DNA of 64,000 nucleotides from the NCBI RefSeq assembly GCF_014191715.1, contig NZ_JACHWY010000001.1, forward strand, positions 310,001 to 374,000, written 5' to 3'. Shown piece by piece: positions 1 to 64,000 of this stretch (positions within the stretch are counted from its first letter, which is position 1; each line of letters opens with the position of its first letter). The translations under genes were made by a program, and so were the position numbers. This DNA is from Litorivivens lipolytica (GTDB lineage Bacteria; Pseudomonadota; Gammaproteobacteria; Pseudomonadales; Spongiibacteraceae). Under the pieces are notes generated by a model, which saw only the letters and a list, made by a program, of their open reading frames with translations, searched no databases and was not told the DNA's origin.

Positions 1-162
1 CGAACGATCAAATAATCTGACGTTCAGCTGTTTCTCTAGCGCGGTAATACGCCGCGACACGGTGGTGTGATTGACATCCAGCGCTCGAGCGGCGGCGGTG
101 ACTGAGCCCTCGCGTACTACGGCGAGGCAGTATTGAATATCGTTCCAATCCAGGTTCTGCAT
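1..162 (-). CDS. LysR-family transcriptional regulator, N-terminal fragment
   Basis: Only the first 54 codons lie in the window; the gene runs off the left edge. The visible part is a LysR-type winged helix-turn-helix. After the start come a hydrophobic stretch (YCLAVV), the GSVTAAARAL first helix, and the recognition segment with HTTVSRRI, followed by EKQLNVRLFDRS, the usual end of this domain. The effector-binding domain is missing, so neither target nor ligand can be named. It reads away from the small secreted-protein gene at 277, which LysR proteins often control, but no operator was identified. Confidence 0.88.
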   Translation of the reverse strand, partial: MQNLDWNDIQYCLAVVREGSVTAAARALDVNHTTVSRRITALEKQLNVRLFDRS

Positions 163-276
163 GAGTGCACACCACTTCTGCCAAAACGGCTATTCATGTG
201 TTTGTGTGCACATAGTAACGTGCTCTCCGTGGCAAACACAAGCGCCATGAAATTCAAGGCCAATGAGGACTGGGAC

Positions 277-567
277 ATGAACACACTGACAAAACTGACC
301 GCTTCTATCACTACCGCACTGCTGCTGAGCAGCCCGACCTTCGCCGGAACCTCGGTGAACGATATGGCGAGCATCTGCAAAGCCGGCGCGCTGGACCAAT
401 TTAACAATGCCGAACCTGCTCGCGTGAAGTTCAAGGGTGTTTCCGGGCCGCGTTCTGCCAAGTCCGTTCGCCTGCAGGTCTTCCCTGAGAACGGTGATTC
501 ATTCAACGCGGTGTGTGAGCTGAACACCAAAACTGGTGAGATCATCTCGCTGAGCCGTCAGAGCTGA
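277..567 (+). CDS. small secreted protein of unknown function
   Basis: This 96-residue ORF begins with a clear Sec signal peptide: basic N-terminus, hydrophobic core around TTALLLSS, and a probable cleavage after TFA at about residue 23. That leaves a mature domain of about 73 residues with two cysteines (in ASICKAG and AVCELN) that could form a disulfide. The ATG at 277 was preferred to the upstream in-frame ATG at 133 because it has a GAGG ribosome site and starts directly at the signal peptide. I do not recognise the family. A strong intrinsic terminator follows, so it is probably monocistronic and ends in the periplasm or outside the cell. Confidence 0.7.
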   Translation: MNTLTKLTASITTALLLSSPTFAGTSVNDMASICKAGALDQFNNAEPARVKFKGVSGPRSAKSVRLQVFPENGDSFNAVCELNTKTGEIISLSRQS

Positions 568-600
568 TCCGCTGCCATCCAGGCACCCCTTTTATGGGAC

Positions 601-626
601 ACCCCGCGCAAGCGGGGTTTTTTTTG
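601..626 (+). terminator. rho-independent terminator after the small secreted protein
   Basis: A short GC-rich hairpin (CCCCGC, loop, GCGGGG) is followed directly by a run of eight Ts, about 35 bases after the stop codon at 567. Confidence 0.9.
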
Positions 627-740
627 CCCGTCGGTTGGCGTTGTGTGTCGGGGCTTTTGGAATAACGGCTATTACCTCGGCTGATGGCGGCCGCTGAGTC
701 TCTGTCGTATCTTCATAATAAAGTCAGACAGGGAACGGAG

Positions 741-1487
741 ATGAGTAAAGACCGGTTTTCTCAGGCATCAGATGCCTACCAGCAGTTCCGTCCACGCTAT
801 GACATCAGTTTATTTAAAGAATTGGCTGCCTTGTCGAAGGCCCGACATTTGGCCTGGGATTGTGGTTGTGGCACGGGTCAGGCCAGCGTTTTGCTGGCGG
901 AAGGTTTTGAGCAGGTTATTGCCACAGATCTGAGCGCGTCGCAGGTTGCGCAGGCCAATCACCACCCTAGGGTCAGTTACGCCGCGGCGCGGGCTGAGCA
1001 GATGCCCTTATTCGCGCAAAGCTGCGACCTCGTTCTGATTGCCCAGGCACTGCACTGGTTTGATTTCGATGCTTTTTTCAAGGAAGTCGAGCGGGTACTG
1101 AAACCTGACGGTTTGCTGGTGGCGGTCACCTATAACCTGCTGACGGTCAGCCCGGAAATTGATGCGTTGGTTCACCACCTGTACTACGAGGTCTTGCAAG
1201 GCTATTGGGATGCGGAGCGCAAGCACGTTGAAAACGGCTACGCCGATATTCCCTTACCCTATACGGTGGTTTCGGAGACAGGGACGGGGCATGGCCTGAA
1301 GGCGCGGTGGAGTGCTGCACATATGCTCGGTTACCTGCGCACCTGGTCCGGCGTAAAGCAATATCAAAAGCACAATGGCATTGACCCAGTCAGCCAGATT
1401 GAGCCGGCACTTATCGCGGCTTGGGAGACGCGGGAGCGCAATGTGGAATGGCCTCTGACAGTGCTGGTTAGGCGAAAGCCCGGCTGA
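741..1487 (+). CDS. class I SAM-dependent methyltransferase (Methyltransf_11 type)
   Basis: The 248-residue product has a Rossmann-type methyltransferase fold. Motif I is WDCGCGTGQ at about residues 38-46, followed by the acidic residue of IATDLS, then the post-II region LVLIAQALHWFD and the motif III segment LKPDGLLVAV. It resembles small-molecule methyltransferases of the UbiE/trans-aconitate type, but the substrate cannot be inferred. The start at 741 has a good ACGGAG ribosome site; the longer in-frame start at 684 adds a non-conserved extension. It lies between a terminator and a convergent AraC gene, so it is probably transcribed alone. Confidence 0.85.
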   Translation: MSKDRFSQASDAYQQFRPRYDISLFKELAALSKARHLAWDCGCGTGQASVLLAEGFEQVIATDLSASQVAQANHHPRVSYAAARAEQMPLFAQSCDLVLIAQALHWFDFDAFFKEVERVLKPDGLLVAVTYNLLTVSPEIDALVHHLYYEVLQGYWDAERKHVENGYADIPLPYTVVSETGTGHGLKARWSAAHMLGYLRTWSGVKQYQKHNGIDPVSQIEPALIAAWETRERNVEWPLTVLVRRKPG

Positions 1488-1493
1488 ACTTTT

Positions 1494-2495
1494 CTAGGTC
1501 TCGTGCTGGCGGCGGTAGTTGTTGGGCGGAATCCCGGTCCAGTTCTTGAACGAACGGATAAAGGCGCTTGGTTCTGAAAAGCCCAGTGAATAAGCGATTT
1601 CCTGAACGCTGTTGTCAGTCTGTTCCAGCAGGTTAATGGCGGTGTCGCGCAGCAGCTCGTTGCGGATCTGGCGAAAGTCACAGCCTTCGTCGCGCAGTCG
1701 GCGGCGCAGAGTTTGCGGCGTCAGCCCGAGGGAGTGGGCGATTTGTTCATAACTTGGGGATTTCGGCAGGCTGTTGCGAATGTAGCGGCGGATGCGTTCG
1801 GTGTAACTCTTCTGGTGCGTTGGCATGAACAGCAGGTTATAGGGCAGCTGCCGGATCAGAGCATCGAGTTCCTCGCGACTTTTAATGATCGGCAGGTCCA
1901 ACAGTCGCTCTTCAAAGACCAGTTCTGTCAGTGGCTGCTCAAAACGGGTAGGGCTGAAAAACAGGTAGTGGTATTCATCGCGGTAGGTTGGCGCCGGGTG
2001 TTGGCAATGCACCGCCTGCAGAGGCAGCGGCGTCCCGACCAGCCAGCTCATAAGTCGGTGTGTCAGCATCAGATGCTGCTCGACGACCCAGGGGCGCAAG
2101 GGCTCGGGTGAGTGAATCTGGTAGCGGGCTATGCGCCCCTCGCAGACGAGTTTCACTGAGAAACCGCTGTTAATCAGTCGATCAAAGCGTATTTGACGCT
2201 TAAGCGCTTCACGCAGGTCGCCGCCTCCGCTGACATATTCCGCCAGCACCCGGTAGGAGCCCAGTGGTACATGTTGTGGGTAGTGACCAACCGCCTCATC
2301 TTCAGACCATTTCATCGCGAGACGGGCAAGTTGTGAAAACTGGGCGGGCGCAATGCGGGCTTTGTTCTGATGGAGAGCGCTCGGCGCAATACCCACTGAT
2401 TGGAGCAGGGATTCCCGGCTGTGACCAGTGGCCTCGAATTTCTCGAGCATCGCGCGCACGAAGCTAATCGAAATGGTGCGACTGTTCACATTCAT
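1494..2495 (-). CDS. AraC-family transcriptional regulator
   Basis: This 333-residue protein carries a C-terminal AraC double helix-turn-helix in about its last 100 residues. The first HTH includes EQIAHSLGLTPQTLRRRL and the second includes VQEIAYSLGFSEPSAF, ending in the family signature WTGIPPNNYR. The N-terminal 200 residues match the arabinose-binding-type effector domain found in OruR/ArgR-like AraC proteins. The start at 2495 has an upstream CCAGGA; a longer ATG at 2564 exists but has no support. It reads divergently from the HSD10-like dehydrogenase at 2696, which is its most likely target. Confidence 0.9.
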   Translation of the reverse strand: MNVNSRTISISFVRAMLEKFEATGHSRESLLQSVGIAPSALHQNKARIAPAQFSQLARLAMKWSEDEAVGHYPQHVPLGSYRVLAEYVSGGGDLREALKRQIRFDRLINSGFSVKLVCEGRIARYQIHSPEPLRPWVVEQHLMLTHRLMSWLVGTPLPLQAVHCQHPAPTYRDEYHYLFFSPTRFEQPLTELVFEERLLDLPIIKSREELDALIRQLPYNLLFMPTHQKSYTERIRRYIRNSLPKSPSYEQIAHSLGLTPQTLRRRLRDEGCDFRQIRNELLRDTAINLLEQTDNSVQEIAYSLGFSEPSAFIRSFKNWTGIPPNNYRRQHET

Positions 2496-2695
2496 CCTGG
2501 ATAGGCCTTTCCCCTTAGGCGGAAAGTTGTAACAAAATATCAATCTTATGTCACTCGCCGTCATTGTTAGACTTTGCGGTGGGCGACAAGCTATGGCAGC
2601 GTAATTTACTGCCAGTTATAGGCTCAGCGGAGCACAATGCCGCCGGGTAAACTGGATGCTCAGACCTTGATAATTGATTGATAGAGGGTAAGTTT

Positions 2696-3469
2696 ATGGA
2701 TATTTCAGGCAAGATTGCGGTGGTGACCGGTGGCGCTTCCGGTCTCGGTGAGGCGACGGTGCGCGCCTACGTAGCTAAGGGCGCGAAGGTCGCGATTTTC
2801 GACCTTAACGAAGAGCGTGCCAACAACATCATCGCTGAACTGGGCAAGGAAAACGTCAGCTTTTACAAGGTTAACGTGGCCGACGAGGCCTCGGTTCAGG
2901 CAGCCATCGACGGTGTTATGCAGAGCTGGGGCGCCATCCATATCTGCAATAACTACGCAGGTATCGGTAACGCTGTTAAAACCCTGAGCAAAAATGGACC
3001 CTTCCCGCTGGATTCCTACAAGCAGGTTATCGAAGTCAATCTGATCGGTACTTTTAACGTAGCCCGTCTGGCCGCTGAGCAGATCGCCAAGAATGAGCCT
3101 TATGACGGCGCCAACGCTCGCGGTGTGATTATCAATACCGCTTCCGTTGCAGCCTATGAAGGGCAGGTCGGCCAAGTGGCTTACAGCTCGTCCAAGGGTG
3201 GTGTTGTCGGTATGACCGTGCCTATGGCGCGCGATCTGGCGTCCTACGGTATTCGCGTAAATACCATTGTGCCCGGCCTGATTCACACGCCGCTGTTTGA
3301 AATGATTCCTGAAGAGGCTTACAAGTCGCTTGAGAGCAGCGTGGTTAACCCCAAGCGTCTGGGACGTCCGGAAGAAATTGCCCACCTGTCCGTTATGATT
3401 GCGGAAAACGAGTACATGAACGCCGAATGCATCCGTCTGGATGGCGGTATCCGCATGCAACCTCGCTGA
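2696..3469 (+). CDS. short-chain dehydrogenase, HSD17B10/3-hydroxyacyl-CoA dehydrogenase-like
   Basis: This classical SDR of 257 residues has the NAD-binding motif TGGASGLG at residues 11-18, an acidic residue after beta-2 (IFDLN, favouring NAD), a catalytic Ser at about 150 (NTASVAAYEG), and YSSSK with Tyr163 and Lys167. The run from NTASVAAYEGQVGQ through the ARDLA helix to the C-terminal RLDGGIRMQP closely resembles the mitochondrial type-10 17-beta-HSD family. Those enzymes oxidise short 3-hydroxyacyl-CoA, including 2-methyl-3-hydroxybutyryl-CoA. The usual NNAG motif reads NNYAG. The start at 2696 follows an AGAGGG site. The exact substrate is inferred, not proven. Confidence 0.85.
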   Translation: MDISGKIAVVTGGASGLGEATVRAYVAKGAKVAIFDLNEERANNIIAELGKENVSFYKVNVADEASVQAAIDGVMQSWGAIHICNNYAGIGNAVKTLSKNGPFPLDSYKQVIEVNLIGTFNVARLAAEQIAKNEPYDGANARGVIINTASVAAYEGQVGQVAYSSSKGGVVGMTVPMARDLASYGIRVNTIVPGLIHTPLFEMIPEEAYKSLESSVVNPKRLGRPEEIAHLSVMIAENEYMNAECIRLDGGIRMQPR

Positions 3470-3480
3470 TCTAGCCCTCC

Positions 3481-3504
3481 GCACCGGCGCATTCGCGCCG
3501 GTGC
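3481..3504 (+). terminator. GC-rich hairpin after the SDR gene
   Basis: A perfect 10-bp inverted repeat (GCACCGGCGC, loop ATTC, GCGCCGGTGC) sits just after the stop codon at 3469. The downstream T-tract is poor, so termination may be partial or the hairpin may protect the mRNA end. Confidence 0.55.
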
Positions 3505-3643
3505 TCATCTAAAAACCCTTCAAGACCGTATCTGGAATTGTGATGTAACGGCTGGCAACATTCACGCCCGCCGGCTAGCATGCGCCAGAATGATAATTTC
3601 AGATTAGAGATACCCATTGGCTGGGTACGGAAGTGGGGAAGCC

Positions 3644-4117
3644 ATGACCAAGGAAACCGTCGTTTTTACGGTTAATGATCGCGTCGAACAGACCGTTGTA
3701 AGTCCCGAAAAACCATTGCTTTGGGTGTTGCGTGACGAACTTGACCTTACCGGTTCCAAATATGGTTGCGGCCGAGCGCTCTGCGGCGCTTGTACCGTGC
3801 ATGTGGATGGCCAGCCCACCCGCGCCTGCGTTACCCCGGTCAAGGCCGTTGAAGGCAAGCGCGTAACCACGATTGAGGCCCTTAGCGAAACTGAATTGGG
3901 CGCTCGCGTACAACGTGCCTGGAAGAGCCTGAATGTGCCTCAGTGTGGCTATTGCCAGTCAGGCCAGATTATGGCGGTAGTGGCCCTGTTGCGCGCCATA
4001 CCCAAGCCGACAGATCAAAATATCGATGAAGCCTTGTCGGGCAATATTTGCCGCTGTGGTATGTACCCAAGAATCCGCAAGGCGGTGCACGAACTGGCGG
4101 CGGGAGGTTTCGCATGA
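3644..4117 (+). CDS. (2Fe-2S) subunit of a xanthine dehydrogenase-family molybdenum hydroxylase
   Basis: This 157-residue protein holds both clusters typical of the small subunit of isoquinoline 1-oxidoreductase-like enzymes. The plant-ferredoxin-type set is [12 protein letters not shown] with its upstream Cys in YGCG (about residues 40-55). The helical C-terminal set is CGYCQSGQ and CRCG. It passes electrons from the Mo centre to an external acceptor. The start at 3644 follows a GTGGGGA site. Its stop overlaps the large-subunit start in an ATGA arrangement, which points to translational coupling. It has no signal peptide of its own and is probably co-exported with its Tat-targeted partner. 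Confidence 0.93.
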
Positions 4118-6357
4118 AGAAGACTCTTCTGCGCCGAGATTTTCTGCGTGCCACTGCGATTGCCGGGGGCGGCATGTTGGTGGCCTGTAAATGGGATTCC
4201 GACAGCAGCTCGCGACCGACTCCGGCTTCTTCGGCGCGGCGTAATGACGAGACGCCTGCTGCGGACCCCAATGCCGAGCGCTGGACACCTAATGCCTTTA
4301 TCCGTATCAGTGCCGATAACTTTGTGACGGTTATTGTGGGCGCGGCAGAGATCGGGCAGGGCACCATGACCGCCGTGCCGATGATCGTCGCCGAAGAATT
4401 GGATGCGGATTGGGAGCGGGTCAGCTGGGAACAGTCAGAGGCCTCTGCTATTACCTATGGCAACCCCTTCTGGCAGAGCGAAGGCGGCTTGGGCGATCTG
4501 GATCAAGCGGGTTTGCAGATTACTGCAGCTAGCACCACAGTGCGGGGTTATTACGATTCCCAGCGTCGCGCTGGCGCCGCGGTTCGTCAGATGCTGCTGG
4601 AAGCGGCTTCCGATCAATTGAATGTTCCCGTTGAAAGCCTGACCACCCGTAACAGCTTTGTGATCCACACCGCGTCCCGTTCGCGCCTGAGTTACGGTTC
4701 GCTGGCGGCTGCCGCCGCCGAAAAGCTACCGCCATTATCGCCGCCATTGAAAGACCCGAGCGAGTTTCGCTTGATTGGCCAGCGCAAACAGCGCCTCGAT
4801 GCGGCTGAAAAATCCGATGGTTCGCTGGACTATGGTTTTGATTTCAAGATTCCGAATATGGTCACCGTAATGGTGATCCGGGCGCCGCGTTTTGGTGCTC
4901 AGCTCATTGGTCACAAGGTCGGAGATGCAGTTGACGTTGACGGATTTCGCGGTGTACACCCAATTCCGTCGGGGCTTGCGGTGGTAGCTGATGATTACTG
5001 GAGTGCCGAGCAGGCCCGTAAACTGATTACCACCGAATGGATTGGTGGCGAGGAGCTTTCCACGGCAGATCTGAAAGACCAGTTTGATACCCGCAACAGC
5101 CTGCCCGGGGTACCGGTTCGCAATGATGCACTTCGCTTGCCGGGATTACCGAGCGGCGATATCACGGAAGACTATCACTTTCCCTATCTGGCCCACGCGC
5201 CGATGGAACCTCTCAATGTCACCATCGACTACCGGGGCAGCGAATGCGAAATCTGGTGCGGCAGTCAGTGGCCGGATATGGATCAGTTGGTGGCGGCGAC
5301 GGTGCTGGGTTTGCCGCCTGCAGCCGTTAAATTCAACAATCTTCTGTCGGGAGGTGGCTTTGGTCGCCGGGCCTGTCTGGGCTTTGATTATATTCAGGAA
5401 GCGGCCCATGTGGCCCGCGTTGTGGGTCAACCCCTGAAGGTTGTCTGGACGCGAGAGGACGATATCCGCGGGGGTTACTACCGTCCCTACACAGCCTGCC
5501 GTTTGAGCGCGTCGCTGGATGGTGCCGGCGGTATCGCGTCCTGGTCTCATCGCGTTGCCAGCCAGACCCTGCTGGTTAACCCGATTGTGGAAACGGCGTT
5601 GGGCCAGGTGACCGAAGAGGTACAAACCAGTCAGGGCGCCAAGGAAATGCCTTATGCCATTCCCGATGTTTACGTTGACACCCATGCCATAAGCAATGGC
5701 GTTCCTACCTTGTGGGTGCGCTCGGTGGCCAATGCTACCAACGTGTATGCCGTCGAAACTTTTTTTGATCATCTGGCCAAGCAAGCCGGCCGGCATCCGC
5801 TTTCTTTGCGCCGTGAATTGCTGCAGGAAAAACCGCGTCATCTGGCGGTGCTGAACGCCGTAGCCGAAATGGCCAATTGGACGCCGGAGACGAACGATTC
5901 CCTGTTTCGCGGTGTGGCGGTCTTCGCGTCCTATGAAAGTGTCATTGCTCAGTTGATTGAAGCCGACGTGGAAAAGCAGGGCGAAGGCAAGCATAAAGTC
6001 AGCATTCGAAAAGTGTATAGCGCGGTTGATTGCGGCACAGCGGTCAACCCGGATCTTGTTGAGGCTCAGATCGAGTCGGGCATTGTCTTTGCGCTGTCTT
6101 CCATTCTTTTCGGCGAAATCGAACTGGAAAACGGGGAGGTGAAGCAGAGTAACTTCCACGATTACCCGGTACTGCGCATGTATCAGTCACCGGCGATGGA
6201 GACGCGTGTGCTTCCGTCGGATCATTCGCCCGGCGGGGTGGGTGAGCTTGGGGTTCCCTGTGTGGGGCCGGCGTTGGCCAACGCGATCTATGCGGCCACG
6301 GAGACCCTGTATACCTCGCTGCCTCTTAACCGCCATGCCTCACTGGTTTTTGAATAA
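4114..6357 (+). CDS. molybdopterin-binding large subunit, isoquinoline 1-oxidoreductase-like, Tat-exported
   Basis: This 747-residue Mo-hydroxylase subunit belongs to the xanthine dehydrogenase/aldehyde oxidase superfamily. It starts with a Tat signal (LRRDFLR, then a hydrophobic stretch) that runs into LVAC, which reads as a lipobox, so the mature protein may be a lipoprotein. Molybdopterin-domain segments include SGGGFGRR and, near the C-terminus, GGVGELGVP, which keeps the catalytic Glu. It has no FAD domain, so electrons must leave through the 2Fe-2S subunit. A diheme cytochrome gene follows 9 bases downstream. The family hydroxylates N-heterocycles or oxidises aldehydes; the substrate here is unknown. 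Confidence 0.9.
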
Positions 6358-6366
6358 GGAGTTGTC

Positions 6367-6933
6367 ATGATCCGTAAAACCGTATTTGCAGGCGTGGCTC
6401 TGGCAGTTTCTATGGTGCAGGCCCAAACGCCGCATCCCTTCGATCCCATCGCCGAGGTATTACAGCATCCGCGCTGTTTAAACTGTCATACCCTGACCGA
6501 GTACCCGACTCAGTCACGCAAGATTGTTGACCCTGTTAGTGGTGCCGTTAGTTACGAGCGATTCCGACATGCCCAGCGAGTGATTCGCGGTGAGGATGGT
6601 TTTGGTGCGCCGACCCTGAAGTGCGGTGCCTGTCATCAGGATACAAACGTCGCCGACGGCAAAATGCCGGGCGCACCGCACTGGCATCTGGCGCCACTCA
6701 GCATGGGCTGGGAAGGTTTAAATCGGCGTGATTTGTGCTTGACCCTTAAGGATACCAGCAAGAATGGTGGCAAGTCTCTGGAAGACTTGGTCACGCATGT
6801 AGAAAAGGACGCACTGGTACTGTGGGGTTGGGAGCCCGGTGGTGATAGGGATACTCCGTCGCCCAGCCATGACAGCTTTATGGTTGATTTTATAGCGTGG
6901 GCCGATGCTGGCGGCCCCTGTCCGGAAAACTAA
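6367..6933 (+). CDS. periplasmic diheme c-type cytochrome of the molybdenum hydroxylase unit
   Basis: This 188-residue protein has a Sec signal peptide (about residues 1-20, ending VQAQ) and two CxxCH heme c motifs: CLNCH near residue 38 and CGACH near residue 93. Similar proteins next to isoquinoline 1-oxidoreductase genes are annotated as an extra subunit. It is the likely electron acceptor that carries electrons from the 2Fe-2S subunit to the respiratory chain. It begins 9 bases after the large subunit with an AAGGAG site, so it sits in the same operon. Its last four bases overlap the convergent GGDEF gene. Confidence 0.85.
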   Translation: MIRKTVFAGVALAVSMVQAQTPHPFDPIAEVLQHPRCLNCHTLTEYPTQSRKIVDPVSGAVSYERFRHAQRVIRGEDGFGAPTLKCGACHQDTNVADGKMPGAPHWHLAPLSMGWEGLNRRDLCLTLKDTSKNGGKSLEDLVTHVEKDALVLWGWEPGGDRDTPSPSHDSFMVDFIAWADAGGPCPEN

Positions 6934-8114
6934 CCGCTGACCGGTTTCAGGCTTTTTTCAAAAAAGCTGTAGCTGTTCTTTTCTTCCTTGGCCCGATACA
7001 GGGCCAGATCGGCTTTCTGGCAAAGATCATCCACATCTTCGGCATCGTAGGGATAAAGAGCGATCCCTACGCTGCAGGTTACCTGCAATTTCATGTCACC
7101 TTCTTCAAGCGGGTGCGCAACTGCCTCGACGATTCGCTGAACAACCGTTTCTACCGATTCCCTATCGTCGACAAGTGGAATGAGCAGTGCGAATTCATCG
7201 CCGCCAAAACGGGCAATCATATCGCCAGTGCGAATGATTCGGCCCAGACGGCTGGCGATGGTCTCCAGAATCAAATCACCCGCATGGTGACCGTAGGTGT
7301 CATTGATCGGCTTGAAACCATCGAGATCGATATAACCCAAAGCCAGCGAGTGGTTCTTGCGTTCTGCAAGGGCCAGAGAACGCTCGAAATACTCAAAAAA
7401 CTGAAAGCGATTGGGCAGGCCGGTCAGCATATCGTGACTGGCTTGATAGACGTAGCTGTCGCGCTCTTGCTTAAGTTTGTTCTGGAGGTTCTGGTACATC
7501 AGTTCGTGGAAGATCAGCGCGGTGGTGCCCATAAAAATCAGCGCAAAAAAGAAGATAACCTTGAGCACATCCCGGTCACGTTGGTCGGGAATCATTTGCG
7601 TTGCGAATTGACCCTCAGCCGACAGCACGACTGAGAGCAGGCAAAGCCCAACCGTAATCATGAGCCAGAATAGCCCCAGCCGCATACCGAACAATACGAG
7701 AGCGAAAATGGGCGTAAACAGGGTTAACTGCGGCACCGGCGATTCGATAAAGCCCCCTGTAAGTTGGGTGGCGAGCAGATTCACGGCGAGCAGGGTAGCA
7801 AAGGTAATATTGGCAGACAGCAGAAAGCGGCCTCGCCGGGTCAACAGCCAATAGGCAAGCAAATACAGCGATGCGCAGGCGAGGGTTGTGGCGGCGGCTA
7901 TCGGTGTTGCCGGGCTCTCCAAGCCTATTATCTGCAGGTAGATCGGTACGGTAAGTACGCAGGTTGTCAGATTCAGCAAGAGTAAGGCGAGCAGCAGGTA
8001 GCTGCGCAGATATTCGTCGCTGTTACGAGTCAGGCTGCTTGGCAGAAGGCTGTCAGCTGTGCGGGTCAACCATGTGATGAGTCGATTTTTTATTATAAGA
8101 ATCCCTCCCGGCAT
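6930..8114 (-). CDS. membrane-bound diguanylate cyclase (GGDEF)
   Basis: The N-terminal half of this 394-residue protein is about five or six transmembrane helices (hydrophobic blocks between residues 30 and 190). A short helix then leads into a C-terminal GGDEF domain starting near HDMLTGLPNR. The catalytic motif FGGDEF is intact at about residue 304. The product-inhibition I-site RTGD lies five residues before it, the canonical spacing, so the enzyme is probably active and feedback-inhibited by c-di-GMP. No EAL domain is present. The start follows an AGGA site. It overlaps the convergent cytochrome gene by 4 bases. Its sensory ligand is unknown. Confidence 0.93.
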   Translation of the reverse strand: MPGGILIIKNRLITWLTRTADSLLPSSLTRNSDEYLRSYLLLALLLLNLTTCVLTVPIYLQIIGLESPATPIAAATTLACASLYLLAYWLLTRRGRFLLSANITFATLLAVNLLATQLTGGFIESPVPQLTLFTPIFALVLFGMRLGLFWLMITVGLCLLSVVLSAEGQFATQMIPDQRDRDVLKVIFFFALIFMGTTALIFHELMYQNLQNKLKQERDSYVYQASHDMLTGLPNRFQFFEYFERSLALAERKNHSLALGYIDLDGFKPINDTYGHHAGDLILETIASRLGRIIRTGDMIARFGGDEFALLIPLVDDRESVETVVQRIVEAVAHPLEEGDMKLQVTCSVGIALYPYDAEDVDDLCQKADLALYRAKEEKNSYSFFEKSLKPVSG

Positions 8115-8294
8115 TTTGGCTCATTCCTTGATGCTGTTGACCATTCGGAGACGCCTAGTCTAGCTTATTTTTTGAACACATTGCAGGTTCTGGATGAAAG
8201 ATAGGTGCGGTAGTGAAAAGCCGCAGCAATGGCGGGGATCTACGATGTAAATAAGCTGTTAGGAGGAGCGCTGCGCTACAGCTGAGTTGAATGG

Positions 8295-8747
8295 TCAGTG
8301 CCCGTTTTCGGTGACCTTGAGTTTGCTGCGGATAAACTCCCGGTGCGGTACGTAGATGAGTTTCGAAATTTTACGGATCAGATGGTCTTCATATTTGGAT
8401 ATCTCGCCATCCGCGATCGCTACCTGCCATAGCGTGTCGATCAAGGCGACTTTCTGCTCAGGTGAAAAGTGTTCGTTAATCAGGCTGGTGTAGGGATGGT
8501 AGGCGTTGTCCTCGGCAAATTGTTCCTCGGCCAATGCCATCAGGGTTTCTATTTCGTCGGCGGTCACACCGTGGTCGCGTTGCAGCAGTTGTTCGATGGC
8601 CTCGCGCTCACTACTGTCTTGCTCAAAGTCGGCCTTTGACAGCTCGATCAGCAGGGCAGCGGTGGCGAGACGCAGGCGATGCTCCACATCACCTGAATCC
8701 TGTGGGGCCATCTGTTCAGTAAAGAACTGTTGCAGTTTACGCAGCAT
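8295..8747 (-). CDS. TerB-like helical protein
   Basis: This 150-residue, mostly helical acidic protein resembles the TerB domain family. It has two similar helical halves with acidic motifs: SKADFEQDSSERE in the first and VAIADGEISKYED in the second, the usual paired metal-binding positions. TerB-like proteins are often named after tellurite resistance, but standalone copies like this one are widespread and mostly uncharacterised. It begins 2 bases from the end of the transaldolase gene and is surely co-transcribed with it. I infer no tellurite role, since no other ter genes are nearby. Confidence 0.8.
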   Translation of the reverse strand: MLRKLQQFFTEQMAPQDSGDVEHRLRLATAALLIELSKADFEQDSSEREAIEQLLQRDHGVTADEIETLMALAEEQFAEDNAYHPYTSLINEHFSPEQKVALIDTLWQVAIADGEISKYEDHLIRKISKLIYVPHREFIRSKLKVTENGH

Positions 8748-8749
8748 GT

Positions 8750-9694
8750 TCAGCGCTCAATTAGCAGTTGCTGCAGTTTGCGCTGGTCGGCAGCAAACAA
8801 GCGAATGCCTTCGGCCAGTTTCTCGGTCGCCATGGCGTCTTCGTTCAGGGCAAAGCGAAAGGCGCTCTCGTTTAGTTGTTCGCGAGCGTCATCGGTTTCT
8901 ACTTCGCCACTGCCAAGACGTTGTATCAGCTTGTCGCTGTCGCCGCTGAGTTCTTCTAGAAGTGCGGGGCTGATGGTCAGGCGATCACAGCCCGCCAGAG
9001 CCTCTATCTGGCCGGTATTGCGAAAGCTCGCGCCCATTACGATGGTGTTGTAAGCGTGGGCTTTGTAGTAGCGGTAAATGCGGCGTACGGAGGCGACGCC
9101 GTAGTCCTGCTCTGGGTCGGTCTGTTCCTCTCCACGCTGTTTGTACCAGTCGTAAATGCGGCCGACAAAGGGCGAGATCAGGGTGACTCCCGCATCCGCG
9201 CAGGCCTGCGCTTGACCAAAGCCGAACAGCAGCGTCAGGTTGCAGTTGATACCCTGTTTTTCCAGCTGTTCTGCAGCGCGAATGCCTTCCCATGTGGATG
9301 CTATCTTGATCAGTATGCGCTCCGCGCCAATGCCTCGAGCGGCGTAGAGTTCGATGATCTCTTTGGCTTGGGCAACCGTGGCCTCGGTATCAAAAGAGAG
9401 GTGGGCGTCGATTTCTGTTGATACGCGCCCCGGCACAATGGCAGCGATCTCACTGCCGATGGCCACCGCCAGCCGATTGACGGTGTGGCGCAGTTCGTTT
9501 TCCGAGCTGCCAGCCGTTACGGCCGCTGCATGCTCATCAATCATGGCCTGATAGCCGGGAACGCTGGCGGCTTTCAGGAGGAGAGAAGGGTTGGTGGTGG
9601 CATCCAGCGGTTGGAATCGTTTGATCGCTTCGATGTCACCGGTGTCGGCAACCACATCACTGAAGTTGCGTAGTTGGTCGAGCTTGCTTGTCAT
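8750..9694 (-). CDS. tal: transaldolase
   Basis: The 314-residue length and motifs match the TalB type of the non-oxidative pentose phosphate pathway, which moves a three-carbon unit from sedoheptulose 7-phosphate to glyceraldehyde 3-phosphate. The N-terminal [12 protein letters not shown] signature is present, and so is the Schiff-base lysine in [11 protein letters not shown] (about residue 130). The C-terminal GCDRLTISP segment is also typical. It is the middle gene of a compact three-gene set: it starts 9 bases after dusA and ends 2 bases before the TerB-like gene. Confidence 0.96.
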
Positions 9695-9703
9695 AGTAAT
9701 CCG

Positions 9704-10720
9704 TTAGTTTTCCAGCAGAGTCTCCGAGTGTAACGGCAAAACCCTGTCCTTGTTGAGGCAATTCACCGCATCCTGTAGAACTTTCAGGTCAGCACCTGGT
9801 TTGTAGGCATTCTGCGACAGGTGCCGGCGGAACTGTTTCGCCCCAGGGCGGCCATTGAACAGGCCCAGAATATGCCGGGTCATATGGTTCAGGCGGGTAC
9901 CGCGTTTAAGTTGTGACTCGACATAGGGGAAAAAGTTTTCCAGCGCGGTGAAGGGCTCGCTATTGTCTTTGGCATCATAGAAGGTCTGATCGACGCCGCA
10001 GAGTATCGAAGGGTTTTGATAGGCGCTGCGTCCCATCATCACACCGTCCACGTATTGCAGGTGTTCTTCTGCCGCATCCAGCTCCTGAATGCCACCGTTG
10101 ATAATGATCTCCAGTTGCGGGAAATCCTTTTTCAGACGGTAGACCTTGTCGTATTCCAGTGGCGGGATCTCGCGATTCTGTTTCGGGCTGAGGCCGCTGA
10201 GCCAGGCCTTGCGGGCGTGGACGATAAAGACCTCGCAGCCGGCTTCGGCCACGGTGCCCACAAAATCGGTGAGAAATTCGTAGGAATCCAGATTATCGAT
10301 CCCGGTGCGGTGTTTCACCGTAACCGGCAGGGAGGTGGCATCGCGCATGGCTTTTACGCCATCAGCAACCAATGCGGCCTCACCCATCAAACAGGCGCCG
10401 AAACTACCGTTCTGAACCCGATCCGAGGGGCAGCCACAGTTGAGGTTCACCTCGTCGTACTGCCATTGTTCTGCCATGGCCGCACAACGCGCCAGATCCG
10501 CTGGGTTGCTGCCACCAAGTTGCAACGCCACCGGATGCTCGCTGGGGTCAAAATCGAGAAAGCGGGCGGGCTCGGCGTGGAGCAGGGCGCCTGTAGTCAC
10601 CATTTCGGTATAGAGCACCGCATCGCGGGTGAGCTGGCGCCAGAACACGCGACAGTGGCGGTCTGACCAGTCCATCATGGGGGCAATACAGAAACGGCGA
10701 TTGAGTTTGGCTGGCGACAC
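9704..10720 (-). CDS. dusA: tRNA-dihydrouridine(20/20a) synthase DusA
   Basis: This 338-residue flavoenzyme reduces uridine to dihydrouridine in the tRNA D-loop. The Dus family motifs are clear: [12 protein letters not shown] at the N-terminus, [11 protein letters not shown] with the catalytic Cys, VKHRTGID, and NGGIQ. The length and the APMMDWTD-type start favour DusA over DusB or DusC. It appears to use a GTG start at 10720 with an upstream GGAAA. It heads an operon with tal and the TerB-like gene and is divergent from gltX across about 96 bases. Confidence 0.95.
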
Positions 10721-10755
10721 TGGGGTTTCCGGGTGAGTTGCAGGAAGTGAACACG

Positions 10756-10761
10756 TATAAT
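10756..10761 (+). promoter_or_regulatory. -10 element (TATAAT) upstream of gltX
   Basis: A consensus TATAAT lies 56 bases before the gltX start, in the dusA-gltX divergent space. I could not find a convincing -35 hexamer at 16-18 bases, so only the -10 element is called. Confidence 0.45.
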
Positions 10762-10816
10762 GGCCGCCTTTCGGCGCCAGCCGCCTATTGTATGAAATTC
10801 GTCATCAGGAATCATT

Positions 10817-12307
10817 ATGACTGCTGTTCGCACCCGCGTTGCTCCATCTCCCACCGGCGACCCTCATGTGGGTACCGCCTATATCGCCCTGTTTAACTAC
10901 TGTTTTGCCAAGGCCAATGGCGGCCAGTTTTTGCTGCGGGTAGAGGACACGGATCAACAGCGCTCAACCTCTGAATCCGAGCAAGCGATTCTCGATTCCC
11001 TGCGCTGGCTTGGCCTGGAATGGGATGAGGGCCCCGATGTGGGCGGCGCGGCGGGCCCCTATCGCCAGAGCGAGCGCAGCGAGATTTACCGGGAGCACGT
11101 TGAAAAGCTGCTGGCCAGCGGTCACGCCTTTAAATGCTACCGCACCCCGGAAGAGCTGGACGCCTTGCGGGAGCAGCGCCGTGAAGCCGGTCAGCGTACC
11201 GCGCTGAAACCCAGCGACCTGAAGCTGTCTGAGGACGAGCAGGCGAAACGCGAAGCGGAGGGTGCTCCCTATGTAATTCGCATGGTGGTGCCAGAGGATG
11301 ACGGCCGTTGTGTCGTCAACGATATGTTGCGTGGCGAGGTGGAGCTGGACTGGGGGCAGGTGGATGCCCAGATTCTGCTGAAATCCGACGGAATGCCGAC
11401 CTACCATCTGGCCAACGTCGTCGATGACCACCTTATGGGAATTACCCACGTGATACGTGGTGAGGAGTGGATCAACTCTGCCCCCAAGCACAAACTGCTG
11501 TATCAGTACTTTGGATGGGAGATGCCGGTACTGTGCCACCTGCCGCTGCTGCGTAATCCGGATAAAAGCAAACTCAGCAAGCGCAAGAACCCCACCAGCA
11601 TTCTGTACTACCAGAAAATGGGTTATCTGCCAGAAGCACTGCTGAACTATCTGGGGCGTATGGGCTGGTCCATGCCGGATGAGCGCGAAAAATTCTCGCT
11701 GCACGACATGATCGCCGCCTTTGATATTCAGCGGGTCAGCCTGGGTGGGCCGATCTTTGATGTTGAGAAACTCTCCTGGCTCAACGGCCTGTGGATTCGC
11801 GAAGAACTGAGTCTGGAACAGCTGGCCGACCGTCTTAGAGATTGGGCCTTCAATCGAGAGCGTCTGCTGGACATCCTGCCCCATGCCCAGCCGCGCATGG
11901 AAACCTTCAGTGATCTGGCGCCGCTGGCGGCCTTCTTCTTCTCCGGCAAGCTGCGGCTGACGGCTGAGAGCTTTCAGGGCTTGGCGGTACAGGAAGACGC
12001 CTTGGTAGAGCTGCTGCAGCTCTGCGTATGGCAGCTGGATAACTTGCGAGAATGGAATCGCGATGCAATTTTTCAGTCTCTCAAGACCGTGGCCGATGCG
12101 CTGGAGCTGAAAATGAAAGATTTTGTCGCGCCGCTCTTTATTGCTGTTGCTGGCAGCACCGCGTCGATCTCAGTGTTTGATTCCATGGTCGTGCTTGGTC
12201 CGGATATGAGTCGTGCGCGACTGCGCGATGCGCTGAATCTGCTCGGCGGGGTGGGCAAAAAGAAACTTAAAAAGCTGGAAAAACGCTACGCGGAGATCAC
12301 CGGCTAA
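10817..12307 (+). CDS. gltX: glutamyl-tRNA synthetase
   Basis: This 496-residue class I aminoacyl-tRNA synthetase charges tRNA-Glu. The HIGH-type motif appears as [11 protein letters not shown] near residue 10 and the KMSKS-type motif as KLSKR near residue 253. The anticodon-binding helical domain fills the last 170 residues. The length is full and the start ATG lies right before [13 protein letters not shown], the usual GluRS opening. tRNA-Ala follows 74 bases downstream from its own promoter. Confidence 0.97.
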
Positions 12308-12334
12308 AAAAATTGAAATAGGTGCGCATACGAG

Positions 12335-12363
12335 TTGACAGGCCTCGGGAGTCTGCTTATTAT
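12335..12363 (+). promoter_or_regulatory. sigma-70 promoter of tRNA-Ala
   Basis: A consensus -35 TTGACA (12335-12340) is separated by 17 bases from -10 TATTAT (12358-12363). The bases after the -10 are GC-rich (GCGCACC), the discriminator type linked to stringent control of stable RNA genes. The tRNA begins 19 bases downstream. Confidence 0.85.
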
Positions 12364-12381
12364 GCGCACCTTCTCGCGTGG

Positions 12382-12457
<76 letters not shown>

Positions 12458-12487
12458 AATTTCTTTGTCTTTTTCTAAGGCAAAGCT

Positions 12488-14170
12488 CTAGATACTATCC
12501 CAAGCTTCTTCGAGAATTTTTCCTTTGTTCTCTTCAGCGCTACCGTTTTGTTGCTTGTCGAGATCATAGCTGTATAGCGCAAAGTGACGGGTTTTCTGCA
12601 GCAGCTTTCCGATGTGTACACGTTTTCGGCGTCCTGGTTGCGTCAGTTCCAGTTCAGTCTGAGGGGGTAGCGAAACATTCGGAAGCAGCAAGCCCTCCGA
12701 TTTGCCAGACACACGTTCAGCACACAGCAGCAGGGCGCGATAGACGTAGCCACTACCTACCGGTCGTGCCACGTAGGCTTCCGCTGCGTGGCTGAGAATC
12801 ATAATCCCTGCTCTCAGCTCTTCTTCGGTATGCCGTTTGACCCAGCCAATTGAGCCAACACTCCAGCAGGGAGCATCTGCCTCCCGCACGCAAATCACAT
12901 CCCCGTTGAGCAGCACATTACTTTCACTGGTGGGCCAGGAAATACAGTAGCCATTGCCGCTGGAGTTAACGGTATTAACCCAAAAGTGACGGTAGCTGCG
13001 ACTTTTTTCATCCGTGATGTCATGCTGCGAATTAGAGTAGCTTACGAATTCGACCGAGTATTCTTCCGGCCCAATCTGTTGGTGTGGAATGTGTTCTTCC
13101 AGTAATGTCGACAAGGACTCGCCATTGTTGTAGTGCACTATGTCCGCTTCCAGGCCGCGAGTGAAATCCTCGAGGGCTTGTTCCTTGCCAACATAAAAAT
13201 GCGTGGATGCAAGGCCTGCAGCGAGTTCCAGCTTTTGTGTGTCGATATTACGCTGCTCAATCCTGTCGCTGATACTGCTCCAGACGCGTAACAGCTTTCG
13301 GCACAGGGCAGACGGAAGTGCCGTTTCTGAGTCGCCGTCATTGTTGAGTTGACGCGTGATGTGTTCGACCAAGGCTGATGTATCTAAGCCGAGTAAACCC
13401 TCGGCATTTTCGCACAACTCTTGGTAAACGAGCGGCTGAGTCCCAGAGGGGTCAAACATGAAACAATACTTTCGTGGGTCTGTTTCATGAATGCGCGTGT
13501 GCTCAGCCAGTTGGTGCAGGTTTTCATGCAGTTGGGTCTGGAATTGCTGAGTTAACTGGTATGGGTTGGCACCCACGAATAGCATGGGTCTGAGGTAGGC
13601 CTGTTCCAGAGTGCAGTGACCATGATCATTGTCGGTAATTCTTGTGCCGGTAAGCCGGTATCTGTGCGCGATGCGGTAGCACGCATGAATCCGCTCCCAA
13701 AACGTCTTATCTTCACCCTGATAGAGATTGTATTGTCTCAGCAGTAACTGGCTATGCTCGCTAAGCTCTCGGTGCAGAGAAAGTGCAAGTGAGGACTTGT
13801 AGCGGCCCACCCAGCTGCGCTCGAGAATGGCTGAGGAAACTTGACGATAGTTGTCCACCAGTTGCTGGTTTAGCGCGTTACAGAAGTGTACAAACGCGGT
13901 TGCTTTTTCAGGCAGTACTATTGAAGTGTTTAGATAGTTATTACGCAGGCCGCGTAAAACAAGGTTTACCGAGGGGCGAAGGGCCTCAAGGATCTCAAGG
14001 CGTTGCCGAAAAGTGCAATCCAGCCCCGACAGCTCCTCCAGTGCTCGATATAGCTGTTTGCCAGTTTCCGATAGATTCGCCCGAGGCAGCCGATTTACCC
14101 ATGCGGATACGCTTTCGCGCCCTGATTCGAACAGGAGGTGTTGTTTTTTTGCTGACCTAGGTAGTTTCAT
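12488..14170 (-). CDS. large protein with PilZ-like C-terminus, tandem paralog 1
   Basis: This 560-residue soluble protein has no signal peptide or obvious membrane helices and is not a family I can name. By eye about half of it is identical to the next gene at 14284. Shared blocks include SVSAWV.RLPRAN, HGHCT, AYLRPMLFVGA, YQELCEN and WSSISDR.EQRN. The C-terminal 150 residues look like a PilZ domain: NSSGNG at residues 402-407 fits the (D/N)xSxxG c-di-GMP motif, followed by WSVGSIGWVKR. The expected RxxxR arm is unclear (only RSYR). The start at 14170 was chosen because it aligns with the start of the paralog; an upstream ATG at 14212 lacks support. Confidence 0.75.
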   Translation of the reverse strand: MKLPRSAKKQHLLFESGRESVSAWVNRLPRANLSETGKQLYRALEELSGLDCTFRQRLEILEALRPSVNLVLRGLRNNYLNTSIVLPEKATAFVHFCNALNQQLVDNYRQVSSAILERSWVGRYKSSLALSLHRELSEHSQLLLRQYNLYQGEDKTFWERIHACYRIAHRYRLTGTRITDNDHGHCTLEQAYLRPMLFVGANPYQLTQQFQTQLHENLHQLAEHTRIHETDPRKYCFMFDPSGTQPLVYQELCENAEGLLGLDTSALVEHITRQLNNDGDSETALPSALCRKLLRVWSSISDRIEQRNIDTQKLELAAGLASTHFYVGKEQALEDFTRGLEADIVHYNNGESLSTLLEEHIPHQQIGPEEYSVEFVSYSNSQHDITDEKSRSYRHFWVNTVNSSGNGYCISWPTSESNVLLNGDVICVREADAPCWSVGSIGWVKRHTEEELRAGIMILSHAAEAYVARPVGSGYVYRALLLCAERVSGKSEGLLLPNVSLPPQTELELTQPGRRKRVHIGKLLQKTRHFALYSYDLDKQQNGSAEENKGKILEEAWDSI

Positions 14171-14283
14171 GCAATTAGCATACCTTCTGCCACAAGGCTT
14201 GCGAAAAAACAAGAGTATACGATAAATGCTCTCGAAGGGGCGGGAATTCTTATCGGTCTTACAGGGGGCGCCGGCAATGCGGC

Positions 14284-15969
14284 CTAAATGATTTCCCAGG
14301 CACCGCTCAAATCCTCATCTCCTTTATCCTCGCCTTCCGGCGAACTGTCGTGCTGAGTCAGCCTGTATTCATAGCGCGTAAAGTGCCGGGTCTCTTGCAG
14401 GAGTTTTCCTAGTGTTACCCGCATCCGGCCGGCAGGTTGATTCAGCTCCATCTCTGTAAACGGCGGTATGGTGCCTGCGGGCAACAGCAGACTTTGCGGT
14501 TTACCGGAAACACTCTCGTTGCCGAGGAGTAGGGCGCGCAGTATCCGACCGTCATCGAGCTTGCGCGCAACAAAGGGTTCCGCAGCATGCGCCAGGATTT
14601 CTATCCCCGCATGCAACTCTTCTTCGCTCTGCTTTTTCAGCCAACGAATGCAGCCGATACTCCAACAAGGTGCGTCGAGATCGCGCAGACAAATAACATC
14701 ACCATTGCGAATTTGGTCGCTTTCCTCTGCGGGCCAGGCAATACAGTACCCGTTTCGACTTGCATTGACGGTGTGAACCAGAAAATGACGATAGCGGGTC
14801 TTATTTTTGTCTGCATTTTTCTGCTGCGGGTCTGAGTAATCAATGAACTCAATGCTGGCTTCCCCTTCCTCATACTCATGTGCAGGAGCGTCAGGGTCCT
14901 GAACGTGTGACCAAAGGTCATCGGAATCATTTGGGCTGGTCGTTTGCAGATCTCGGGTAAAAGCCTCAAAGGGCTGTTCTTGCGCTGCAAAGAAATGCAC
15001 AGAGGATAAGCCAACCGCGATATCCAGTTTCTGCACCACATCATTGCGCTGTTCAACACGGTCAGAAATGCTGCTCCAGGCCTGTTGCAGCTTGTAGCAT
15101 AGTTCGGGCGGCAGGCCATCCTTGGTATTGGCGCTGGCCCGCATTTGACGGGCAAGTCGTTTCACGGCATCGGTGGTATCAATGCCCAGCCAACCTTCGG
15201 AATTTTCACACAACTCCTGGTAAATAGGTGGCTGGTTTTCCGCTGGATTAAATAGAAAACAGCACTTGCGTACGTCAGTATCTCGAATCCAAACGTGCTC
15301 GGACAAAAAGTGCAAGTCCTCGTGCAACTTTAGCTGTGACTGCTGCGGTAATTGATAGGGGTGGGCTCCAACGAAAAGCATCGGACGAAGGTAGGCGCGC
15401 TCAACGGTGCAGTGTCCGTGGTCAGGATCAAAGATCCTTATATTTTCCAGTTTGTATTTCTTGGCAATCTGGAAACACTCATGCAGTTTTTTCCAGTAGC
15501 TCTTGCCCTCGCTCTGGTAAAGAAGATGACTTCTCAAAAGTAACTGGCTGCGCTCGGTTAGTTCTCGATGAATTGCCAGGGCCAGTGACATTTTGTGTCG
15601 GCTCACCCAGCCATGGCTGAGAAGCGATTCCGTGACCAAACGGTAGTTGTCGATAAGGCGCAGATTGAATGCGTTACAAAGCCGAACGATGGTCCCTGTT
15701 TTTTCCGGCAGCACGATTGGTGCGTTGAGGTAACGTGGCTGCAGCCCGCGCAAGACCATATTGATAGTGGGACGAAGAGCCTCCAGTACCTCCAGACGCT
15801 GATGAAAACTGCAATTCAGCTTCGAGAGCTCGTCCAGCGCCTGATAGACCTGTTTACCGGTTTCCGCGATGTTGGCCCGCGGTAATCGGATCACCCACGC
15901 GGATACACTTTCGCTGTCCAGCTCAAACTGGCTGTGGCTGGAAGTCCCCTTGCGGCGGAACAGTTTCAT
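14284..15969 (-). CDS. large protein with PilZ-like C-terminus, tandem paralog 2
   Basis: This 561-residue paralog of the gene at 12488 lies on the same strand with 113 bases between them, so it arose by tandem duplication. The N-terminal 350 residues are a conserved helical region of unknown function (for example LRPTINMVLRGL and HGHCTVERAYLRPM). The C-terminus repeats the PilZ-like pattern, with NASRNG at residues 402-407, the same position as in paralog 1. The divergence is enough that both copies have probably been kept for some time. An active-looking diguanylate cyclase is encoded 6 kb away, which makes c-di-GMP binding plausible but unproven. It is divergent from the bacterioferritin genes. 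Confidence 0.75.
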   Translation of the reverse strand: MKLFRRKGTSSHSQFELDSESVSAWVIRLPRANIAETGKQVYQALDELSKLNCSFHQRLEVLEALRPTINMVLRGLQPRYLNAPIVLPEKTGTIVRLCNAFNLRLIDNYRLVTESLLSHGWVSRHKMSLALAIHRELTERSQLLLRSHLLYQSEGKSYWKKLHECFQIAKKYKLENIRIFDPDHGHCTVERAYLRPMLFVGAHPYQLPQQSQLKLHEDLHFLSEHVWIRDTDVRKCCFLFNPAENQPPIYQELCENSEGWLGIDTTDAVKRLARQMRASANTKDGLPPELCYKLQQAWSSISDRVEQRNDVVQKLDIAVGLSSVHFFAAQEQPFEAFTRDLQTTSPNDSDDLWSHVQDPDAPAHEYEEGEASIEFIDYSDPQQKNADKNKTRYRHFLVHTVNASRNGYCIAWPAEESDQIRNGDVICLRDLDAPCWSIGCIRWLKKQSEEELHAGIEILAHAAEPFVARKLDDGRILRALLLGNESVSGKPQSLLLPAGTIPPFTEMELNQPAGRMRVTLGKLLQETRHFTRYEYRLTQHDSSPEGEDKGDEDLSGAWEII

Positions 15970-16277
15970 GCGGTCGACAAATCCATTGCTATCAAGAATT
16001 TGGATCAGAATGATCCGGTCTGTTAGTAGTTTGTCATACTAAGACGTTGACTGTAATGGGGCAATGCCCGCCATGAAAGGTTTTGAGCTGTTTTGATTTC
16101 ATCGGGGGCAGTTGTATGCGGGTTGAAAAGATTGTTGAAAGCCAATGGTAATTATTTGCATTATATTTTGTATCTCCTTGAAAAATATAGAAAAATTGAC
16201 TTTCTGGGCGGCGGGATTACAATGTCTACATCACAATTTTTGAGCCGCACAGACTGTGTGGCGTTCAGGAGAACCGC
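15970..16277. other. intergenic region between paralog 2 and the bacterioferritins
   Basis: This 308-base divergent region is AT-richer than its surroundings towards its right half. It contains a Fur-box-like sequence at 16147-16165 and must hold promoters for both flanking units. I see no RNA gene or further ORF with coding signs. Confidence 0.5.
16147..16165 (+). promoter_or_regulatory. putative Fur box upstream of the bacterioferritin genes
   Basis: The 19 bases match the consensus GATAATGATAATCATTATC at 13 of 19 positions by hand count, with the right half (CATTAT) nearly intact. It lies 113 bases before the first bacterioferritin start. Iron-linked control of bacterioferritin is common, but this is a sequence match only. 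Confidence 0.45.
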
Positions 16278-16742
16278 ATGAAAGGCGACGCCAAGGTTAT
16301 AGCGCTGTTGAACGGCTTGCTCACAACCGAGCTGACCTCCATTAACCAGTATTTTCTTCATGCCCGTATGTATCGAAACTGGGGGCTAGAAGCACTCAAT
16401 GAGAAGAGCTACAAAAAGTCGATCAAGGATATGAAGCAGGCGGATGATTTGATCGAACGCATTCTGTTTCTTGATGGGCTGCCTAACCTGCAAAAGCTCG
16501 ACAAGATCCGTATTGGCGAAAATCCACAGGAAATGCTGAAGTGCGATATGGCCCTGCAGCATGAGCAGCTTGGCAAGCTGCGTGATGCCATCGCCTTCTG
16601 CGAGAACGCTCAGGACTACGTAAGCCGGGATCTGCTGGAGGATATCCTCGAGTATGAAGAGGAGCACGTGGATTGGATCGAAACCCAGGAATACCTGATC
16701 AGTAACACCGGGCTGGAAAACTACCTGCAGTCGCAGATGTAA
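16278..16742 (+). CDS. bacterioferritin subunit, heme-binding type without a full ferroxidase site
   Basis: This 154-residue four-helix-bundle protein has the full bacterioferritin framework from MKGDAKVI to NYLQSQM. Counting from Met1, the heme ligand Met52 is present. Three of the six usual ferroxidase ligands are changed: position 51 is Asp, position 54 is Gln instead of His, and position 94 is Gln instead of Glu. Glu18, Glu127 and His130 remain. This points to a subunit that holds heme and shapes the shell but oxidises iron poorly. It starts after an AGGAGAA site and is 36 bases from a second, complementary bacterioferritin gene. Confidence 0.93.
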   Translation: MKGDAKVIALLNGLLTTELTSINQYFLHARMYRNWGLEALNEKSYKKSIKDMKQADDLIERILFLDGLPNLQKLDKIRIGENPQEMLKCDMALQHEQLGKLRDAIAFCENAQDYVSRDLLEDILEYEEEHVDWIETQEYLISNTGLENYLQSQM

Positions 16743-16778
16743 ACCGTCGCAGAATCAGACTAGGCAGGAGGAAAAACG

Positions 16779-17261
16779 ATGAAAGGTGAAAAGAAAATCA
16801 TTGAGGCGCTCAACGGCCTGTTGAGTTACGAGCTGGCCGCCATGGATCAGTACTTTATTCATTCGCGCATGTATGACGACTGGGGCCTGCAAAAGCTACA
16901 TGAGCGCATCGCCCATGAGTTTGAAGATGAAAAAGGACATGCCTCGGAGCTGATCGAGCGGATCCTGTTTCTTGAAGGCACGCCGGATATGGTTACCCGC
17001 GAACCGATCAAGGTGGGTAAAACCGTCCCGGAAATGCTGCAGAGTGACCTGGATGTCGAGGTTGCGGTGGGCGATGCCCTTAAAGAAACCATTGCGCTGT
17101 GTGAGTCACTGCGCGATTACAATACGCGCGAAATTCTTGAGAAGCTGCTGGAGGACACCGAAGTGGACCACCGCTGGTGGTTGGAAAAACAGTTGGGCCT
17201 GATCAAGTTGGTGGGGCTGGAAAACTACCTGCAATCGCAGATGGAATCAGCCGGGGAGTAA
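16779..17261 (+). CDS. bacterioferritin subunit, ferroxidase type without the heme ligand
   Basis: This 160-residue bacterioferritin is the second gene of the pair. It keeps the ferroxidase ligands Glu18, Glu51, His54 and Glu94 and a downstream ExxH (residues 128-131, shifted by one inserted residue). Position 52, the heme-ligand Met, is Lys. It should therefore oxidise ferrous iron without binding heme at the subunit interface. With the upstream subunit it probably forms a mixed 24-mer that stores iron. The ribosome site is AGGAGG. A shared terminator hairpin follows. Confidence 0.93.
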
Positions 17262-17280
17262 GCTCTCTCAAGCGCAGTAA

Positions 17281-17309
17281 AAATGCCGCAATCGCGGCAT
17301 TTTTTTTGG
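17281..17309 (+). terminator. rho-independent terminator after the bacterioferritin operon
   Basis: A hairpin (ATGCCGC, loop AATC, GCGGCAT) is followed by about eight Ts. The preceding A run means it could also act for the convergent fumC gene. Confidence 0.9.
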
Positions 17310-17313
17310 TCGA

Positions 17314-18708
17314 TTAACCTGCGATACCGCCTTTGGTCAGTTCGTGAGGATCGAGGTAGGCCTTCAAGTCCTCTTCGCTCAAGCTGGTTTCTTCCTTGGC
17401 TACATCGAGAATTGCTCGCCCCTCTTTGTAGGCCTTTTTGGCAATTTCAGCGGCTTTGGCGTAGCCGATCACCGGGTTTAGCGCGGTAACCAAAATGGGG
17501 TTTCGGACCAAGGCTTCTTCCAGTCTTTCCTCATTCACTTTGAATGTAGCAATGGCCTTGTCGGCCAGCAGCAGGCTGGCATTGGTTAGCAGTTCAATAC
17601 TTTGCAGCAGGTTGTGGGCTACCAGCGGTAGCATCACATTCAATTCAAAATTGCCGGATTGCCCGGCGACAGTAATGGCGCTGTCATTGCCGATTACCTG
17701 GGCGGCAACCATGGCTGCGGCTTCCGGGATCACGGGATTTACTTTGCCCGGCATGATCGAGGATCCGGGTTGGAGGGCTTCCAGCTCGATCTCGCCGAGC
17801 CCGGCCAGCGGACCGGAATTCATCCAGCGAAGATCATTAGCGATTTTCATGATCGCTACCGCCGTGGCTTTCAATTCGCCTGACAGAGCCACCGCAATAT
17901 CCTGCGAGCCGATGTGAGTAAAGAAGTTTGCGGCTGGCCGAAAGGCGAGACCGGTCTCTTTTTCTAGCTGGCGATTAAATGCTTCGGCAAAGGCCGGGTG
18001 GGCGTTGATACCGGTGCCGACCGCCGTACCGCCCTGGGCAAGTGTCAGCAGGTCGGGCTGGCGCCTCTCCAGCCGGTCAGCGGCTTGAGTAATTTGCGCC
18101 GCCCAGCTCTCAAGGCTCTGACGCATGGTAATTGGCATCGCGTCCATCAAGTGGGTGCGCCCGGTTTTAACGTGATGCTCGACCGATTTCGCTTTACTGC
18201 GAATGGTGGTAGCCAGATGACGAAGCGCCGGTAGCAGATGGCTGTGCAGCTCGACGGCTGCGCTGATATGAATGCTGGAGGGAATCACATCGTTACTGCT
18301 TTGGCCGCAATTGACGTGATCGTTGGGGTTAACGGTCTGGCCAAGAATATCGCTTGCCAGTGTGGCCAGCACTTCGTTGGCGTTCATATTGCTGCTGGTG
18401 CCGGAACCAGTCTGAAAAACATCAACTGGGAAATGCTGCATGAAGTTCTCGTCGGCCAGTAGCTGGTCGATGGCCTGACAGATGGCATCGGCCATGGCTT
18501 GCGTGATCTGCTCCAGCTCTGCATTCGCTCTGGCGGCTGCCGCTTTGGCCAGCAGTAGACCGCGAATAAAAGTGGAAGGCATTCGCAGACCACTAACGGT
18601 GAAATTGTTGACTGCTCGCTGGGTCTGGGCGGCATAGAGCGCATTGGCGGGTACCTGTAGTTCGCCCATGCTGTCTTTTTCAATGCGGAATGCGGTTTTC
18701 TCATTCAT
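17314..18708 (-). CDS. fumC: fumarate hydratase class II
   Basis: This 464-residue iron-independent fumarase interconverts fumarate and malate in the TCA cycle. The family signature GSSIMPGKVNP is at about residues 312-322, with SSNDVIPSS and TGRTHLMDAMP upstream. It starts at the ATG at 18708, behind a strong GGAGGGG site; a longer in-frame ORF to 18879 has no family support. Being next to bacterioferritin fits the frequent iron-stress link of FumC in gammaproteobacteria, although no Fur-like site was seen at its promoter. Confidence 0.95.
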   Translation of the reverse strand: MNEKTAFRIEKDSMGELQVPANALYAAQTQRAVNNFTVSGLRMPSTFIRGLLLAKAAAARANAELEQITQAMADAICQAIDQLLADENFMQHFPVDVFQTGSGTSSNMNANEVLATLASDILGQTVNPNDHVNCGQSSNDVIPSSIHISAAVELHSHLLPALRHLATTIRSKAKSVEHHVKTGRTHLMDAMPITMRQSLESWAAQITQAADRLERRQPDLLTLAQGGTAVGTGINAHPAFAEAFNRQLEKETGLAFRPAANFFTHIGSQDIAVALSGELKATAVAIMKIANDLRWMNSGPLAGLGEIELEALQPGSSIMPGKVNPVIPEAAAMVAAQVIGNDSAITVAGQSGNFELNVMLPLVAHNLLQSIELLTNASLLLADKAIATFKVNEERLEEALVRNPILVTALNPVIGYAKAAEIAKKAYKEGRAILDVAKEETSLSEEDLKAYLDPHELTKGGIAG

Positions 18709-18923
18709 GGATGGCCCCTCCAGCGTTGTCTCCTTAAATCCACTGTCGCGCAAAGGCGCAAGGCTGTAAATGTGAATTTCCCCACGGATGCCAGCGTCAG
18801 CGTGGTACGTGGCAGCCAGATCGCACAAACCTTGTGCAGGCCGAGAAGCACCGGCACCGTTTTCTTTGGCAGCCGACATGTTTAAATAGCACTCAATTGA
18901 AATGGGGGTTGGAGACTGTCGGT

Positions 18924-21266
18924 ATGCTTAATGCCATTGATCGATTTGTGGTGAGGATGGGGCAGGGCATTATGGCCCATCGTTGGCTCACCGTTATCTT
19001 GAGTATTCTGTTGGTGGGCTGGTTTGCCTATGGCGCCCGCTATCTGGGTTTTTCAACGGACTACAGGGTGTATTTTGGGCCTGAGAACCCGCAGCTAAAA
19101 GCCTTCGATCAGGTTCAGAATGTCTATAACAAGAACGACATTACCATGGTGGTTATCGAACCGCCGGGGGACACCACCTTTAACCGTGAAACCCTGAGTC
19201 TTGTCGACACCTTTACCGAGCGCGCGTGGGGGCTGCCTTATGTTATCCGCATCGATTCGGTTACTAATTTTCAGCACACCGAGGCGGAAGGGGATGATCT
19301 CAAGGTCGCTGATCTGGTCGATAACCCCGCAGGGCTAACGGACGCCGAACTTGCCGCGATTCGCGCGGTAGCCATCAATGAACCCCTGCTGGCAGGAAGG
19401 CTGAGCAGTCGTGATGGCCGGGTACTGGCCGTTGCGGTAACACATCAATACCTTGGCAAATCCTCGATGGAGGTGACCGAAGCGGTGGCGGCAACCCGCC
19501 AATTGCGCGACGAGTTGCTGGCCGAATACCCGGAACACCGTATCTACCTCAGCGGCTCGAACATGATGAGCAATACCTTTGCTGAGGCGTCAATGGCGGA
19601 TATCCAATCCCTGTATCCGCTGATGTACGGGTTGCTGATTGTGGTGGTGTATCTGTTCCTGCGTTCGGTAACAGCGACCGCGGCTACGGTTGTGATTATT
19701 GTGTTTTCGACGGTCGGCGCGATGGGGCTGGCGGGCTATCTCGGTATTAGCCTGACGTCACCGTCGGCCATTTCGCCCATTGTTATTACCACTTTGGCCG
19801 TTGCTGATTCGGTGCATATTCTGGTTTCGTTGTTCGCGCTGATGCGTGAGGGCAAGAGTAAACAGGAGGCGATGGTGGAATCGTTGCGCCTGAACTTTAT
19901 GCCGGTCTTCCTCACTTCGATTACCACCGCGCTCGGTCTGCTGTCGATCAACTTTGCAGACTCTCCACCGCTGCATGATCTCGGCAATATTTCAGCGATG
20001 GGGTCGATTCTGGCCTGGCTGTTGTCGATCACACTGCTGCCCGCTTTGATTGCGATCTTTCCGGTCAAGGTACCGGCCCGCAAAGGCAGTTTCATGGCTG
20101 CTCGAATGATGGCCCTCGGCGAATGGACTGTGCGCAACAAACGCCCCGTCTTTTGGTCATCCGCGCTGATTTCGGCGGCATTGATGGCGATGATTCCGCT
20201 CAATGAGGCCAACGACAAATTCGTGCACTACTTTGATGAGCGTATTCAGTTCCGCAACGATTCAGATTTTATGGCGGACAATATTACTGGTCTGTACACC
20301 ATGGAGTTTTCGCTGCCTGCGAAAAACGGCGTGGCAGACCCGGCATATCTTGCACAGTTGGATGCCTTTAAAAACTGGTGGTACGAAAATCCAAAGGTGA
20401 TGCACGTTTCCAGCGTGTCGGATATTTTCAAGCGCTTGAACAAGAATCTTCACGGTGACGATCCGGAGTGGTATCGCTTGCCCACCGAGCGCGATATGGC
20501 GGCCCAGTACCTGCTGCTGTATGAGTTCTCGTTGCCATTCGGACTGGATCTGAACAACAGCATCAATCTGGATAAGACGGCGTCGCGCTTTATTGTGACC
20601 TTTGAGCACCTGAAATCTCGGGAAACCCGCGAAACCCTGTTTTCCGGTCAGCAGTGGTTGAGGGACAACGCGCCGGATCTGGCCGCCACCGGGGTATCCC
20701 CTGCAGTCATGTTTGCCTTTATTGCCGAGCGCAATTTCAGCTCCATGGCCGTAGGGATTCCCCTGGCACTGTTGGGTATTTCAGTGATTCTGGTGCTGGC
20801 CCTGCGCAGCCTTAAATTCGGTCTGGTCAGTCTGGTGCCCAATCTTTTTCCCATGGGCATGGCCTTTGGCCTTTGGGCGATTTACAACGGTGAAGTGAAC
20901 TTCACCATGTCCTTTTCGATGGGGGTGATGCTCGGCATTATCGTCGATGACACCATCCACTTTATGAGCAAATATCTGCGTGCTCGTCGCGAGCAGAATA
21001 TCAGCCCGGAGGAGGCTGTAGTGCATACCTTCCGCACGGTTGGGCCGGCACTTCTGGTAACGTCCTTAACGCTGGCGCTCGGCTTTCTGGTGCTGTGCTA
21101 CTCGGCGTTTTATCCTACCGCCAGCATGTCACTATTGACGGTGATGGGAATTGCCTGCGCGCTGATAACGGATTTCCTGTTGCTGCCCGTGGTATTACTT
21201 TGGGCCGATCGTGAAAAAGCATCTGAACAGACTATGGAGACTGCCTGTGAATCATCCGCGTCGTAA
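18924..21266 (+). CDS. RND/MMPL-family exporter with sterol-sensing-like domain
   Basis: This 780-residue inner-membrane protein has the RND layout: one helix near residue 20, a large periplasmic loop, five or six helices (about residues 235-400), then a second loop and helix block (about 620-765). The proton-relay-type helix contains GIIVDDTIHFMSKY, and its first-half counterpart has TTLAVADSVHI, both typical of MMPL/patched-like lipid exporters rather than drug pumps. The start at 18924 has GGAG upstream. Its 3' end overlaps the next gene, a LolA-like protein, and a beta-barrel gene follows. I infer export of a lipid or other hydrophobic substrate. Confidence 0.88.
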   Translation: MLNAIDRFVVRMGQGIMAHRWLTVILSILLVGWFAYGARYLGFSTDYRVYFGPENPQLKAFDQVQNVYNKNDITMVVIEPPGDTTFNRETLSLVDTFTERAWGLPYVIRIDSVTNFQHTEAEGDDLKVADLVDNPAGLTDAELAAIRAVAINEPLLAGRLSSRDGRVLAVAVTHQYLGKSSMEVTEAVAATRQLRDELLAEYPEHRIYLSGSNMMSNTFAEASMADIQSLYPLMYGLLIVVVYLFLRSVTATAATVVIIVFSTVGAMGLAGYLGISLTSPSAISPIVITTLAVADSVHILVSLFALMREGKSKQEAMVESLRLNFMPVFLTSITTALGLLSINFADSPPLHDLGNISAMGSILAWLLSITLLPALIAIFPVKVPARKGSFMAARMMALGEWTVRNKRPVFWSSALISAALMAMIPLNEANDKFVHYFDERIQFRNDSDFMADNITGLYTMEFSLPAKNGVADPAYLAQLDAFKNWWYENPKVMHVSSVSDIFKRLNKNLHGDDPEWYRLPTERDMAAQYLLLYEFSLPFGLDLNNSINLDKTASRFIVTFEHLKSRETRETLFSGQQWLRDNAPDLAATGVSPAVMFAFIAERNFSSMAVGIPLALLGISVILVLALRSLKFGLVSLVPNLFPMGMAFGLWAIYNGEVNFTMSFSMGVMLGIIVDDTIHFMSKYLRARREQNISPEEAVVHTFRTVGPALLVTSLTLALGFLVLCYSAFYPTASMSLLTVMGIACALITDFLLLPVVLLWADREKASEQTMETACESSAS

Positions 21267-22056
21267 AATTAACGTGTTAGCTGCCATATTGCTGAGTCTT
21301 GTCGCCGGAACTTCGCTGGCGCAATACGATGGCTTAAGTGCCGAAGATAAGGGGCTCGCCATTGCCCGTGAGGCGGATCGTCGGGATTTGGGCTGGGGAG
21401 ATTCCAGTGCCACCATGAACATGGTGCTGCGCAACCGGCAGGGCGATGAAAGCGTGCGCGAGATGCGCAACAAGGCGCTGGAAGTGGCTGATGACGGCGA
21501 CAAGAGCCTGATCATTTTTGATGAGCCGCGCGATGTGCGTGGCACGGCGCTGCTGACGTTCAGTCATCGTGTGGGCGATGACGACCAGTGGCTGTACTTG
21601 CCAGCGCTAAAGCGCGTCAAACGGATTGCCTCGAGCAATAAGTCTGGCCCCTTTATGGGCTCCGAGTTTGCCTACGAAGACATTTCCTCTCAGGAAGTGG
21701 AGAAATACACCTATCGATATCTTCGCGACGAAACCTTGAATGGTCAGGACTGCTTTGTCATTGAGCGCGATCCGGTGGATGAGGATTCCGGCTATTCGCG
21801 TCAAATCGTCTGGATGGATAAAGCCGAGTACCGGGTTCAGAAAGTGGAATACTATGATCGCAAGGACAGCCACCTCAAAACCCTGACCTTTCACGATTAT
21901 CAGCAGTACCTGAATAAACACTGGCGCGCCCAGCGTCTGGAGATGGTCAATCACCAGACAATGAAAAGTACGACCCTGACCTTTGCCGACTATACCTTTG
22001 CCAACGGCTTTGATGATCGAGAGTTCAATCAGTCCGGTCTGGCGAGAATGCGCTGA
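21247..22056 (+). CDS. outer-membrane lipoprotein-sorting (LolA-like) periplasmic protein
   Basis: This 269-residue protein has a signal peptide (cleavage about residue 30, after SLA) and a LolA-like fold of the type found beside RND exporters. The typical segment DDQWLYLPALKRVKRI, followed by FMGSEFAYEDIS, is present. It would carry a lipid-like ligand across the periplasm. The GTG at 21247 was chosen because GGAG lies 7 bases before it; the start overlaps the exporter gene by 20 bases. An in-frame GTG at 21211 is the alternative. Its stop overlaps the next start as TGATG. Confidence 0.82.
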   Translation: MNHPRRKINVLAAILLSLVAGTSLAQYDGLSAEDKGLAIAREADRRDLGWGDSSATMNMVLRNRQGDESVREMRNKALEVADDGDKSLIIFDEPRDVRGTALLTFSHRVGDDDQWLYLPALKRVKRIASSNKSGPFMGSEFAYEDISSQEVEKYTYRYLRDETLNGQDCFVIERDPVDEDSGYSRQIVWMDKAEYRVQKVEYYDRKDSHLKTLTFHDYQQYLNKHWRAQRLEMVNHQTMKSTTLTFADYTFANGFDDREFNQSGLARMR

Positions 22057-23315
22057 TGAAAGTCGCCAGTGGTCTGCTTGCCTTTGTGCTGATGTTTTCC
22101 AGTCAAGCCTATGCGCGTCAGACCTTTGAAGTGGATCTGCAACTAGAGGCACGGGTTTACACAGAAAACGCACTGCAATCCGAGCAAAAGGATGCGTCGT
22201 TGTCGCTGGCGGTGACACCGGAATGGTATCGCGATTGGCAGGGCGGCGCGCACAGCATCACCGTTACGCCTTTCGCCAGAGTGGACTCTGCCGACGACGA
22301 ACGAACTCACGGCGATATCCGCGAGCTGCACTGGCAGGGTGTATTGGGACAGTGGGAAATTCTCGTGGGTATTTCCCGAGTATTCTGGGGGCGCACCGAA
22401 CTGCTGCATCTGGTGGATACCATCAACCAGGATGACGCGCTGGAAAACCTCGACGGCGAAGACAAGCTCGGCCAGCCGATGTTGCGTATAAATTATGTGG
22501 CGGACAATGGCAGCAGCACGCGGTTATTTGTGTTGCCGTATTTTCGAGAGCGTGCGTTCCCCGGTGAAGAAGGTCGCTTAAGGCCACCACTGCCGGTTGA
22601 TGACAATGATCCGCTCTACCAATCCGGTGCTGAAGAAAAACATGTTGATTGGGCGCTTCGCCATCAGGGCTGGGTCGGCGCCTTGGATTACGGTGTGGCG
22701 TGGTTCTCCGGGAATCAACGCGATCCCAAGTTGGTACCCGGTTCCGTCGTGCCGGTAATGACACCTGTGGGCCCGCGCCTTCAGGTGCAGTCCTTGCGTC
22801 CGTTTTACGGTCTGATGGACCAGTTCAGTGTGGATGCGCAATACACAGCAGGGGATTGGCTGTTCAAGCTCGAAGCGCTCTGGCGTGACGAATTCAATTC
22901 AGTTGCCACAGCCTTAAACCCTGCCATCGAACGGCGTGATGACTATTCAGCGGCAAGCCTAGGCTTTGAGCGTACCTTTTACGGTGTTTCAGGAAATGCC
23001 AGCGATATCGGCGTACTGGCTGAGTATTTGTGGGACGAGCGGGGCGATGAGGGCAGCGGCTTTCAGAATGACCTCTTCGTCGGTGCGCGCTGGGCCGCAA
23101 ACGATGTAGCCGGTACCGCCTTGCTGGCCGGGGTCGTTGTGGACCTCGAAGAATACAGTCAATTTTACAGCGTAGAATTTAGTCGTCGCATCGGCAGTGC
23201 CAGTAAGCTCAGTGTAGAAGCACGTGCCTTTCATGATGTGCCGCCCGAGGATCGCTCATTCTTCCTCGTACGGCGCGACGGCTATTTGCAGCTGGAGTAC
23301 AACCTCTACTTCTAA
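22056..23315 (+). CDS. outer-membrane beta-barrel protein of the RND export unit
   Basis: This 419-residue protein has a signal peptide ending YARQ and then alternating hydrophobic strands throughout. The C-terminal residue is Phe in YLQLEYNLYF, the outer-membrane insertion signature. I do not recognise a named family; the size fits a 14-18-strand barrel. Its ATG overlaps the LolA-like stop codon, so the three genes are translationally coupled. The likely role is the outer-membrane end of the path formed with the RND exporter and the LolA-like carrier. Confidence 0.8.
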   Translation: MKVASGLLAFVLMFSSQAYARQTFEVDLQLEARVYTENALQSEQKDASLSLAVTPEWYRDWQGGAHSITVTPFARVDSADDERTHGDIRELHWQGVLGQWEILVGISRVFWGRTELLHLVDTINQDDALENLDGEDKLGQPMLRINYVADNGSSTRLFVLPYFRERAFPGEEGRLRPPLPVDDNDPLYQSGAEEKHVDWALRHQGWVGALDYGVAWFSGNQRDPKLVPGSVVPVMTPVGPRLQVQSLRPFYGLMDQFSVDAQYTAGDWLFKLEALWRDEFNSVATALNPAIERRDDYSAASLGFERTFYGVSGNASDIGVLAEYLWDERGDEGSGFQNDLFVGARWAANDVAGTALLAGVVVDLEEYSQFYSVEFSRRIGSASKLSVEARAFHDVPPEDRSFFLVRRDGYLQLEYNLYF

Positions 23316-23319
23316 AATT

Positions 23320-23356
23320 GGCGGCTTGGGTTCGCACGTTTATAAGCCAGGCCGCC
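23320..23356. terminator. imperfect hairpin between convergent genes
   Basis: A 10-bp stem with one G-T pair (GGCGGCTTGG against CCAGGCCGCC) encloses about 17 bases in the 59-base gap between the barrel gene and the acyl-CoA dehydrogenase. T-tracts are poor on both strands. Confidence 0.35.
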
Positions 23357-23374
23357 CATTTCGTCAGTGTGGCC

Positions 23375-25150
23375 TTATGCAGCCCAGTGATTGTTATCGA
23401 AGGCCATCAAGCTATCTTTCCCAGACTTGATGTCATCCAGTAGCCAATGCACTTCTGGCAACAACTTTTCAAAGTAAAAACGCGCTGATACCTGCTTGCT
23501 CTCCAGCAAGGCTGTGTTGGCGTCAGCGTCTGCCAGTTTTTTCTCAGCCACGCCGGCCATCCGTGACCATAGATACCCGATTACCGTCAGCGCCATCAGA
23601 CGCAGATAGGGCGTTGCCGCCGCGCCGGCCTGTTCCGGATCTTTCGGTGCGTTGCTGGCCAGCCACAGAGTGGCTTCTTCCAGAGACTTGATTGCGCCTT
23701 CAAGCTCCTCACGGTGCGGGGCTTCCGGATTGTCTTTGAGGTAGCCGGTAAGTTCGTTGAACAGGCCGCCGACCAGCTTGCCGCCTTTCAGACTCAGTTT
23801 GCGGCCGACCAGATCCATAGCCTGAATGCCGTTGGTGCCCTCGTATATGCGGGCAATCCGGCCGTCGCGGACCAACTGCTCCAGCGGCCAGTCGGTGGTA
23901 AAGCCGGAACCGCCCAGAACCTGCAGGCCGGTGTTGGCGTTATTGAAACCTTCGTCCGTTAAAAAGCCTTTTACTACCGGCGTCAGCAATTGCACTAGAT
24001 CATCGGAGGCTTCGCGCACGGCTTCATCCGGGTGGGCTACAGACAAATCAAGATGACGACCGGTGTAAAGTGCCAGCGCGCGCATACCTTCGTTCAGAAC
24101 CTTTTGACGCATTAACATCCGGCGAACGTCCGGATGCACGATGATGGGGTCGGCTGGACCATCTGCGTTTTTCGGTCCGCCGAGCGATCGACCTTGCAGG
24201 CGTTCGCGAGCAAAATCCAAACTCTCCTGAAAAGCCATTTCAGCCAGACCCAGCCCCTGCATGCCGACCATCAGGCGGGCTTCATTCATCATGGTAAACA
24301 TGGCGCGCATACCATCGTTGGCTTCGCCAACCAGCCAGCCCTTCGCGCCTTCAAAATTCATGACGCAGGTGGCCGAGCCCTTGATGCCCATCTTGTGCTC
24401 CAGGCCGCCACAGAACACGGGGTTGCGCTCGCTGCTGTCGGGCAGAAATTTCGGAACCACAAACAGGGAAATGCCTTTGGTGGTATCCGGTGCGTCAGGC
24501 AGCTTGGCCAGTACCAAATGAACGATGTTATCGACCAGATCGTGTTCACCGCCGGTAATCCAGATTTTAGTGCCCTCGATAGCATAGCTACCGTCATCGT
24601 TCGGTGTAGCGCGGGTGCGGATCATGCCGAGATCGGTGCCGCACTGGGGCTCGGTCAAACACATGGTGCCGGTCCACTCGCCAGAGATGAGCTTCTCGAG
24701 ATAAATGTTCTTTAGCTCGTCGGAACCGTGGGCGAAGAGGGCGCTAATCGCGCCATGGGTCAGTCCCGGGTACATGCCCAGCGAAAGGTTGGTAGAGCAC
24801 ATCATCTCGTCGACAACGAATTTGAGTGTATGGGGCAGTCCCTGTCCGCCAAACTCCGGCGGCGCATCCAGCGCTGTCCAGCCACCTTCAACAAATTGCT
24901 TGTAGGCTTCCTTAAAACCTTTTGGCGTCGTGACCGCATGTGTTTCCGGATCGTAGCTGCAGCCCTCGCGGTCACCGGTCTGATTCGTGGGCTGGATCAC
25001 TTCTGCCGCCAGTTTGCCGGCTTCATCGATGACCGCAGATATCAGGTCGGGAGTGGCTTCGGCGTATTTTTCCAGCTCGTGGAGCCGGTCTACACCCAAC
25101 ACATCGAATAACAAGAACCGAATATCGTTTGCTGGAGCCTGGTATTGCAT
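23375..25150 (-). CDS. acyl-CoA dehydrogenase (long FadE/DmdC-like type)
   Basis: This 591-residue flavoenzyme introduces the 2,3-double bond into an acyl-CoA. The family blocks are present: CLTEPQCGTD, the FAD-binding KIWITGGEHD, and the catalytic base region RIYEGTNGIQAMDLVGRKL (Glu at about residue 435). It has the extra C-terminal domain of about 130 residues found in long ACADs. This subfamily is often labelled 3-methylmercaptopropionyl-CoA dehydrogenase (DmdC), but medium- or long-chain acyl-CoA is equally possible. The start is after AAGGAG. It is divergent from the TonB receptor. Confidence 0.9.
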   Translation of the reverse strand: MQYQAPANDIRFLLFDVLGVDRLHELEKYAEATPDLISAVIDEAGKLAAEVIQPTNQTGDREGCSYDPETHAVTTPKGFKEAYKQFVEGGWTALDAPPEFGGQGLPHTLKFVVDEMMCSTNLSLGMYPGLTHGAISALFAHGSDELKNIYLEKLISGEWTGTMCLTEPQCGTDLGMIRTRATPNDDGSYAIEGTKIWITGGEHDLVDNIVHLVLAKLPDAPDTTKGISLFVVPKFLPDSSERNPVFCGGLEHKMGIKGSATCVMNFEGAKGWLVGEANDGMRAMFTMMNEARLMVGMQGLGLAEMAFQESLDFARERLQGRSLGGPKNADGPADPIIVHPDVRRMLMRQKVLNEGMRALALYTGRHLDLSVAHPDEAVREASDDLVQLLTPVVKGFLTDEGFNNANTGLQVLGGSGFTTDWPLEQLVRDGRIARIYEGTNGIQAMDLVGRKLSLKGGKLVGGLFNELTGYLKDNPEAPHREELEGAIKSLEEATLWLASNAPKDPEQAGAAATPYLRLMALTVIGYLWSRMAGVAEKKLADADANTALLESKQVSARFYFEKLLPEVHWLLDDIKSGKDSLMAFDNNHWAA

Positions 25151-25342
25151 GGAGGTTTCTCCTTCACTGAGCCTGCTTATCCAACGACTGTCACAAGCTG
25201 TTTAATGCCAATTGTGAACACTGATTACATTGCTATTACGGCAATTCCTCTGTTCTGGTTCACTGCGCTGAATGCTTGCTTTATCGCGGGGGATGCAGGG
25301 GAACACCCTGCGATATTGCTGTCTGGCTGTTGAAGTATGTGT

Positions 25343-25358
25343 GATTGTAAACACAATC
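25343..25358. promoter_or_regulatory. inverted repeat abutting the Fur-like site
   Basis: GATTGT and ACAATC are perfect inverted arms around AAAC. The repeat touches the Fur-like site that starts at 25359, so it could be the site of a second regulator. This is a sequence observation only. Confidence 0.35.
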
Positions 25359-25377
25359 GAGAATGATTATAGTTCGC
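25359..25377 (+). promoter_or_regulatory. putative Fur box upstream of the TonB receptor
   Basis: The 19 bases match the Fur consensus at 13 positions by hand count; the left half, GAGAATGATTAT, is the strong part. Placement before a TonB receptor and iron-uptake genes supports the call. Confidence 0.5.
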
Positions 25378-25471
25378 AACTTTGACGCCTTTGCGGCTGT
25401 AGAGTGGATTTGGCGCTGCTACCGGCCGGAGTCCCTGATATCCAGGGGCGCAAACGAGTTGTAGGATCAAC

Positions 25472-27625
25472 ATGTCACCCCTCAGAAAATCTTTGGCGCT
25501 TACATTTGTGTCCGCTTTCAGTCTATCCGGAGCATTTTCAGATCCATCACCGTTGGAAGAGGTGGTGGTCTACGGTGCACCTATTCAACGCACCGAGTTA
25601 GACACTGTCGCAAGCATTTCTGTGGTCGATCAGGTCGAGCTGGAAGCGCGCAATATCCGGGATATCTACGATCTTCTGTTGCGGGCGCCTAACCTGAACG
25701 CTGCCACCGAAGACAAGTTCTCCATGCGGGGTATCTCTAATCAGGGTGTCGGGCAGGGAGGGGTAGGCCGGCCCACGGTCAGTATCTTTGTCGACGGTGT
25801 CAGGCAGTCGGGGCGTGGCGTTGCCAATGCCTTTGACGTGGCTCAGGTTGAAGTTTACCGAGGTCCCCAATCGACGGCCTTCGGCCCCGGTTCATTGGCG
25901 GGGGCGATTGTGGTTAACAGTGTAATGCCGCAACCGGGTGAAGAATTTAATGGTCGTTCGCGGTTCTCCTATGGCAGCCACAATAGCTGGGAAGCGGCAG
26001 TGGCTCTCGGGTTCCCGATTTACACAGATGATCGCGGTGAAGGACTGGCAGGGCGAATTTCGCTGGAACAGAACCATACCGACGACAACATCACCAACAT
26101 CACGCGTGATGACGATACCTGGCAGGAGCGCACGCGCCAGATGCTGCGTGGCAAGGTGTCCTGGTACAAAGGCATATACACCGCTCACCTTGGTGTGCAG
26201 AAAACCAGTTTGCGGGCGGGCCCGGACTTTCTCGCACCGGAACTGGCCAAGGAATACAAAGCGACCGACAATCAGGACGGTCACTTCGAAGACGATACCG
26301 ACCTGATCTCTCTGCGTCAGACCTTGGAGCTGAGCGATGAGATGCGAATGATGCTCTTGCTCAGTTCTTCAGAAACGGTTTACCAGCGCCGCGGTGATTA
26401 CGATATTTCCGAGGAGCGGGGCGGCTACTTTATCAACGATGTAGAGTTCGACAACCAAACGGCTGAACTGCGTTTTAATCTGGAGTTCGAATCCTTTAAA
26501 GGTGTGGCCGGGCTCTACTATAGCGAGGACTTCGTTCTGGGTATTACCCCGAGCGTTGACTTGCCGGTTGAGGTGGCAGCTGGCGCCAGTGCGCGGACGG
26601 ATTCCATTATCGGTTTCGGCCGGGATGCGCGGGTTAAATCCTTTTATACCGAGTTTGACTACAACCTCAATGAGGCTATCACTCTCACGGCCGGTGGCCG
26701 CTATGAAGAAAACAGCGCGATTACCCGCGTGATCTTTGAGTTGCAGAAAGTCACGCCGATCAATCCGGTTACGGGTGGCAATATCAACGGCGCTTTTGGC
26801 CTGGTATCAAGCAGCGATGTTTTGCTGGTGGCACTGCAGAACGGCGGCTTTCAGGATGTGGATGAAACCTACCCTAACGGCGATTACGTGGCGCTAGGCA
26901 AGCTGGGTGCAACCTGGCATATCAGCGATGACATCAATCTGTTTCTCACCCGCAGCGAAGGCTATCGCGCGGGTGGTGTCGACTTTGTTGTATCCGGTGA
27001 GGCACCGCCCTTCGGGCCAGAAACCACAGAAAACTATGATCTGGGCCTGCGCATCCAGCGCGATGGCTGGAACCTTGCCGTCAGCCTGTTCGATATTTCC
27101 TATGAAGATATGCAGGTCGGTGTGCGTCTGGATGCGACGACCATTCGCACAGACAATGTTGGCTCGGCTTCTGCGCGAGGCGCGGAGTTGGAGATCGCGG
27201 CATTTCTGCCAATGGGCTTCAGCGTTGATATGGGTTTGGGTTACGTCAAAACCAAATTCGAGGACTACGTAGAGGATGGCACCGATTTCGCGGGTAACGA
27301 GTTTCCGTTGGCGGCGAATTTTACCGGCAATATCGGCTTGAACTGGAATCATGCAGCCGGTTGGTATGCCCGTATAAATTATAGCCATGCAGATGCGTCC
27401 TTTACCGACCGGGCAAATACCGAAGGCCTGATGACCGATTCTCGCAACCTTTGGGGCGCGCGGCTGGGTTATCAGGGGAACGATTGGGAGGTGAGCCTGA
27501 CCGGGCGCAACCTTACCGATCAGGTTTATATCACCGATCAGATCGATAGCCCCTCGGTCGATCTGCAAGCCGTGATCGTGGGAGACCCGCGTGAGATCGC
27601 GCTGGAAGCCAATTATCGCTTTTAG
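25472..27625 (+). CDS. TonB-dependent outer-membrane receptor
   Basis: This 717-residue receptor has a signal peptide (cleavage near residue 22), then a TonB-box-like EEVVVYGA. Its plug domain has SMRGISNQG and VYRGPQSTAFGPGSLAGAIVV, and the 22-strand barrel ends in Phe (EANYRF). The four downstream-unit genes and the Fur-like site indicate uptake of iron, probably as a siderophore or another iron chelate. The plug and barrel also resemble receptors for other substrates, so the ligand is open. The ATG follows an AGGA site. Confidence 0.9.
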   Translation: MSPLRKSLALTFVSAFSLSGAFSDPSPLEEVVVYGAPIQRTELDTVASISVVDQVELEARNIRDIYDLLLRAPNLNAATEDKFSMRGISNQGVGQGGVGRPTVSIFVDGVRQSGRGVANAFDVAQVEVYRGPQSTAFGPGSLAGAIVVNSVMPQPGEEFNGRSRFSYGSHNSWEAAVALGFPIYTDDRGEGLAGRISLEQNHTDDNITNITRDDDTWQERTRQMLRGKVSWYKGIYTAHLGVQKTSLRAGPDFLAPELAKEYKATDNQDGHFEDDTDLISLRQTLELSDEMRMMLLLSSSETVYQRRGDYDISEERGGYFINDVEFDNQTAELRFNLEFESFKGVAGLYYSEDFVLGITPSVDLPVEVAAGASARTDSIIGFGRDARVKSFYTEFDYNLNEAITLTAGGRYEENSAITRVIFELQKVTPINPVTGGNINGAFGLVSSSDVLLVALQNGGFQDVDETYPNGDYVALGKLGATWHISDDINLFLTRSEGYRAGGVDFVVSGEAPPFGPETTENYDLGLRIQRDGWNLAVSLFDISYEDMQVGVRLDATTIRTDNVGSASARGAELEIAAFLPMGFSVDMGLGYVKTKFEDYVEDGTDFAGNEFPLAANFTGNIGLNWNHAAGWYARINYSHADASFTDRANTEGLMTDSRNLWGARLGYQGNDWEVSLTGRNLTDQVYITDQIDSPSVDLQAVIVGDPREIALEANYRF

Positions 27626-27644
27626 ACAAATGCGAATCATTCCG
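27626..27644 (+). promoter_or_regulatory. weak Fur-box-like sequence after the TonB receptor
   Basis: Eleven of 19 positions match the Fur consensus by hand count, with a core of AATGCGAATCATT. It lies in the 63-base gap before the DUF3649-like gene and may give that gene its own iron-responsive promoter. Confidence 0.3.
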
Positions 27645-27688
27645 TTTTGGGATACCATGCACCGTGCTTCAATAACCCGGCTCCCGCT

Positions 27689-28015
27689 ATGTCTCGCCAA
27701 TCTACACGCTCTACCACCTCTCGTGCCGTTTTTTGGTGGCGTGTTGTGCTGGCTGGGCCTCTGGTTTTTCTCTGCTCCGTAGCCGTCATGGGCGGCTTGG
27801 CGGTGGTTATTGCGCCTGGCCCGGCTATGATCAACAACGTCGCGGTGCCGCTGGTGCTGTTCCCGGGAGCTTGGGGCGTATTGTTTTTCTATGCCTGCCT
27901 TGATCAGAAACTATTGCGCGCCTACGGCGTCGTGGCTGGGCTCACGTTGTTGAACGGCGGGCTTATTGCGTGGCATTTCGCACAAACTGCCGATGTCCTG
28001 CAGGCTGCGGCGTGA
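27689..28015 (+). CDS. small membrane protein, DUF3649-like (iron-uptake context)
   Basis: This 108-residue protein has three predicted transmembrane helices and conserved-looking residues APGPAMINNVAVPLVLFPGAWG. The layout matches DUF3649 proteins, which sit between TonB receptors and PepSY proteins. Its function is unknown. The ATG at 27689 was chosen over the longer ORF start at 27647 because the family begins shortly before the first helix. Confidence 0.65.
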   Translation: MSRQSTRSTTSRAVFWWRVVLAGPLVFLCSVAVMGGLAVVIAPGPAMINNVAVPLVLFPGAWGVLFFYACLDQKLLRAYGVVAGLTLLNGGLIAWHFAQTADVLQAAA

Positions 28016-28031
28016 GGGATGAGCGAGTCCG

Positions 28032-29654
28032 ATGATTAACGTTTCCACTCGAATGACCAAGTCACTGCTCGCCATCCACGGCTGCTCTGCGGTATTTCTC
28101 GGTCTCCTGCTATATACAGTCATTCTGACCGGCACTCTGGCGGTGTTTGAACATGAGCTAGGGGTGTGGGCAAATCCGCCGTCGCAGGCGGGCGAGGCTC
28201 CGCTGCCGTCGGGTATTGGCGCGCGAATGAAAACACTGGCGGCGTCAGTTGATCCGGCTTATCTCGATGAAGTCGGCGTGTTTCCTTCCTCTGACGGTCG
28301 GCTAATGGCGTTTTTTCACACCCATGTTGAGGCCGAGCAGGGCCGTGAGGCGGTTGAAGAGGGCACGTTGATTCTGCTGGAACCGGCGAGTCTTGAAGAG
28401 CTTGATCGCGTTACGGGTTCGGCAGATGAGGTTTTCCGCCATTTTGGCAACAACGCGCTCTCCAACTTCCTGCTCGACCTGCACATTCGTCTGCTATTGC
28501 CCGGTCAATGGGGCTTGTGGGCGACTGGATTGCTGGGCTTTGCCATGCTGGTGGCCTCAGTCAGCGGCTTTGTGATTCACCGGCATCTGATCAAGGATAT
28601 TTTTACCCTTCGCCGGCGACGTGCGGATGTGTTGGCTGCGCGGGATGCGCACGTGATTGCCGGCAGCTGGAGTCTGCCCTTTGCCTTTGTGCTGGCCTTT
28701 ACCGGGGCCTTTTTCAGTTTTGGTGGCGCGATTGGCTTGCCGATGCTGGCAGCGATAGCGTTTGGCGGCGATGTGGAAACCGCGCTGGAAGTGTTGCAGC
28801 CGGAAGTGGGTGAAGACTCCTCGCCCGCTCCACTGGCGGATCTGGATTTGATCCTTGTATCAGCGGCTGAGCGAACCGGCGGTGAACCCCAGAATATGTT
28901 CGTGAATCACTGGGGCCGCGCCGATGCGTTGGTTACGGTGCGCATGTCGGCCGAGGAGGGCGGTTTGCTGCCCGGTGCGGTGTTGTATAAGGGCGCGACT
29001 GGCGAGTTTTTCAAGACCCAACCCAATTTGGGTAATGAACCGTCTTTTGGTGGTGACCTTGCCGGCCTGATGTCGCCACTCCATTTTGGCAACTTCGCAG
29101 GCACGCCTTCCAAGATCGTCTGGTTTGCGCTGGGTTTTGCCAGCGCTTATGTGGCGCTGACTGGTATGGTGTTGTGGACGCGACGTCGGGAATCTGAACC
29201 GGGCTGGGACAAGCTGGCGCGAGCAACAGCCTGGCTGGGCTATGGCTTGCCCGCGTCACTGGCGGCGGTCGCGGCGGGTTATTTTCTGTTGATTGACGGT
29301 GTCAGTGGTCTTGGGTATTCGCTGTTATACGTTTTTCTTGGCGGGCTACTGGCAACGGCGTTGTTGAGTTTTGGAGCCCGCTCGGCTGAGGCTGCAAATC
29401 GTCTACTGCTGCGTTTGACTGGCGGGATCATGCTGTTGCTGCCGCTGTTGCGTTGGCTGGCGGCAGAAGGGCCGGGTTGGGGCATGGCCTTGTCGTCCGG
29501 GCTCAGCTGGGTCTTTGTCATGGACCTCTGTTTTATCCTCGGTGCGCTGGCCTGTCTCCGCTACAAGCGCCCGCACAGCTCGCCGGAAGAAATAAACATC
29601 GAGCGCACAGACGAAGACAAAACCGTGGCGGAACGGGTGGCGGATGCGGCATGA
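28032..29654 (+). CDS. PepSY-associated membrane protein (putative ferric-siderophore reductase)
   Basis: This 540-residue inner-membrane protein has an N-terminal helix typical of PepSY_TM proteins (SLLAIHGCSAVFLG), a PepSY-type periplasmic region, a second helix block with SVSGFVIHRH, and several C-terminal helices. Conserved histidines in the helices (such as the one in IHRHLIKD) could bind heme. Relatives beside siderophore receptors are thought to reduce ferric chelates in the periplasm. It lies 16 bases after the DUF3649-like gene, and its stop overlaps the next start as ATGA. Confidence 0.82.
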   Translation: MINVSTRMTKSLLAIHGCSAVFLGLLLYTVILTGTLAVFEHELGVWANPPSQAGEAPLPSGIGARMKTLAASVDPAYLDEVGVFPSSDGRLMAFFHTHVEAEQGREAVEEGTLILLEPASLEELDRVTGSADEVFRHFGNNALSNFLLDLHIRLLLPGQWGLWATGLLGFAMLVASVSGFVIHRHLIKDIFTLRRRRADVLAARDAHVIAGSWSLPFAFVLAFTGAFFSFGGAIGLPMLAAIAFGGDVETALEVLQPEVGEDSSPAPLADLDLILVSAAERTGGEPQNMFVNHWGRADALVTVRMSAEEGGLLPGAVLYKGATGEFFKTQPNLGNEPSFGGDLAGLMSPLHFGNFAGTPSKIVWFALGFASAYVALTGMVLWTRRRESEPGWDKLARATAWLGYGLPASLAAVAAGYFLLIDGVSGLGYSLLYVFLGGLLATALLSFGARSAEAANRLLLRLTGGIMLLLPLLRWLAAEGPGWGMALSSGLSWVFVMDLCFILGALACLRYKRPHSSPEEINIERTDEDKTVAERVADAA

Positions 29655-29929
29655 GCATTGATGTTGTTGCCCTGTTGCTGGCTATTCCCAGTGCACTGAT
29701 TCTCTGGTTATTGGCTGATCGCGACCCAAAGCGGCTGCGTGTTCAGCGTATTCGCGATCGCGGGGCTTTGAGCGCTAATCAACGCAAGCTGTTGACCGTT
29801 GCACTGTTTCTGCCTGCGCTCCCACTCATGGCGCTTGGCTATTGGTCAGCATTTCTGATTTGGTTTGGCGCGGTTTTCATGGTGGGTTGGTGCGTGGTGC
29901 TGAGCCTTTCTACCTTGGCGTCCCGTTAA
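29651..29929 (+). CDS. small membrane protein, DUF3325-like
   Basis: This 92-residue protein has one N-terminal and two C-terminal hydrophobic segments joined by a basic stretch (DRDPKRLRVQRIRDR). That layout and its place at the end of a TonB-DUF3649-PepSY set match DUF3325 proteins, although I cannot confirm membership. Translation is coupled to the PepSY gene through a 4-base overlap. Its function is unknown. Confidence 0.55.
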   Translation: MSIDVVALLLAIPSALILWLLADRDPKRLRVQRIRDRGALSANQRKLLTVALFLPALPLMALGYWSAFLIWFGAVFMVGWCVVLSLSTLASR

Positions 29930-30008
29930 GTTTGCGGTTCTCAAGAGCACATTAGTGGCAGTGCCAGTGCTCAGTCTCTGATTTCTGAGCAGCTTGTTGG
30001 GAATAATC

Positions 30009-30779
30009 TCAGTGTTTGCCGAGACAGCGCTGGTAGGAGGCAATGCAGTCGCGCAGCCCCAGCTCGATGGCATCCACCGTAAAGGCGTGACCGATCGATA
30101 CTTCCAATAGATCGGGTAAGGCTTTGCGGAAGGTTTCCAGATTCAGCAGGTTCAGATCGTGACCGGCATTCACTCCAAGACCAATCGCGGTGGCGAATGC
30201 GCTGGCATCGCTGAAGGCCTGCAGACTGGCTTCGTGATCGCCCTGACTGAAGGCATCAGCGTAGGGGCCGGTATAAAGCTCAATGCGATCTGCACCCACA
30301 GCCTTGGCCAGTTTTATCTGGGAAATGACCGGATCCATAAACAGGCTGACGCGACAACCAAGACTTTTCAGTTCCTCAATAACCGGCTTTAACTGTTCGC
30401 CTGACTGGGTCAGATCAAAGCCGTGGTCAGATGTCAGTTGTGCGTTGCTGTCTGGGACCAGTGTGCACTGGGCTGGCCGGGTGCGGCGCACAATTTCCAG
30501 AAAGCCGGGATAATCACTCACGCCTTTGCGATCCGACTTCATCGGCGCGGCAAAGGGGTTGCCTTCAATATTGAATTCCACGCTGAGCATATCGGCCAGC
30601 GCATAGCAGTCGTCTGCGCGAATATGGCGCTGATCCGGGCGCGGGTGAACGGTAATGCCATCGGCACCGGCATCAATACAGCGCTGCGCATGGTCCGTCA
30701 CGCTGGGATATTCGGTATCCCGGGAATTACGAATCAGGGCAATCTTGTTGAGATTGATGCTTAGTGCGGGTGTCGTCAT
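30009..30779 (-). CDS. pdxJ: pyridoxine 5'-phosphate synthase
   Basis: This 256-residue TIM-barrel enzyme condenses 1-deoxyxylulose 5-phosphate with 3-amino-2-oxopropyl phosphate in the last step of the DXP-dependent vitamin B6 pathway. Family motifs are LSINLNKIALIRNSR, GITVHPRPDQRHI, EFNIEGNP and GVNAGHDLN. It overlaps the cyclophilin gene by 4 bases and is the last gene of a five-gene leftward operon. Confidence 0.96.
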   Translation of the reverse strand: MTTPALSINLNKIALIRNSRDTEYPSVTDHAQRCIDAGADGITVHPRPDQRHIRADDCYALADMLSVEFNIEGNPFAAPMKSDRKGVSDYPGFLEIVRRTRPAQCTLVPDSNAQLTSDHGFDLTQSGEQLKPVIEELKSLGCRVSLFMDPVISQIKLAKAVGADRIELYTGPYADAFSQGDHEASLQAFSDASAFATAIGLGVNAGHDLNLLNLETFRKALPDLLEVSIGHAFTVDAIELGLRDCIASYQRCLGKH

Positions 30780-31336
30780 TGTGCTGAGGTCTCGCCAAGG
30801 CTGACGCGCTCGACGATCACTTTTTCCTTGGGCACATCGCGCATAAAGCCAACCGTGTGCGTGGGAAGATTGTTGATTTCTCGAACCACCGATTGCCCGT
30901 CAATGACTTTGCCAAATACGGCGTAACCGTCGCGCCCGGCGCGGCGGTCGAGGCTCAGGTTGAGGCCGACATTGATAAAGAACTGGGATGTGGCGCTGTT
31001 CGGATCACTGGTGCGAGCCATCGACACGGTCCAGCGGTCATTGGTCAGCCCATTGTCGGCTTCGTTGATGATCGGATCGCGGGTCGGCTTTTCTTCGAGA
31101 TCGGCGGTAAAGCCACCGCCCTGAATAACAAAACGGCGGATACTGCGATGAAAGATCGTGCCTTCAAAGAAACCGTCGCGGGCATACTGCAAAAAGTTTT
31201 CAACGGTGACCGGCGCTTTGTCCGGGTAAAGCTCCATCACAATGTCACCGTGTGTGGTGTGCAGTGTGACCGTTGGGTTGGCCAGCGCCAGAGGGCTGAT
31301 GGCGAGCAGAACAAGTAGCAGTAGGCGACGTATCAT
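30776..31336 (-). CDS. periplasmic peptidyl-prolyl cis-trans isomerase (cyclophilin)
   Basis: This 186-residue protein has a signal peptide (cleavage after ALA, about residue 20) and a full bacterial cyclophilin domain: FHRSIRRFVIQGGG, SMARTSDPNSATSQFFINV and YAVFGKVIDG. It would isomerise proline bonds during folding of exported proteins, as PpiA does. The start at 31336 (MIRRLL) shares TGATG with the stop of the upstream SH3-domain gene and was chosen over the ATG nine bases upstream. Confidence 0.9.
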   Translation of the reverse strand: MIRRLLLLVLLAISPLALANPTVTLHTTHGDIVMELYPDKAPVTVENFLQYARDGFFEGTIFHRSIRRFVIQGGGFTADLEEKPTRDPIINEADNGLTNDRWTVSMARTSDPNSATSQFFINVGLNLSLDRRAGRDGYAVFGKVIDGQSVVREINNLPTHTVGFMRDVPKEKVIVERVSLGETSAQ

Positions 31337-32022
31337 CAGATCCACTCCGAACGTTTGCGCGGACGCAGGCGGGGTAGCACGATAGCAACCAGTACACCGA
31401 GAATCACCGCAAAGGCGCCGTTCAGGAAGGCTTCATTTTCGTGGTTCTCGCGCAGGCGGCTATTTTCAGTTTCGAGTACGTCAACTTTGTCTTTGACCAT
31501 TTGGTGGGCTTCTGACAGAGCCTGATACTCTCGCTCCATACGGATAGCGTTAGCAGAAATTCGTTTGATTTCCTCGAGCTCTTCAGTGAGACGGACATTC
31601 TCCGCTTCCAGCTCAGAAACCGTGGATTTCGCCTCTTTGGAGGCACCGGCCGCATTACTGAAGGCGCGTTTCAGCTTGCTGTTTTCCTCTTCCAGGCTTT
31701 TTACCCGGGCGGTAGCTTCTGCGAGCTTGATCTCAGCTACCGGGTCGCGATCAAGATAGCGGCTCAAGATCCAGCCTTCCAAACCGCGTCGGGTGCGGAT
31801 CAGGCTGTAGCCGGATTCATCATCGGTTTCCAGTACTGATACCGCGGTACCACTGGGCAGGCCCTTGTGCAGAATGCGGTGGCTTGCGCTTTTGCCGCTA
31901 CGCAGGGGCACATAAAGGCGATCGGTAATGTATCGAACGTCGTTCTGGGCCAGCGCCGGGCTGGTGAATCCCGCACTGCCGAGTAAGGCGGCGATGAAAA
32001 TTGAGGCTACTAACTTGTTCAC
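31336..32022 (-). CDS. TIGR04211/YgiM-type SH3-domain membrane protein
   Basis: This 228-residue protein has a signal peptide ending ALAQ, then a bacterial SH3 domain (RYITDRLYVPLRSG and EGWILSRYL), a long coiled coil (about residues 105-195) and a C-terminal anchor helix before a basic tail. This is the layout of YgiM-like envelope proteins, whose role is poorly defined. The GTG at 32022 was chosen because GGAAG precedes it by 6 bases and the signal peptide starts there; the ATG at 32043 has no ribosome site. Confidence 0.8.
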   Translation of the reverse strand: MNKLVASIFIAALLGSAGFTSPALAQNDVRYITDRLYVPLRSGKSASHRILHKGLPSGTAVSVLETDDESGYSLIRTRRGLEGWILSRYLDRDPVAEIKLAEATARVKSLEEENSKLKRAFSNAAGASKEAKSTVSELEAENVRLTEELEEIKRISANAIRMEREYQALSEAHQMVKDKVDVLETENSRLRENHENEAFLNGAFAVILGVLVAIVLPRLRPRKRSEWI

Positions 32023-32092
32023 TATGGGCTTCCAGCGATGCATTATAATTTTGAGGGCTAATCTACCGTAACGCTCCGGCAGATTAAACCGC

Positions 32093-32392
32093 TCAGGGCA
32101 GTACATGTTTAAAGGGCTTGATGCTGACGTTGGCATAGACACCCGCTTCGATATAGGGGTCGGTGTCTGCCCAGTGTTGGGCCGCTTCCAGCGAATCAAA
32201 TTCTGCGACAACCAGGCTGCCGGTAAAACCCGCTTCACCCGGGTCGTTACTCTCGATGGCAGGGTAGGGGCCAGCCAGAATCAGACGACCTTCGTTTTTC
32301 AGCTGTTCCAGACGGGCCAAGTGGGCCGGGCGAGCCTGCTTGCGCAGTGGCAAGCTATTGGGAACGTCCTGACAGTTTATGGCAAATAACAC
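32093..32392 (-). CDS. YciI-family protein
   Basis: This 99-residue protein has the YciI ferredoxin-like fold: start LFAINCQD, then [12 protein letters not shown] with the conserved His, then GRLILAGP and [12 protein letters not shown] with the conserved Asp. The family may have an enzymatic function, but none is established. A GTG start at 32392 with AGGAG six bases upstream fits best; a TTG two codons earlier is the alternative. It follows a VC0807-like membrane protein gene, where yciB usually sits. Confidence 0.85.
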
Positions 32393-32420
32393 GTTCAACT
32401 CCTATCAAGGCGCCGGAAGG

Positions 32421-33146
32421 CTAATGTTGCTGCAGAATATCTTCCAGCTTTAATTGCGTAAATTTTTCGATGCCGGTGAACAGATACACCAGCGAAATCA
32501 TCATCACGATCATGCTCGGTATGGCGATCACCGGAAAGCTCAGCGCGGTCATCTTGCCCAGCTCTTCGGTGTAAGCGGTTGTCCCGGGGGGGCTTACCAA
32601 GACCCACTTGGCCAGCAGATAGTTCAATACCGAGGACAAAAAGAAGGAGCAGGCTACCAGATAGGTGGCAACCTTGAGTCGCTTGTTGAGCAGGGCCAGA
32701 GTGCCTTTTTCCCGAGCAGCCGCGGTGATGCGCTCCACCTGCATGATCTGGTCATTAAACAGGAAGGTGCGCACCAGAGGATACGGCGTGTACTGGGAAA
32801 TCAGGGTTGCCAGACCAATCAGGCCGGGAATAGCAGCTTCTTTTATGGCGATGTATTTCGGGTCGAGCTGCAGAAGGCTGATGCCGCCGGTAAGGGCGAT
32901 ACTGAACACCCCGAGAATGGAGAATACGTTTGCCTCCCGGGTTTTTGCGAAATCCCGCAGGCCGTAACCAATCGGAAACGCCAGCGCGACCACGATGGCC
33001 CCGCTCGGTCCCAGGTATTCTTCCTTGCCCAGTTTAGTCAGAATCAGGGTGGGGATGATAAGATTGAAGGCAAGATTGGCGAGCAGACTGCCGTGGGGTT
33101 TCTTGGCAGCACGTGCGTCGGCTGAGGTAGCGGTTGGTTCACTCAT
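32421..33146 (-). CDS. VC0807-family inner-membrane protein
   Basis: This 241-residue protein has about six hydrophobic helices and resembles VC0807-type proteins (NLAFNLIIPTLIL and the C-terminal VYLFTGIEKFT). In many gammaproteobacteria the septation protein gene yciB lies at this place, directly before yciI and opposite yciV. The protein is longer than YciB, so it may be a replacement or a neighbour that took its place. Its function is unknown. The ATG at 33146 was preferred to the upstream start at 33212. Confidence 0.7.
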   Translation of the reverse strand: MSEPTATSADARAAKKPHGSLLANLAFNLIIPTLILTKLGKEEYLGPSGAIVVALAFPIGYGLRDFAKTREANVFSILGVFSIALTGGISLLQLDPKYIAIKEAAIPGLIGLATLISQYTPYPLVRTFLFNDQIMQVERITAAAREKGTLALLNKRLKVATYLVACSFFLSSVLNYLLAKWVLVSPPGTTAYTEELGKMTALSFPVIAIPSMIVMMISLVYLFTGIEKFTQLKLEDILQQH

Positions 33147-33252
33147 TGATGACTGCAGGTCAGGTTTCCAGCGAGCGGACACTATACTGGCTTTGCCCTG
33201 ACCGGCCAACACGGAGGGCGTTCGCCACCGTATTTTTGGGAGTCAGGTAGCG

Positions 33253-34098
33253 TTGCGCGTCGATTTTCACACTCACACCACACTGTCAGACGGCAGTCTT
33301 GAACCCAAGGTTCTGATTCAACGGGCTTTGGATCAGGGGGTCGAGATGCTGGCTATCACTGACCACGATACCCTGGCGGCCTACCATCACCTTCCTGAAA
33401 ACCCGCCACTGCAGATTATTCCCGGTATCGAACTGTCCTGTGTCTGGTCGGGCGTGACGGTGCATGTAGTGGGACTCAATATCGACTTACACAATGGCGT
33501 GCTGAAAGAGGCCGTGGCGGAGCAAGAGGAGGCGAGAGACAAGCGCGCCCGAACGATTGACGCAAAGCTGGCCAAGCGCGGTCATGCCGGCTTGTATGAT
33601 GAGGCGCGGCAGCGGGTGGGTCCGCACAAGGCCCTGGGGCGCCCGGATTTTGCGCAGCTGCTGCTTGAGCGAGGGGCGGTTAACTCCCTGCAACAGGCCT
33701 TTGACCGCTATCTGGGGGCCGGCAAGATCGGCGATGTGAAAACCCATTGGCCCCAGCTCGACGAGGTGGTGGACTGGATTGTCAGCAGTGGTGGCGTGGC
33801 CGTATTGGCTCACCCCTTGCACTACAAGCTGACACGCAGCAAACTGCGCCGCCTTGTGATCGCCTTCAATGACGCGGGTGGTCGTGCGCTGGAGGTGGTG
33901 AATGGCCGTCGCTGGAGCCAATCAGACCTGTCGCATCTGCGGGGTCTGGCCAGAGACTTTGGCTTGATGGCTTCGATTGGCAGTGATTTTCATGCCGAGA
34001 GTCCCTGGAATGACGTGGGCTGCGAGGCCGACCTGGTGGGCAGCTGCGTGCCGGTCTGGCGGGCCTGGCAAACGGATAATCCACCAGCAAATCCCTAA
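33253..34098 (+). CDS. PHP-domain nuclease YciV/RNase AM (3',5'-nucleotide phosphatase)
   Basis: This 281-residue PHP metal-dependent enzyme belongs to the YciV family, which acts on 3',5'-bisphosphonucleotides and on 5' ends of RNA. Metal ligands are visible in DFHTHTTLSDG at residues 3-13, ITDHDT, PGIELSC, VLAHPLHY and GSDFHAESPWNDVG. It appears to start at TTG 33253. It opens a rightward operon with yciO, scpA, scpB and rluB, a conserved gammaproteobacterial order. Confidence 0.9.
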   Translation: MRVDFHTHTTLSDGSLEPKVLIQRALDQGVEMLAITDHDTLAAYHHLPENPPLQIIPGIELSCVWSGVTVHVVGLNIDLHNGVLKEAVAEQEEARDKRARTIDAKLAKRGHAGLYDEARQRVGPHKALGRPDFAQLLLERGAVNSLQQAFDRYLGAGKIGDVKTHWPQLDEVVDWIVSSGGVAVLAHPLHYKLTRSKLRRLVIAFNDAGGRALEVVNGRRWSQSDLSHLRGLARDFGLMASIGSDFHAESPWNDVGCEADLVGSCVPVWRAWQTDNPPANP

Positions 34099-34113
34099 AA
34101 ATAGGAGCACCAC

Positions 34114-34740
34114 TTGAGTCAGTTCTTCCAGATTCACCCGGAAAATCCCCAGAAGCGCCTGATCGGGCAAGCTGTCGATATTATCCGCAAAGGTGGTGTC
34201 GTGGTTTATCCCACGGATTCCGGTTACGCACTGGGTTGCCATATTGGCGACAAGTCGGCCATTGAACGGGTGCGACGTATCCGGCGGCTGGATGACAACC
34301 ACAACTTCACCCTAGTCTGCCGAGACCTGTCGGAGCTGGGTACCTTCGCCCGGGTCGACAACACCGCCTTTCGGCTGATCAAGGCGCATACGCCGGGACC
34401 CTATACCTTTATCATGCAGGCAACCGGCGAAGTGCCGCGCCGCCTGTTGCATCCCAAGCGCAAAACCATCGGTCTGCGGGTGCCTGACAATGCGATTGCG
34501 CTGGCGTTGCTGGAATCCTTGAATGAGCCGCTAATGAGCGTTTCGATGATTCTGCCGGGTGAGGATATGCCCATGACCGACCCCTACGATATTCGCGATA
34601 CCCTCCAGCACGATCTGGATTTGGTGATTGACGGCGGGTTCTGCGGCATGGAGCCCACCACCGTTATTGATTTGGTGGATGAGGTGCCGGTGATCGTGCG
34701 TAAAGGGCAGGGTGACTGGACGGCTTTTGAGCCGGAATAA
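34114..34740 (+). CDS. yciO: Sua5/YciO/YrdC-family protein YciO
   Basis: This 208-residue protein has the YrdC fold. The N-terminal half carries KGGVVVYPTDSGYALGC and RIRRLDDNHNFTLVCRDLSEL, and GLRVPDNAIALAL follows. It lacks the KxR/SxN pattern of the essential tRNA threonylcarbamoyl-AMP synthase in its usual form and matches YciO, the paralog of unclear role. The TTG start at 34114 has an AGGAG site six bases upstream. It lies 15 bases after yciV. Confidence 0.88.
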   Translation: MSQFFQIHPENPQKRLIGQAVDIIRKGGVVVYPTDSGYALGCHIGDKSAIERVRRIRRLDDNHNFTLVCRDLSELGTFARVDNTAFRLIKAHTPGPYTFIMQATGEVPRRLLHPKRKTIGLRVPDNAIALALLESLNEPLMSVSMILPGEDMPMTDPYDIRDTLQHDLDLVIDGGFCGMEPTTVIDLVDEVPVIVRKGQGDWTAFEPE

Positions 34741-34833
34741 GAAGGGCTGGGTTGATAGTACCACCGCTCACATGCGCGTATAATGCCCGGTTTCCGAACT
34801 TACATGACGGCTGCTCAGCAGTAGAGAATAGCT

Positions 34834-35757
34834 TTGGTGGATGACGATACAATAACAGTGCAAAGCGAAACCGCCGAACAGGACGCCAAGGCGCCGGCCT
34901 TGGAGCCGGCAGAGAACCCCAGTCCGCTGGGTGGTGCGCCCTTGAGTCTGGAAGCCCTGCGTCGAACGGCATCACCCCAGCAGGGTGAGATGCCCTTTGC
35001 CGTGGTGCTCGGTAAGGCGGTAACGGAATTACCTAAAGATCTCTATATTCCGCCCGATGCGCTGGAGGTCTTTCTCGAGGCCTTTGAAGGCCCCCTCGAT
35101 TTGCTGCTCTACCTGATCAAACGCCAGAACCTCGATATTCTCGAGATCGACGTTTCCCAGATCACCGAGCAATACATGCGTTACGTCAATATGATGAACG
35201 CCATGCAGTTTGAGCTGGCGGCGGAATATCTGCTGATGGCGGCCATGCTGGCGGAGATCAAATCGCGCATGCTGTTGCCGCGCTCCAGCGAAGTCGAGGA
35301 CGACGAGGAAGATCCTCGCGCCCAGCTGATCCGCCGCCTGCAGGAATACGAACGTTTCAAAAAGGCCGCTGAAGATATCAACGAGATGCCGCGTATGGGG
35401 CGCGATATCTTTGAGGCTAGCGCTGAGCCGCCAGAGCGTGAGCGTACCCGGCCGGAGCCGGATGTTGATCTGCGCGAGCTGATGTTGGCACTTAGTGAAG
35501 TGCTGCGCCGGGCGGATCTGTTTGAAAGCCATCAAGTTCAGCGCGAGAAACTCTCGACCCGCGAGCGCATGTCAGAAGTGCTGGCACGACTCTCTACCGA
35601 ACGCTTTACGCCCTTTGTCACCCTGTTCTCCGCAGAAGAGGGCCGCGTAGGTATTGTCGTAACCTTCCTTGCGGTGATGGAGCTGATCAAGGAATCGCTG
35701 ATCGAAATCGTACAAACGGAAGCCTTCGGGCCCATTCACGTGAAGGCCAAGTCCTGA
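34834..35757 (+). CDS. scpA: segregation and condensation protein A
   Basis: This 307-residue kleisin subunit bridges SMC heads in the bacterial condensin complex. The core starts at FEGPLDLLLYLIKRQNLDI, and the C-terminal winged-helix segment has TPFVTLFSAEEGRVGIVVTFLAVMELIKE. An N-terminal extension of about 70 residues is present and low in complexity. The start is uncertain between TTG 34834 and GTG 34837. scpB begins two bases after its stop. Confidence 0.93.
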   Translation: MVDDDTITVQSETAEQDAKAPALEPAENPSPLGGAPLSLEALRRTASPQQGEMPFAVVLGKAVTELPKDLYIPPDALEVFLEAFEGPLDLLLYLIKRQNLDILEIDVSQITEQYMRYVNMMNAMQFELAAEYLLMAAMLAEIKSRMLLPRSSEVEDDEEDPRAQLIRRLQEYERFKKAAEDINEMPRMGRDIFEASAEPPERERTRPEPDVDLRELMLALSEVLRRADLFESHQVQREKLSTRERMSEVLARLSTERFTPFVTLFSAEEGRVGIVVTFLAVMELIKESLIEIVQTEAFGPIHVKAKS

Positions 35758-35759
35758 CC

Positions 35760-36572
35760 ATGGAAACAGAGCAACTTATTCGCATACTTGAAGGAGCCCT
35801 GCTGGCTGCCGGTAAACCACTGACGGTTCCCCAGCTGGCCGAGCTGTTTGAAGAGCAGGAGCGCCCGGACATTGATCAGATTCGCGAAGCGCTGTCGCAA
35901 CTGACCGAACACTGCGCCGGACGCGGTTTTGAACTGCGTCAGGTGGCCAGTGGCTACCGCTTTCAGGTGGTGGAAGATGTGGCACCGTGGGTTGGTCGGC
36001 TGTGGGAAGAAAAGCCCCAGCGTTATTCCCGTGCGCTGCTCGAAACCCTGGCGCTGATCGCTTACCGCCAGCCCATTACCCGAGGCGATATTGAAGATAT
36101 CCGCGGTGTGGCTGTTAGCTCTCAGATCATCAAAACCCTGCTCGAGCGCGAGTGGGTGCGAGTGGTCGGCCACAAAGATGTGCCGGGTCGCCCGGCGATG
36201 TACGCCACGACCCGCAAGTTCCTCGACTATTTCAATATGAGCAATCTGGACGATTTGCCGGCACTGGCCGACATCAAGGATCTGGATACTCTGACCGGCG
36301 AGCTTAAATTCGACGACAGCGAGCAGCCGGCTGGCAATGGCGAAAACGGTGAGCAGAGCGATGAACGCGGACTGCTGGATGACGAAGCGGAAGCCGCAGA
36401 AGAGGCGGCTGAAAGCGATAGCCCGGCAGACGAGCCTGCTGACCTCAGTGTAGATAGTGCAGATAATGGCGAAACAGAAGACAGCGAAGCTGTTATCAGT
36501 GACGCTTCTGAACCCACCTCAAGCGACTCCCATGTCGAGACTGAGGATTCGGAGTTGAATTCCCATCAATGA
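35760..36572 (+). CDS. scpB: segregation and condensation protein B
   Basis: This 270-residue protein has two winged-helix domains in the first 180 residues: [30 protein letters not shown] and the motif [18 protein letters not shown] highly acidic, Ser/Asp/Glu-rich tail of about 85 residues follows; it is longer than in most ScpB proteins and probably disordered. It dimerises and binds ScpA in the SMC complex. It overlaps rluB by 4 bases. Confidence 0.94.
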
Positions 36573-37393
36573 GTGACGAAAAGCTTCAGAAAGTTCTGGC
36601 GCGCGCCGGCCTTGGCTCTCGCCGGGAAATGGAACGTGCCATCGCCGACGGCCGGGTAACGGTCGACGGCAAAAAAGCCAGCCTTGGCGATCGCGTCACC
36701 GAAGATGCGCGAGTCTCTGTGGATGGCCGACCGATCAAATTGACCGCCCCTGACAGTGTTCGCGGGCGCGTGCTGATATACAACAAGCCCGACAATGAAA
36801 TCTGCAGCCGAAAAGACCCGGAAGGGCGCCGTTCGGTATTTGAAAGCCTGCCTCGGGCTCGAGGAGAGCGCTGGATTTCCGTCGGTCGTCTCGATTTCAC
36901 CACCAGCGGCCTTTTGCTGTTTACCACGGACGGTGAGCTGGCCAACAAACTGATGCATCCCTCATCGGTGATTGAGCGGGAATACTTGTGCCGGGTTATG
37001 GGCCAGGCCAAGGAGGAAAACCTGCAAGCGCTGGTCGATGGCGTTTTGTTGGACGATGGCGTTGCCCGCTTCACCGATATCGTTGATGGCGGTGGTGAGG
37101 GTATCAACCATTGGTTCTACGTGGTGATTATGGAAGGTCGCAACCGTGAAGTGCGCCGTCTGTGGGAGTCGCAGGGTTTGCAGGTGAATCGCTTGAAGCG
37201 CGTTCGCTACGGCAACATTTTCTTGCCGCCCAAGCTCAAGGCCGGGCAGTGGATGGAACTGCCGGCGGACGAGGTCAACAAGGTCTACGAAATGGCCGGT
37301 CTGGCCCCCGTCGCTAAAAGCAAACTGCCGAAAAAGCAGGATACCAAACCGCGTGGCAAGGCCGTGCGCGTGCGCGGTCGCAAGCCGCGCTGA
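36569..37393 (+). CDS. rluB: 23S rRNA pseudouridine(2605) synthase RluB
   Basis: This 274-residue RsuA-family synthase has an N-terminal S4 domain ([17 protein letters not shown]) and the catalytic block with [17 protein letters not shown], whose Asp is the nucleophile, plus [17 protein letters not shown] basic tail rich in Lys and Arg is usual for RluB. It closes the scpA-scpB-rluB operon and starts inside scpB's stop codon. Confidence 0.93.
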
Positions 37394-37414
37394 GTCAGGC
37401 AGAAATCACAGACC

Positions 37415-37440
37415 AAAAAAAGCCCGCCTTAAAGGCGGGC
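37415..37440 (-). terminator. terminator hairpin downstream of rmf
   Basis: The inverted repeat GCCCGCC...GGCGGGC is flanked on its left by seven As. Read on the minus strand this gives a hairpin plus T-run, 33 bases after the rmf stop. It may also stop rluB read-through. Confidence 0.8.
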
Positions 37441-37472
37441 GAGTCTGCTTCTGCTGGTCGTGGAGAAAGCGC

Positions 37473-37676
37473 TTATTGCGCGTAGGATTTCTGCAGGGCC
37501 TCAACCTGAGTGTAGCCTTCCCAGGAATCCTGGCGACCTTCACGCCAACCGGTTAACCAGTGTTGGCGCAAGGCTTCTTGTTGATGGGGACACATGTCTT
37601 TGTTTTTACCTGAAAATCCAGCTTGATATCCTTTGTGAAAGGCTCGATCGGACATATCGCGTTTCTGTCTTCTCAT
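37473..37676 (-). CDS. rmf: ribosome modulation factor
   Basis: This 67-residue basic protein starts MRRQKRD and has the family segments FHKGYQAGFSGKNKDMCP and WLTGWREGRQD. In stationary phase Rmf binds 70S ribosomes and drives them into inactive 100S dimers. The start at 37676 matches the usual MRRxKRD; the ORF could extend 8 codons further. It is divergent from rlmL. Confidence 0.93.
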   Translation of the reverse strand: MRRQKRDMSDRAFHKGYQAGFSGKNKDMCPHQQEALRQHWLTGWREGRQDSWEGYTQVEALQKSYAQ

Positions 37677-37765
37677 AGAGGGTGACTCTCCCTGATGCAA
37701 AGGTCGTTACTTGAATGGACTGAGGTTAGTCGCTACAGCTACGCGGAACAGCAATCCTTACTGTG

Positions 37766-37786
37766 TAGCACCCAATAGGGGTGCTA
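37766..37786. promoter_or_regulatory. inverted repeat in the rmf-rlmL intergenic region
   Basis: A perfect 8-bp inverted repeat (TAGCACCC with GGGTGCTA, loop of five) lies 90 bases upstream of rmf and 154 bases upstream of rlmL. It overlaps a possible -10 element TAGAAT (37785-37790) for rlmL. It could be an operator; no known consensus was matched. Confidence 0.3.
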
Positions 37787-37939
37787 GAATTGCGCACTGC
37801 AGACCTAAGATATAAGCAGATTTGCTCGCTGCTGACGAAGACCAATTGTTTATATCCTGATGCCTACTTAGGCAGTAACTTCATAAGTCACGGATGGTGG
37901 GTGCTGTAGCCCCGTTTCCTCGAACAGGCAGAGATCGTT

Positions 37940-40123
37940 TTGTCAGAATCTGACGCTACCCCGACACTTTTACCCCTTCGCGCTAGTTGCCCTAAGTCAC
38001 TTGAGGGCTTGCTTGTGTCGGAGCTGGCTAGTCTCGGCGCCACCAATCTGCGCGAAAGTGTCGGCACGGTCTATTTTCACGCTAATCTGGAAACAGCTTT
38101 TCGCGCCTGTCTTTGGTCGCGTCTGGCCAACCGGATTTTTCTCACCTTGGGTGAGTTTGAGGTCAACAGCGCCGATGCCCTCTATGCCGCCGTCAAATCG
38201 CTGCCTTGGGAAGAGCACCTCTTGCCCACTGCGACACTGGCTATCGATTTTCAGGGCAAGGTGTCCTGGCTGAAGAACAGTCAATTTGGGGTGCTGCGCT
38301 GCAAGGATGCCATTGTGGATTATTTCCGGGAGCGCTGTGGTGAACGCCCGAGTATCGACAAGGCGAGGCCAGACATCCGTATTCACGTCCGCCTGCGCAA
38401 GGGCAAGGCGCTAGTCTCCCTGGACCTTTCCGGTGAAAGTCTCCATCGTCGCGGCTACCGGAGCCGTGGTGGCCTGGCACCGCTAAAGGAAAATCTGGCG
38501 AGTGCGATTTTACTGCGCTCCGACTGGCCGGGCATGGCAGCTCGCGGCGGCGCCCTGATTGACCCCATGTGTGGCTCTGGGACTTTGCTGATAGAAGCCG
38601 CCTGGATGGCGATGGATATTGCCCCAGGTCTGTTGCGTCGTCATTGGGGTTTTGATCATTGGCAGGGCCACGTGCCGGCCCTGTGGAAGCGACTTCGCGA
38701 AGAGGCGCTGGAGCGGCGTCGGCAGGGCCTCGACCGGCAGTGGCCGGAGATTCGAGGCTACGATGCAAGTGGTTCTGCAGTGGCCACGGCGCAGGAAAAT
38801 ATCGAGCGCGCCGGTTTACGCGGCCGGGTGCGGGTCAGCCGCCGCGAACTATCAGACTTTGCCAAACCGACCCATACGGATCTGCCTGTCGGGCTGGTGG
38901 TCTGTAACCCGCCTTACGGCGAGCGCTTGGGCGATGAGGCCTCACTGGTGCATCTGTACCGCTATCTGGGCGATGCCCTGAGCCGGGATTTTATCGGCTG
39001 GCAGGCGGCATTGATTACCGGCAACCCCCATCTGGGCAAGGCCATGGCCTGGCATAGCCACCAGCAATACCGGATGCTCAACGGTTCCATCGAATCCAAG
39101 CTGCTGCTGTTTGATCTGAGCCCCGAAAATCAGATTCGCCAACGCGAGGGCGAGCAGGGTGCCAAATCTAATAGCCTGCCGATGACGGAAGGCGCGCGCA
39201 TGTTCAGCAATCGGCTGCAGAAAAATCGCAAGCGGTTGGAGAAATGGCTGAAGCGCGAAGAGGTCAGCTGTTATCGACTGTACGATGCGGATATGCCGGA
39301 GTATGCGGTGGCGGTGGATCGCTACAACGATTGGCTGGTTGTGGCGGAATATGCCCCGCCGGCGTCGGTGCCGGAAGAAAAGGCTGAGGCCAGATTGCGC
39401 GACGTGCTGGCTGGTTTGCCGGATGCGACCGGTATTTCGCCAGATCGCATTGTACTGAAACAGCGCCGCCGTCAGCGGGGCAAGGATCAGTATCAGCGCG
39501 AACAGCGCAGCAATGAAACGCTAACGGTGATGGAGGGTCAGGCGAAACTTCTGGTCAACCTGAAAGACTTTCTTGATACCGGGCTGTTTCTGGATCATCG
39601 CCGGGTGCGATTGGAGATTGCTGCGCGCGCCAATGGCCGATCGTTTTTGAACCTGTTCTGCTATACCGGCACCGCTTCCGTTCACGCCGCAATGGGTGGC
39701 GCTAAATGGACGACAAGCGTCGATCTGTCGCCTAAATATTTGCAGTGGACACGCGAGAACCTGTCGCTGAACGGTATGAGTGAGGCGCGTCATCATACGA
39801 TTGAGGCAGATTGTGTCGAGTGGCTGAAAGGCAATGACAAAACCTTTGATCTGATTCTGCTCGATCCGCCAACCTTCTCCAATTCCAAGCGCACGGAAAC
39901 GGTTCTGGATGTACAACGAGATCAGGAATTGCTGGTCGACGAGGCGATGCGGGTGTTGAATCCCGGCGGGCTGCTGATCTTTTCCAATAACCGCCGCGAC
40001 TTTAAATTGTCGGAAGCCTTAGCCGAGCGCTACCGTGTCGAAAATAGAACAGACTGGTCATTAGATCCGGACTTTAAACGGCCGGGTAAGCCGATTCATC
40101 ACTGCTTTTTCTTCTACAAGTAA
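37940..40123 (+). CDS. rlmL: bifunctional 23S rRNA (guanine-N2/N7) methyltransferase RlmKL
   Basis: This 727-residue fusion methylates G2445 (N2) and G2069 (N7) of 23S rRNA. A THUMP domain (about residues 45-160) precedes the RlmL methyltransferase with MCGSGTLLIEAAW and VVCNPPYGERLG (about residue 320). The RlmK part has FLNLFCYTGTASVHAA and LDPPTFSNSKR (about residue 640). The length is typical. It starts with TTG at 37940 after AGAGATC. Confidence 0.95.
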   Translation: MSESDATPTLLPLRASCPKSLEGLLVSELASLGATNLRESVGTVYFHANLETAFRACLWSRLANRIFLTLGEFEVNSADALYAAVKSLPWEEHLLPTATLAIDFQGKVSWLKNSQFGVLRCKDAIVDYFRERCGERPSIDKARPDIRIHVRLRKGKALVSLDLSGESLHRRGYRSRGGLAPLKENLASAILLRSDWPGMAARGGALIDPMCGSGTLLIEAAWMAMDIAPGLLRRHWGFDHWQGHVPALWKRLREEALERRRQGLDRQWPEIRGYDASGSAVATAQENIERAGLRGRVRVSRRELSDFAKPTHTDLPVGLVVCNPPYGERLGDEASLVHLYRYLGDALSRDFIGWQAALITGNPHLGKAMAWHSHQQYRMLNGSIESKLLLFDLSPENQIRQREGEQGAKSNSLPMTEGARMFSNRLQKNRKRLEKWLKREEVSCYRLYDADMPEYAVAVDRYNDWLVVAEYAPPASVPEEKAEARLRDVLAGLPDATGISPDRIVLKQRRRQRGKDQYQREQRSNETLTVMEGQAKLLVNLKDFLDTGLFLDHRRVRLEIAARANGRSFLNLFCYTGTASVHAAMGGAKWTTSVDLSPKYLQWTRENLSLNGMSEARHHTIEADCVEWLKGNDKTFDLILLDPPTFSNSKRTETVLDVQRDQELLVDEAMRVLNPGGLLIFSNNRRDFKLSEALAERYRVENRTDWSLDPDFKRPGKPIHHCFFFYK

Positions 40124-40156
40124 TTGTCTACCTGTAGATAAAGACCCCACAAACAA

Positions 40157-40181
40157 AAACACCAGCACAAGGCTGGTGTTT
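40157..40181. terminator. bidirectional terminator between rlmL and the cold-shock gene
   Basis: Hairpin AAACACCAGC/GCTGGTGTTT with A- and T-rich flanks lies between two convergent stop codons, 33 bases after rlmL and 21 bases from the cold-shock gene's stop. Confidence 0.75.
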
Positions 40182-40201
40182 TCAATACAAAGTGTCGGGT
40201 A

Positions 40202-40408
40202 TTACATAGCTGTTACATTGGCAGCCTGCAGACCTTTCTGACCTTGCTGGACTTCAAACTCTACATCCTGACCTTCGGCCAGTGTTTTAAAGCCGTCGCC
40301 CTGAATGGCAGAAAAATGGACAAATACATCAGGACCCTGTTCCTGCTGGATAAATCCAAAGCCTTTGGTTTCATTAAACCACTTCACTTTGCCAGTTGAT
40401 TTTGACAT
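40202..40408 (-). CDS. cold-shock family RNA-binding protein (CspA-like)
   Basis: This 68-residue OB-fold protein carries the RNP1 motif KGFGFI and RNP2 DVFVHFSAI. It binds single-stranded RNA and may act as a chaperone for transcripts. The start at 40408 follows a GAGG site; the longer ORF adds MNRGYD without family support. An untranslated stretch lies upstream, but I could not confirm a cold box in it. Which Csp it is (A, D or another) cannot be told from this alone. Confidence 0.95.
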
Positions 40409-40607
40409 GTCGTAACCTCGATTCATTTGTTTACTTTTTTATGCTGAGCCAGGCAGGGGAGTTATGACAAACAGAACGAGGTAATACCGCGACTTCGTGA
40501 TGCCTTGTACCATAAAACCGTGCTGCTTAAATTGCCAGCACCTTGAATATACACAGGGCACATGAAACTTTAAAGGCAATTTGAAAAGCGTATTTGACAA
40601 ATATCAA

Positions 40608-42758
40608 TTAACGCTGTTTGCGCGGTGGCAGCCCGGTATGTTGGGTCAGCATACGGTTTTTACCTCTAGCAGGCTTCCAGCCGGCGGGCTGACGCGGTGG
40701 CACCAGATGTTTTTTACCGAAACCAATCAGATCGGCGCGGCCCATACTCTTCAGCGCATCGCGTAACATCGGCCAGTTTTCCGGATCGTGATAACGCAGG
40801 AAGGCTTTGTGTAAACGCCTTTGTTTTAGGCCTTTGGCGGTAAACACTGGCTCACTTTTGCGGGTAACCTTTTTCAGCGGATTGCGCTCTGAGTGATACA
40901 TAGCCGTAGCGTTAGCCATTGGCGAGGGGTAGAAAGCCTGCACCTGATCGGCGCGGAAACCGTTGCGTTTCAACCAGAGCGCCAGGTTCATCATGTCTTT
41001 ATCGCTGGTGCCCGGATGGGCGGCGATAAAGTAGGGTATAAGAAATTGTTCTTTGCCCGCTTCTTTGGAATATTTGTCAAAAAGTTTCTTGAAGGCGTCG
41101 TAGGTGCCGACCCCCGGCTTCATCATCTTTGACAGCGGACCGTCTTCGGTGTGTTCGGGGGCGATTTTCAGATAACCACCCACATGGTGCGTAACCAGCT
41201 CTTTGACGTATTCCGGTGTTTCTACCGCCAGATCGTAGCGCAGCCCCGAAGCGATCAGGACTTTCTTGACGCCCTCTAGTTCGCGCACATCGCGATAGAG
41301 ATCAATCAGCGGCGTTTGGTCGGTGTTCAGGTTCTTGCAGATGCCAGGATAAATGCACGACAGGCGACGGCAGTTTTCCTCGATGGTTTTACTCTTGCAG
41401 TTCAGTCGCCACATATTGGCAGTGGGCCCGCCAAGATCGGATACCACGCCGGTAAAACCGGGAGTCTTATCGCGAATATTTTCGACCTCGCGCACGATGG
41501 AATCGTGTGAGCGGCTCTGGATAATGCGGCCTTCGTGTTCGGTGATGGAGCAGAAGGTGCAGCCGCCGAAACAGCCGCGCATGATGTTCACCGAGAAGCG
41601 AATCATCTCGTAGGCGGGGATGCGGGCTTTCCCGTAAACCGGGTGCGGTTTGCGCTGATAGGGCAGCTCAAACACATTGTCCAGTTCGTCGGTGGTCAGC
41701 GGAATCGGTGGTGGATTGAGCCACACTTCGCGATCGCCGTGACGCTGCACCAGGGGTTTGGCGTTGCCGGGATTGGTTTCCAGATGCAGCACGCGCGCGG
41801 CGTGTGCATAGAGCACCGGATCCTTGCGCACGGTCTCGTAGTCGGGCAGTCGAATCACACAGCGGTCATCCATCAGCTTCAGCTTGCGGGCGCTGAGCGG
41901 GTCGATAATACGCACCGCCTGCACTTCTTCCGGATCGGCCTGCTTGGTCTTGCAGTCGCTGGTTTCGGTCGTGTCCTGATAGGGGTTGATCGGCGGCTCT
42001 ATCGGTCCGGGAGTGTCGACGGTCGAGGAATCCACGACCGTCCAGCCCTCCGGAATTCGTTTACGCACAAAGGCGGTACCGCGAATGTCGCGCATTTCGC
42101 GAATGGCCTCGCCATTGGCTGCGCGGTGGGCGATATCGACAATAGCTCGCTCAGCGTTACCGTAGACTAAGAGATCGGCGCGGGAGTCGAGCAGAATAGA
42201 GCGACGCACTTTGTCGCTCCAGTAATCGTAATGGGCAATACGGCGCAGGCTGGCCTCGATCGAGCCGACCACGATTGGGGTGTTACGGTAGGCTTCGCGA
42301 CAGCGCTGGGAGTAGACGATGACTGCGCGATCCGGCCGTTTGCCGCCCTCATTGTCCGGGCTGTAGGCATCGTCGTGGCGCAGGCGACGATCCGCGGTGT
42401 AGCGGTTGATCATGGAATCCATGTTGCCGGCCGCGACGCCGAAAAACAGATTGGGCTCGCCCAACACCTTGAAAGGCTCCGCCGACTGCCAGTCTGGCTG
42501 GGCGATAATGCCCACGCGAAAGCCCTGAGCCTCCAGTACCCGGCCGACTACCGCCATGCCGAAGCTGGGGTGGTCCACATAGGCGTCGCCGGTCACCAGT
42601 ATGATGTCGCAGCTATCCCAACCCAGTGCATCCATTTCGGCGCGGGACATGGGCAGATAGGGCGCGGGCCCAAAGCATTCCGCCCAGTACTTGCGGTAGC
42701 TGAACAGGGGTTTTGGTGCGGCGGTGGTGGACGCTGTAGCGGGTGGGGCGGCGGACAT
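40608..42758 (-). CDS. YgiQ-family radical SAM protein
   Basis: This 716-residue protein has a B12-type/UPF0313 N-terminal region and a radical SAM core with the cluster motif CFGGCTFC at about residue 390. The C-terminal [43 protein letters not shown] block is specific to YgiQ. The reaction is unknown. It is monocistronic, between the cold-shock gene and nfeD. Confidence 0.93.
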
Positions 42759-42888
42759 AACGAGCTGCCTGAGATGGTGTTGACGAAAGCGCGCAGTATA
42801 CGGGATTTGCGGCGGAAAATCCTTGATTGCGGCAGGGGCTCGGGGCTAAATAGTCAGGATATAACAACAGGCTTATCTGGGGAGCTTC

Positions 42889-43350
42889 ATGGAGTGGCTT
42901 GATTCGTCGGTTGCCTACTGGCACTGGCTGGTACTGGGTCTGATTCTGATCGCATTGGAAATTTTCACCGCTGGCTTCGTGCTGCTGTGGCTGGGGCTGA
43001 GTGCTCTGGTGGTGGGTGCCTTGGCCTGGGCGGTAGATCTGGGTTTTACCGCTGAGCTGCTGATCTGGACGGTGCTCTCGGTGACTGACCTCTTTGTCTG
43101 GTTCAAATTTATTCAGCCACGCTTTCGGGATAAAACCCTCTCCGGCATGTCGCGCGAGGCCGTGCTCGGGCAGACCGGGTTGGTCGTGCAGGCCAATGTC
43201 GCCAATCGCGGCCGTTTGCGCTTTTCGGTGCCGCTACTGGGTAGCGACGAATGGTCTTTTATCTGCACGGAAACCCTCAGCGTTGGGGACCGGGTTAGCG
43301 TAACCGACGTGTCGGGCAATACGTTGATAGTTACCAAAGCGCAGTCATAA
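42889..43350 (+). CDS. NfeD-family membrane protein
   Basis: This 153-residue short-type NfeD has two hydrophobic hairpins (about residues 10-45 and 55-75) followed by an OB-fold domain with GQTGLV and SVGDRVSVTDVSGNTLIV. Short NfeD proteins pair with stomatin-like SPFH proteins, and one is encoded 34 bases downstream, so the two form a membrane-quality unit. The start follows GGGGAGC. Confidence 0.92.
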   Translation: MEWLDSSVAYWHWLVLGLILIALEIFTAGFVLLWLGLSALVVGALAWAVDLGFTAELLIWTVLSVTDLFVWFKFIQPRFRDKTLSGMSREAVLGQTGLVVQANVANRGRLRFSVPLLGSDEWSFICTETLSVGDRVSVTDVSGNTLIVTKAQS

Positions 43351-43384
43351 ACATTAAAAAATATTCTTACGGGGAGAAGGGTCG

Positions 43385-44230
43385 ATGGAAGGCTTGAGTG
43401 TTGTCATAACGCTGGCGGTTGTTGTGGTGGTTGTTCTGTCGCAAACAGTAAAAATAGTACCGCAGGGTTCAAAGCATATTGTGCAGCGTTTGGGTAAATA
43501 CTACGCCACCATGAATCCGGGGCTTAACTGGCTGGTGCCGTTTATCGACTCCGTGGCCTACAAGGTTACGACCAAGGATATTGTGCTCGATGTTCCCTCG
43601 CAGGAAGTGATTACCCATGACAACGCGGTGATCATTGCCAACGCCGTGGCCTACATCAATATCGTGTCGCCGGAAAAGGCGGTGTACGGTGTCGAAAACT
43701 ACACTATCGCCATTCAGAATCTGGTGCAGACCGCCCTGCGTTCGATTATCGGTGAAATGGCGCTGGACGATGCGTTGTCTTCGCGCGATCAGATCAAGGC
43801 CAAGCTGAAAGCCGCGATTTCCGATGACATTGCCGATTGGGGCATTACCCTGAAAACCGTTGAGATTCAGGATATCAACCCGTCGCCCACCATGCAGCGC
43901 GCAATGGAAGAGCAGGCCGCGGCCGAGCGTCAGCGCCGGGCGGTCGTTACCCGGGCAGAAGGTGAAAAGCAGGCGGCAATTCTCGAAGCCGATGGCCGGC
44001 TGGAGGCCTCGCGTCGCGATGCGCAGGCGGAGGTGGTACTGGCCAAGGCCAGTGCAGCAGCGATTGAAGTGGTGACCGAAGCTATCAAAAACGAAGAATT
44101 GCCGATGGTGTACTTGCTGGGTGAAAAGTACATTCAGTCGCTACAGAATCTCTCTTCATCTGCTAACGCCAAAACCGTGGTGTTCCCCGCCGATCTGCCA
44201 GAAGCCATTCGCGGGATCTTGAGCCGTTAA
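43385..44230 (+). CDS. stomatin-like SPFH/Band 7 protein (slipin/QmcA type)
   Basis: This 281-residue protein has an N-terminal anchor helix (SVVITLAVVVVVVLS), a Band 7 domain (IVPQGSKHIVQRLGKYYATMNPGLNWLVPFID), then a long coiled coil with the AEGEKQAAILEADG repeat. It forms ring-like assemblies in the inner membrane and works with NfeD, encoded upstream. Similar proteins can act on FtsH or membrane domains, but the client is unknown. Confidence 0.93.
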   Translation: MEGLSVVITLAVVVVVVLSQTVKIVPQGSKHIVQRLGKYYATMNPGLNWLVPFIDSVAYKVTTKDIVLDVPSQEVITHDNAVIIANAVAYINIVSPEKAVYGVENYTIAIQNLVQTALRSIIGEMALDDALSSRDQIKAKLKAAISDDIADWGITLKTVEIQDINPSPTMQRAMEEQAAAERQRRAVVTRAEGEKQAAILEADGRLEASRRDAQAEVVLAKASAAAIEVVTEAIKNEELPMVYLLGEKYIQSLQNLSSSANAKTVVFPADLPEAIRGILSR

Positions 44231-44291
44231 GTATTTTCTCTCTAAGTTGGCGGGTCTGGCCTGACAGGCCTGTCATCATCTCTGCGACTTG

Positions 44292-44320
44292 TTGTAACAT
44301 TACTGTCACTAAAAAGTCTT
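44292..44320 (+). promoter_or_regulatory. Pho-box-like direct repeats upstream of phoB
   Basis: TTGTAAC (44292-44298) and CTGTCAC (44303-44309) are spaced by four bases, and a weaker AAGTCTT follows at the same 11-base pitch. The Pho consensus is CTGTCAT repeated every 11 bases. They end 42 bases before the chosen phoB start, suggesting autoregulation. Confidence 0.55.
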
Positions 44321-44361
44321 TTAATGCGTAGCTGTGATTCTTAATTATGACCGGAAAAGCT

Positions 44362-45066
44362 ATGGCAAATCGCAGCATTCTGATTGTCGATGACGAGAGC
44401 GCAATCAGGGAAATGATACGCATCGGCCTTGAAATGGCCGGTTTCAATTGTATGGAGGCCACGGACGCCCAAGACGCCTACGGCCAGATTCTCGATAACC
44501 GCCCGGACCTGATTCTGCTCGACTGGATGATGCCCAATACTTCGGGCCTCGAATTACTGCGTCGCCTGCGACGCGATGATGTCAGCCGAAATATTCCTGT
44601 CATTATGCTCACGGCGAAGGATGACGAAGACAATCGCATTCAGGGTCTGGATGTTGGCGCAGATGACTATGTGACCAAGCCTTTCTCATCGCGTGAGCTG
44701 CTGGCCCGGATCAAGGCCGTGCTGCGTCGCAGTGCGGACCCTGAAGAAGGTGATGCGGTTGAAGTTAATGGCCTTGTACTCGATCCGGTCAGCCACCGGG
44801 TTTTCGCCGATACCAAGCCCATCGATATGGGGCCCACCGAATACAAGCTGCTCAAGTTTTTTATGACGCACCAGGAGCGCGCCTACAGCCGCGGCCAACT
44901 GCTGGATCAGGTATGGGGTAGTAATGTGTACGTGGAGGAACGCACGGTAGACGTTCATATCCGTCGCCTGCGCAAGGCATTGGCAACGGACATGCGCGAT
45001 TACGGGGCGCTGATACAGACCGTGCGTGGTACCGGCTATCGTTTTTCCGCTGCAGGGCTGGACTGA
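44362..45066 (+). CDS. phoB: phosphate regulon response regulator PhoB
   Basis: This 234-residue OmpR-class regulator has a receiver domain with the phosphoacceptor Asp54 in LILLDWMMP, Lys in VTKPFSSREL, and a C-terminal winged helix ending in RTVDVHIRRLRKAL and RGTGYRFS. Phosphorylated PhoB binds Pho boxes and turns on phosphate uptake genes. The ATG at 44362 (MANRSILIVDDE) has GGAAAAG upstream and was preferred to the ATG at 44347. phoR begins 6 bases after it. Confidence 0.96.
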   Translation: MANRSILIVDDESAIREMIRIGLEMAGFNCMEATDAQDAYGQILDNRPDLILLDWMMPNTSGLELLRRLRRDDVSRNIPVIMLTAKDDEDNRIQGLDVGADDYVTKPFSSRELLARIKAVLRRSADPEEGDAVEVNGLVLDPVSHRVFADTKPIDMGPTEYKLLKFFMTHQERAYSRGQLLDQVWGSNVYVEERTVDVHIRRLRKALATDMRDYGALIQTVRGTGYRFSAAGLD

Positions 45067-45072
45067 CCGCGT

Positions 45073-46383
45073 ATGCCGTCTCAAGGGTGGAAAACCGAGC
45101 TGGCTCGTTTTGGGTTGTTGCTGGGAATCGCCGCCTTTTTTGGCCTTATTCTCAATCTATTGCCCTGGTTTCTCGCAGGGGCGGCTATCGCCTATGCGCT
45201 TTGGTCGCTAAACCAGTTGCGCCTGCTCAACCTGTGGCTGCACTCTGGCGCCGGTAAGGAAGAGCCGCCGGAGTCTGGCGGTCTGTGGGGGCAGGTGTTT
45301 GACACTATGTCTCAGGTGCAGAAAGAAACCCTCAAGGTGAACGCACGACTGCAGGGCAATATTGACCACCTGCGGGCGTCTTTTTCCTCGATGGCCGATG
45401 CGGTGGTGATGTTGAGCCCCGATGGCGCTATCGAGTGGTCCAATCAGGCGGCCCACACGCTGTTGGGTTTGCGTCATCCCGATGACACCGGTCGCCTGCT
45501 GGTGAACCTGGTCCGCTCTCCCGAATTTATTCGCTTCTTTGAGTCCCGCGACTACGAAGACCGTTTTCAGATGGCGTCACCGGTTAATAGTCAGGTGAAG
45601 CTGAGCGTCTCCGTGTCGGTTTTTGGGCGCGATAATCGTTTGCTGTTCGCTCGGGATATTACTCGCACCGTGCAGTTGGAACAGATGCGAAAGGATTTTG
45701 TTGCCAATGTCTCTCACGAGCTGCGCACGCCCTTGACGGTGATCAATGGCTATCTGGAGATTCTGGCGGCCCAGACCGAGCCGGGTACGCCCAGTGAGCG
45801 GGCTATCGGCCAGATGACAGGGCAGGCTTTGCGCATGCAGAATCTGGTGCAGGATCTGATGACCCTGTCCCGGCTGGAAGCTGTCCCTGTCGGCAAACAG
45901 CGAGACACCATCATCGTCACGTCGCTGATTGAGGCTATTCGCGAAGAGATCCACGCGGCCGCTACAGGCTCACGGGAAGTGACTGTTCAGTGCGATGAGA
46001 CCCTGAACCTGATCGGCGACAGCAAGGAGATTCAAAGCGCCTTCTCCAATCTCGCGGTCAACGCCGCTCGCTATACCCGTGACGGGGACAGGATTACGTT
46101 GCGCTGGTATGCGGATCGGGATCATGCCTATTTCGAAGTGGCCGACACCGGTATTGGTATCGAGCCCCAGCATCTGCCGAGGCTTACGGAGCGCTTTTAC
46201 CGGGTGGATCAGAGCCGTTCCACGGATACCGGGGGTACCGGGCTGGGGCTGGCCATCGTCAAGCATATCCTGCTGCGTCATCAGGGCGAGCTGAAGATCA
46301 AGAGTCAGCCGGGGCGGGGCAGTACCTTTACCTGCGTATTTCCCCGTTCTGCGGTCCAGCAGCGTCAACTGGTGAGCGGATGA
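45073..46383 (+). CDS. phoR: phosphate regulon sensor kinase PhoR
   Basis: This 436-residue kinase has two N-terminal membrane helices, a PAS domain (about residues 105-195: FSSMADAVVMLSPDG), a dimerisation/phosphotransfer helix with His215 in VSHELRTPL, and an ATPase domain with NLAVNAARYT, DTGIGI and GTGLGLAIVKH. It phosphorylates PhoB when phosphate is scarce and is held off by the Pst-PhoU complex. It directly follows phoB. Confidence 0.96.
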   Translation: MPSQGWKTELARFGLLLGIAAFFGLILNLLPWFLAGAAIAYALWSLNQLRLLNLWLHSGAGKEEPPESGGLWGQVFDTMSQVQKETLKVNARLQGNIDHLRASFSSMADAVVMLSPDGAIEWSNQAAHTLLGLRHPDDTGRLLVNLVRSPEFIRFFESRDYEDRFQMASPVNSQVKLSVSVSVFGRDNRLLFARDITRTVQLEQMRKDFVANVSHELRTPLTVINGYLEILAAQTEPGTPSERAIGQMTGQALRMQNLVQDLMTLSRLEAVPVGKQRDTIIVTSLIEAIREEIHAAATGSREVTVQCDETLNLIGDSKEIQSAFSNLAVNAARYTRDGDRITLRWYADRDHAYFEVADTGIGIEPQHLPRLTERFYRVDQSRSTDTGGTGLGLAIVKHILLRHQGELKIKSQPGRGSTFTCVFPRSAVQQRQLVSG

Positions 46384-46417
46384 CGGGTTTGTGACGAATC
46401 TGTGTCTAGAATGTTAT

Positions 46418-46446
46418 CTGTCATTTTAGTGTAACAAACTTGTATT
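46418..46446 (+). promoter_or_regulatory. Pho box (three direct repeats) upstream of pstS
   Basis: Three heptamers at an 11-base pitch: CTGTCAT (46418-46424, perfect), GTGTAAC (46429-46435) and TTGTATT (46440-46446). The AT-rich 4-base spacers fit PhoB binding. The last repeat ends 47 bases before the pstS ATG. Confidence 0.75.
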
Positions 46447-46493
46447 AATGTGGCGGCTGTAAAACGATTACGACCGACACTCAGGAGACGGTA

Positions 46494-47465
46494 ATGAAAC
46501 TTAAACAATGGTTCAGCAAGACAGCAGTGGCCGCCGCGGCCCTGACCATCAATCTGGCGTCTGCCAGTTCGGTCGATCCGAATCTGGCTGTTTACCAGAA
46601 GGCCTCCGGTGTATCCGGCAACCTGTCCAGTGTCGGTTCTGACACCCTGGCAAACCTGATGACCCTGTGGGGCGAAGAATTCAAACGCCTGTACCCGAAC
46701 GTCAATATCCAGATTCAAGCTGCAGGTTCTTCGACCGCGCCGCCGGCTTTGACTGAAGGCACCTCCAACATGGGGCCCATGAGCCGCAAGATGAAGGACA
46801 AGGAAATCGAAGCCTTCGAAAGTAAATTCGGCTACAAGCCCACTGCCGTGCCCGTCGCCATTGACGCGCTGGCAGTATTCGTACACAAGGATAACCCCAT
46901 CAAGGGTATGACGATTGAGCAGGTTGATGCGATCTTCTCCAGCACGCTTAAGTGTGGTGCGAAAAAGAGCATCGACGTCTGGGGTGACATCGGTATGACC
47001 GGTGCCTGGGCAAACCGCGATGTACAGCTGTTTGGCCGCAACTCGGTATCGGGTACCTATGGCTACTTCAAGAAAAAAGGCCTGTGTAAGGGCGACTTCA
47101 AGAACACTGTGAACGAGCAGCCCGGTTCTGCCTCTGTAGTGCAGTCCGTCGCTACTTCGATTAACGGTGTGGGCTACTCCGGTATTGGCTACAAGACCTC
47201 CAGCGTCCGCACGGTTCCGCTGAGCAAAAAGGGCGACAACTTCATTGAGGCGACCCCGGAAAATGCCGTTAAAGGTAACTACCCGCTGTCTCGCTTCCTC
47301 TATGTTTACATCAACAAGGCGCCGAACAAGCCGCTGAGCCCGATGGAGCAGGAGTTCATCAAGATGGTGATGTCCCAGCAGGGTCAGGAAGTCGTGGTGA
47401 AAGATGGCTACATCCCGCTGCCAGCGAAAGTGGCGGAGAAGACGCTGAAATCGCTGGGTTTGTAA
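46494..47465 (+). CDS. pstS: periplasmic phosphate-binding protein PstS
   Basis: This 323-residue solute-binding protein has a signal peptide (about residues 1-24) and phosphate-binding segments: [35 protein letters not shown], and the later [13 protein letters not shown] and GSASVVQ. It delivers phosphate to the PstCA permease. A strong terminator-like hairpin follows, so high pstS expression can be separated from the permease genes. Confidence 0.95.
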
Positions 47466-47480
47466 GCCTGGTCTGATCGA

Positions 47481-47514
47481 AAAACGGCCATATCTCCGGT
47501 ATGGCCGTTTTTTT
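47481..47514 (+). terminator. terminator after pstS
   Basis: Hairpin AAAACGGCCATA/TATGGCCGTTTT, loop of seven, then Ts. It ends shortly before the Pho-box-like site for pstC and would let pstS be made in excess of the permease. Confidence 0.88.
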
Positions 47515-47542
47515 ATGGGCGGAAGCGCCGTAATATCCGCCT

Positions 47543-47571
47543 CTGTAACAATACTGTCACAAAAACGACAT
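47543..47571 (+). promoter_or_regulatory. Pho-box-like direct repeats upstream of pstC
   Basis: CTGTAAC (47543-47549) and CTGTCAC (47554-47560) lie at an 11-base pitch, followed by a weaker ACGACAT (47565-47571). The GTG start of pstC is 40 bases further on. This suggests a second PhoB-controlled promoter inside the cluster. Confidence 0.65.
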
Positions 47572-47610
47572 ATCATAAGCCCCCTCAAAGGGGACAGTCT
47601 GGAGCCAGGA

Positions 47611-49836
47611 GTGAGCGACTCAGTTTTCGCGGGCAGCAATACCCGCTTTGCCCAGTGGCGAAAGTTCAAGGACAAGGCCGCAGCTGTCGGAATTACCGCC
47701 GGTGGATCCGGCGTTCTGTTCGCGATTCTGCTGATCTTCTTTTATCTCCTTTATGAAATCATGCCGCTGTTCCAGTCCGCGCACATGGAGCAGACTCAGC
47801 GCTACGCCCGTGTGGGCAGCCCCGCGCCTACGCTGCATATGGCGGTGGAAGAGCAGGCCGAGGTGGGTTTTCGGCTGGCAGCCGATGGCACGTACTACTT
47901 TTTCAGCGTGTCGGATGGCTCAATAGTCAGTGAGGGGCGACTCAATCTCCCCGCGGATGCCGAAATCACCAGTTTCAATATCGATTCTGAAAACAGCCGT
48001 ATTTTTGCGGTGGGTCTGGCGGATGGCCGCATGCTAATCGCCCGCCATCACTACAAAATTAGCTACCCCAACGACGAGCGCTTGATCACTCCGGTACTGC
48101 AGTACCCCTATGCTGACGAGCCGATCCGGCTGGCAGATTCGAGCCTGCAGAAAATTACGCTGCGCAATTCCGAAGAAGCGCTGGTAGCCATCGCCTATAC
48201 CGCCAACGGTGGGCTGGAAGGGCGTCGCTGGGTCAAGGAAGAGGACTTCCTGACCGAAGAGATCACTCTGGTCGAGGAAAACCTCACACTGCCTGATCTC
48301 GATATCAAGCCCCACACGATTTTGCTCGGTCCGACGCAGGACTGGCTCTACGTCCTGTCACACAAGGGGCAGTATCGTCTGGTTGATGTCGATGAGGAAG
48401 AGGTCGTCGATGCCGGTGTGTTATTCGATAATGCGCTGCTGACCGATGCGCGATTTTTGCTCGGTGGCTATTCGGTGCTGGTGTCGAACAGCGCGGGGGA
48501 AACCGCTCAGTGGTTCAATGTTAAAAGTGACGGCGCGGTTCACTTCGAGAAAATCCGCAGTTTCCGCAATGCAGACAAGGGTATTGTGACGGTCAGCCCC
48601 GAGCATCGCCGCAAGGGTTTTGTGACCGTGAATGATGCCGGTCAACTCGATATTTATTACAGCACCTCTCAGCGCCACCTGGCGAGCACCAAGCTCCCGG
48701 AACCGGCAACTAAAATGGCCATTGCGCCCCGTGCGGAAACCCTGCTCATTGAGACTCAGGGCGGTGAGCTTCTGGTCTGGGAAATCGAGAACGAACACCC
48801 GGAAGTCTCCTGGTCTGTGCTGTGGGAAAAAGTCTGGTATGAGAGTTACCCGGAGCCGGACTACATCTGGCAGTCCTCGGCTTCAACCAACGATTTCGAA
48901 CCCAAGTACAGCTTCGCGCCGTTGGCCTTCGGGACCCTGAAAGCGGCCTTCTACGCGATGATTATTGCCGCGCCGCTGGCAGTCTGCGGGGCAATCTACA
49001 CCGCTTACTTCATGGCTCCGGCGATGCGCCGTAAGGTCAAGCCGCTGATCGAGCTTATGGAAGCATTGCCTACGGTTATTCTGGGCTTTCTCGCCGGTCT
49101 GTGGTTGGCGCCTTTCGTCGAGAAGCATTTGCCGGCGGTGTTCAGTATCTTCCTGTTTATGCCTATCGGAGTGCTGTTGTTTGCCTGGCTGTGGAATTAC
49201 ATCCCCATGCGCTTTCGCAAGCATGTTCCGGACGGCTGGCACCCTTTGTTGGTGGCGCCGGTCATCATACTCGTGGTTGTCGTCTGTGTTTGGATGAGTG
49301 CGCCGGTAGAGCGCGTGCTATTTGATGGCGATATGCGAGCCTGGTTCACGGCAGAGCTGGGGATTTCCTTTGACCAGCGCAACGCACTGGTTGTTGGTAT
49401 CGCCATGGGCTTCGCCGTTATTCCAACGATCTTCTCCATTGCCGAAGATGCGATCTTCTCCGTACCTAAACACCTTAGCTACGGCTCGCTGGCACTGGGG
49501 GCGACGCCTTGGCAGACCCTGGTCGGCGTGGTCATGCCGACTGCAAGCCCGGGTATCTTCTCGGCGCTGATGATCGGTATGGGGCGCGCCGTTGGTGAGA
49601 CGATGATTGTACTGATGGCAACCGGTAATACGCCGGTGATGGATATGAATATCTTCGAGGGTATGCGGACGCTGGCGGCTAACATTGCGGTTGAGATCGG
49701 TGAGACCGAAGTCGACAGCAGCCACTACCGAGTCCTTTTCCTGGCGGCCTTTGTGCTGTTCATGTTCACGTTTGTAGTCAACACGCTGGCTGAGATTGTT
49801 CGTCAGCGACTGCGCAACCGTTACGGCAATTTGTAG
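47611..49836 (+). CDS. pstC: phosphate ABC transporter permease PstC, with large propeller-like insert
   Basis: The 741 residues far exceed the roughly 320 of classical PstC. One membrane helix (about residues 28-52) is followed by a periplasmic insert of about 370 residues with repeated strand patterns such as RIFAVGLADGRMLIA, DWLYVLSHKGQY and ETLLIETQGGELLVWEIE, which look like a beta-propeller. The permease domain covers residues 435-741, with SLALGATPWQTLVGVVMPTASPGI as the ABC-coupling loop. The GTG at 47611 was chosen for its GGAG site, and a longer ATG start would overlap the Pho-box-like repeats. Confidence 0.92.
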   Translation: MSDSVFAGSNTRFAQWRKFKDKAAAVGITAGGSGVLFAILLIFFYLLYEIMPLFQSAHMEQTQRYARVGSPAPTLHMAVEEQAEVGFRLAADGTYYFFSVSDGSIVSEGRLNLPADAEITSFNIDSENSRIFAVGLADGRMLIARHHYKISYPNDERLITPVLQYPYADEPIRLADSSLQKITLRNSEEALVAIAYTANGGLEGRRWVKEEDFLTEEITLVEENLTLPDLDIKPHTILLGPTQDWLYVLSHKGQYRLVDVDEEEVVDAGVLFDNALLTDARFLLGGYSVLVSNSAGETAQWFNVKSDGAVHFEKIRSFRNADKGIVTVSPEHRRKGFVTVNDAGQLDIYYSTSQRHLASTKLPEPATKMAIAPRAETLLIETQGGELLVWEIENEHPEVSWSVLWEKVWYESYPEPDYIWQSSASTNDFEPKYSFAPLAFGTLKAAFYAMIIAAPLAVCGAIYTAYFMAPAMRRKVKPLIELMEALPTVILGFLAGLWLAPFVEKHLPAVFSIFLFMPIGVLLFAWLWNYIPMRFRKHVPDGWHPLLVAPVIILVVVVCVWMSAPVERVLFDGDMRAWFTAELGISFDQRNALVVGIAMGFAVIPTIFSIAEDAIFSVPKHLSYGSLALGATPWQTLVGVVMPTASPGIFSALMIGMGRAVGETMIVLMATGNTPVMDMNIFEGMRTLAANIAVEIGETEVDSSHYRVLFLAAFVLFMFTFVVNTLAEIVRQRLRNRYGNL

Positions 49837-49847
49837 GATTTTTTGAG

Positions 49848-51554
49848 ATGCCACTGGAACAACAGAAACGTCACAGCTTCTACGAATGGTGCCGTCGCGG
49901 TGAACCGCTGATCTGGATCAATGCGGCGGCGGTGAGTCTTAGCGCCATTGCCGTGATCGGTCTCCTGATCCTGCTCACGGTGCGCGGCTTCGGTCACTTT
50001 TGGCCTGCCGATGTGATGCAGGCTAACTACCAGCCACCGGGCGAAAGCTCAAAGGTGCTGATTGGCGAGCGAGTACAGAAAGAAGCTGTTCCTATCGAGC
50101 AGTTGCGCAGTGCCGGTTTTCAGCTCGAGACCGACAAGGTATTTCTGGATCGCGAACTGATCAAATCCGGTAACCGCGATGTATCAGGCGCCGACTTCAG
50201 CTGGGTGCTGTCGGACTATCTGTCTGATATTACCTACCCGGAAGAGATCATGGTGCTTGAGCGCCATGAGTGGGGCAATTTCTACGGTTACCTGCGCGGT
50301 GTTAAAGAGAGTGGCGAAGCGGTTGCCACGCAGGATCAAAGTCACGAAGTACTTTGGAACGCGTTTTTAGAGCGTCTTGAGCGAGCGAAGGAGCTGCACT
50401 CGAAGATCGAAAAGATCGAGAAAAAAGACATCGGCGCCATCAACTACCGCATTGAAAAATTGCGCCTGCGTGAGCGCGGCCTGGAGCTGGACGAAGACCT
50501 TTCCTCCGAGAAACGCGAGCGCGAACAAGCCGAAATCGAGGCCGAGCGCGCCGCGCTGGATGCCGAGTATCGGGTGTATCAGGAAGAGTTGGTCGGGCTT
50601 TATACCGCTATCAATCGCGACAGTATTATTGCTGAAGCGATGAATGGCCGTCAGGTTGAGCTGCGCCTGGCCAAGATCGTTCACGCCTTTAAACCGAACG
50701 CGATGAACGTCTTTGATAAAGTCTGGTTTTATATCGCCAAGTTCGGTGAGTTCCTGACCGACGAGCCCCGTGAGGCCAACACCGAAGGCGGTATTTTCCC
50801 AGCAATCTTCGGTACCGTGATCATGGTGCTGATTATGTCGATCATCGTGACGCCCTTTGGTGTGGTAGCGGCGGTTTATCTGCGAGAATACGCGCGGCAG
50901 GGCCTGATGACGCGCATTATCCGTATCGCGGTGAATAACCTCGCGGGCGTGCCATCGATTGTGTACGGGGTGTTTGGTCTCGGCTTCTTTATCTATTTTC
51001 TGGGTTCTGAAATCGATCAGGTGTTTTTCCCGGAAGCGCTGCCGGCACCAACCTTTGGTACCCCGGGTCTGCTGTGGGCCTCGCTGACACTGGCCTTGTT
51101 GACCCTGCCGGTTGTGATTGTGGCGACGGAGGAGGGGCTCTCCCGGATTCCCAAAGCCCTGCGTGAAGGCAGTCTGGCGCTGGGTGCCACCAAGGCGGAA
51201 ACCCTGTGGCGCGTGGTATTGCCGATGACTAGCCCGGCGATGATGACCGGTCTGATTCTGGCGGTTGCCCGGGCGGCAGGTGAAGTGGCACCGTTGATGC
51301 TGGTGGGTGTGGTCAAGCTGGCGCCGACCCTGCCGGTGAATGGTAACTTCCCGTACTTCCATCTCGATCAGAAATTCATGCATCTCGGTTTTCACATCTA
51401 CGATGTGGGCTTCCAGAGCCCCAATGTGGAAGCGGCCCGACCTTTGGTCTATGCGACGGCCTTGCTGCTGGTGGTGATCATTGCGTTGCTGAACCTCAGT
51501 GCGGTCGCGCTGCGCAACCACCTGCGTGAGAAGTACAAGTCTCTGGAACTCTAA
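49848..51554 (+). CDS. pstA: phosphate ABC transporter permease PstA, with periplasmic coiled-coil insert
   Basis: This 568-residue permease is longer than the usual roughly 300. After helix 1 (about residues 22-44) comes an insert of about 270 residues whose middle part (about residues 174-253) is a charged coiled coil with heptad patterns (LERAKELHSKIEKIEKK and REREQAEIEAERAAL). The conserved permease part begins near residue 315, with PSIVYGVFGLGF, SLALGATKAETLWRVVLP and ARAAGEVAPLML. It starts 11 bases after pstC. It pairs with PstC to form the membrane channel. Confidence 0.93.
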   Translation: MPLEQQKRHSFYEWCRRGEPLIWINAAAVSLSAIAVIGLLILLTVRGFGHFWPADVMQANYQPPGESSKVLIGERVQKEAVPIEQLRSAGFQLETDKVFLDRELIKSGNRDVSGADFSWVLSDYLSDITYPEEIMVLERHEWGNFYGYLRGVKESGEAVATQDQSHEVLWNAFLERLERAKELHSKIEKIEKKDIGAINYRIEKLRLRERGLELDEDLSSEKREREQAEIEAERAALDAEYRVYQEELVGLYTAINRDSIIAEAMNGRQVELRLAKIVHAFKPNAMNVFDKVWFYIAKFGEFLTDEPREANTEGGIFPAIFGTVIMVLIMSIIVTPFGVVAAVYLREYARQGLMTRIIRIAVNNLAGVPSIVYGVFGLGFFIYFLGSEIDQVFFPEALPAPTFGTPGLLWASLTLALLTLPVVIVATEEGLSRIPKALREGSLALGATKAETLWRVVLPMTSPAMMTGLILAVARAAGEVAPLMLVGVVKLAPTLPVNGNFPYFHLDQKFMHLGFHIYDVGFQSPNVEAARPLVYATALLLVVIIALLNLSAVALRNHLREKYKSLEL

Positions 51555-51575
51555 TTTAAGGCGAACGGTGACATT

Positions 51576-52418
51576 ATGAGCACGGATACGACACAGGCGA
51601 GAACCCATGGCATCAAAATGGATGCGTTGGGTCGCGGTACCGCGGTCAACAAGCTGGAAAAGGAAGATATCGCGCTGACCGTCGATGATCTCAGCCTGTA
51701 CTACGGCGAAAAACAGGCGCTACACAACGTAAACATGGTCATTCCGCGCAAGCGCGTTACCGCCTTTATCGGGCCGAGTGGCTGCGGTAAGTCGACGCTG
51801 TTGCGTTGCTTTAACCGGATGAATGATCTGGTGGACGGTTGTCGCATCGAGGGTCAGATCAAACTCGATGGCCACAACATCTACGACAAGTCAGTAGACG
51901 CCGCTGCGCTGCGCCGCAACGTCGGTATGGTGTTTCAGAAGCCGAATCCGTTCCCCAAAAGCATTTACGAAAACGTGGCCTATGGTCTGCGCATTCAGGG
52001 CATCAACAAAAAGCGTGTGCTGGATGAAGTGGTGGAGCGTTCGCTGCGCGGCGCCGCTCTGTGGGATGAAGTAAAAGATCGTCTGCAGGATAACGCGCTC
52101 GGCATGTCCGGTGGTCAGCAGCAGCGTCTGGTTATTGCGCGCACCATCGCTGTAGAGCCAGAGGTGTTGTTGCTGGACGAACCCGCGTCGGCACTGGACC
52201 CGATTTCAACGCTCAAAATTGAAGAGTTGATTTACGAGCTTAAGTCCAAGTACACAATTGTCATTGTTACCCACAATATGCAGCAGGCAGCGCGTGTCTC
52301 TGACTATACTGCGTTTATGTATATGGGTAAGCTGATTGAGTTTGGTGATACCGATACACTGTTCACCAATCCGTCGCGCAAGCAGACGGAAGATTACATC
52401 ACCGGACGATACGGCTAA
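51576..52418 (+). CDS. pstB: phosphate ABC transporter ATPase PstB
   Basis: This 280-residue ATPase powers Pst uptake. It has Walker [10 protein letters not shown] (about residues 66-74), the [11 protein letters not shown] segment typical of PstB, the signature SGGQQQR, and Walker [13 protein letters not shown], where PASALD replaces the common PTSALD. The H-loop His is in [14 protein letters not shown]. It follows pstA by 21 bases and precedes phoU. Confidence 0.97.
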
Positions 52419-52442
52419 TAGCGGTTGCGGCAGGGGCACACC

Positions 52443-53156
52443 ATGGAAAAAGACATTCACTCTCATCATATTTCTCAGCAGTTCAACGCCGAGCTGGACG
52501 ATGCCAAGACGCGTATGCTCGAGATGGGCGGTTTGGTGGAAAAGCAGGTTCGTGACGCCATTTCAGCGTTCATGAACCTCGACAGCGGATTGGCTGAGGA
52601 AGTGGCTCGACGCGACAACAAGGTCAACAACCTGGAAGTCGAAATTGACGAAGAGTGTACGCTGATTCTGGCTCGCCGTCAGCCAGCCGCAAGCGACCTG
52701 CGTTTGGTACTGGCGATCAGCAAGACGCTGAATGATCTAGAGCGTATGGGTGATGAAGCCAGCAAGATTGCGAAGCACTCCATTGCACTGGCTAACGAAG
52801 GTGGTGTGTCGCGCAGCTATCTGGAAATTCGTCATATCGGAGATCACGTGGGCAGCATGGTGCGCGATGCGCTGGATGCCTTTGCCCGTTTCGACAGTCC
52901 GCTGGCGCTGCGTGTAGCCCAGGAAGATAAAGCGGTTGATACGGAATACGGCACGGCCATGCGCAGTCTGGTGACTTACATGATTGAAGATCCGCGCAGT
53001 ATTGGCAGCATTCTGAATATCATGTGGTCGCTGCGTTCGCTGGAGCGCATCGGTGACCACGCGCGCAATATCGCGGAACACGTTATTTATCTGGTTGAAG
53101 GTAAAGACGTACGCCACGCCGCGCTTGAAGAAATGGAAGCCGAAGTTAAAGGTTAG
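52443..53156 (+). CDS. phoU: phosphate signalling protein PhoU
   Basis: This 237-residue protein is two three-helix PhoU domains. The metal-binding type motif ERMGDEASKIAKHS is in the first and ERIGDHARNIAEHV in the second. PhoU links Pst to PhoR and keeps PhoB inactive when phosphate is plentiful. The ATG at 52443 follows AGGGG. It ends the pst operon. Confidence 0.96.
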   Translation: MEKDIHSHHISQQFNAELDDAKTRMLEMGGLVEKQVRDAISAFMNLDSGLAEEVARRDNKVNNLEVEIDEECTLILARRQPAASDLRLVLAISKTLNDLERMGDEASKIAKHSIALANEGGVSRSYLEIRHIGDHVGSMVRDALDAFARFDSPLALRVAQEDKAVDTEYGTAMRSLVTYMIEDPRSIGSILNIMWSLRSLERIGDHARNIAEHVIYLVEGKDVRHAALEEMEAEVKG

Positions 53157-53182
53157 ACGTTAACGCTCAAACTGGTGCCGGC

Positions 53183-54694
53183 CTACGGGCTCGGCGCCAG
53201 AAATCCCGCCTCACCCGGGCCGATTGGCCAGCCCAGTCCCATCCATACCAGCAGCATAATTGCCCAGCCGACTAGAAAGGCGAGCGAGTAGGGCAGCATC
53301 ATTGCCATTAAAGTGCCGATACCCAGATCCTTGTCATAACGCTGGGCGAATGCCACGACCACACCGAAGTAAGGCATCAGGGGCGTAATGATATTGGTGC
53401 TGCTATCGCCGATGCGATAAGCCAGCTGGGTTGCCTCTGGCGAGATGCCGAGCAGATAAAGCATGGGTACAAAAATCGGTGCCAGCAGGGCCCACTTGGC
53501 CGATGCGCTACCAATAACCAGATTGATCGTGGCGCAGAGCAGGATAAAACTGATCAAAAGCGGCCCGGCAGAAAGCTCAAAGGTTGCCAGCAGGGCGGCG
53601 CCCTTGATCGCCCCAATGGCGCCGAGGCCTGACCAGGCAAAATAATTTACAAACTGCGCCGCAAAAAACATCAGCACCAAATAAGAGGCCATCGTCGCCA
53701 TAGTCTGTTCCATGCCTTCGATCCAATCGTCTGCGCGACGATAGCGACCGTTTTCGTGACCGAAGACGATACCGGCACCGGCGGCAAATACGGCAATCAG
53801 TGTGACAATGCCCGACAACAGCGGCGAACCGATCAGGCCGCCAGTTTGCTGGTTGCGCAGTAGCGCTCCCTCGGGTACGGCGGCCCATAGCAAGGCAGCA
53901 ATGAACAGTGCGCAGTAGATGCCAACCCAGCGGAAACGGGGAGCCGTTTCAGTGGTCTTGTCCTCGTTGATCTTCCCTTGCCAGCGCGGCAGCCGCGGCT
54001 CCACCCAGCGCTGGCTCACCAGCGTGCCGACCAGCGTGATCAATAGGGTCGAGGCGAGCATAAAGTAATAATTGTCACTGCTGGCAACGCTGTCTTCGGC
54101 TACCAGACGTACCGCTTCTGTCGACAGGCCCGCCAAAATGGCATCCAGAGGGCCGATCGCAAGATTGGCGCTGTAGCCCCCGGAAACGCCCGCGAACGCC
54201 GCGGCGATGCCGGCTAACGGGTGTCGCCCGGCACTGGCAAACGCCAGACCCGCCAATGGAACAAGTACCACATAACCCGAATCAGCTCCGAGGCTCGACA
54301 ATACGCCAGCGAACACAATGCTGGCGGTTAAGGCCCAGCCGCGGGCAATGCGGACAACGCGCTCCAGTAGGGCGCCGAGCAAACCGGAATGTTCGGCCAG
54401 CCCGATGCCGAGAATGGCGACGAGTACGGTTCCGACCGGGGCGAAATCGATGAAGTTGCTGACCGTATGACTGAGCATCCAGCGAATACCGTCACCCGAA
54501 ACGAGTGAGCGCGCGACCAACTCATCACCCGTTCCCGGGTGCCGGGCCGATAGTTCCAGCACCGCGCTCAAGCCGGACAGAACAATGATAAACAGGCAGA
54601 GGTAGACAAAGAGTGCTGTAGGGTGTGGCAGTCGGTTGCCGAGTTGTTCGATGCGATTCAACAGCCGCAGCAGCAGGGGTTGGGAAACGCTCAA
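53183..54694 (-). CDS. AbgT-family transporter
   Basis: This 503-residue inner-membrane protein has about 11-13 hydrophobic helices. The AbgT signature regions include LNRIEQLGNRLPHPTALFVYL, ADSGYVVLVPLAG and the substrate-site-like GDSSTNIITPLMPYF near the C-terminus. Members import p-aminobenzoyl-glutamate or export sulfonamides and antimetabolites; which applies is unclear. It is convergent with phoU, separated by 26 bases. Confidence 0.92.
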   Translation of the reverse strand: MSVSQPLLLRLLNRIEQLGNRLPHPTALFVYLCLFIIVLSGLSAVLELSARHPGTGDELVARSLVSGDGIRWMLSHTVSNFIDFAPVGTVLVAILGIGLAEHSGLLGALLERVVRIARGWALTASIVFAGVLSSLGADSGYVVLVPLAGLAFASAGRHPLAGIAAAFAGVSGGYSANLAIGPLDAILAGLSTEAVRLVAEDSVASSDNYYFMLASTLLITLVGTLVSQRWVEPRLPRWQGKINEDKTTETAPRFRWVGIYCALFIAALLWAAVPEGALLRNQQTGGLIGSPLLSGIVTLIAVFAAGAGIVFGHENGRYRRADDWIEGMEQTMATMASYLVLMFFAAQFVNYFAWSGLGAIGAIKGAALLATFELSAGPLLISFILLCATINLVIGSASAKWALLAPIFVPMLYLLGISPEATQLAYRIGDSSTNIITPLMPYFGVVVAFAQRYDKDLGIGTLMAMMLPYSLAFLVGWAIMLLVWMGLGWPIGPGEAGFLAPSP

Positions 54695-54756
54695 GTGATC
54701 ACCGCTTATTTTTCGTATCAGTCACGGGTAGTGTACCATTAGCCACTCTGAGCCCG

Positions 54757-56076
54757 ATGGCTCGGCCCTTGCAAATTGGCCCTTTCGGCCCTCGATTTTT
54801 GGAACTCCCGGTGGAAGATGCTTCTTCGGCGCGCGAATCCGCGCCCAACCTGACGACGTTGTACATTGCAATGATGACCATTGGCATGGGGCAGACCGTC
54901 GTGTTTGCGATTCTGCCGATGCTGGGCCGGGAGCTGGCACTCGACGAAATTGTTTTTTCCATACCTGCTCTGGGCTGGGAGTTCGCGCCGCGTGAAATGG
55001 CCATCACGTCGCTGTCTGCGCTGACGGCGCTAATTTTCTCTCTGGCAGCACCTTTCTGGGGGCGACTGAGTGATCGCTTTGGTCGCAAACCCATTATTAT
55101 TTTTGGCCTGGTGGGTTATACCGTCGGCACATTGACCTTCAACGGTGCCGCGCAGATCGGCTTGTCGGGTCTGATAGGCGGCGTTGCGCTCTATCTTTTA
55201 TTGTTGGTGACGCGCGTTTTTCATGCGGTAATTATGTCGGCGGCTACACCGGCGTCGTCAGCCTATGTGGTTGATGTCACGACATTGCACGACCGGGTCA
55301 AAGGTATTGGAAAACTGAATGCCTTTAATCAGGTTGGTTCGATGGTCGGGCCTGCATTGGCCTGGTTTGTGGGCATCCATTTTCTGGCGCCGATGTATTT
55401 GCAGGCGGCGATCACCTTATTCGCGGCCTTTCTGGTTTGGCGCATGCTGCCTGCAACCAGCAGCCACAAAACCCGTGACCCGAATCAGCAACGCTTAAGT
55501 TATTTCGACCCGCGGTTTCGCGGTTTTATTCTGGTGGGCTTTAGCATGTTTACCATGTTGGGCATGGTGCAGCAGACGCTGGGTTTCTACTATCAGGATA
55601 TTTTGCATTTGGAGAGCGTGCAGGCTGCAAAACTCTTCTCCATGGCCATGGTGATTTCCTCGGCGGCCATGTTGGTAGCCCAATTTGTGGTCGTACAGCG
55701 TTTCAAAGGCCTGCCGATTGGCTTGGTGAAGCTGGGATTGCCTTTTAGTCTGATTGGTTACCTGATGATCGCCAATGCGGATAGTCTTCCTTTATTGCTT
55801 TCGGCAATGCTGTTCTTTGGTTTGGGCATGGGGATGGCCGGGCCGGGCTACAGTGCCAGCGCGACGCTGGTGGTTGAATCTCATGAGCAGGGCGGGCTGG
55901 CCGGGTTGCTGGGTTCAGCCGCAGGCATGGGCTTCGTCGTGGGCCCGATCGCTGGCGGGTTTCTATATCGCTGGGATCCTAGCCTTCCTTACTGGGTTGC
56001 CAGTGGAGTGATGTTGTTCGTGATTGTGGGCGTCTGGCGCTTGTCCGGTCGACTGCGTGCGGCGGTCGCTGAATAA
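54757..56076 (+). CDS. major facilitator superfamily transporter
   Basis: This protein of about 439 residues has twelve predicted helices in two halves. The MFS loop 2-3 motif is present as GRLSDRFGRKPIII near residue 105, and the helix-5 region AATPASSAYVVDVTT is typical of drug or metabolite exporters. The start is uncertain: ATG 54757 was taken, but GTG 54810 is also plausible. The substrate is not inferable. It is divergent from the AbgT gene. Confidence 0.8.
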   Translation: MARPLQIGPFGPRFLELPVEDASSARESAPNLTTLYIAMMTIGMGQTVVFAILPMLGRELALDEIVFSIPALGWEFAPREMAITSLSALTALIFSLAAPFWGRLSDRFGRKPIIIFGLVGYTVGTLTFNGAAQIGLSGLIGGVALYLLLLVTRVFHAVIMSAATPASSAYVVDVTTLHDRVKGIGKLNAFNQVGSMVGPALAWFVGIHFLAPMYLQAAITLFAAFLVWRMLPATSSHKTRDPNQQRLSYFDPRFRGFILVGFSMFTMLGMVQQTLGFYYQDILHLESVQAAKLFSMAMVISSAAMLVAQFVVVQRFKGLPIGLVKLGLPFSLIGYLMIANADSLPLLLSAMLFFGLGMGMAGPGYSASATLVVESHEQGGLAGLLGSAAGMGFVVGPIAGGFLYRWDPSLPYWVASGVMLFVIVGVWRLSGRLRAAVAE

Positions 56077-56138
56077 GTTCGATCTGGTTAAAAATTAAAC
56101 AGTTTCTGCGGGTGGGCGCGAGGTCGTAACTTGCGCCT

Positions 56139-56147
56139 TTATTCACG
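56139..56147 (+). promoter_or_regulatory. DnaA-box near match (TTATTCACG)
   Basis: Eight of nine positions match the TTATNCACA consensus. It lies 3 bases before a perfect box and faces the same way. Confidence 0.5.
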
Positions 56148-56150
56148 GGC

Positions 56151-56159
56151 TTATCCACA
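56151..56159 (+). promoter_or_regulatory. DnaA box 1 (TTATCCACA)
   Basis: Exact match to the strong DnaA-binding nonamer. Confidence 0.75.
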
Positions 56160-56187
56160 GGGTTGTACACTGAATCTGGGGAAAACT

Positions 56188-56196
56188 TTATCCACA
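56188..56196 (+). promoter_or_regulatory. DnaA box 2 (TTATCCACA)
   Basis: Exact match, 37 bases after box 1 and in the same orientation. Confidence 0.75.
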
Positions 56197-56352
56197 GACT
56201 CACCGCCGGATGTCCATTTGGTCATGCCAAAGACACATAACCAACAAAATTGGCCGCTTGTTTGGTAAATCGTTCACAGATTTGGTGTGTATATTCACAT
56301 TTCTGTAATCCCGTGACTTTGCTGGAAAAATGCGCAAACTGCTCAAAAAATG

Positions 56353-56361
56353 TTATCCACA
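56353..56361 (+). promoter_or_regulatory. DnaA box 3 (TTATCCACA)
   Basis: Exact match, 15 bases upstream of the likely start of the RluA-family gene. It partly overlaps a longer alternative ORF start at 56350. Confidence 0.7.
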
Positions 56362-56376
56362 AGGGGAGGGAGTGCC

Positions 56377-57096
56377 TTGTTTTCGCCCATTGCCATCGAT
56401 CCGCGCTTTGTTCTGGTAGATAAGCCGGCGGGCGTCTCGGTGCATCGTGACGACGCGAAAAGCTCCTATTTTGACGCGATACGCTGCGAGTTAGGCGGGG
56501 GCTATCTGGCGCCGGTGCACCGGCTAGACAAGGCTACCTCAGGACTCTGGCTGCTGGCGCGGACGCCCGAGGCTGCCGCCGAGCTCAGCGGGCAGTTCGC
56601 CGAGCGATCTTGCGACAAAATCTATTTAGCGTTGTCCCGGCAAAAGCCGTCGAAAAAGCAGGGACTGGTGGAAGGCGCCTTGCTTAAATCGCGCGGCGGC
56701 AACTACCGCCTGGCCAGGCAGGGCGAGCCCTGGTCGCAGACCCGTTTCTTCAGCTATGGCTTGGGTGACGGCCGGCGGCTGTTTGTACTGAAACCCCTGA
56801 CCGGGCGTACCCATCAACTGCGTGTTGTGATGAAGAGTCTGGGAGCAGCCATTCTCGGCGACGAGCGCTATGGTTCGGCTTCGGATGCGGTCGATCGCTG
56901 TTACCTGCACGCCTATGCGCTCACGTTCTCGCTGAATGGTGAGCGCTTTCGCTATACTCTGCCACCTCGGCAGGGGCAATACTTTACCGACGAGCGGGTC
57001 ATCGCCAAGCTCCAAGAGTTGGGTGATCCCACAGAACTGGCTTGGCCCGCCGGCAAAACGGAAAAAGCCCCGGCCAACAGAACAGAAGGAGAGTAA
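56377..57096 (+). CDS. RluA-family pseudouridine synthase
   Basis: This 239-residue synthase has the RluA catalytic motif HRLDKATSGLWLLA (Asp about residue 52) and PLTGRTHQLRVVMKSLGAAILGDERYG. It lacks an S4 domain. It modifies rRNA or tRNA uridines, but the target is not known. A TTG start at 56377 fits a GGGAGGGAG site just upstream; an ATG nine codons earlier would place a DnaA box inside the coding region. The next gene follows after 3 bases. Confidence 0.88.
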   Translation: MFSPIAIDPRFVLVDKPAGVSVHRDDAKSSYFDAIRCELGGGYLAPVHRLDKATSGLWLLARTPEAAAELSGQFAERSCDKIYLALSRQKPSKKQGLVEGALLKSRGGNYRLARQGEPWSQTRFFSYGLGDGRRLFVLKPLTGRTHQLRVVMKSLGAAILGDERYGSASDAVDRCYLHAYALTFSLNGERFRYTLPPRQGQYFTDERVIAKLQELGDPTELAWPAGKTEKAPANRTEGE

Positions 57097-57099
57097 ATC

Positions 57100-57405
57100 G
57101 TGAGTGTGCTGGACGACCCAAATCTCGATCTGGAGTCACGCCTTAATGGTCAGACTGGCCGTATCGGTTGGCATGAGCTGGAGCGCTACTATGCGCGCGG
57201 GGTTGTGCGACAGGTTGCCAAGGGGCTGGATTTAATCGCGGTCGGCAAAGCCATTATCGATAACGATCAGACGCAGGTAGAAGCCTGGATCAACAATGAG
57301 CAACTGCGTGTGCCGGAGGATGATCAGGCTTTGGCCTGGCATGAGCGCAATGCAGAGCTCTGGGCGCTGGTCATTGCCCCCTGGGTACTGGTGCAGGAAG
57401 CCTGA
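57100..57405 (+). CDS. DUF2288-family protein
   Basis: This 101-residue protein matches DUF2288 by its layout: IGWHELERYYARGVVRQVAKGLDLI in the middle and VIAPWVLVQEA at the end. Its function is unknown. The GTG start has an AAGGAG site. It lies between an rRNA/tRNA modification gene and a small unknown ORF, in one transcription unit. Confidence 0.82.
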   Translation: MSVLDDPNLDLESRLNGQTGRIGWHELERYYARGVVRQVAKGLDLIAVGKAIIDNDQTQVEAWINNEQLRVPEDDQALAWHERNAELWALVIAPWVLVQEA

Positions 57406-57408
57406 GCG

Positions 57409-57687
57409 ATGGCCTTTGGTAATTTGAAATCGCTATTGAATGAGTATTTCGGCGCTTTTGCCCGCGGTGACGATGTTGCGCCTGCCCGGCGATATTTTCT
57501 CGAGGGGTATATGACAGCATTGGTTGAGATGGAACACTGTGCAGCGAGCGACATTCTGCAGTTGATCGCCGACAGCTGCGAGTCTCATCTGGGCAAAGAG
57601 GCGGCCAGCGTCTATCAGTCTGACAGTCCGCTTATGTTGCACAGTCACATGCGACGGGCGCCCGTGTATCCCACCAGCTCCTCGTGA
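57409..57687 (+). CDS. hypothetical protein in the tmcA operon
   Basis: This 92-residue ORF is unrecognised. It is predicted helical in its first 60 residues (LKSLLNEYFGAF and EMEHCAASDILQLIADSC), with two Cys, and the tail is Pro- and Ser-rich. It starts 3 bases after the DUF2288 stop and ends 12 bases before tmcA, so it is very likely expressed. There is no signal peptide. Confidence 0.6.
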   Translation: MAFGNLKSLLNEYFGAFARGDDVAPARRYFLEGYMTALVEMEHCAASDILQLIADSCESHLGKEAASVYQSDSPLMLHSHMRRAPVYPTSSS

Positions 57688-57699
57688 AACGCCTGCATC

Positions 57700-59772
57700 G
57701 TGATTCTTGAGGAGATCGACAAGCTCAGAGCGCAATTGGCGACGCGTGCCTGTCGCGGTGTTCTGCTGATCAGCGGTGACAAAGACCGGTGCGAGCTGAT
57801 GCTTGCTGATCTGGAAACAGAACTCGAAAACCCGCTGCTCGTGTGCCGATACGTCGTGGGCGAAATGGAGCCGGCTTTGCGGACGGCTGTGCTCGGCAGT
57901 GAATGCGATACCCTGATCTGGAATTTCCATAGTGAACCCGATATCAACACCCTGGCGGCCAGTGCCGGATGTTTGCGCCGTGGCGGCCTGTTGCTGATTA
58001 TTGCGCCGGAGACGGACGATTGGGTCGACAGTTTTACGCTGGCCGATGGCAGCCCCAGCCTGTTCTGGCAACATGTGCTGCGTGAACTCGAGCGCTGGCC
58101 GTGGCTGACAAGATATGAGGGAGGGCGCTTTATCGCGCCTGATGAGCACTTCCCCGACTTGCCGGAAGGAGATGCTCTGCCAACCGCAGATCAAGTGGCG
58201 GCGATGCACCGGGTTAGCCGGGTTTTGCATGGTCACCGCAAACGGCCGCTGGTAATACGCGCCGATCGCGGTCGTGGAAAATCTGCGTTGCTGGGGCTCA
58301 GCGCCGCCGAGTTTTTATTGGAAGATCGCGGCGATATTTTGCTGACCGCACCGCGCAAAGAGGCTGCTATGACAGCCCTGCATCATGCGGCGCAAAGTCT
58401 TGGCGTGGCAAACGGCGAGCCGTCCGTGGGTGATAGCCGTCTGCGTTTCCTACCGCCGGATCGGCTGTTAGCAGAACTACCGGAAGCGCGCCTGGTACTG
58501 GTGGATGAGGCCGCTGCGATTCCTCCGGCACTGCTGGAGCGCTTAGTGACGGCCTATCCACGCGTGGTGTTTGCCACGACCGTCCACGGTTATGAAGGCT
58601 CCGGGCGAGGCTTTGATATTCGTTTTACGGAATCCCTGAACCGACTAACGCCTCAGTGGCAGCAGATTGAACTACAGGAACCGATTCGCTGGAGTGAAGG
58701 TGATCCACTGGAAGCGCTCGTCAGCCGTTTGTTTCTGTTAGACGCCGAAGCTCCCATTTCGGCCTCAGCCGACGTCAGCGACGACTGTGTGGTTGAACTC
58801 CTCGATAAGCACCTGCTGCTGAATAACGAAGCGCTGTTACGCGACGTGTTTGGGCTGCTGGTGGTAGCCCATTATCAAACCGCTCCCTCAGACCTTCATC
58901 ATTTGCTGGACTCCCTGGCCACCCACGTGTGGGTCGCCAGACTTTTCGACGGGACGGTGTGTGCGGCGGCGCTGGTCATCGAAGAGGGCGGCTTACCCGA
59001 GTCACTGGTGGAACCGGTACTGCAAGGTGAGCGCAGATTGCAGGGGCATCTCCTGCCGCAATCGCTGGTTTATCACGGTGGTTTGGTTGAGGGGCTTAGC
59101 CTGCGCTGTGCGCGCATCAGCCGTATTGCGGTGTTGTCGGACTATCGGCGGCAAGGTTTTGGCCGGCGGCTACTGCAGGAGATTGAACAATTTGCCTGTG
59201 ACGAGGGGCTGGATTACGTCGGCTCCAGTTTCGCCGCCGACGCGCCTGTCAGCGAATTCTGGCTAACGCAGGGCTATTTGCCGCTGCGCTTGGGTGTTAG
59301 AAGAGACCCCTGTAGTGGAAGCCATGCACTGCTGGTTGCCAAACCGTTTACGGATATTGCCAGCGAGGCGCTGATGCCGCTGAACAGCCGCTTTGCGCGC
59401 CACTTTATGCTTGGTTTGCGCGAGACGTATCCACGCCTTGAAGCAGACCTGATACGGCAGCTAATCAATCAGCTACCCGTGGAGCAGCCTCTGCATGAAG
59501 ATGAGCGACGGGATGTGCAGCGCTTTGCGCTGGGCGAGATCGCCTTTGAACATGCTTACCCGGCATTGTTTCGGTATTTGCAGAGTCGCCCGCTAGCCGA
59601 GCTGCCAGCGTCTGAGGATATCAATCTAGTGATTGCTCGGGTTTTGCAGGGGTTATCCTGGTCGGAGCTGGCCGCGCGCCATCAATTGAAAGGGCGGCGT
59701 GAAGTTGAACATCACTTGCGACAGGGCTACCGTTTGTTGCTCTCACTGGAGTTATCAAACAGCCGTTTTTGA
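57700..59772 (+). CDS. tmcA: tRNA(Met) cytidine acetyltransferase
   Basis: This 690-residue enzyme acetylates the wobble cytidine (ac4C34) of elongator tRNA-Met. It has an N-terminal domain, a helicase-like ATPase with Walker A RGRGKSALLG (about residues 190-199) and Walker B LVDEAAAIPP, and a GNAT acetyltransferase region with RISRIAVLSDYRRQGFGRRLL. A C-terminal tRNA-binding tail follows. It starts at GTG 57700. It is part of the run from the RluA-family gene, so RNA modification genes are clustered. Confidence 0.93.
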   Translation: MILEEIDKLRAQLATRACRGVLLISGDKDRCELMLADLETELENPLLVCRYVVGEMEPALRTAVLGSECDTLIWNFHSEPDINTLAASAGCLRRGGLLLIIAPETDDWVDSFTLADGSPSLFWQHVLRELERWPWLTRYEGGRFIAPDEHFPDLPEGDALPTADQVAAMHRVSRVLHGHRKRPLVIRADRGRGKSALLGLSAAEFLLEDRGDILLTAPRKEAAMTALHHAAQSLGVANGEPSVGDSRLRFLPPDRLLAELPEARLVLVDEAAAIPPALLERLVTAYPRVVFATTVHGYEGSGRGFDIRFTESLNRLTPQWQQIELQEPIRWSEGDPLEALVSRLFLLDAEAPISASADVSDDCVVELLDKHLLLNNEALLRDVFGLLVVAHYQTAPSDLHHLLDSLATHVWVARLFDGTVCAAALVIEEGGLPESLVEPVLQGERRLQGHLLPQSLVYHGGLVEGLSLRCARISRIAVLSDYRRQGFGRRLLQEIEQFACDEGLDYVGSSFAADAPVSEFWLTQGYLPLRLGVRRDPCSGSHALLVAKPFTDIASEALMPLNSRFARHFMLGLRETYPRLEADLIRQLINQLPVEQPLHEDERRDVQRFALGEIAFEHAYPALFRYLQSRPLAELPASEDINLVIARVLQGLSWSELAARHQLKGRREVEHHLRQGYRLLLSLELSNSRF

Positions 59773-59806
59773 AAGGCCTTTTTACTACAAGGAATGAGTA
59801 AGCGAT

Positions 59807-60226
59807 ATGAGCAGCATATTCAGTAAAATCATTGCCGGCGAACTACCGGGACATTTCGTCTGGCGCGACGACCGGGTCGTAGCCTTTATGACCATTGCAC
59901 CCATCGTGCCCGGGCACTTGCTGGTGGTGCCGGTTGAAGAGATAGACCACTGGGACGATATGCCGGAAAAACTGGCAAACCACTGCCTTGGGGTTGCGCG
60001 CGTTATCAGTCGAGCACAGAAAGCCGTGTATGGCTGCCAGCGAGTCGCTTTGCAGATTATCGGACTTGAAGTTCCTCACACCCATCTTCATTTGGTGCCG
60101 ATCAACACCATGGAAGATACCGACATCACGCGTGCCAAGATGGCGGAGGCCGATGCGCTGGCTGCTGAAGCAGAAAAACTGCGTGCAGAACTCGTAGATA
60201 AAGGCTTTAAAGAGGCCCGGCTCTAG
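59807..60226 (+). CDS. HIT-family nucleotide-binding protein
   Basis: This 139-residue histidine triad protein has the HIT motif HTHLHLVP at about residue 90, after the N-terminal FSKIIAGELPG. Such proteins hydrolyse AMP-linked compounds. It follows tmcA after 34 bases and may be in the same unit. A perfect 20-base palindrome overlaps its stop codon. Confidence 0.93.
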   Translation: MSSIFSKIIAGELPGHFVWRDDRVVAFMTIAPIVPGHLLVVPVEEIDHWDDMPEKLANHCLGVARVISRAQKAVYGCQRVALQIIGLEVPHTHLHLVPINTMEDTDITRAKMAEADALAAEAEKLRAELVDKGFKEARL

Positions 60227-60234
60227 AGCCGGGC
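60215..60234. terminator. palindrome at the end of the HIT gene
   Basis: A perfect 20-base palindrome made of GCCCGGCTCT and AGAGCCGGGC spans the HIT stop codon. There is no T-run, so it may act with the convergent gene as a weak terminator. Confidence 0.4.
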
Positions 60235-60248
60235 ACTCGCTATTTCAA

Positions 60249-62159
60249 TCAGGCGGGCAGACGGTCCACAGGAATGGCGGAGTGCAGCACTTTGCCTTTC
60301 AGCCAGCTGCCGCCATCCGGGTCTTTCAATACATCACCCACGCCCCCCGGCGTTTCTATCATCACATCCTGCTGCTGATCCAGGATTCGATCCCAGTCCG
60401 GCAGGTCCATCGCATCCAGTGCTTTGAGTAGCTGCTGAGCGTCAAACTCAAAATGCTGCCACGCAGTTTGTTTTTTACCAATGCGGGGGCTCAGGGTTTT
60501 ATCCAGCGCCATGACGCAGCGCAGACGTTTAAGGAAAACCTCGTCGTGTCCTTCTTCCTTGGCCCAGGCACAGAGTACCTTTTCCAGGAGGCGATAACTC
60601 GTCTGCGGTGATTGCAGTAGCGCCAAATAGAGTTTGGAGCGTTGCTCATAGACGGCCATGCGATCACTGATATCCAGGTTCGGCAGCTGGTTCTGATATT
60701 CCTGCAGACAGGTACGCAGCAGATGGCGCAGAGCGCGAGAAATGCCGTTAACACCTGAAAGGGCAAGAAAACGATTGGTCAGCGGTAGCAGATGCCCGTG
60801 CACAAAAATAATATGGGCGGTAATCAGAAAATAACCTTCAATGCCTTCGTCACGATCGAAGGTATGGCAGCCGACCACATACTCGCCCTTGGCTTTGCCA
60901 TAACCCGCTACCGGAATCGTTTCGATCTGATATTCCTCGCGCTTTTCGTAAAACTCCGTGCCGGGCAATAGGGTGTAGCCGAAGATATTGATATTGGGGA
61001 AGGTGGCCAGCAATTGATCGAGGTTCGCTTCAAAATCTTTCAGATTGTCGCCGGGCAGGCCCCAGATCAGTTCCGCGGCGATGGGCACGCCCTGTTCCGC
61101 CATCTGCTTGGCAATGGGCTCATATTTGTTGGAGCTCATGTTTTGCCGGTTGCTCAATTCCAGCGCCAGCGGGGTCAGGGTCTGCAGCGCCAGCTGGTAG
61201 TGGGGTAGTAGGCCGTGGCGATTCAGCAACAACACGATTTCCTGAACGCGCGGGCTGTGTTTTTTCGACCAGGACGTGGCAAAGGTGCTGGGAAAACCGG
61301 TTTCGGCTTTCAGATCGCAGATCAGTTGGGCTTTGGCCAGATCGTCTTTCAAAGCACCGAAGTTTGAATCTGCAAGCCAGATATCCTTGATGCCCGCCGC
61401 GACGATTTGACGCCAATCCCGTTCAATACGCTCCATGGAAAACTGATACATCTTGGTGCCAATGGCGCCGGTGCCCCATTCGCAGAAAGCACATTTGAAG
61501 GGACAGCCACGGCTGGTCTCATAGGAGATGGAGTCATACAGGGCTTTGCCGGTGACCTGATCACGCAGTGGCACCACATTCAGCGCTGAGGGCAGACTGT
61601 CGAGATCCACACGGCGGGTACGTTCGCCGGTTTTGCGCAGTTCGCCCTCGTCGAGGTAGGCGAGGCCGCTGATCTCGGGCCAGTGGCTGCGCGCGGGATT
61701 ATCCAGCAGTTCCTGAAACGTCGCTTCCCCTTCGCCCAGTGCAATCAGATCAATGGGCTCATCAAACAGGTAGTCTTCTGCCTGCTGAACATGGGGGCCG
61801 CCGGCAACCACCAGCAGCTCCGGGCAAGCCGCTTTCAATTGCCTTGCAATGCTAAGAAACTCCGCCGTATTCCAGGTGTAAAAGCTCAACCCCAGTATCG
61901 GTGTGAGACCTTCGGCCAGCGCCTGCTGAGCCCGTGCCAGTTCCTGTTGAATCCACTGGGCCGGCCATTCGAGCGCCTGATCGCCATCACGAAAGTGCAC
62001 CAGCTCAATCTCGTTTTGATCCGTCTGCGTGCCGTATTCCAGATAATAGGCCTTGAGCCCTCCGGTGGTGGTTGGCGCGGCATAGAATTGATCCGAATCC
62101 ATGCTGAGCAGCCAGACGGGGCGTTTAATGGGGTTCAGGGAAGAGGCGGGCAGAGACAT
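60249..62159 (-). CDS. B12-binding-domain radical SAM protein
   Basis: This 636-residue protein has a cobalamin-binding domain in the first 170 residues (ILGLSFYTWNTAEFLS and VVAGGPHVQ, DLIALGEGEATF) followed by a radical SAM core with CPFKCAFCEWG (about residue 218). The last 200 residues may be a DUF4080-like tail. These enzymes methylate or rearrange unactivated carbons. No substrate gene is beside it: cinA lies upstream and a HIT gene is convergent. It starts at 62159; a gap of 173 bases separates it from cinA. Confidence 0.9.
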   Translation of the reverse strand: MSLPASSLNPIKRPVWLLSMDSDQFYAAPTTTGGLKAYYLEYGTQTDQNEIELVHFRDGDQALEWPAQWIQQELARAQQALAEGLTPILGLSFYTWNTAEFLSIARQLKAACPELLVVAGGPHVQQAEDYLFDEPIDLIALGEGEATFQELLDNPARSHWPEISGLAYLDEGELRKTGERTRRVDLDSLPSALNVVPLRDQVTGKALYDSISYETSRGCPFKCAFCEWGTGAIGTKMYQFSMERIERDWRQIVAAGIKDIWLADSNFGALKDDLAKAQLICDLKAETGFPSTFATSWSKKHSPRVQEIVLLLNRHGLLPHYQLALQTLTPLALELSNRQNMSSNKYEPIAKQMAEQGVPIAAELIWGLPGDNLKDFEANLDQLLATFPNINIFGYTLLPGTEFYEKREEYQIETIPVAGYGKAKGEYVVGCHTFDRDEGIEGYFLITAHIIFVHGHLLPLTNRFLALSGVNGISRALRHLLRTCLQEYQNQLPNLDISDRMAVYEQRSKLYLALLQSPQTSYRLLEKVLCAWAKEEGHDEVFLKRLRCVMALDKTLSPRIGKKQTAWQHFEFDAQQLLKALDAMDLPDWDRILDQQQDVMIETPGGVGDVLKDPDGGSWLKGKVLHSAIPVDRLPA

Positions 62160-62332
62160 GTGTGTAAATCGCGTTATTAGAGTGAAAAGGCCGTGTTTTA
62201 AATCACTGCGGGTTTAAACACAGGGTAAAAACTGTGCAATCCAGCGCGTAGCCTAACAGGCTTTAGGGCTCTGGGCATTAGCATTTTAGACGCCGCAAAC
62301 CGGCATATTCGGCGCCTAGAGAGGAGGAAAAC

Positions 62333-63604
62333 TCAGTGATTCTGGAAGCGCGCCAGATAGCGCGGTTGCAGGGTCAATCCCAGCGCGGCGCGGCGGATTA
62401 GATCCAGACAGCAGGCGCTGACCCAGCGTCGAAACATACTGCGCTCAAAGGGCACCTGCAGGGCGTAGCAGTGAGTCTCTTCGGGCGTCGCCAGAGCGAT
62501 CCAAACCGTGCCGACCGGTTTCTGTTCCGAGCCGCCGTCGGGCCCCGCAATACCGGTGACTGCGACGCTGATATCGGCGCCGCTGTGCCGTTTGGCGCCC
62601 TCTGCCATTGCCCGGGCAACAGGCTCGCTGACGGCGCCGAAGTGTTCGAGATCGCCTGCGGGCACGCCGAGTTGGCTCTGCTTCATGGCGTTGGAGTAGG
62701 TCACCCAGCCCGCCTCAAATACCTGAGAGGCACCGGGAATATCGGTGAGTTGACTGGCGATCATACCGCCAGTGCAGGATTCCGCCGTGGCCACATGGAG
62801 TTGCTCGCGGTAGAGGGCGTCGATAGTGGCTTGCGCCAGTGAATTCGGTGCATTGGCGATATAGCAATCCTGAAAAATGTCATCGATCAGACGCTGCTGC
62901 CAGGTATCCAGCTCGTCCGAATTCGCTGCGCGGGTGGTGAGCTTAACTTCAAGTGCCGGCATGGAGGCGCGAAAGCCGAGCTCAATACTGTCAGGCCAGT
63001 CCGGATACTGATTGCTGATCAGTTGCTGCAGGGTGGATTCGCCGCTACCAAAGACCAGCAGGCGACGGGTCTCAACGGAACCCGAGGGGAAATGCTTTAG
63101 TAATTGGGGCAAGACCTCGTGACGCAGCATCCAGCGCAGCTCTGAGGGCACCCCGGGTGTGGCATATACTAGGCAGCCGTTCAGTTCCATCTGGATGCCG
63201 ACGGCACTGCCGGTTTCGTTGGCGAGTATGGCGCAGCCTTTGGGCAGAAGGGTCTGTTTACGGTTGGCGTCGTTGATCTGTATTTGCCGTCGGCCGCACC
63301 AGGTTTCCAGATGCGCCATGGCGTCGGGGTGAATGGCCAGAGGCTGGCCGCTGGCTTCCGCCATTGCCTGAGCGGTTAGATCATCCACGGTTGGGCCGAG
63401 GCCGCCGTTAATAATAAGCACATCGCTGTTGCTGCTAAGGCTACGAATTTCCTCAACCAGTGTCTCCATTTCGTCACCGACAGTGACTTTGCGGGCGATG
63501 CGCCAGCCGTACTTGCTGAACAGGTCGGCCATCATGGAGGAGTTGGAATCGACGATATCACCGGACATGATTTCATTGCCGGTGAGTAGCACTTGAATCT
63601 TCAT
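62333..63604 (-). CDS. CinA-family nicotinamide-nucleotide amidase
   Basis: This 423-residue two-domain protein has an N-terminal MoaB-like domain with GNEIMSGDIVDSN and GGLGPTVDDLT, and a C-terminal amidase domain with ATAESCTGGMI and VTGIAGPDGGS. The C-terminal domain turns nicotinamide mononucleotide into nicotinic acid mononucleotide in NAD salvage. The N-terminal domain may carry a second activity such as ADP-ribose pyrophosphatase. Confidence 0.92.
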   Translation of the reverse strand: MKIQVLLTGNEIMSGDIVDSNSSMMADLFSKYGWRIARKVTVGDEMETLVEEIRSLSSNSDVLIINGGLGPTVDDLTAQAMAEASGQPLAIHPDAMAHLETWCGRRQIQINDANRKQTLLPKGCAILANETGSAVGIQMELNGCLVYATPGVPSELRWMLRHEVLPQLLKHFPSGSVETRRLLVFGSGESTLQQLISNQYPDWPDSIELGFRASMPALEVKLTTRAANSDELDTWQQRLIDDIFQDCYIANAPNSLAQATIDALYREQLHVATAESCTGGMIASQLTDIPGASQVFEAGWVTYSNAMKQSQLGVPAGDLEHFGAVSEPVARAMAEGAKRHSGADISVAVTGIAGPDGGSEQKPVGTVWIALATPEETHCYALQVPFERSMFRRWVSACCLDLIRRAALGLTLQPRYLARFQNH

Positions 63605-63709
63605 GGTTATGTCTCGATAGACTGCGGGATGGACTGGGCATCTTGTGAAAAGGGTAGTGCGCTTGTAGGCTAATTACAATTCTCTCTGAGCTGTCAGGAT
63701 GGTTTGTCG

Positions 63710-64000
63710 ATGAATCGATGGTTGGTGCCGGTGTTGTGTGCGGTGGTCCTTGCCCTAGTCTGTGTGCAGGTCTTTTTTATTCAGAACAATCGTGCGTTTC
63801 AGCGCAACGTGGCATCTGAGCTGGCGGCAGTGAAAACCGAGCTGGCGGAAACCCGGGAAGAAAACCGGGAACTCAGAGCGGCGCTGGAAGAACTCCAGTC
63901 GAGTGATCTGGACGTTATCGTTGAAGAAGCTGGTGATGCTTTAGTAACAGGCTGGAACAGTATGTTGGATGTTTTGGAGTCCGAGTTGCGCAAGGCCGAA
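63710..64000 (+). CDS. membrane-anchored coiled-coil protein, 5' part only
   Basis: The ORF is open to the right edge (97 codons). It starts with a hydrophobic helix (VLCAVVLALVCVQVFFI), then a charged coiled coil rich in Glu and Ala (SELAAVKTELAETREE and LRAALEELQ). The rest is missing, so no function can be given. The ATG at 63710 has a loose AGGA upstream. It is divergent from cinA. Confidence 0.65.
   Translation, partial: MNRWLVPVLCAVVLALVCVQVFFIQNNRAFQRNVASELAAVKTELAETREENRELRAALEELQSSDLDVIVEEAGDALVTGWNSMLDVLESELRKAE

Follow-up and report, generated by a model that had tools for sequence, protein, structure and literature searches.

The DnaA-box cluster at 56139–56361 of the window (i.e., the whole 64,000-nucleotide stretch analyzed here) is probably a terminus-proximal, DARS1-like DnaA-reactivating site, a candidate assignment that we base on the architecture of its sequence. 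Its core consists of three boxes, TTATCCACA-3-TTGTACACT-5-TGGGGAAAA (56151–56185), in which the equivalents of DARS-core box III (56151–56159, + strand; an exact TTATCCACA) and box II (56163–56171, + strand; TTGTACACT, 3 bp after box III) point one way and the equivalent of box I (56177–56185, − strand; TTTTCCCCA, 5 bp after box II) faces them. In the open-access literature that we consulted, DARS sites are described for E. coli and its close relatives (enterobacteria, Vibrio and Shewanella), and searches there for reports from Pseudomonas or other related groups gave no relevant result. In described cores, box I has the orientation opposite to that of boxes II and III (PMC5742627; PMC8682772), with a box spacing common to DARS1 and DARS2 (PMC5742627). 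The gaps (3 and 5 bp) and orientations that we measured in E. coli are identical to those of the window core, both in DARS1 (TAATACACA-3-TTATCCACA-5-AGTGGATAA, the third box being the reverse complement of TTATCCACT) and in the rppH–mutH gap (TTCTTCACA-3-CTATCCACA-5-GGTGAATAA, third box the reverse complement of TTATTCACC), the latter being assigned to DARS2 on account of where it lies and of its IHF-like sites. The uvrB–ybhK gap, tried as the place of E. coli DARS1, proved wrong, and DARS1 was found in bioD–uvrB.

The best match of the window to this geometry has 3 mismatches, against 5–8 in 60 simulated 64-kb sequences, and when relatives were searched for the 12-bp-spaced pair of boxes, box I not being required, five of the seven other sites nonetheless carried box I at exactly 5 bp. 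All three boxes lie close to the consensus TT[A/T]TNCACA (mismatches: box III, none; box II, two, or one in the sister genus; box I, one). The window element further resembles E. coli DARS1 in being short and in lying between genes away from oriC, and it may, like DARS1, do without IHF and Fis. It differs from DARS1 (101 bp, bioD–uvrB intergenic region) in that its perfect box is box III and boxes I and II are weaker (box II being the weakest), in its extra boxes at 56139, 56188 and 56353, and in its neighboring genes. The imperfect boxes I and II, together with a position later than that of either E. coli element (see below), count against the DARS reading. The regulatory flank of a DARS is about 50 bp in DARS1 and comprises IHF and Fis sites in DARS2. 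Compared with E. coli DARS2 (455 bp; core in the rppH–mutH intergenic region), the window element has the same core geometry but lacks a consistent IHF site.

The cluster itself is real and beyond chance. Exact boxes, which the first-pass annotation expected by chance once per tens of kilobases, are rare in this genome (26 copies in 3.49 Mb on nine contigs; 14 for a reversed control), and the three exact copies in the window all fall in one intergenic region, where they span 211 bp; all other pairs of exact copies in the genome are at least 1.3 kb apart, so that exact-box density is highest at 56151–56361. Boxes with at most one mismatch number 16 in the 64-kb window against 8.45 expected. The inventory of sites, however, needs amendment. 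Three exact boxes and one 8/9 match had been listed; the exact copies at 56151, 56188 and 56353 stand, all on the + strand, but the site at 56139 (56139–56147, + strand, 12 bp before box III) reads TTATTCACG, a 7/9 match to TTATCCACA that becomes 8/9 only if position 5 is taken as N. Weaker matches placed near 56270 and 56291 do exist, near 56286 and 56291 (ATATACACA on the − strand and ATATTCACA on the + strand, respectively), the latter (56291–56299) being identical in G002. Absent from that list were the two most important sites, TTGTACACT at 56163 and TTTTCCCCA at 56177. The extra boxes are mostly genus-specific: the counterparts of 56139 in the two other genus members are TTATACACG and TTGTACACC, the exact box at 56188–56196 (+ strand, 2 bp after box I) is kept in G002 and lost in G001, and the exact box at 56353–56361 (+ strand), which either immediately precedes the RluA-like gene or forms its beginning, is kept in all three genus members.

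Conservation in close relatives had been named beforehand as the check that could refute a functional reading, and the boxes are kept: of the 21 family genomes, 20 have the core. The pattern search found it in 15 sister-genus genomes, alignment showed it in the window genome and two further genus members, and synteny led to it in G015 and G019. Within the genus, a 38-bp block, TTATCCACAGGGTTGTRCACTGAATCTGGGGAAAACTT, is almost unchanged between flanks that can barely be aligned. Box III is identical in the 18 aligned family members and in G015 and G019, and box II varies, reading TTGTGCACT in the other two genus members and TTATTCACC (or T or G variants of it) or TTATGCACG in the sister genus, where the class B consensus (i.e., that of the window-type core) is TTATCCACA-AGC-TTATTCACC-N5-TGGGGAAAA. 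Across the family alignment, information content is about 2 bits per column at box positions and about 0.3 outside them, and a degenerate core pattern matched in 53 of 57 relatives (reversed control, 0); as most sister-genus sites come from this pattern, agreement at the pattern positions is partly by construction, whereas that bias does not touch the letters specific to class B, the gene order, or the two sites located through synteny alone. We dropped the idea of a genus-only feature when a relaxed box-geometry search found cores; a strict genus-type core (up to 3 mismatches) had returned none in the other 389 genomes of the order searched, because the letters between and within the boxes differ.

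The genes beside the cluster are those named at first pass, an MFS transporter (54625–56076, + strand, taking the longest open reading frame; the left-hand syntenic neighbor in nearly all relatives) and a TIGR01621-type RluA-family pseudouridine synthase (56377–57096, + strand), which appears to head an operon that also comprises a DUF2288 protein, a 92-amino-acid open reading frame and TmcA. This setting had raised the idea that DnaA controls the promoter of the RluA/TmcA RNA-modification operon from here, and in the three genus members a box does sit at the RluA start, with the cluster within 300 bp upstream. The idea is weakened by the family-wide view, in which the core stays put, flanked by AbgT/MFS on one side and RluA on the other, and RluA moves. 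Specifically, the core follows the MFS 3′ end in 16 of 17 core-bearing sister-genus members, as it does in the genus, yet by coordinates it lies at least 2 kb from RluA in most sister-genus genomes. In the two of these examined (G015 and G019), a FimV-like gene that is absent from this place in the window genome intervenes (L206:1157–3508 and L205:178–2103, with a LysM-type motif read by eye from the sequence). In G019 the MFS gene was not found at the core's place, and the core is kept, adjoining AbgT. As the core survives both the loss of MFS and a FimV-like insertion before RluA, it must be more than a promoter element of RluA, and its varying place relative to RluA leaves it untied to any one downstream gene. 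Moreover, a promoter and terminator scan of the region found nothing, sigma-70-type matches included, and no such cluster lies upstream of the RluA orthologues from outside the family. We thus regard control of the operon as an unlikely primary role. The window-type core was not found near the RluA gene of G010, in which the second element described below is present.

The box at 56353 lies inside the RluA-like frame if translation begins at the ATG of the 56350–57096 open reading frame, and in the leader if it begins at TTG 56377. The three genus members share the stretch 56350–56361, ATGTTATCCACA, without a difference, and it is in the reading frame of the gene, so that the DnaA box may at the same time encode the first residues (M-L-S-T) of the protein. 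Two other origins for the region were considered and rejected, i.e., an RNA element (no Rfam match; fold z-score 0.05) and derivation of the core from a phage or plasmid (absent from viral contigs; plasmid matches only weak, over 33 bases).

A further proposal at first pass was a titration site or one resembling datA, at which the many boxes would sequester DnaA or, together with IHF, stimulate DnaA to hydrolyze its bound ATP. Like E. coli datA, the cluster lies outside oriC, is dense (three of its boxes being exact) and has one 12-bp-spaced pair (TTGTAAACA-3-TTATCCACA in datA), and the site is predicted to bind DnaA whatever its other role. However, datA needs IHF between its key boxes, and no IHF match (up to 1 mismatch) holds a constant position across the 18 aligned family members; the opposing box I at 5 bp, invariant here in orientation and spacing, is absent from datA (best match, 6 mismatches); and the window site lies close to the terminus, unlike E. 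coli datA, which is early. We therefore consider a titration or DnaA-inactivating role rather improbable, if less far-fetched than operon control. The DnaA-box clusters of Bacillus subtilis and Streptomyces, compared here by description only, are likewise non-origin clusters, but they are reported to lie near oriC and to be repressive (PMC4585315), in which the window cluster differs.

The last of the earlier proposals, a new or secondary replication origin, draws on the presence of multiple DnaA boxes in one intergenic region, and we find it exceedingly improbable. GC skew, sampled in 20 stretches of 10 kb, is uniformly positive from 20 kb to 600 kb of contig C1 and negative from 750 kb, so that the cluster (C1:366151) lies at no skew change; the density of GGGNAGGG sites on C1 changes at the same place as the skew. 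An exact dif core at C1:636842 is just 271 kb from the cluster, where an origin would have dif opposite it. The region also lacks an AT-rich unwinding stretch (50-bp windows reach at most 66% AT), and dnaA is on contig C3 beside rpmH, the two being separated by sequence that contains box matches and a strongly AT-rich tract (rpmH and the tract being recognized from sequence). A few kilobases from dnaA, three DnaA-box matches lie within about 170 bp (C3:529091–529260) in an apparent mnmE–mnmG gap; either the dnaA–rpmH region or this mnmE–mnmG-like gap may be the active oriC. Thus, of the datA-like, promoter and origin proposals, what survives is the kind of element, a chromosomal DnaA-regulatory site outside oriC, and its architecture is that of DARS rather than of datA.

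For a DARS, the place of the element is both familiar and displaced: it is intergenic and conserved between oriC and terminus, but later than in E. coli. With contig order inferred from skew and small contigs ignored, the cluster lies about 0.84 along the chromosome arm, vs. 0.66 for E. coli DARS1 and 0.41 for DARS2. Where a single contig holds both dnaA and dif, class B elements lie at 0.87–0.91 (G013 and G008) and those of a second class, class A, at 0.69–0.81, so that class B positions overall range over 0.84–0.91 (window genome, G008 and G013). E. coli DARS2 is reported to be less effective once relocated to the terminus (PMC5742627).

The window genome carries its own class A element outside the window, a second DARS-type core at C1:280810–280844 (TTACCCACT-GAC-TTATCCACA-GATTC-TGTGGAAAA), which follows sequence resembling the 3′ end of queD (identified as such in G001). 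Class A boxes are stronger than those of class B, and relatives that keep the window-type core usually carry a second core of this class as well. Among 20 class A loci, an IHF-consensus match lies at −98 in nine, far more often than at any other offset, and a distal box at about −177 in all 20; the E. coli rppH–mutH core has IHF-like sites at −87/−71 and a box at −185 in opposite orientation. E. coli DARS2 and the element at C1:280810–280844 thus have in common an IHF-like site upstream and a box farther away, and on the strength of this layout we describe class A as DARS2-like and class B as DARS1-like. The rppH–mutH region of E. coli MG1655 holds two core-like three-box arrangements (L132:636 and L132:952) 316 bp apart, the second being the weaker (TCTTACACC-ATG-TTATCCACA-GAAAG-CTGGGATAA).

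If the window core acts as its E. coli counterparts do, boxes I and II would be occupied by ADP-DnaA molecules in head-to-head contact, box III would assist, and the bound DnaA would release its ADP. The freed apo-DnaA would then pick up ATP, which would raise the supply of ATP-DnaA for the next initiation at oriC; binding, ADP release and the effect on initiation are all proposed here by analogy. The extra boxes at 56139, 56188 and 56353 could bring in further DnaA, and they may influence the RluA gene as well. The genome encodes Hda, the partner that inactivates DnaA.

Beyond the family, a three-box core (up to 2 mismatches) was found in 200 of 293 genomes of the order, representing 97 of 118 genera, vs. 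none for the reversed control, a count to be read with the caveat that a reversed pattern leaves the dyad formed by two facing boxes uncontrolled. We tentatively suggest, as a possibility on which we remain doubtful, that DnaA reactivation in the Spongiibacteraceae, as in many further families of the order, relies on a two-site system whose design is homologous to that of DARS1/DARS2, and that with both Spongiibacteraceae sites in the last third of the arm, reactivation capacity would double late and tie the next initiation to the near-completion of the current round. If true, resetting of DnaA by dedicated DNA sites would be a general gammaproteobacterial strategy, a generality underlain by the same 3/5-bp core in the Spongiibacteraceae (with conserved synteny and position) and in most sampled genera of the order. 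The analysis yields exact coordinates at which the proposal can be tested in non-model genomes, and it prompts one to ask why these sites lie so much nearer the terminus than in E. coli. Genomes often carry more than one core, and some cores form close pairs, e.g., those at C1:1934451 and C1:1934595 in G196.
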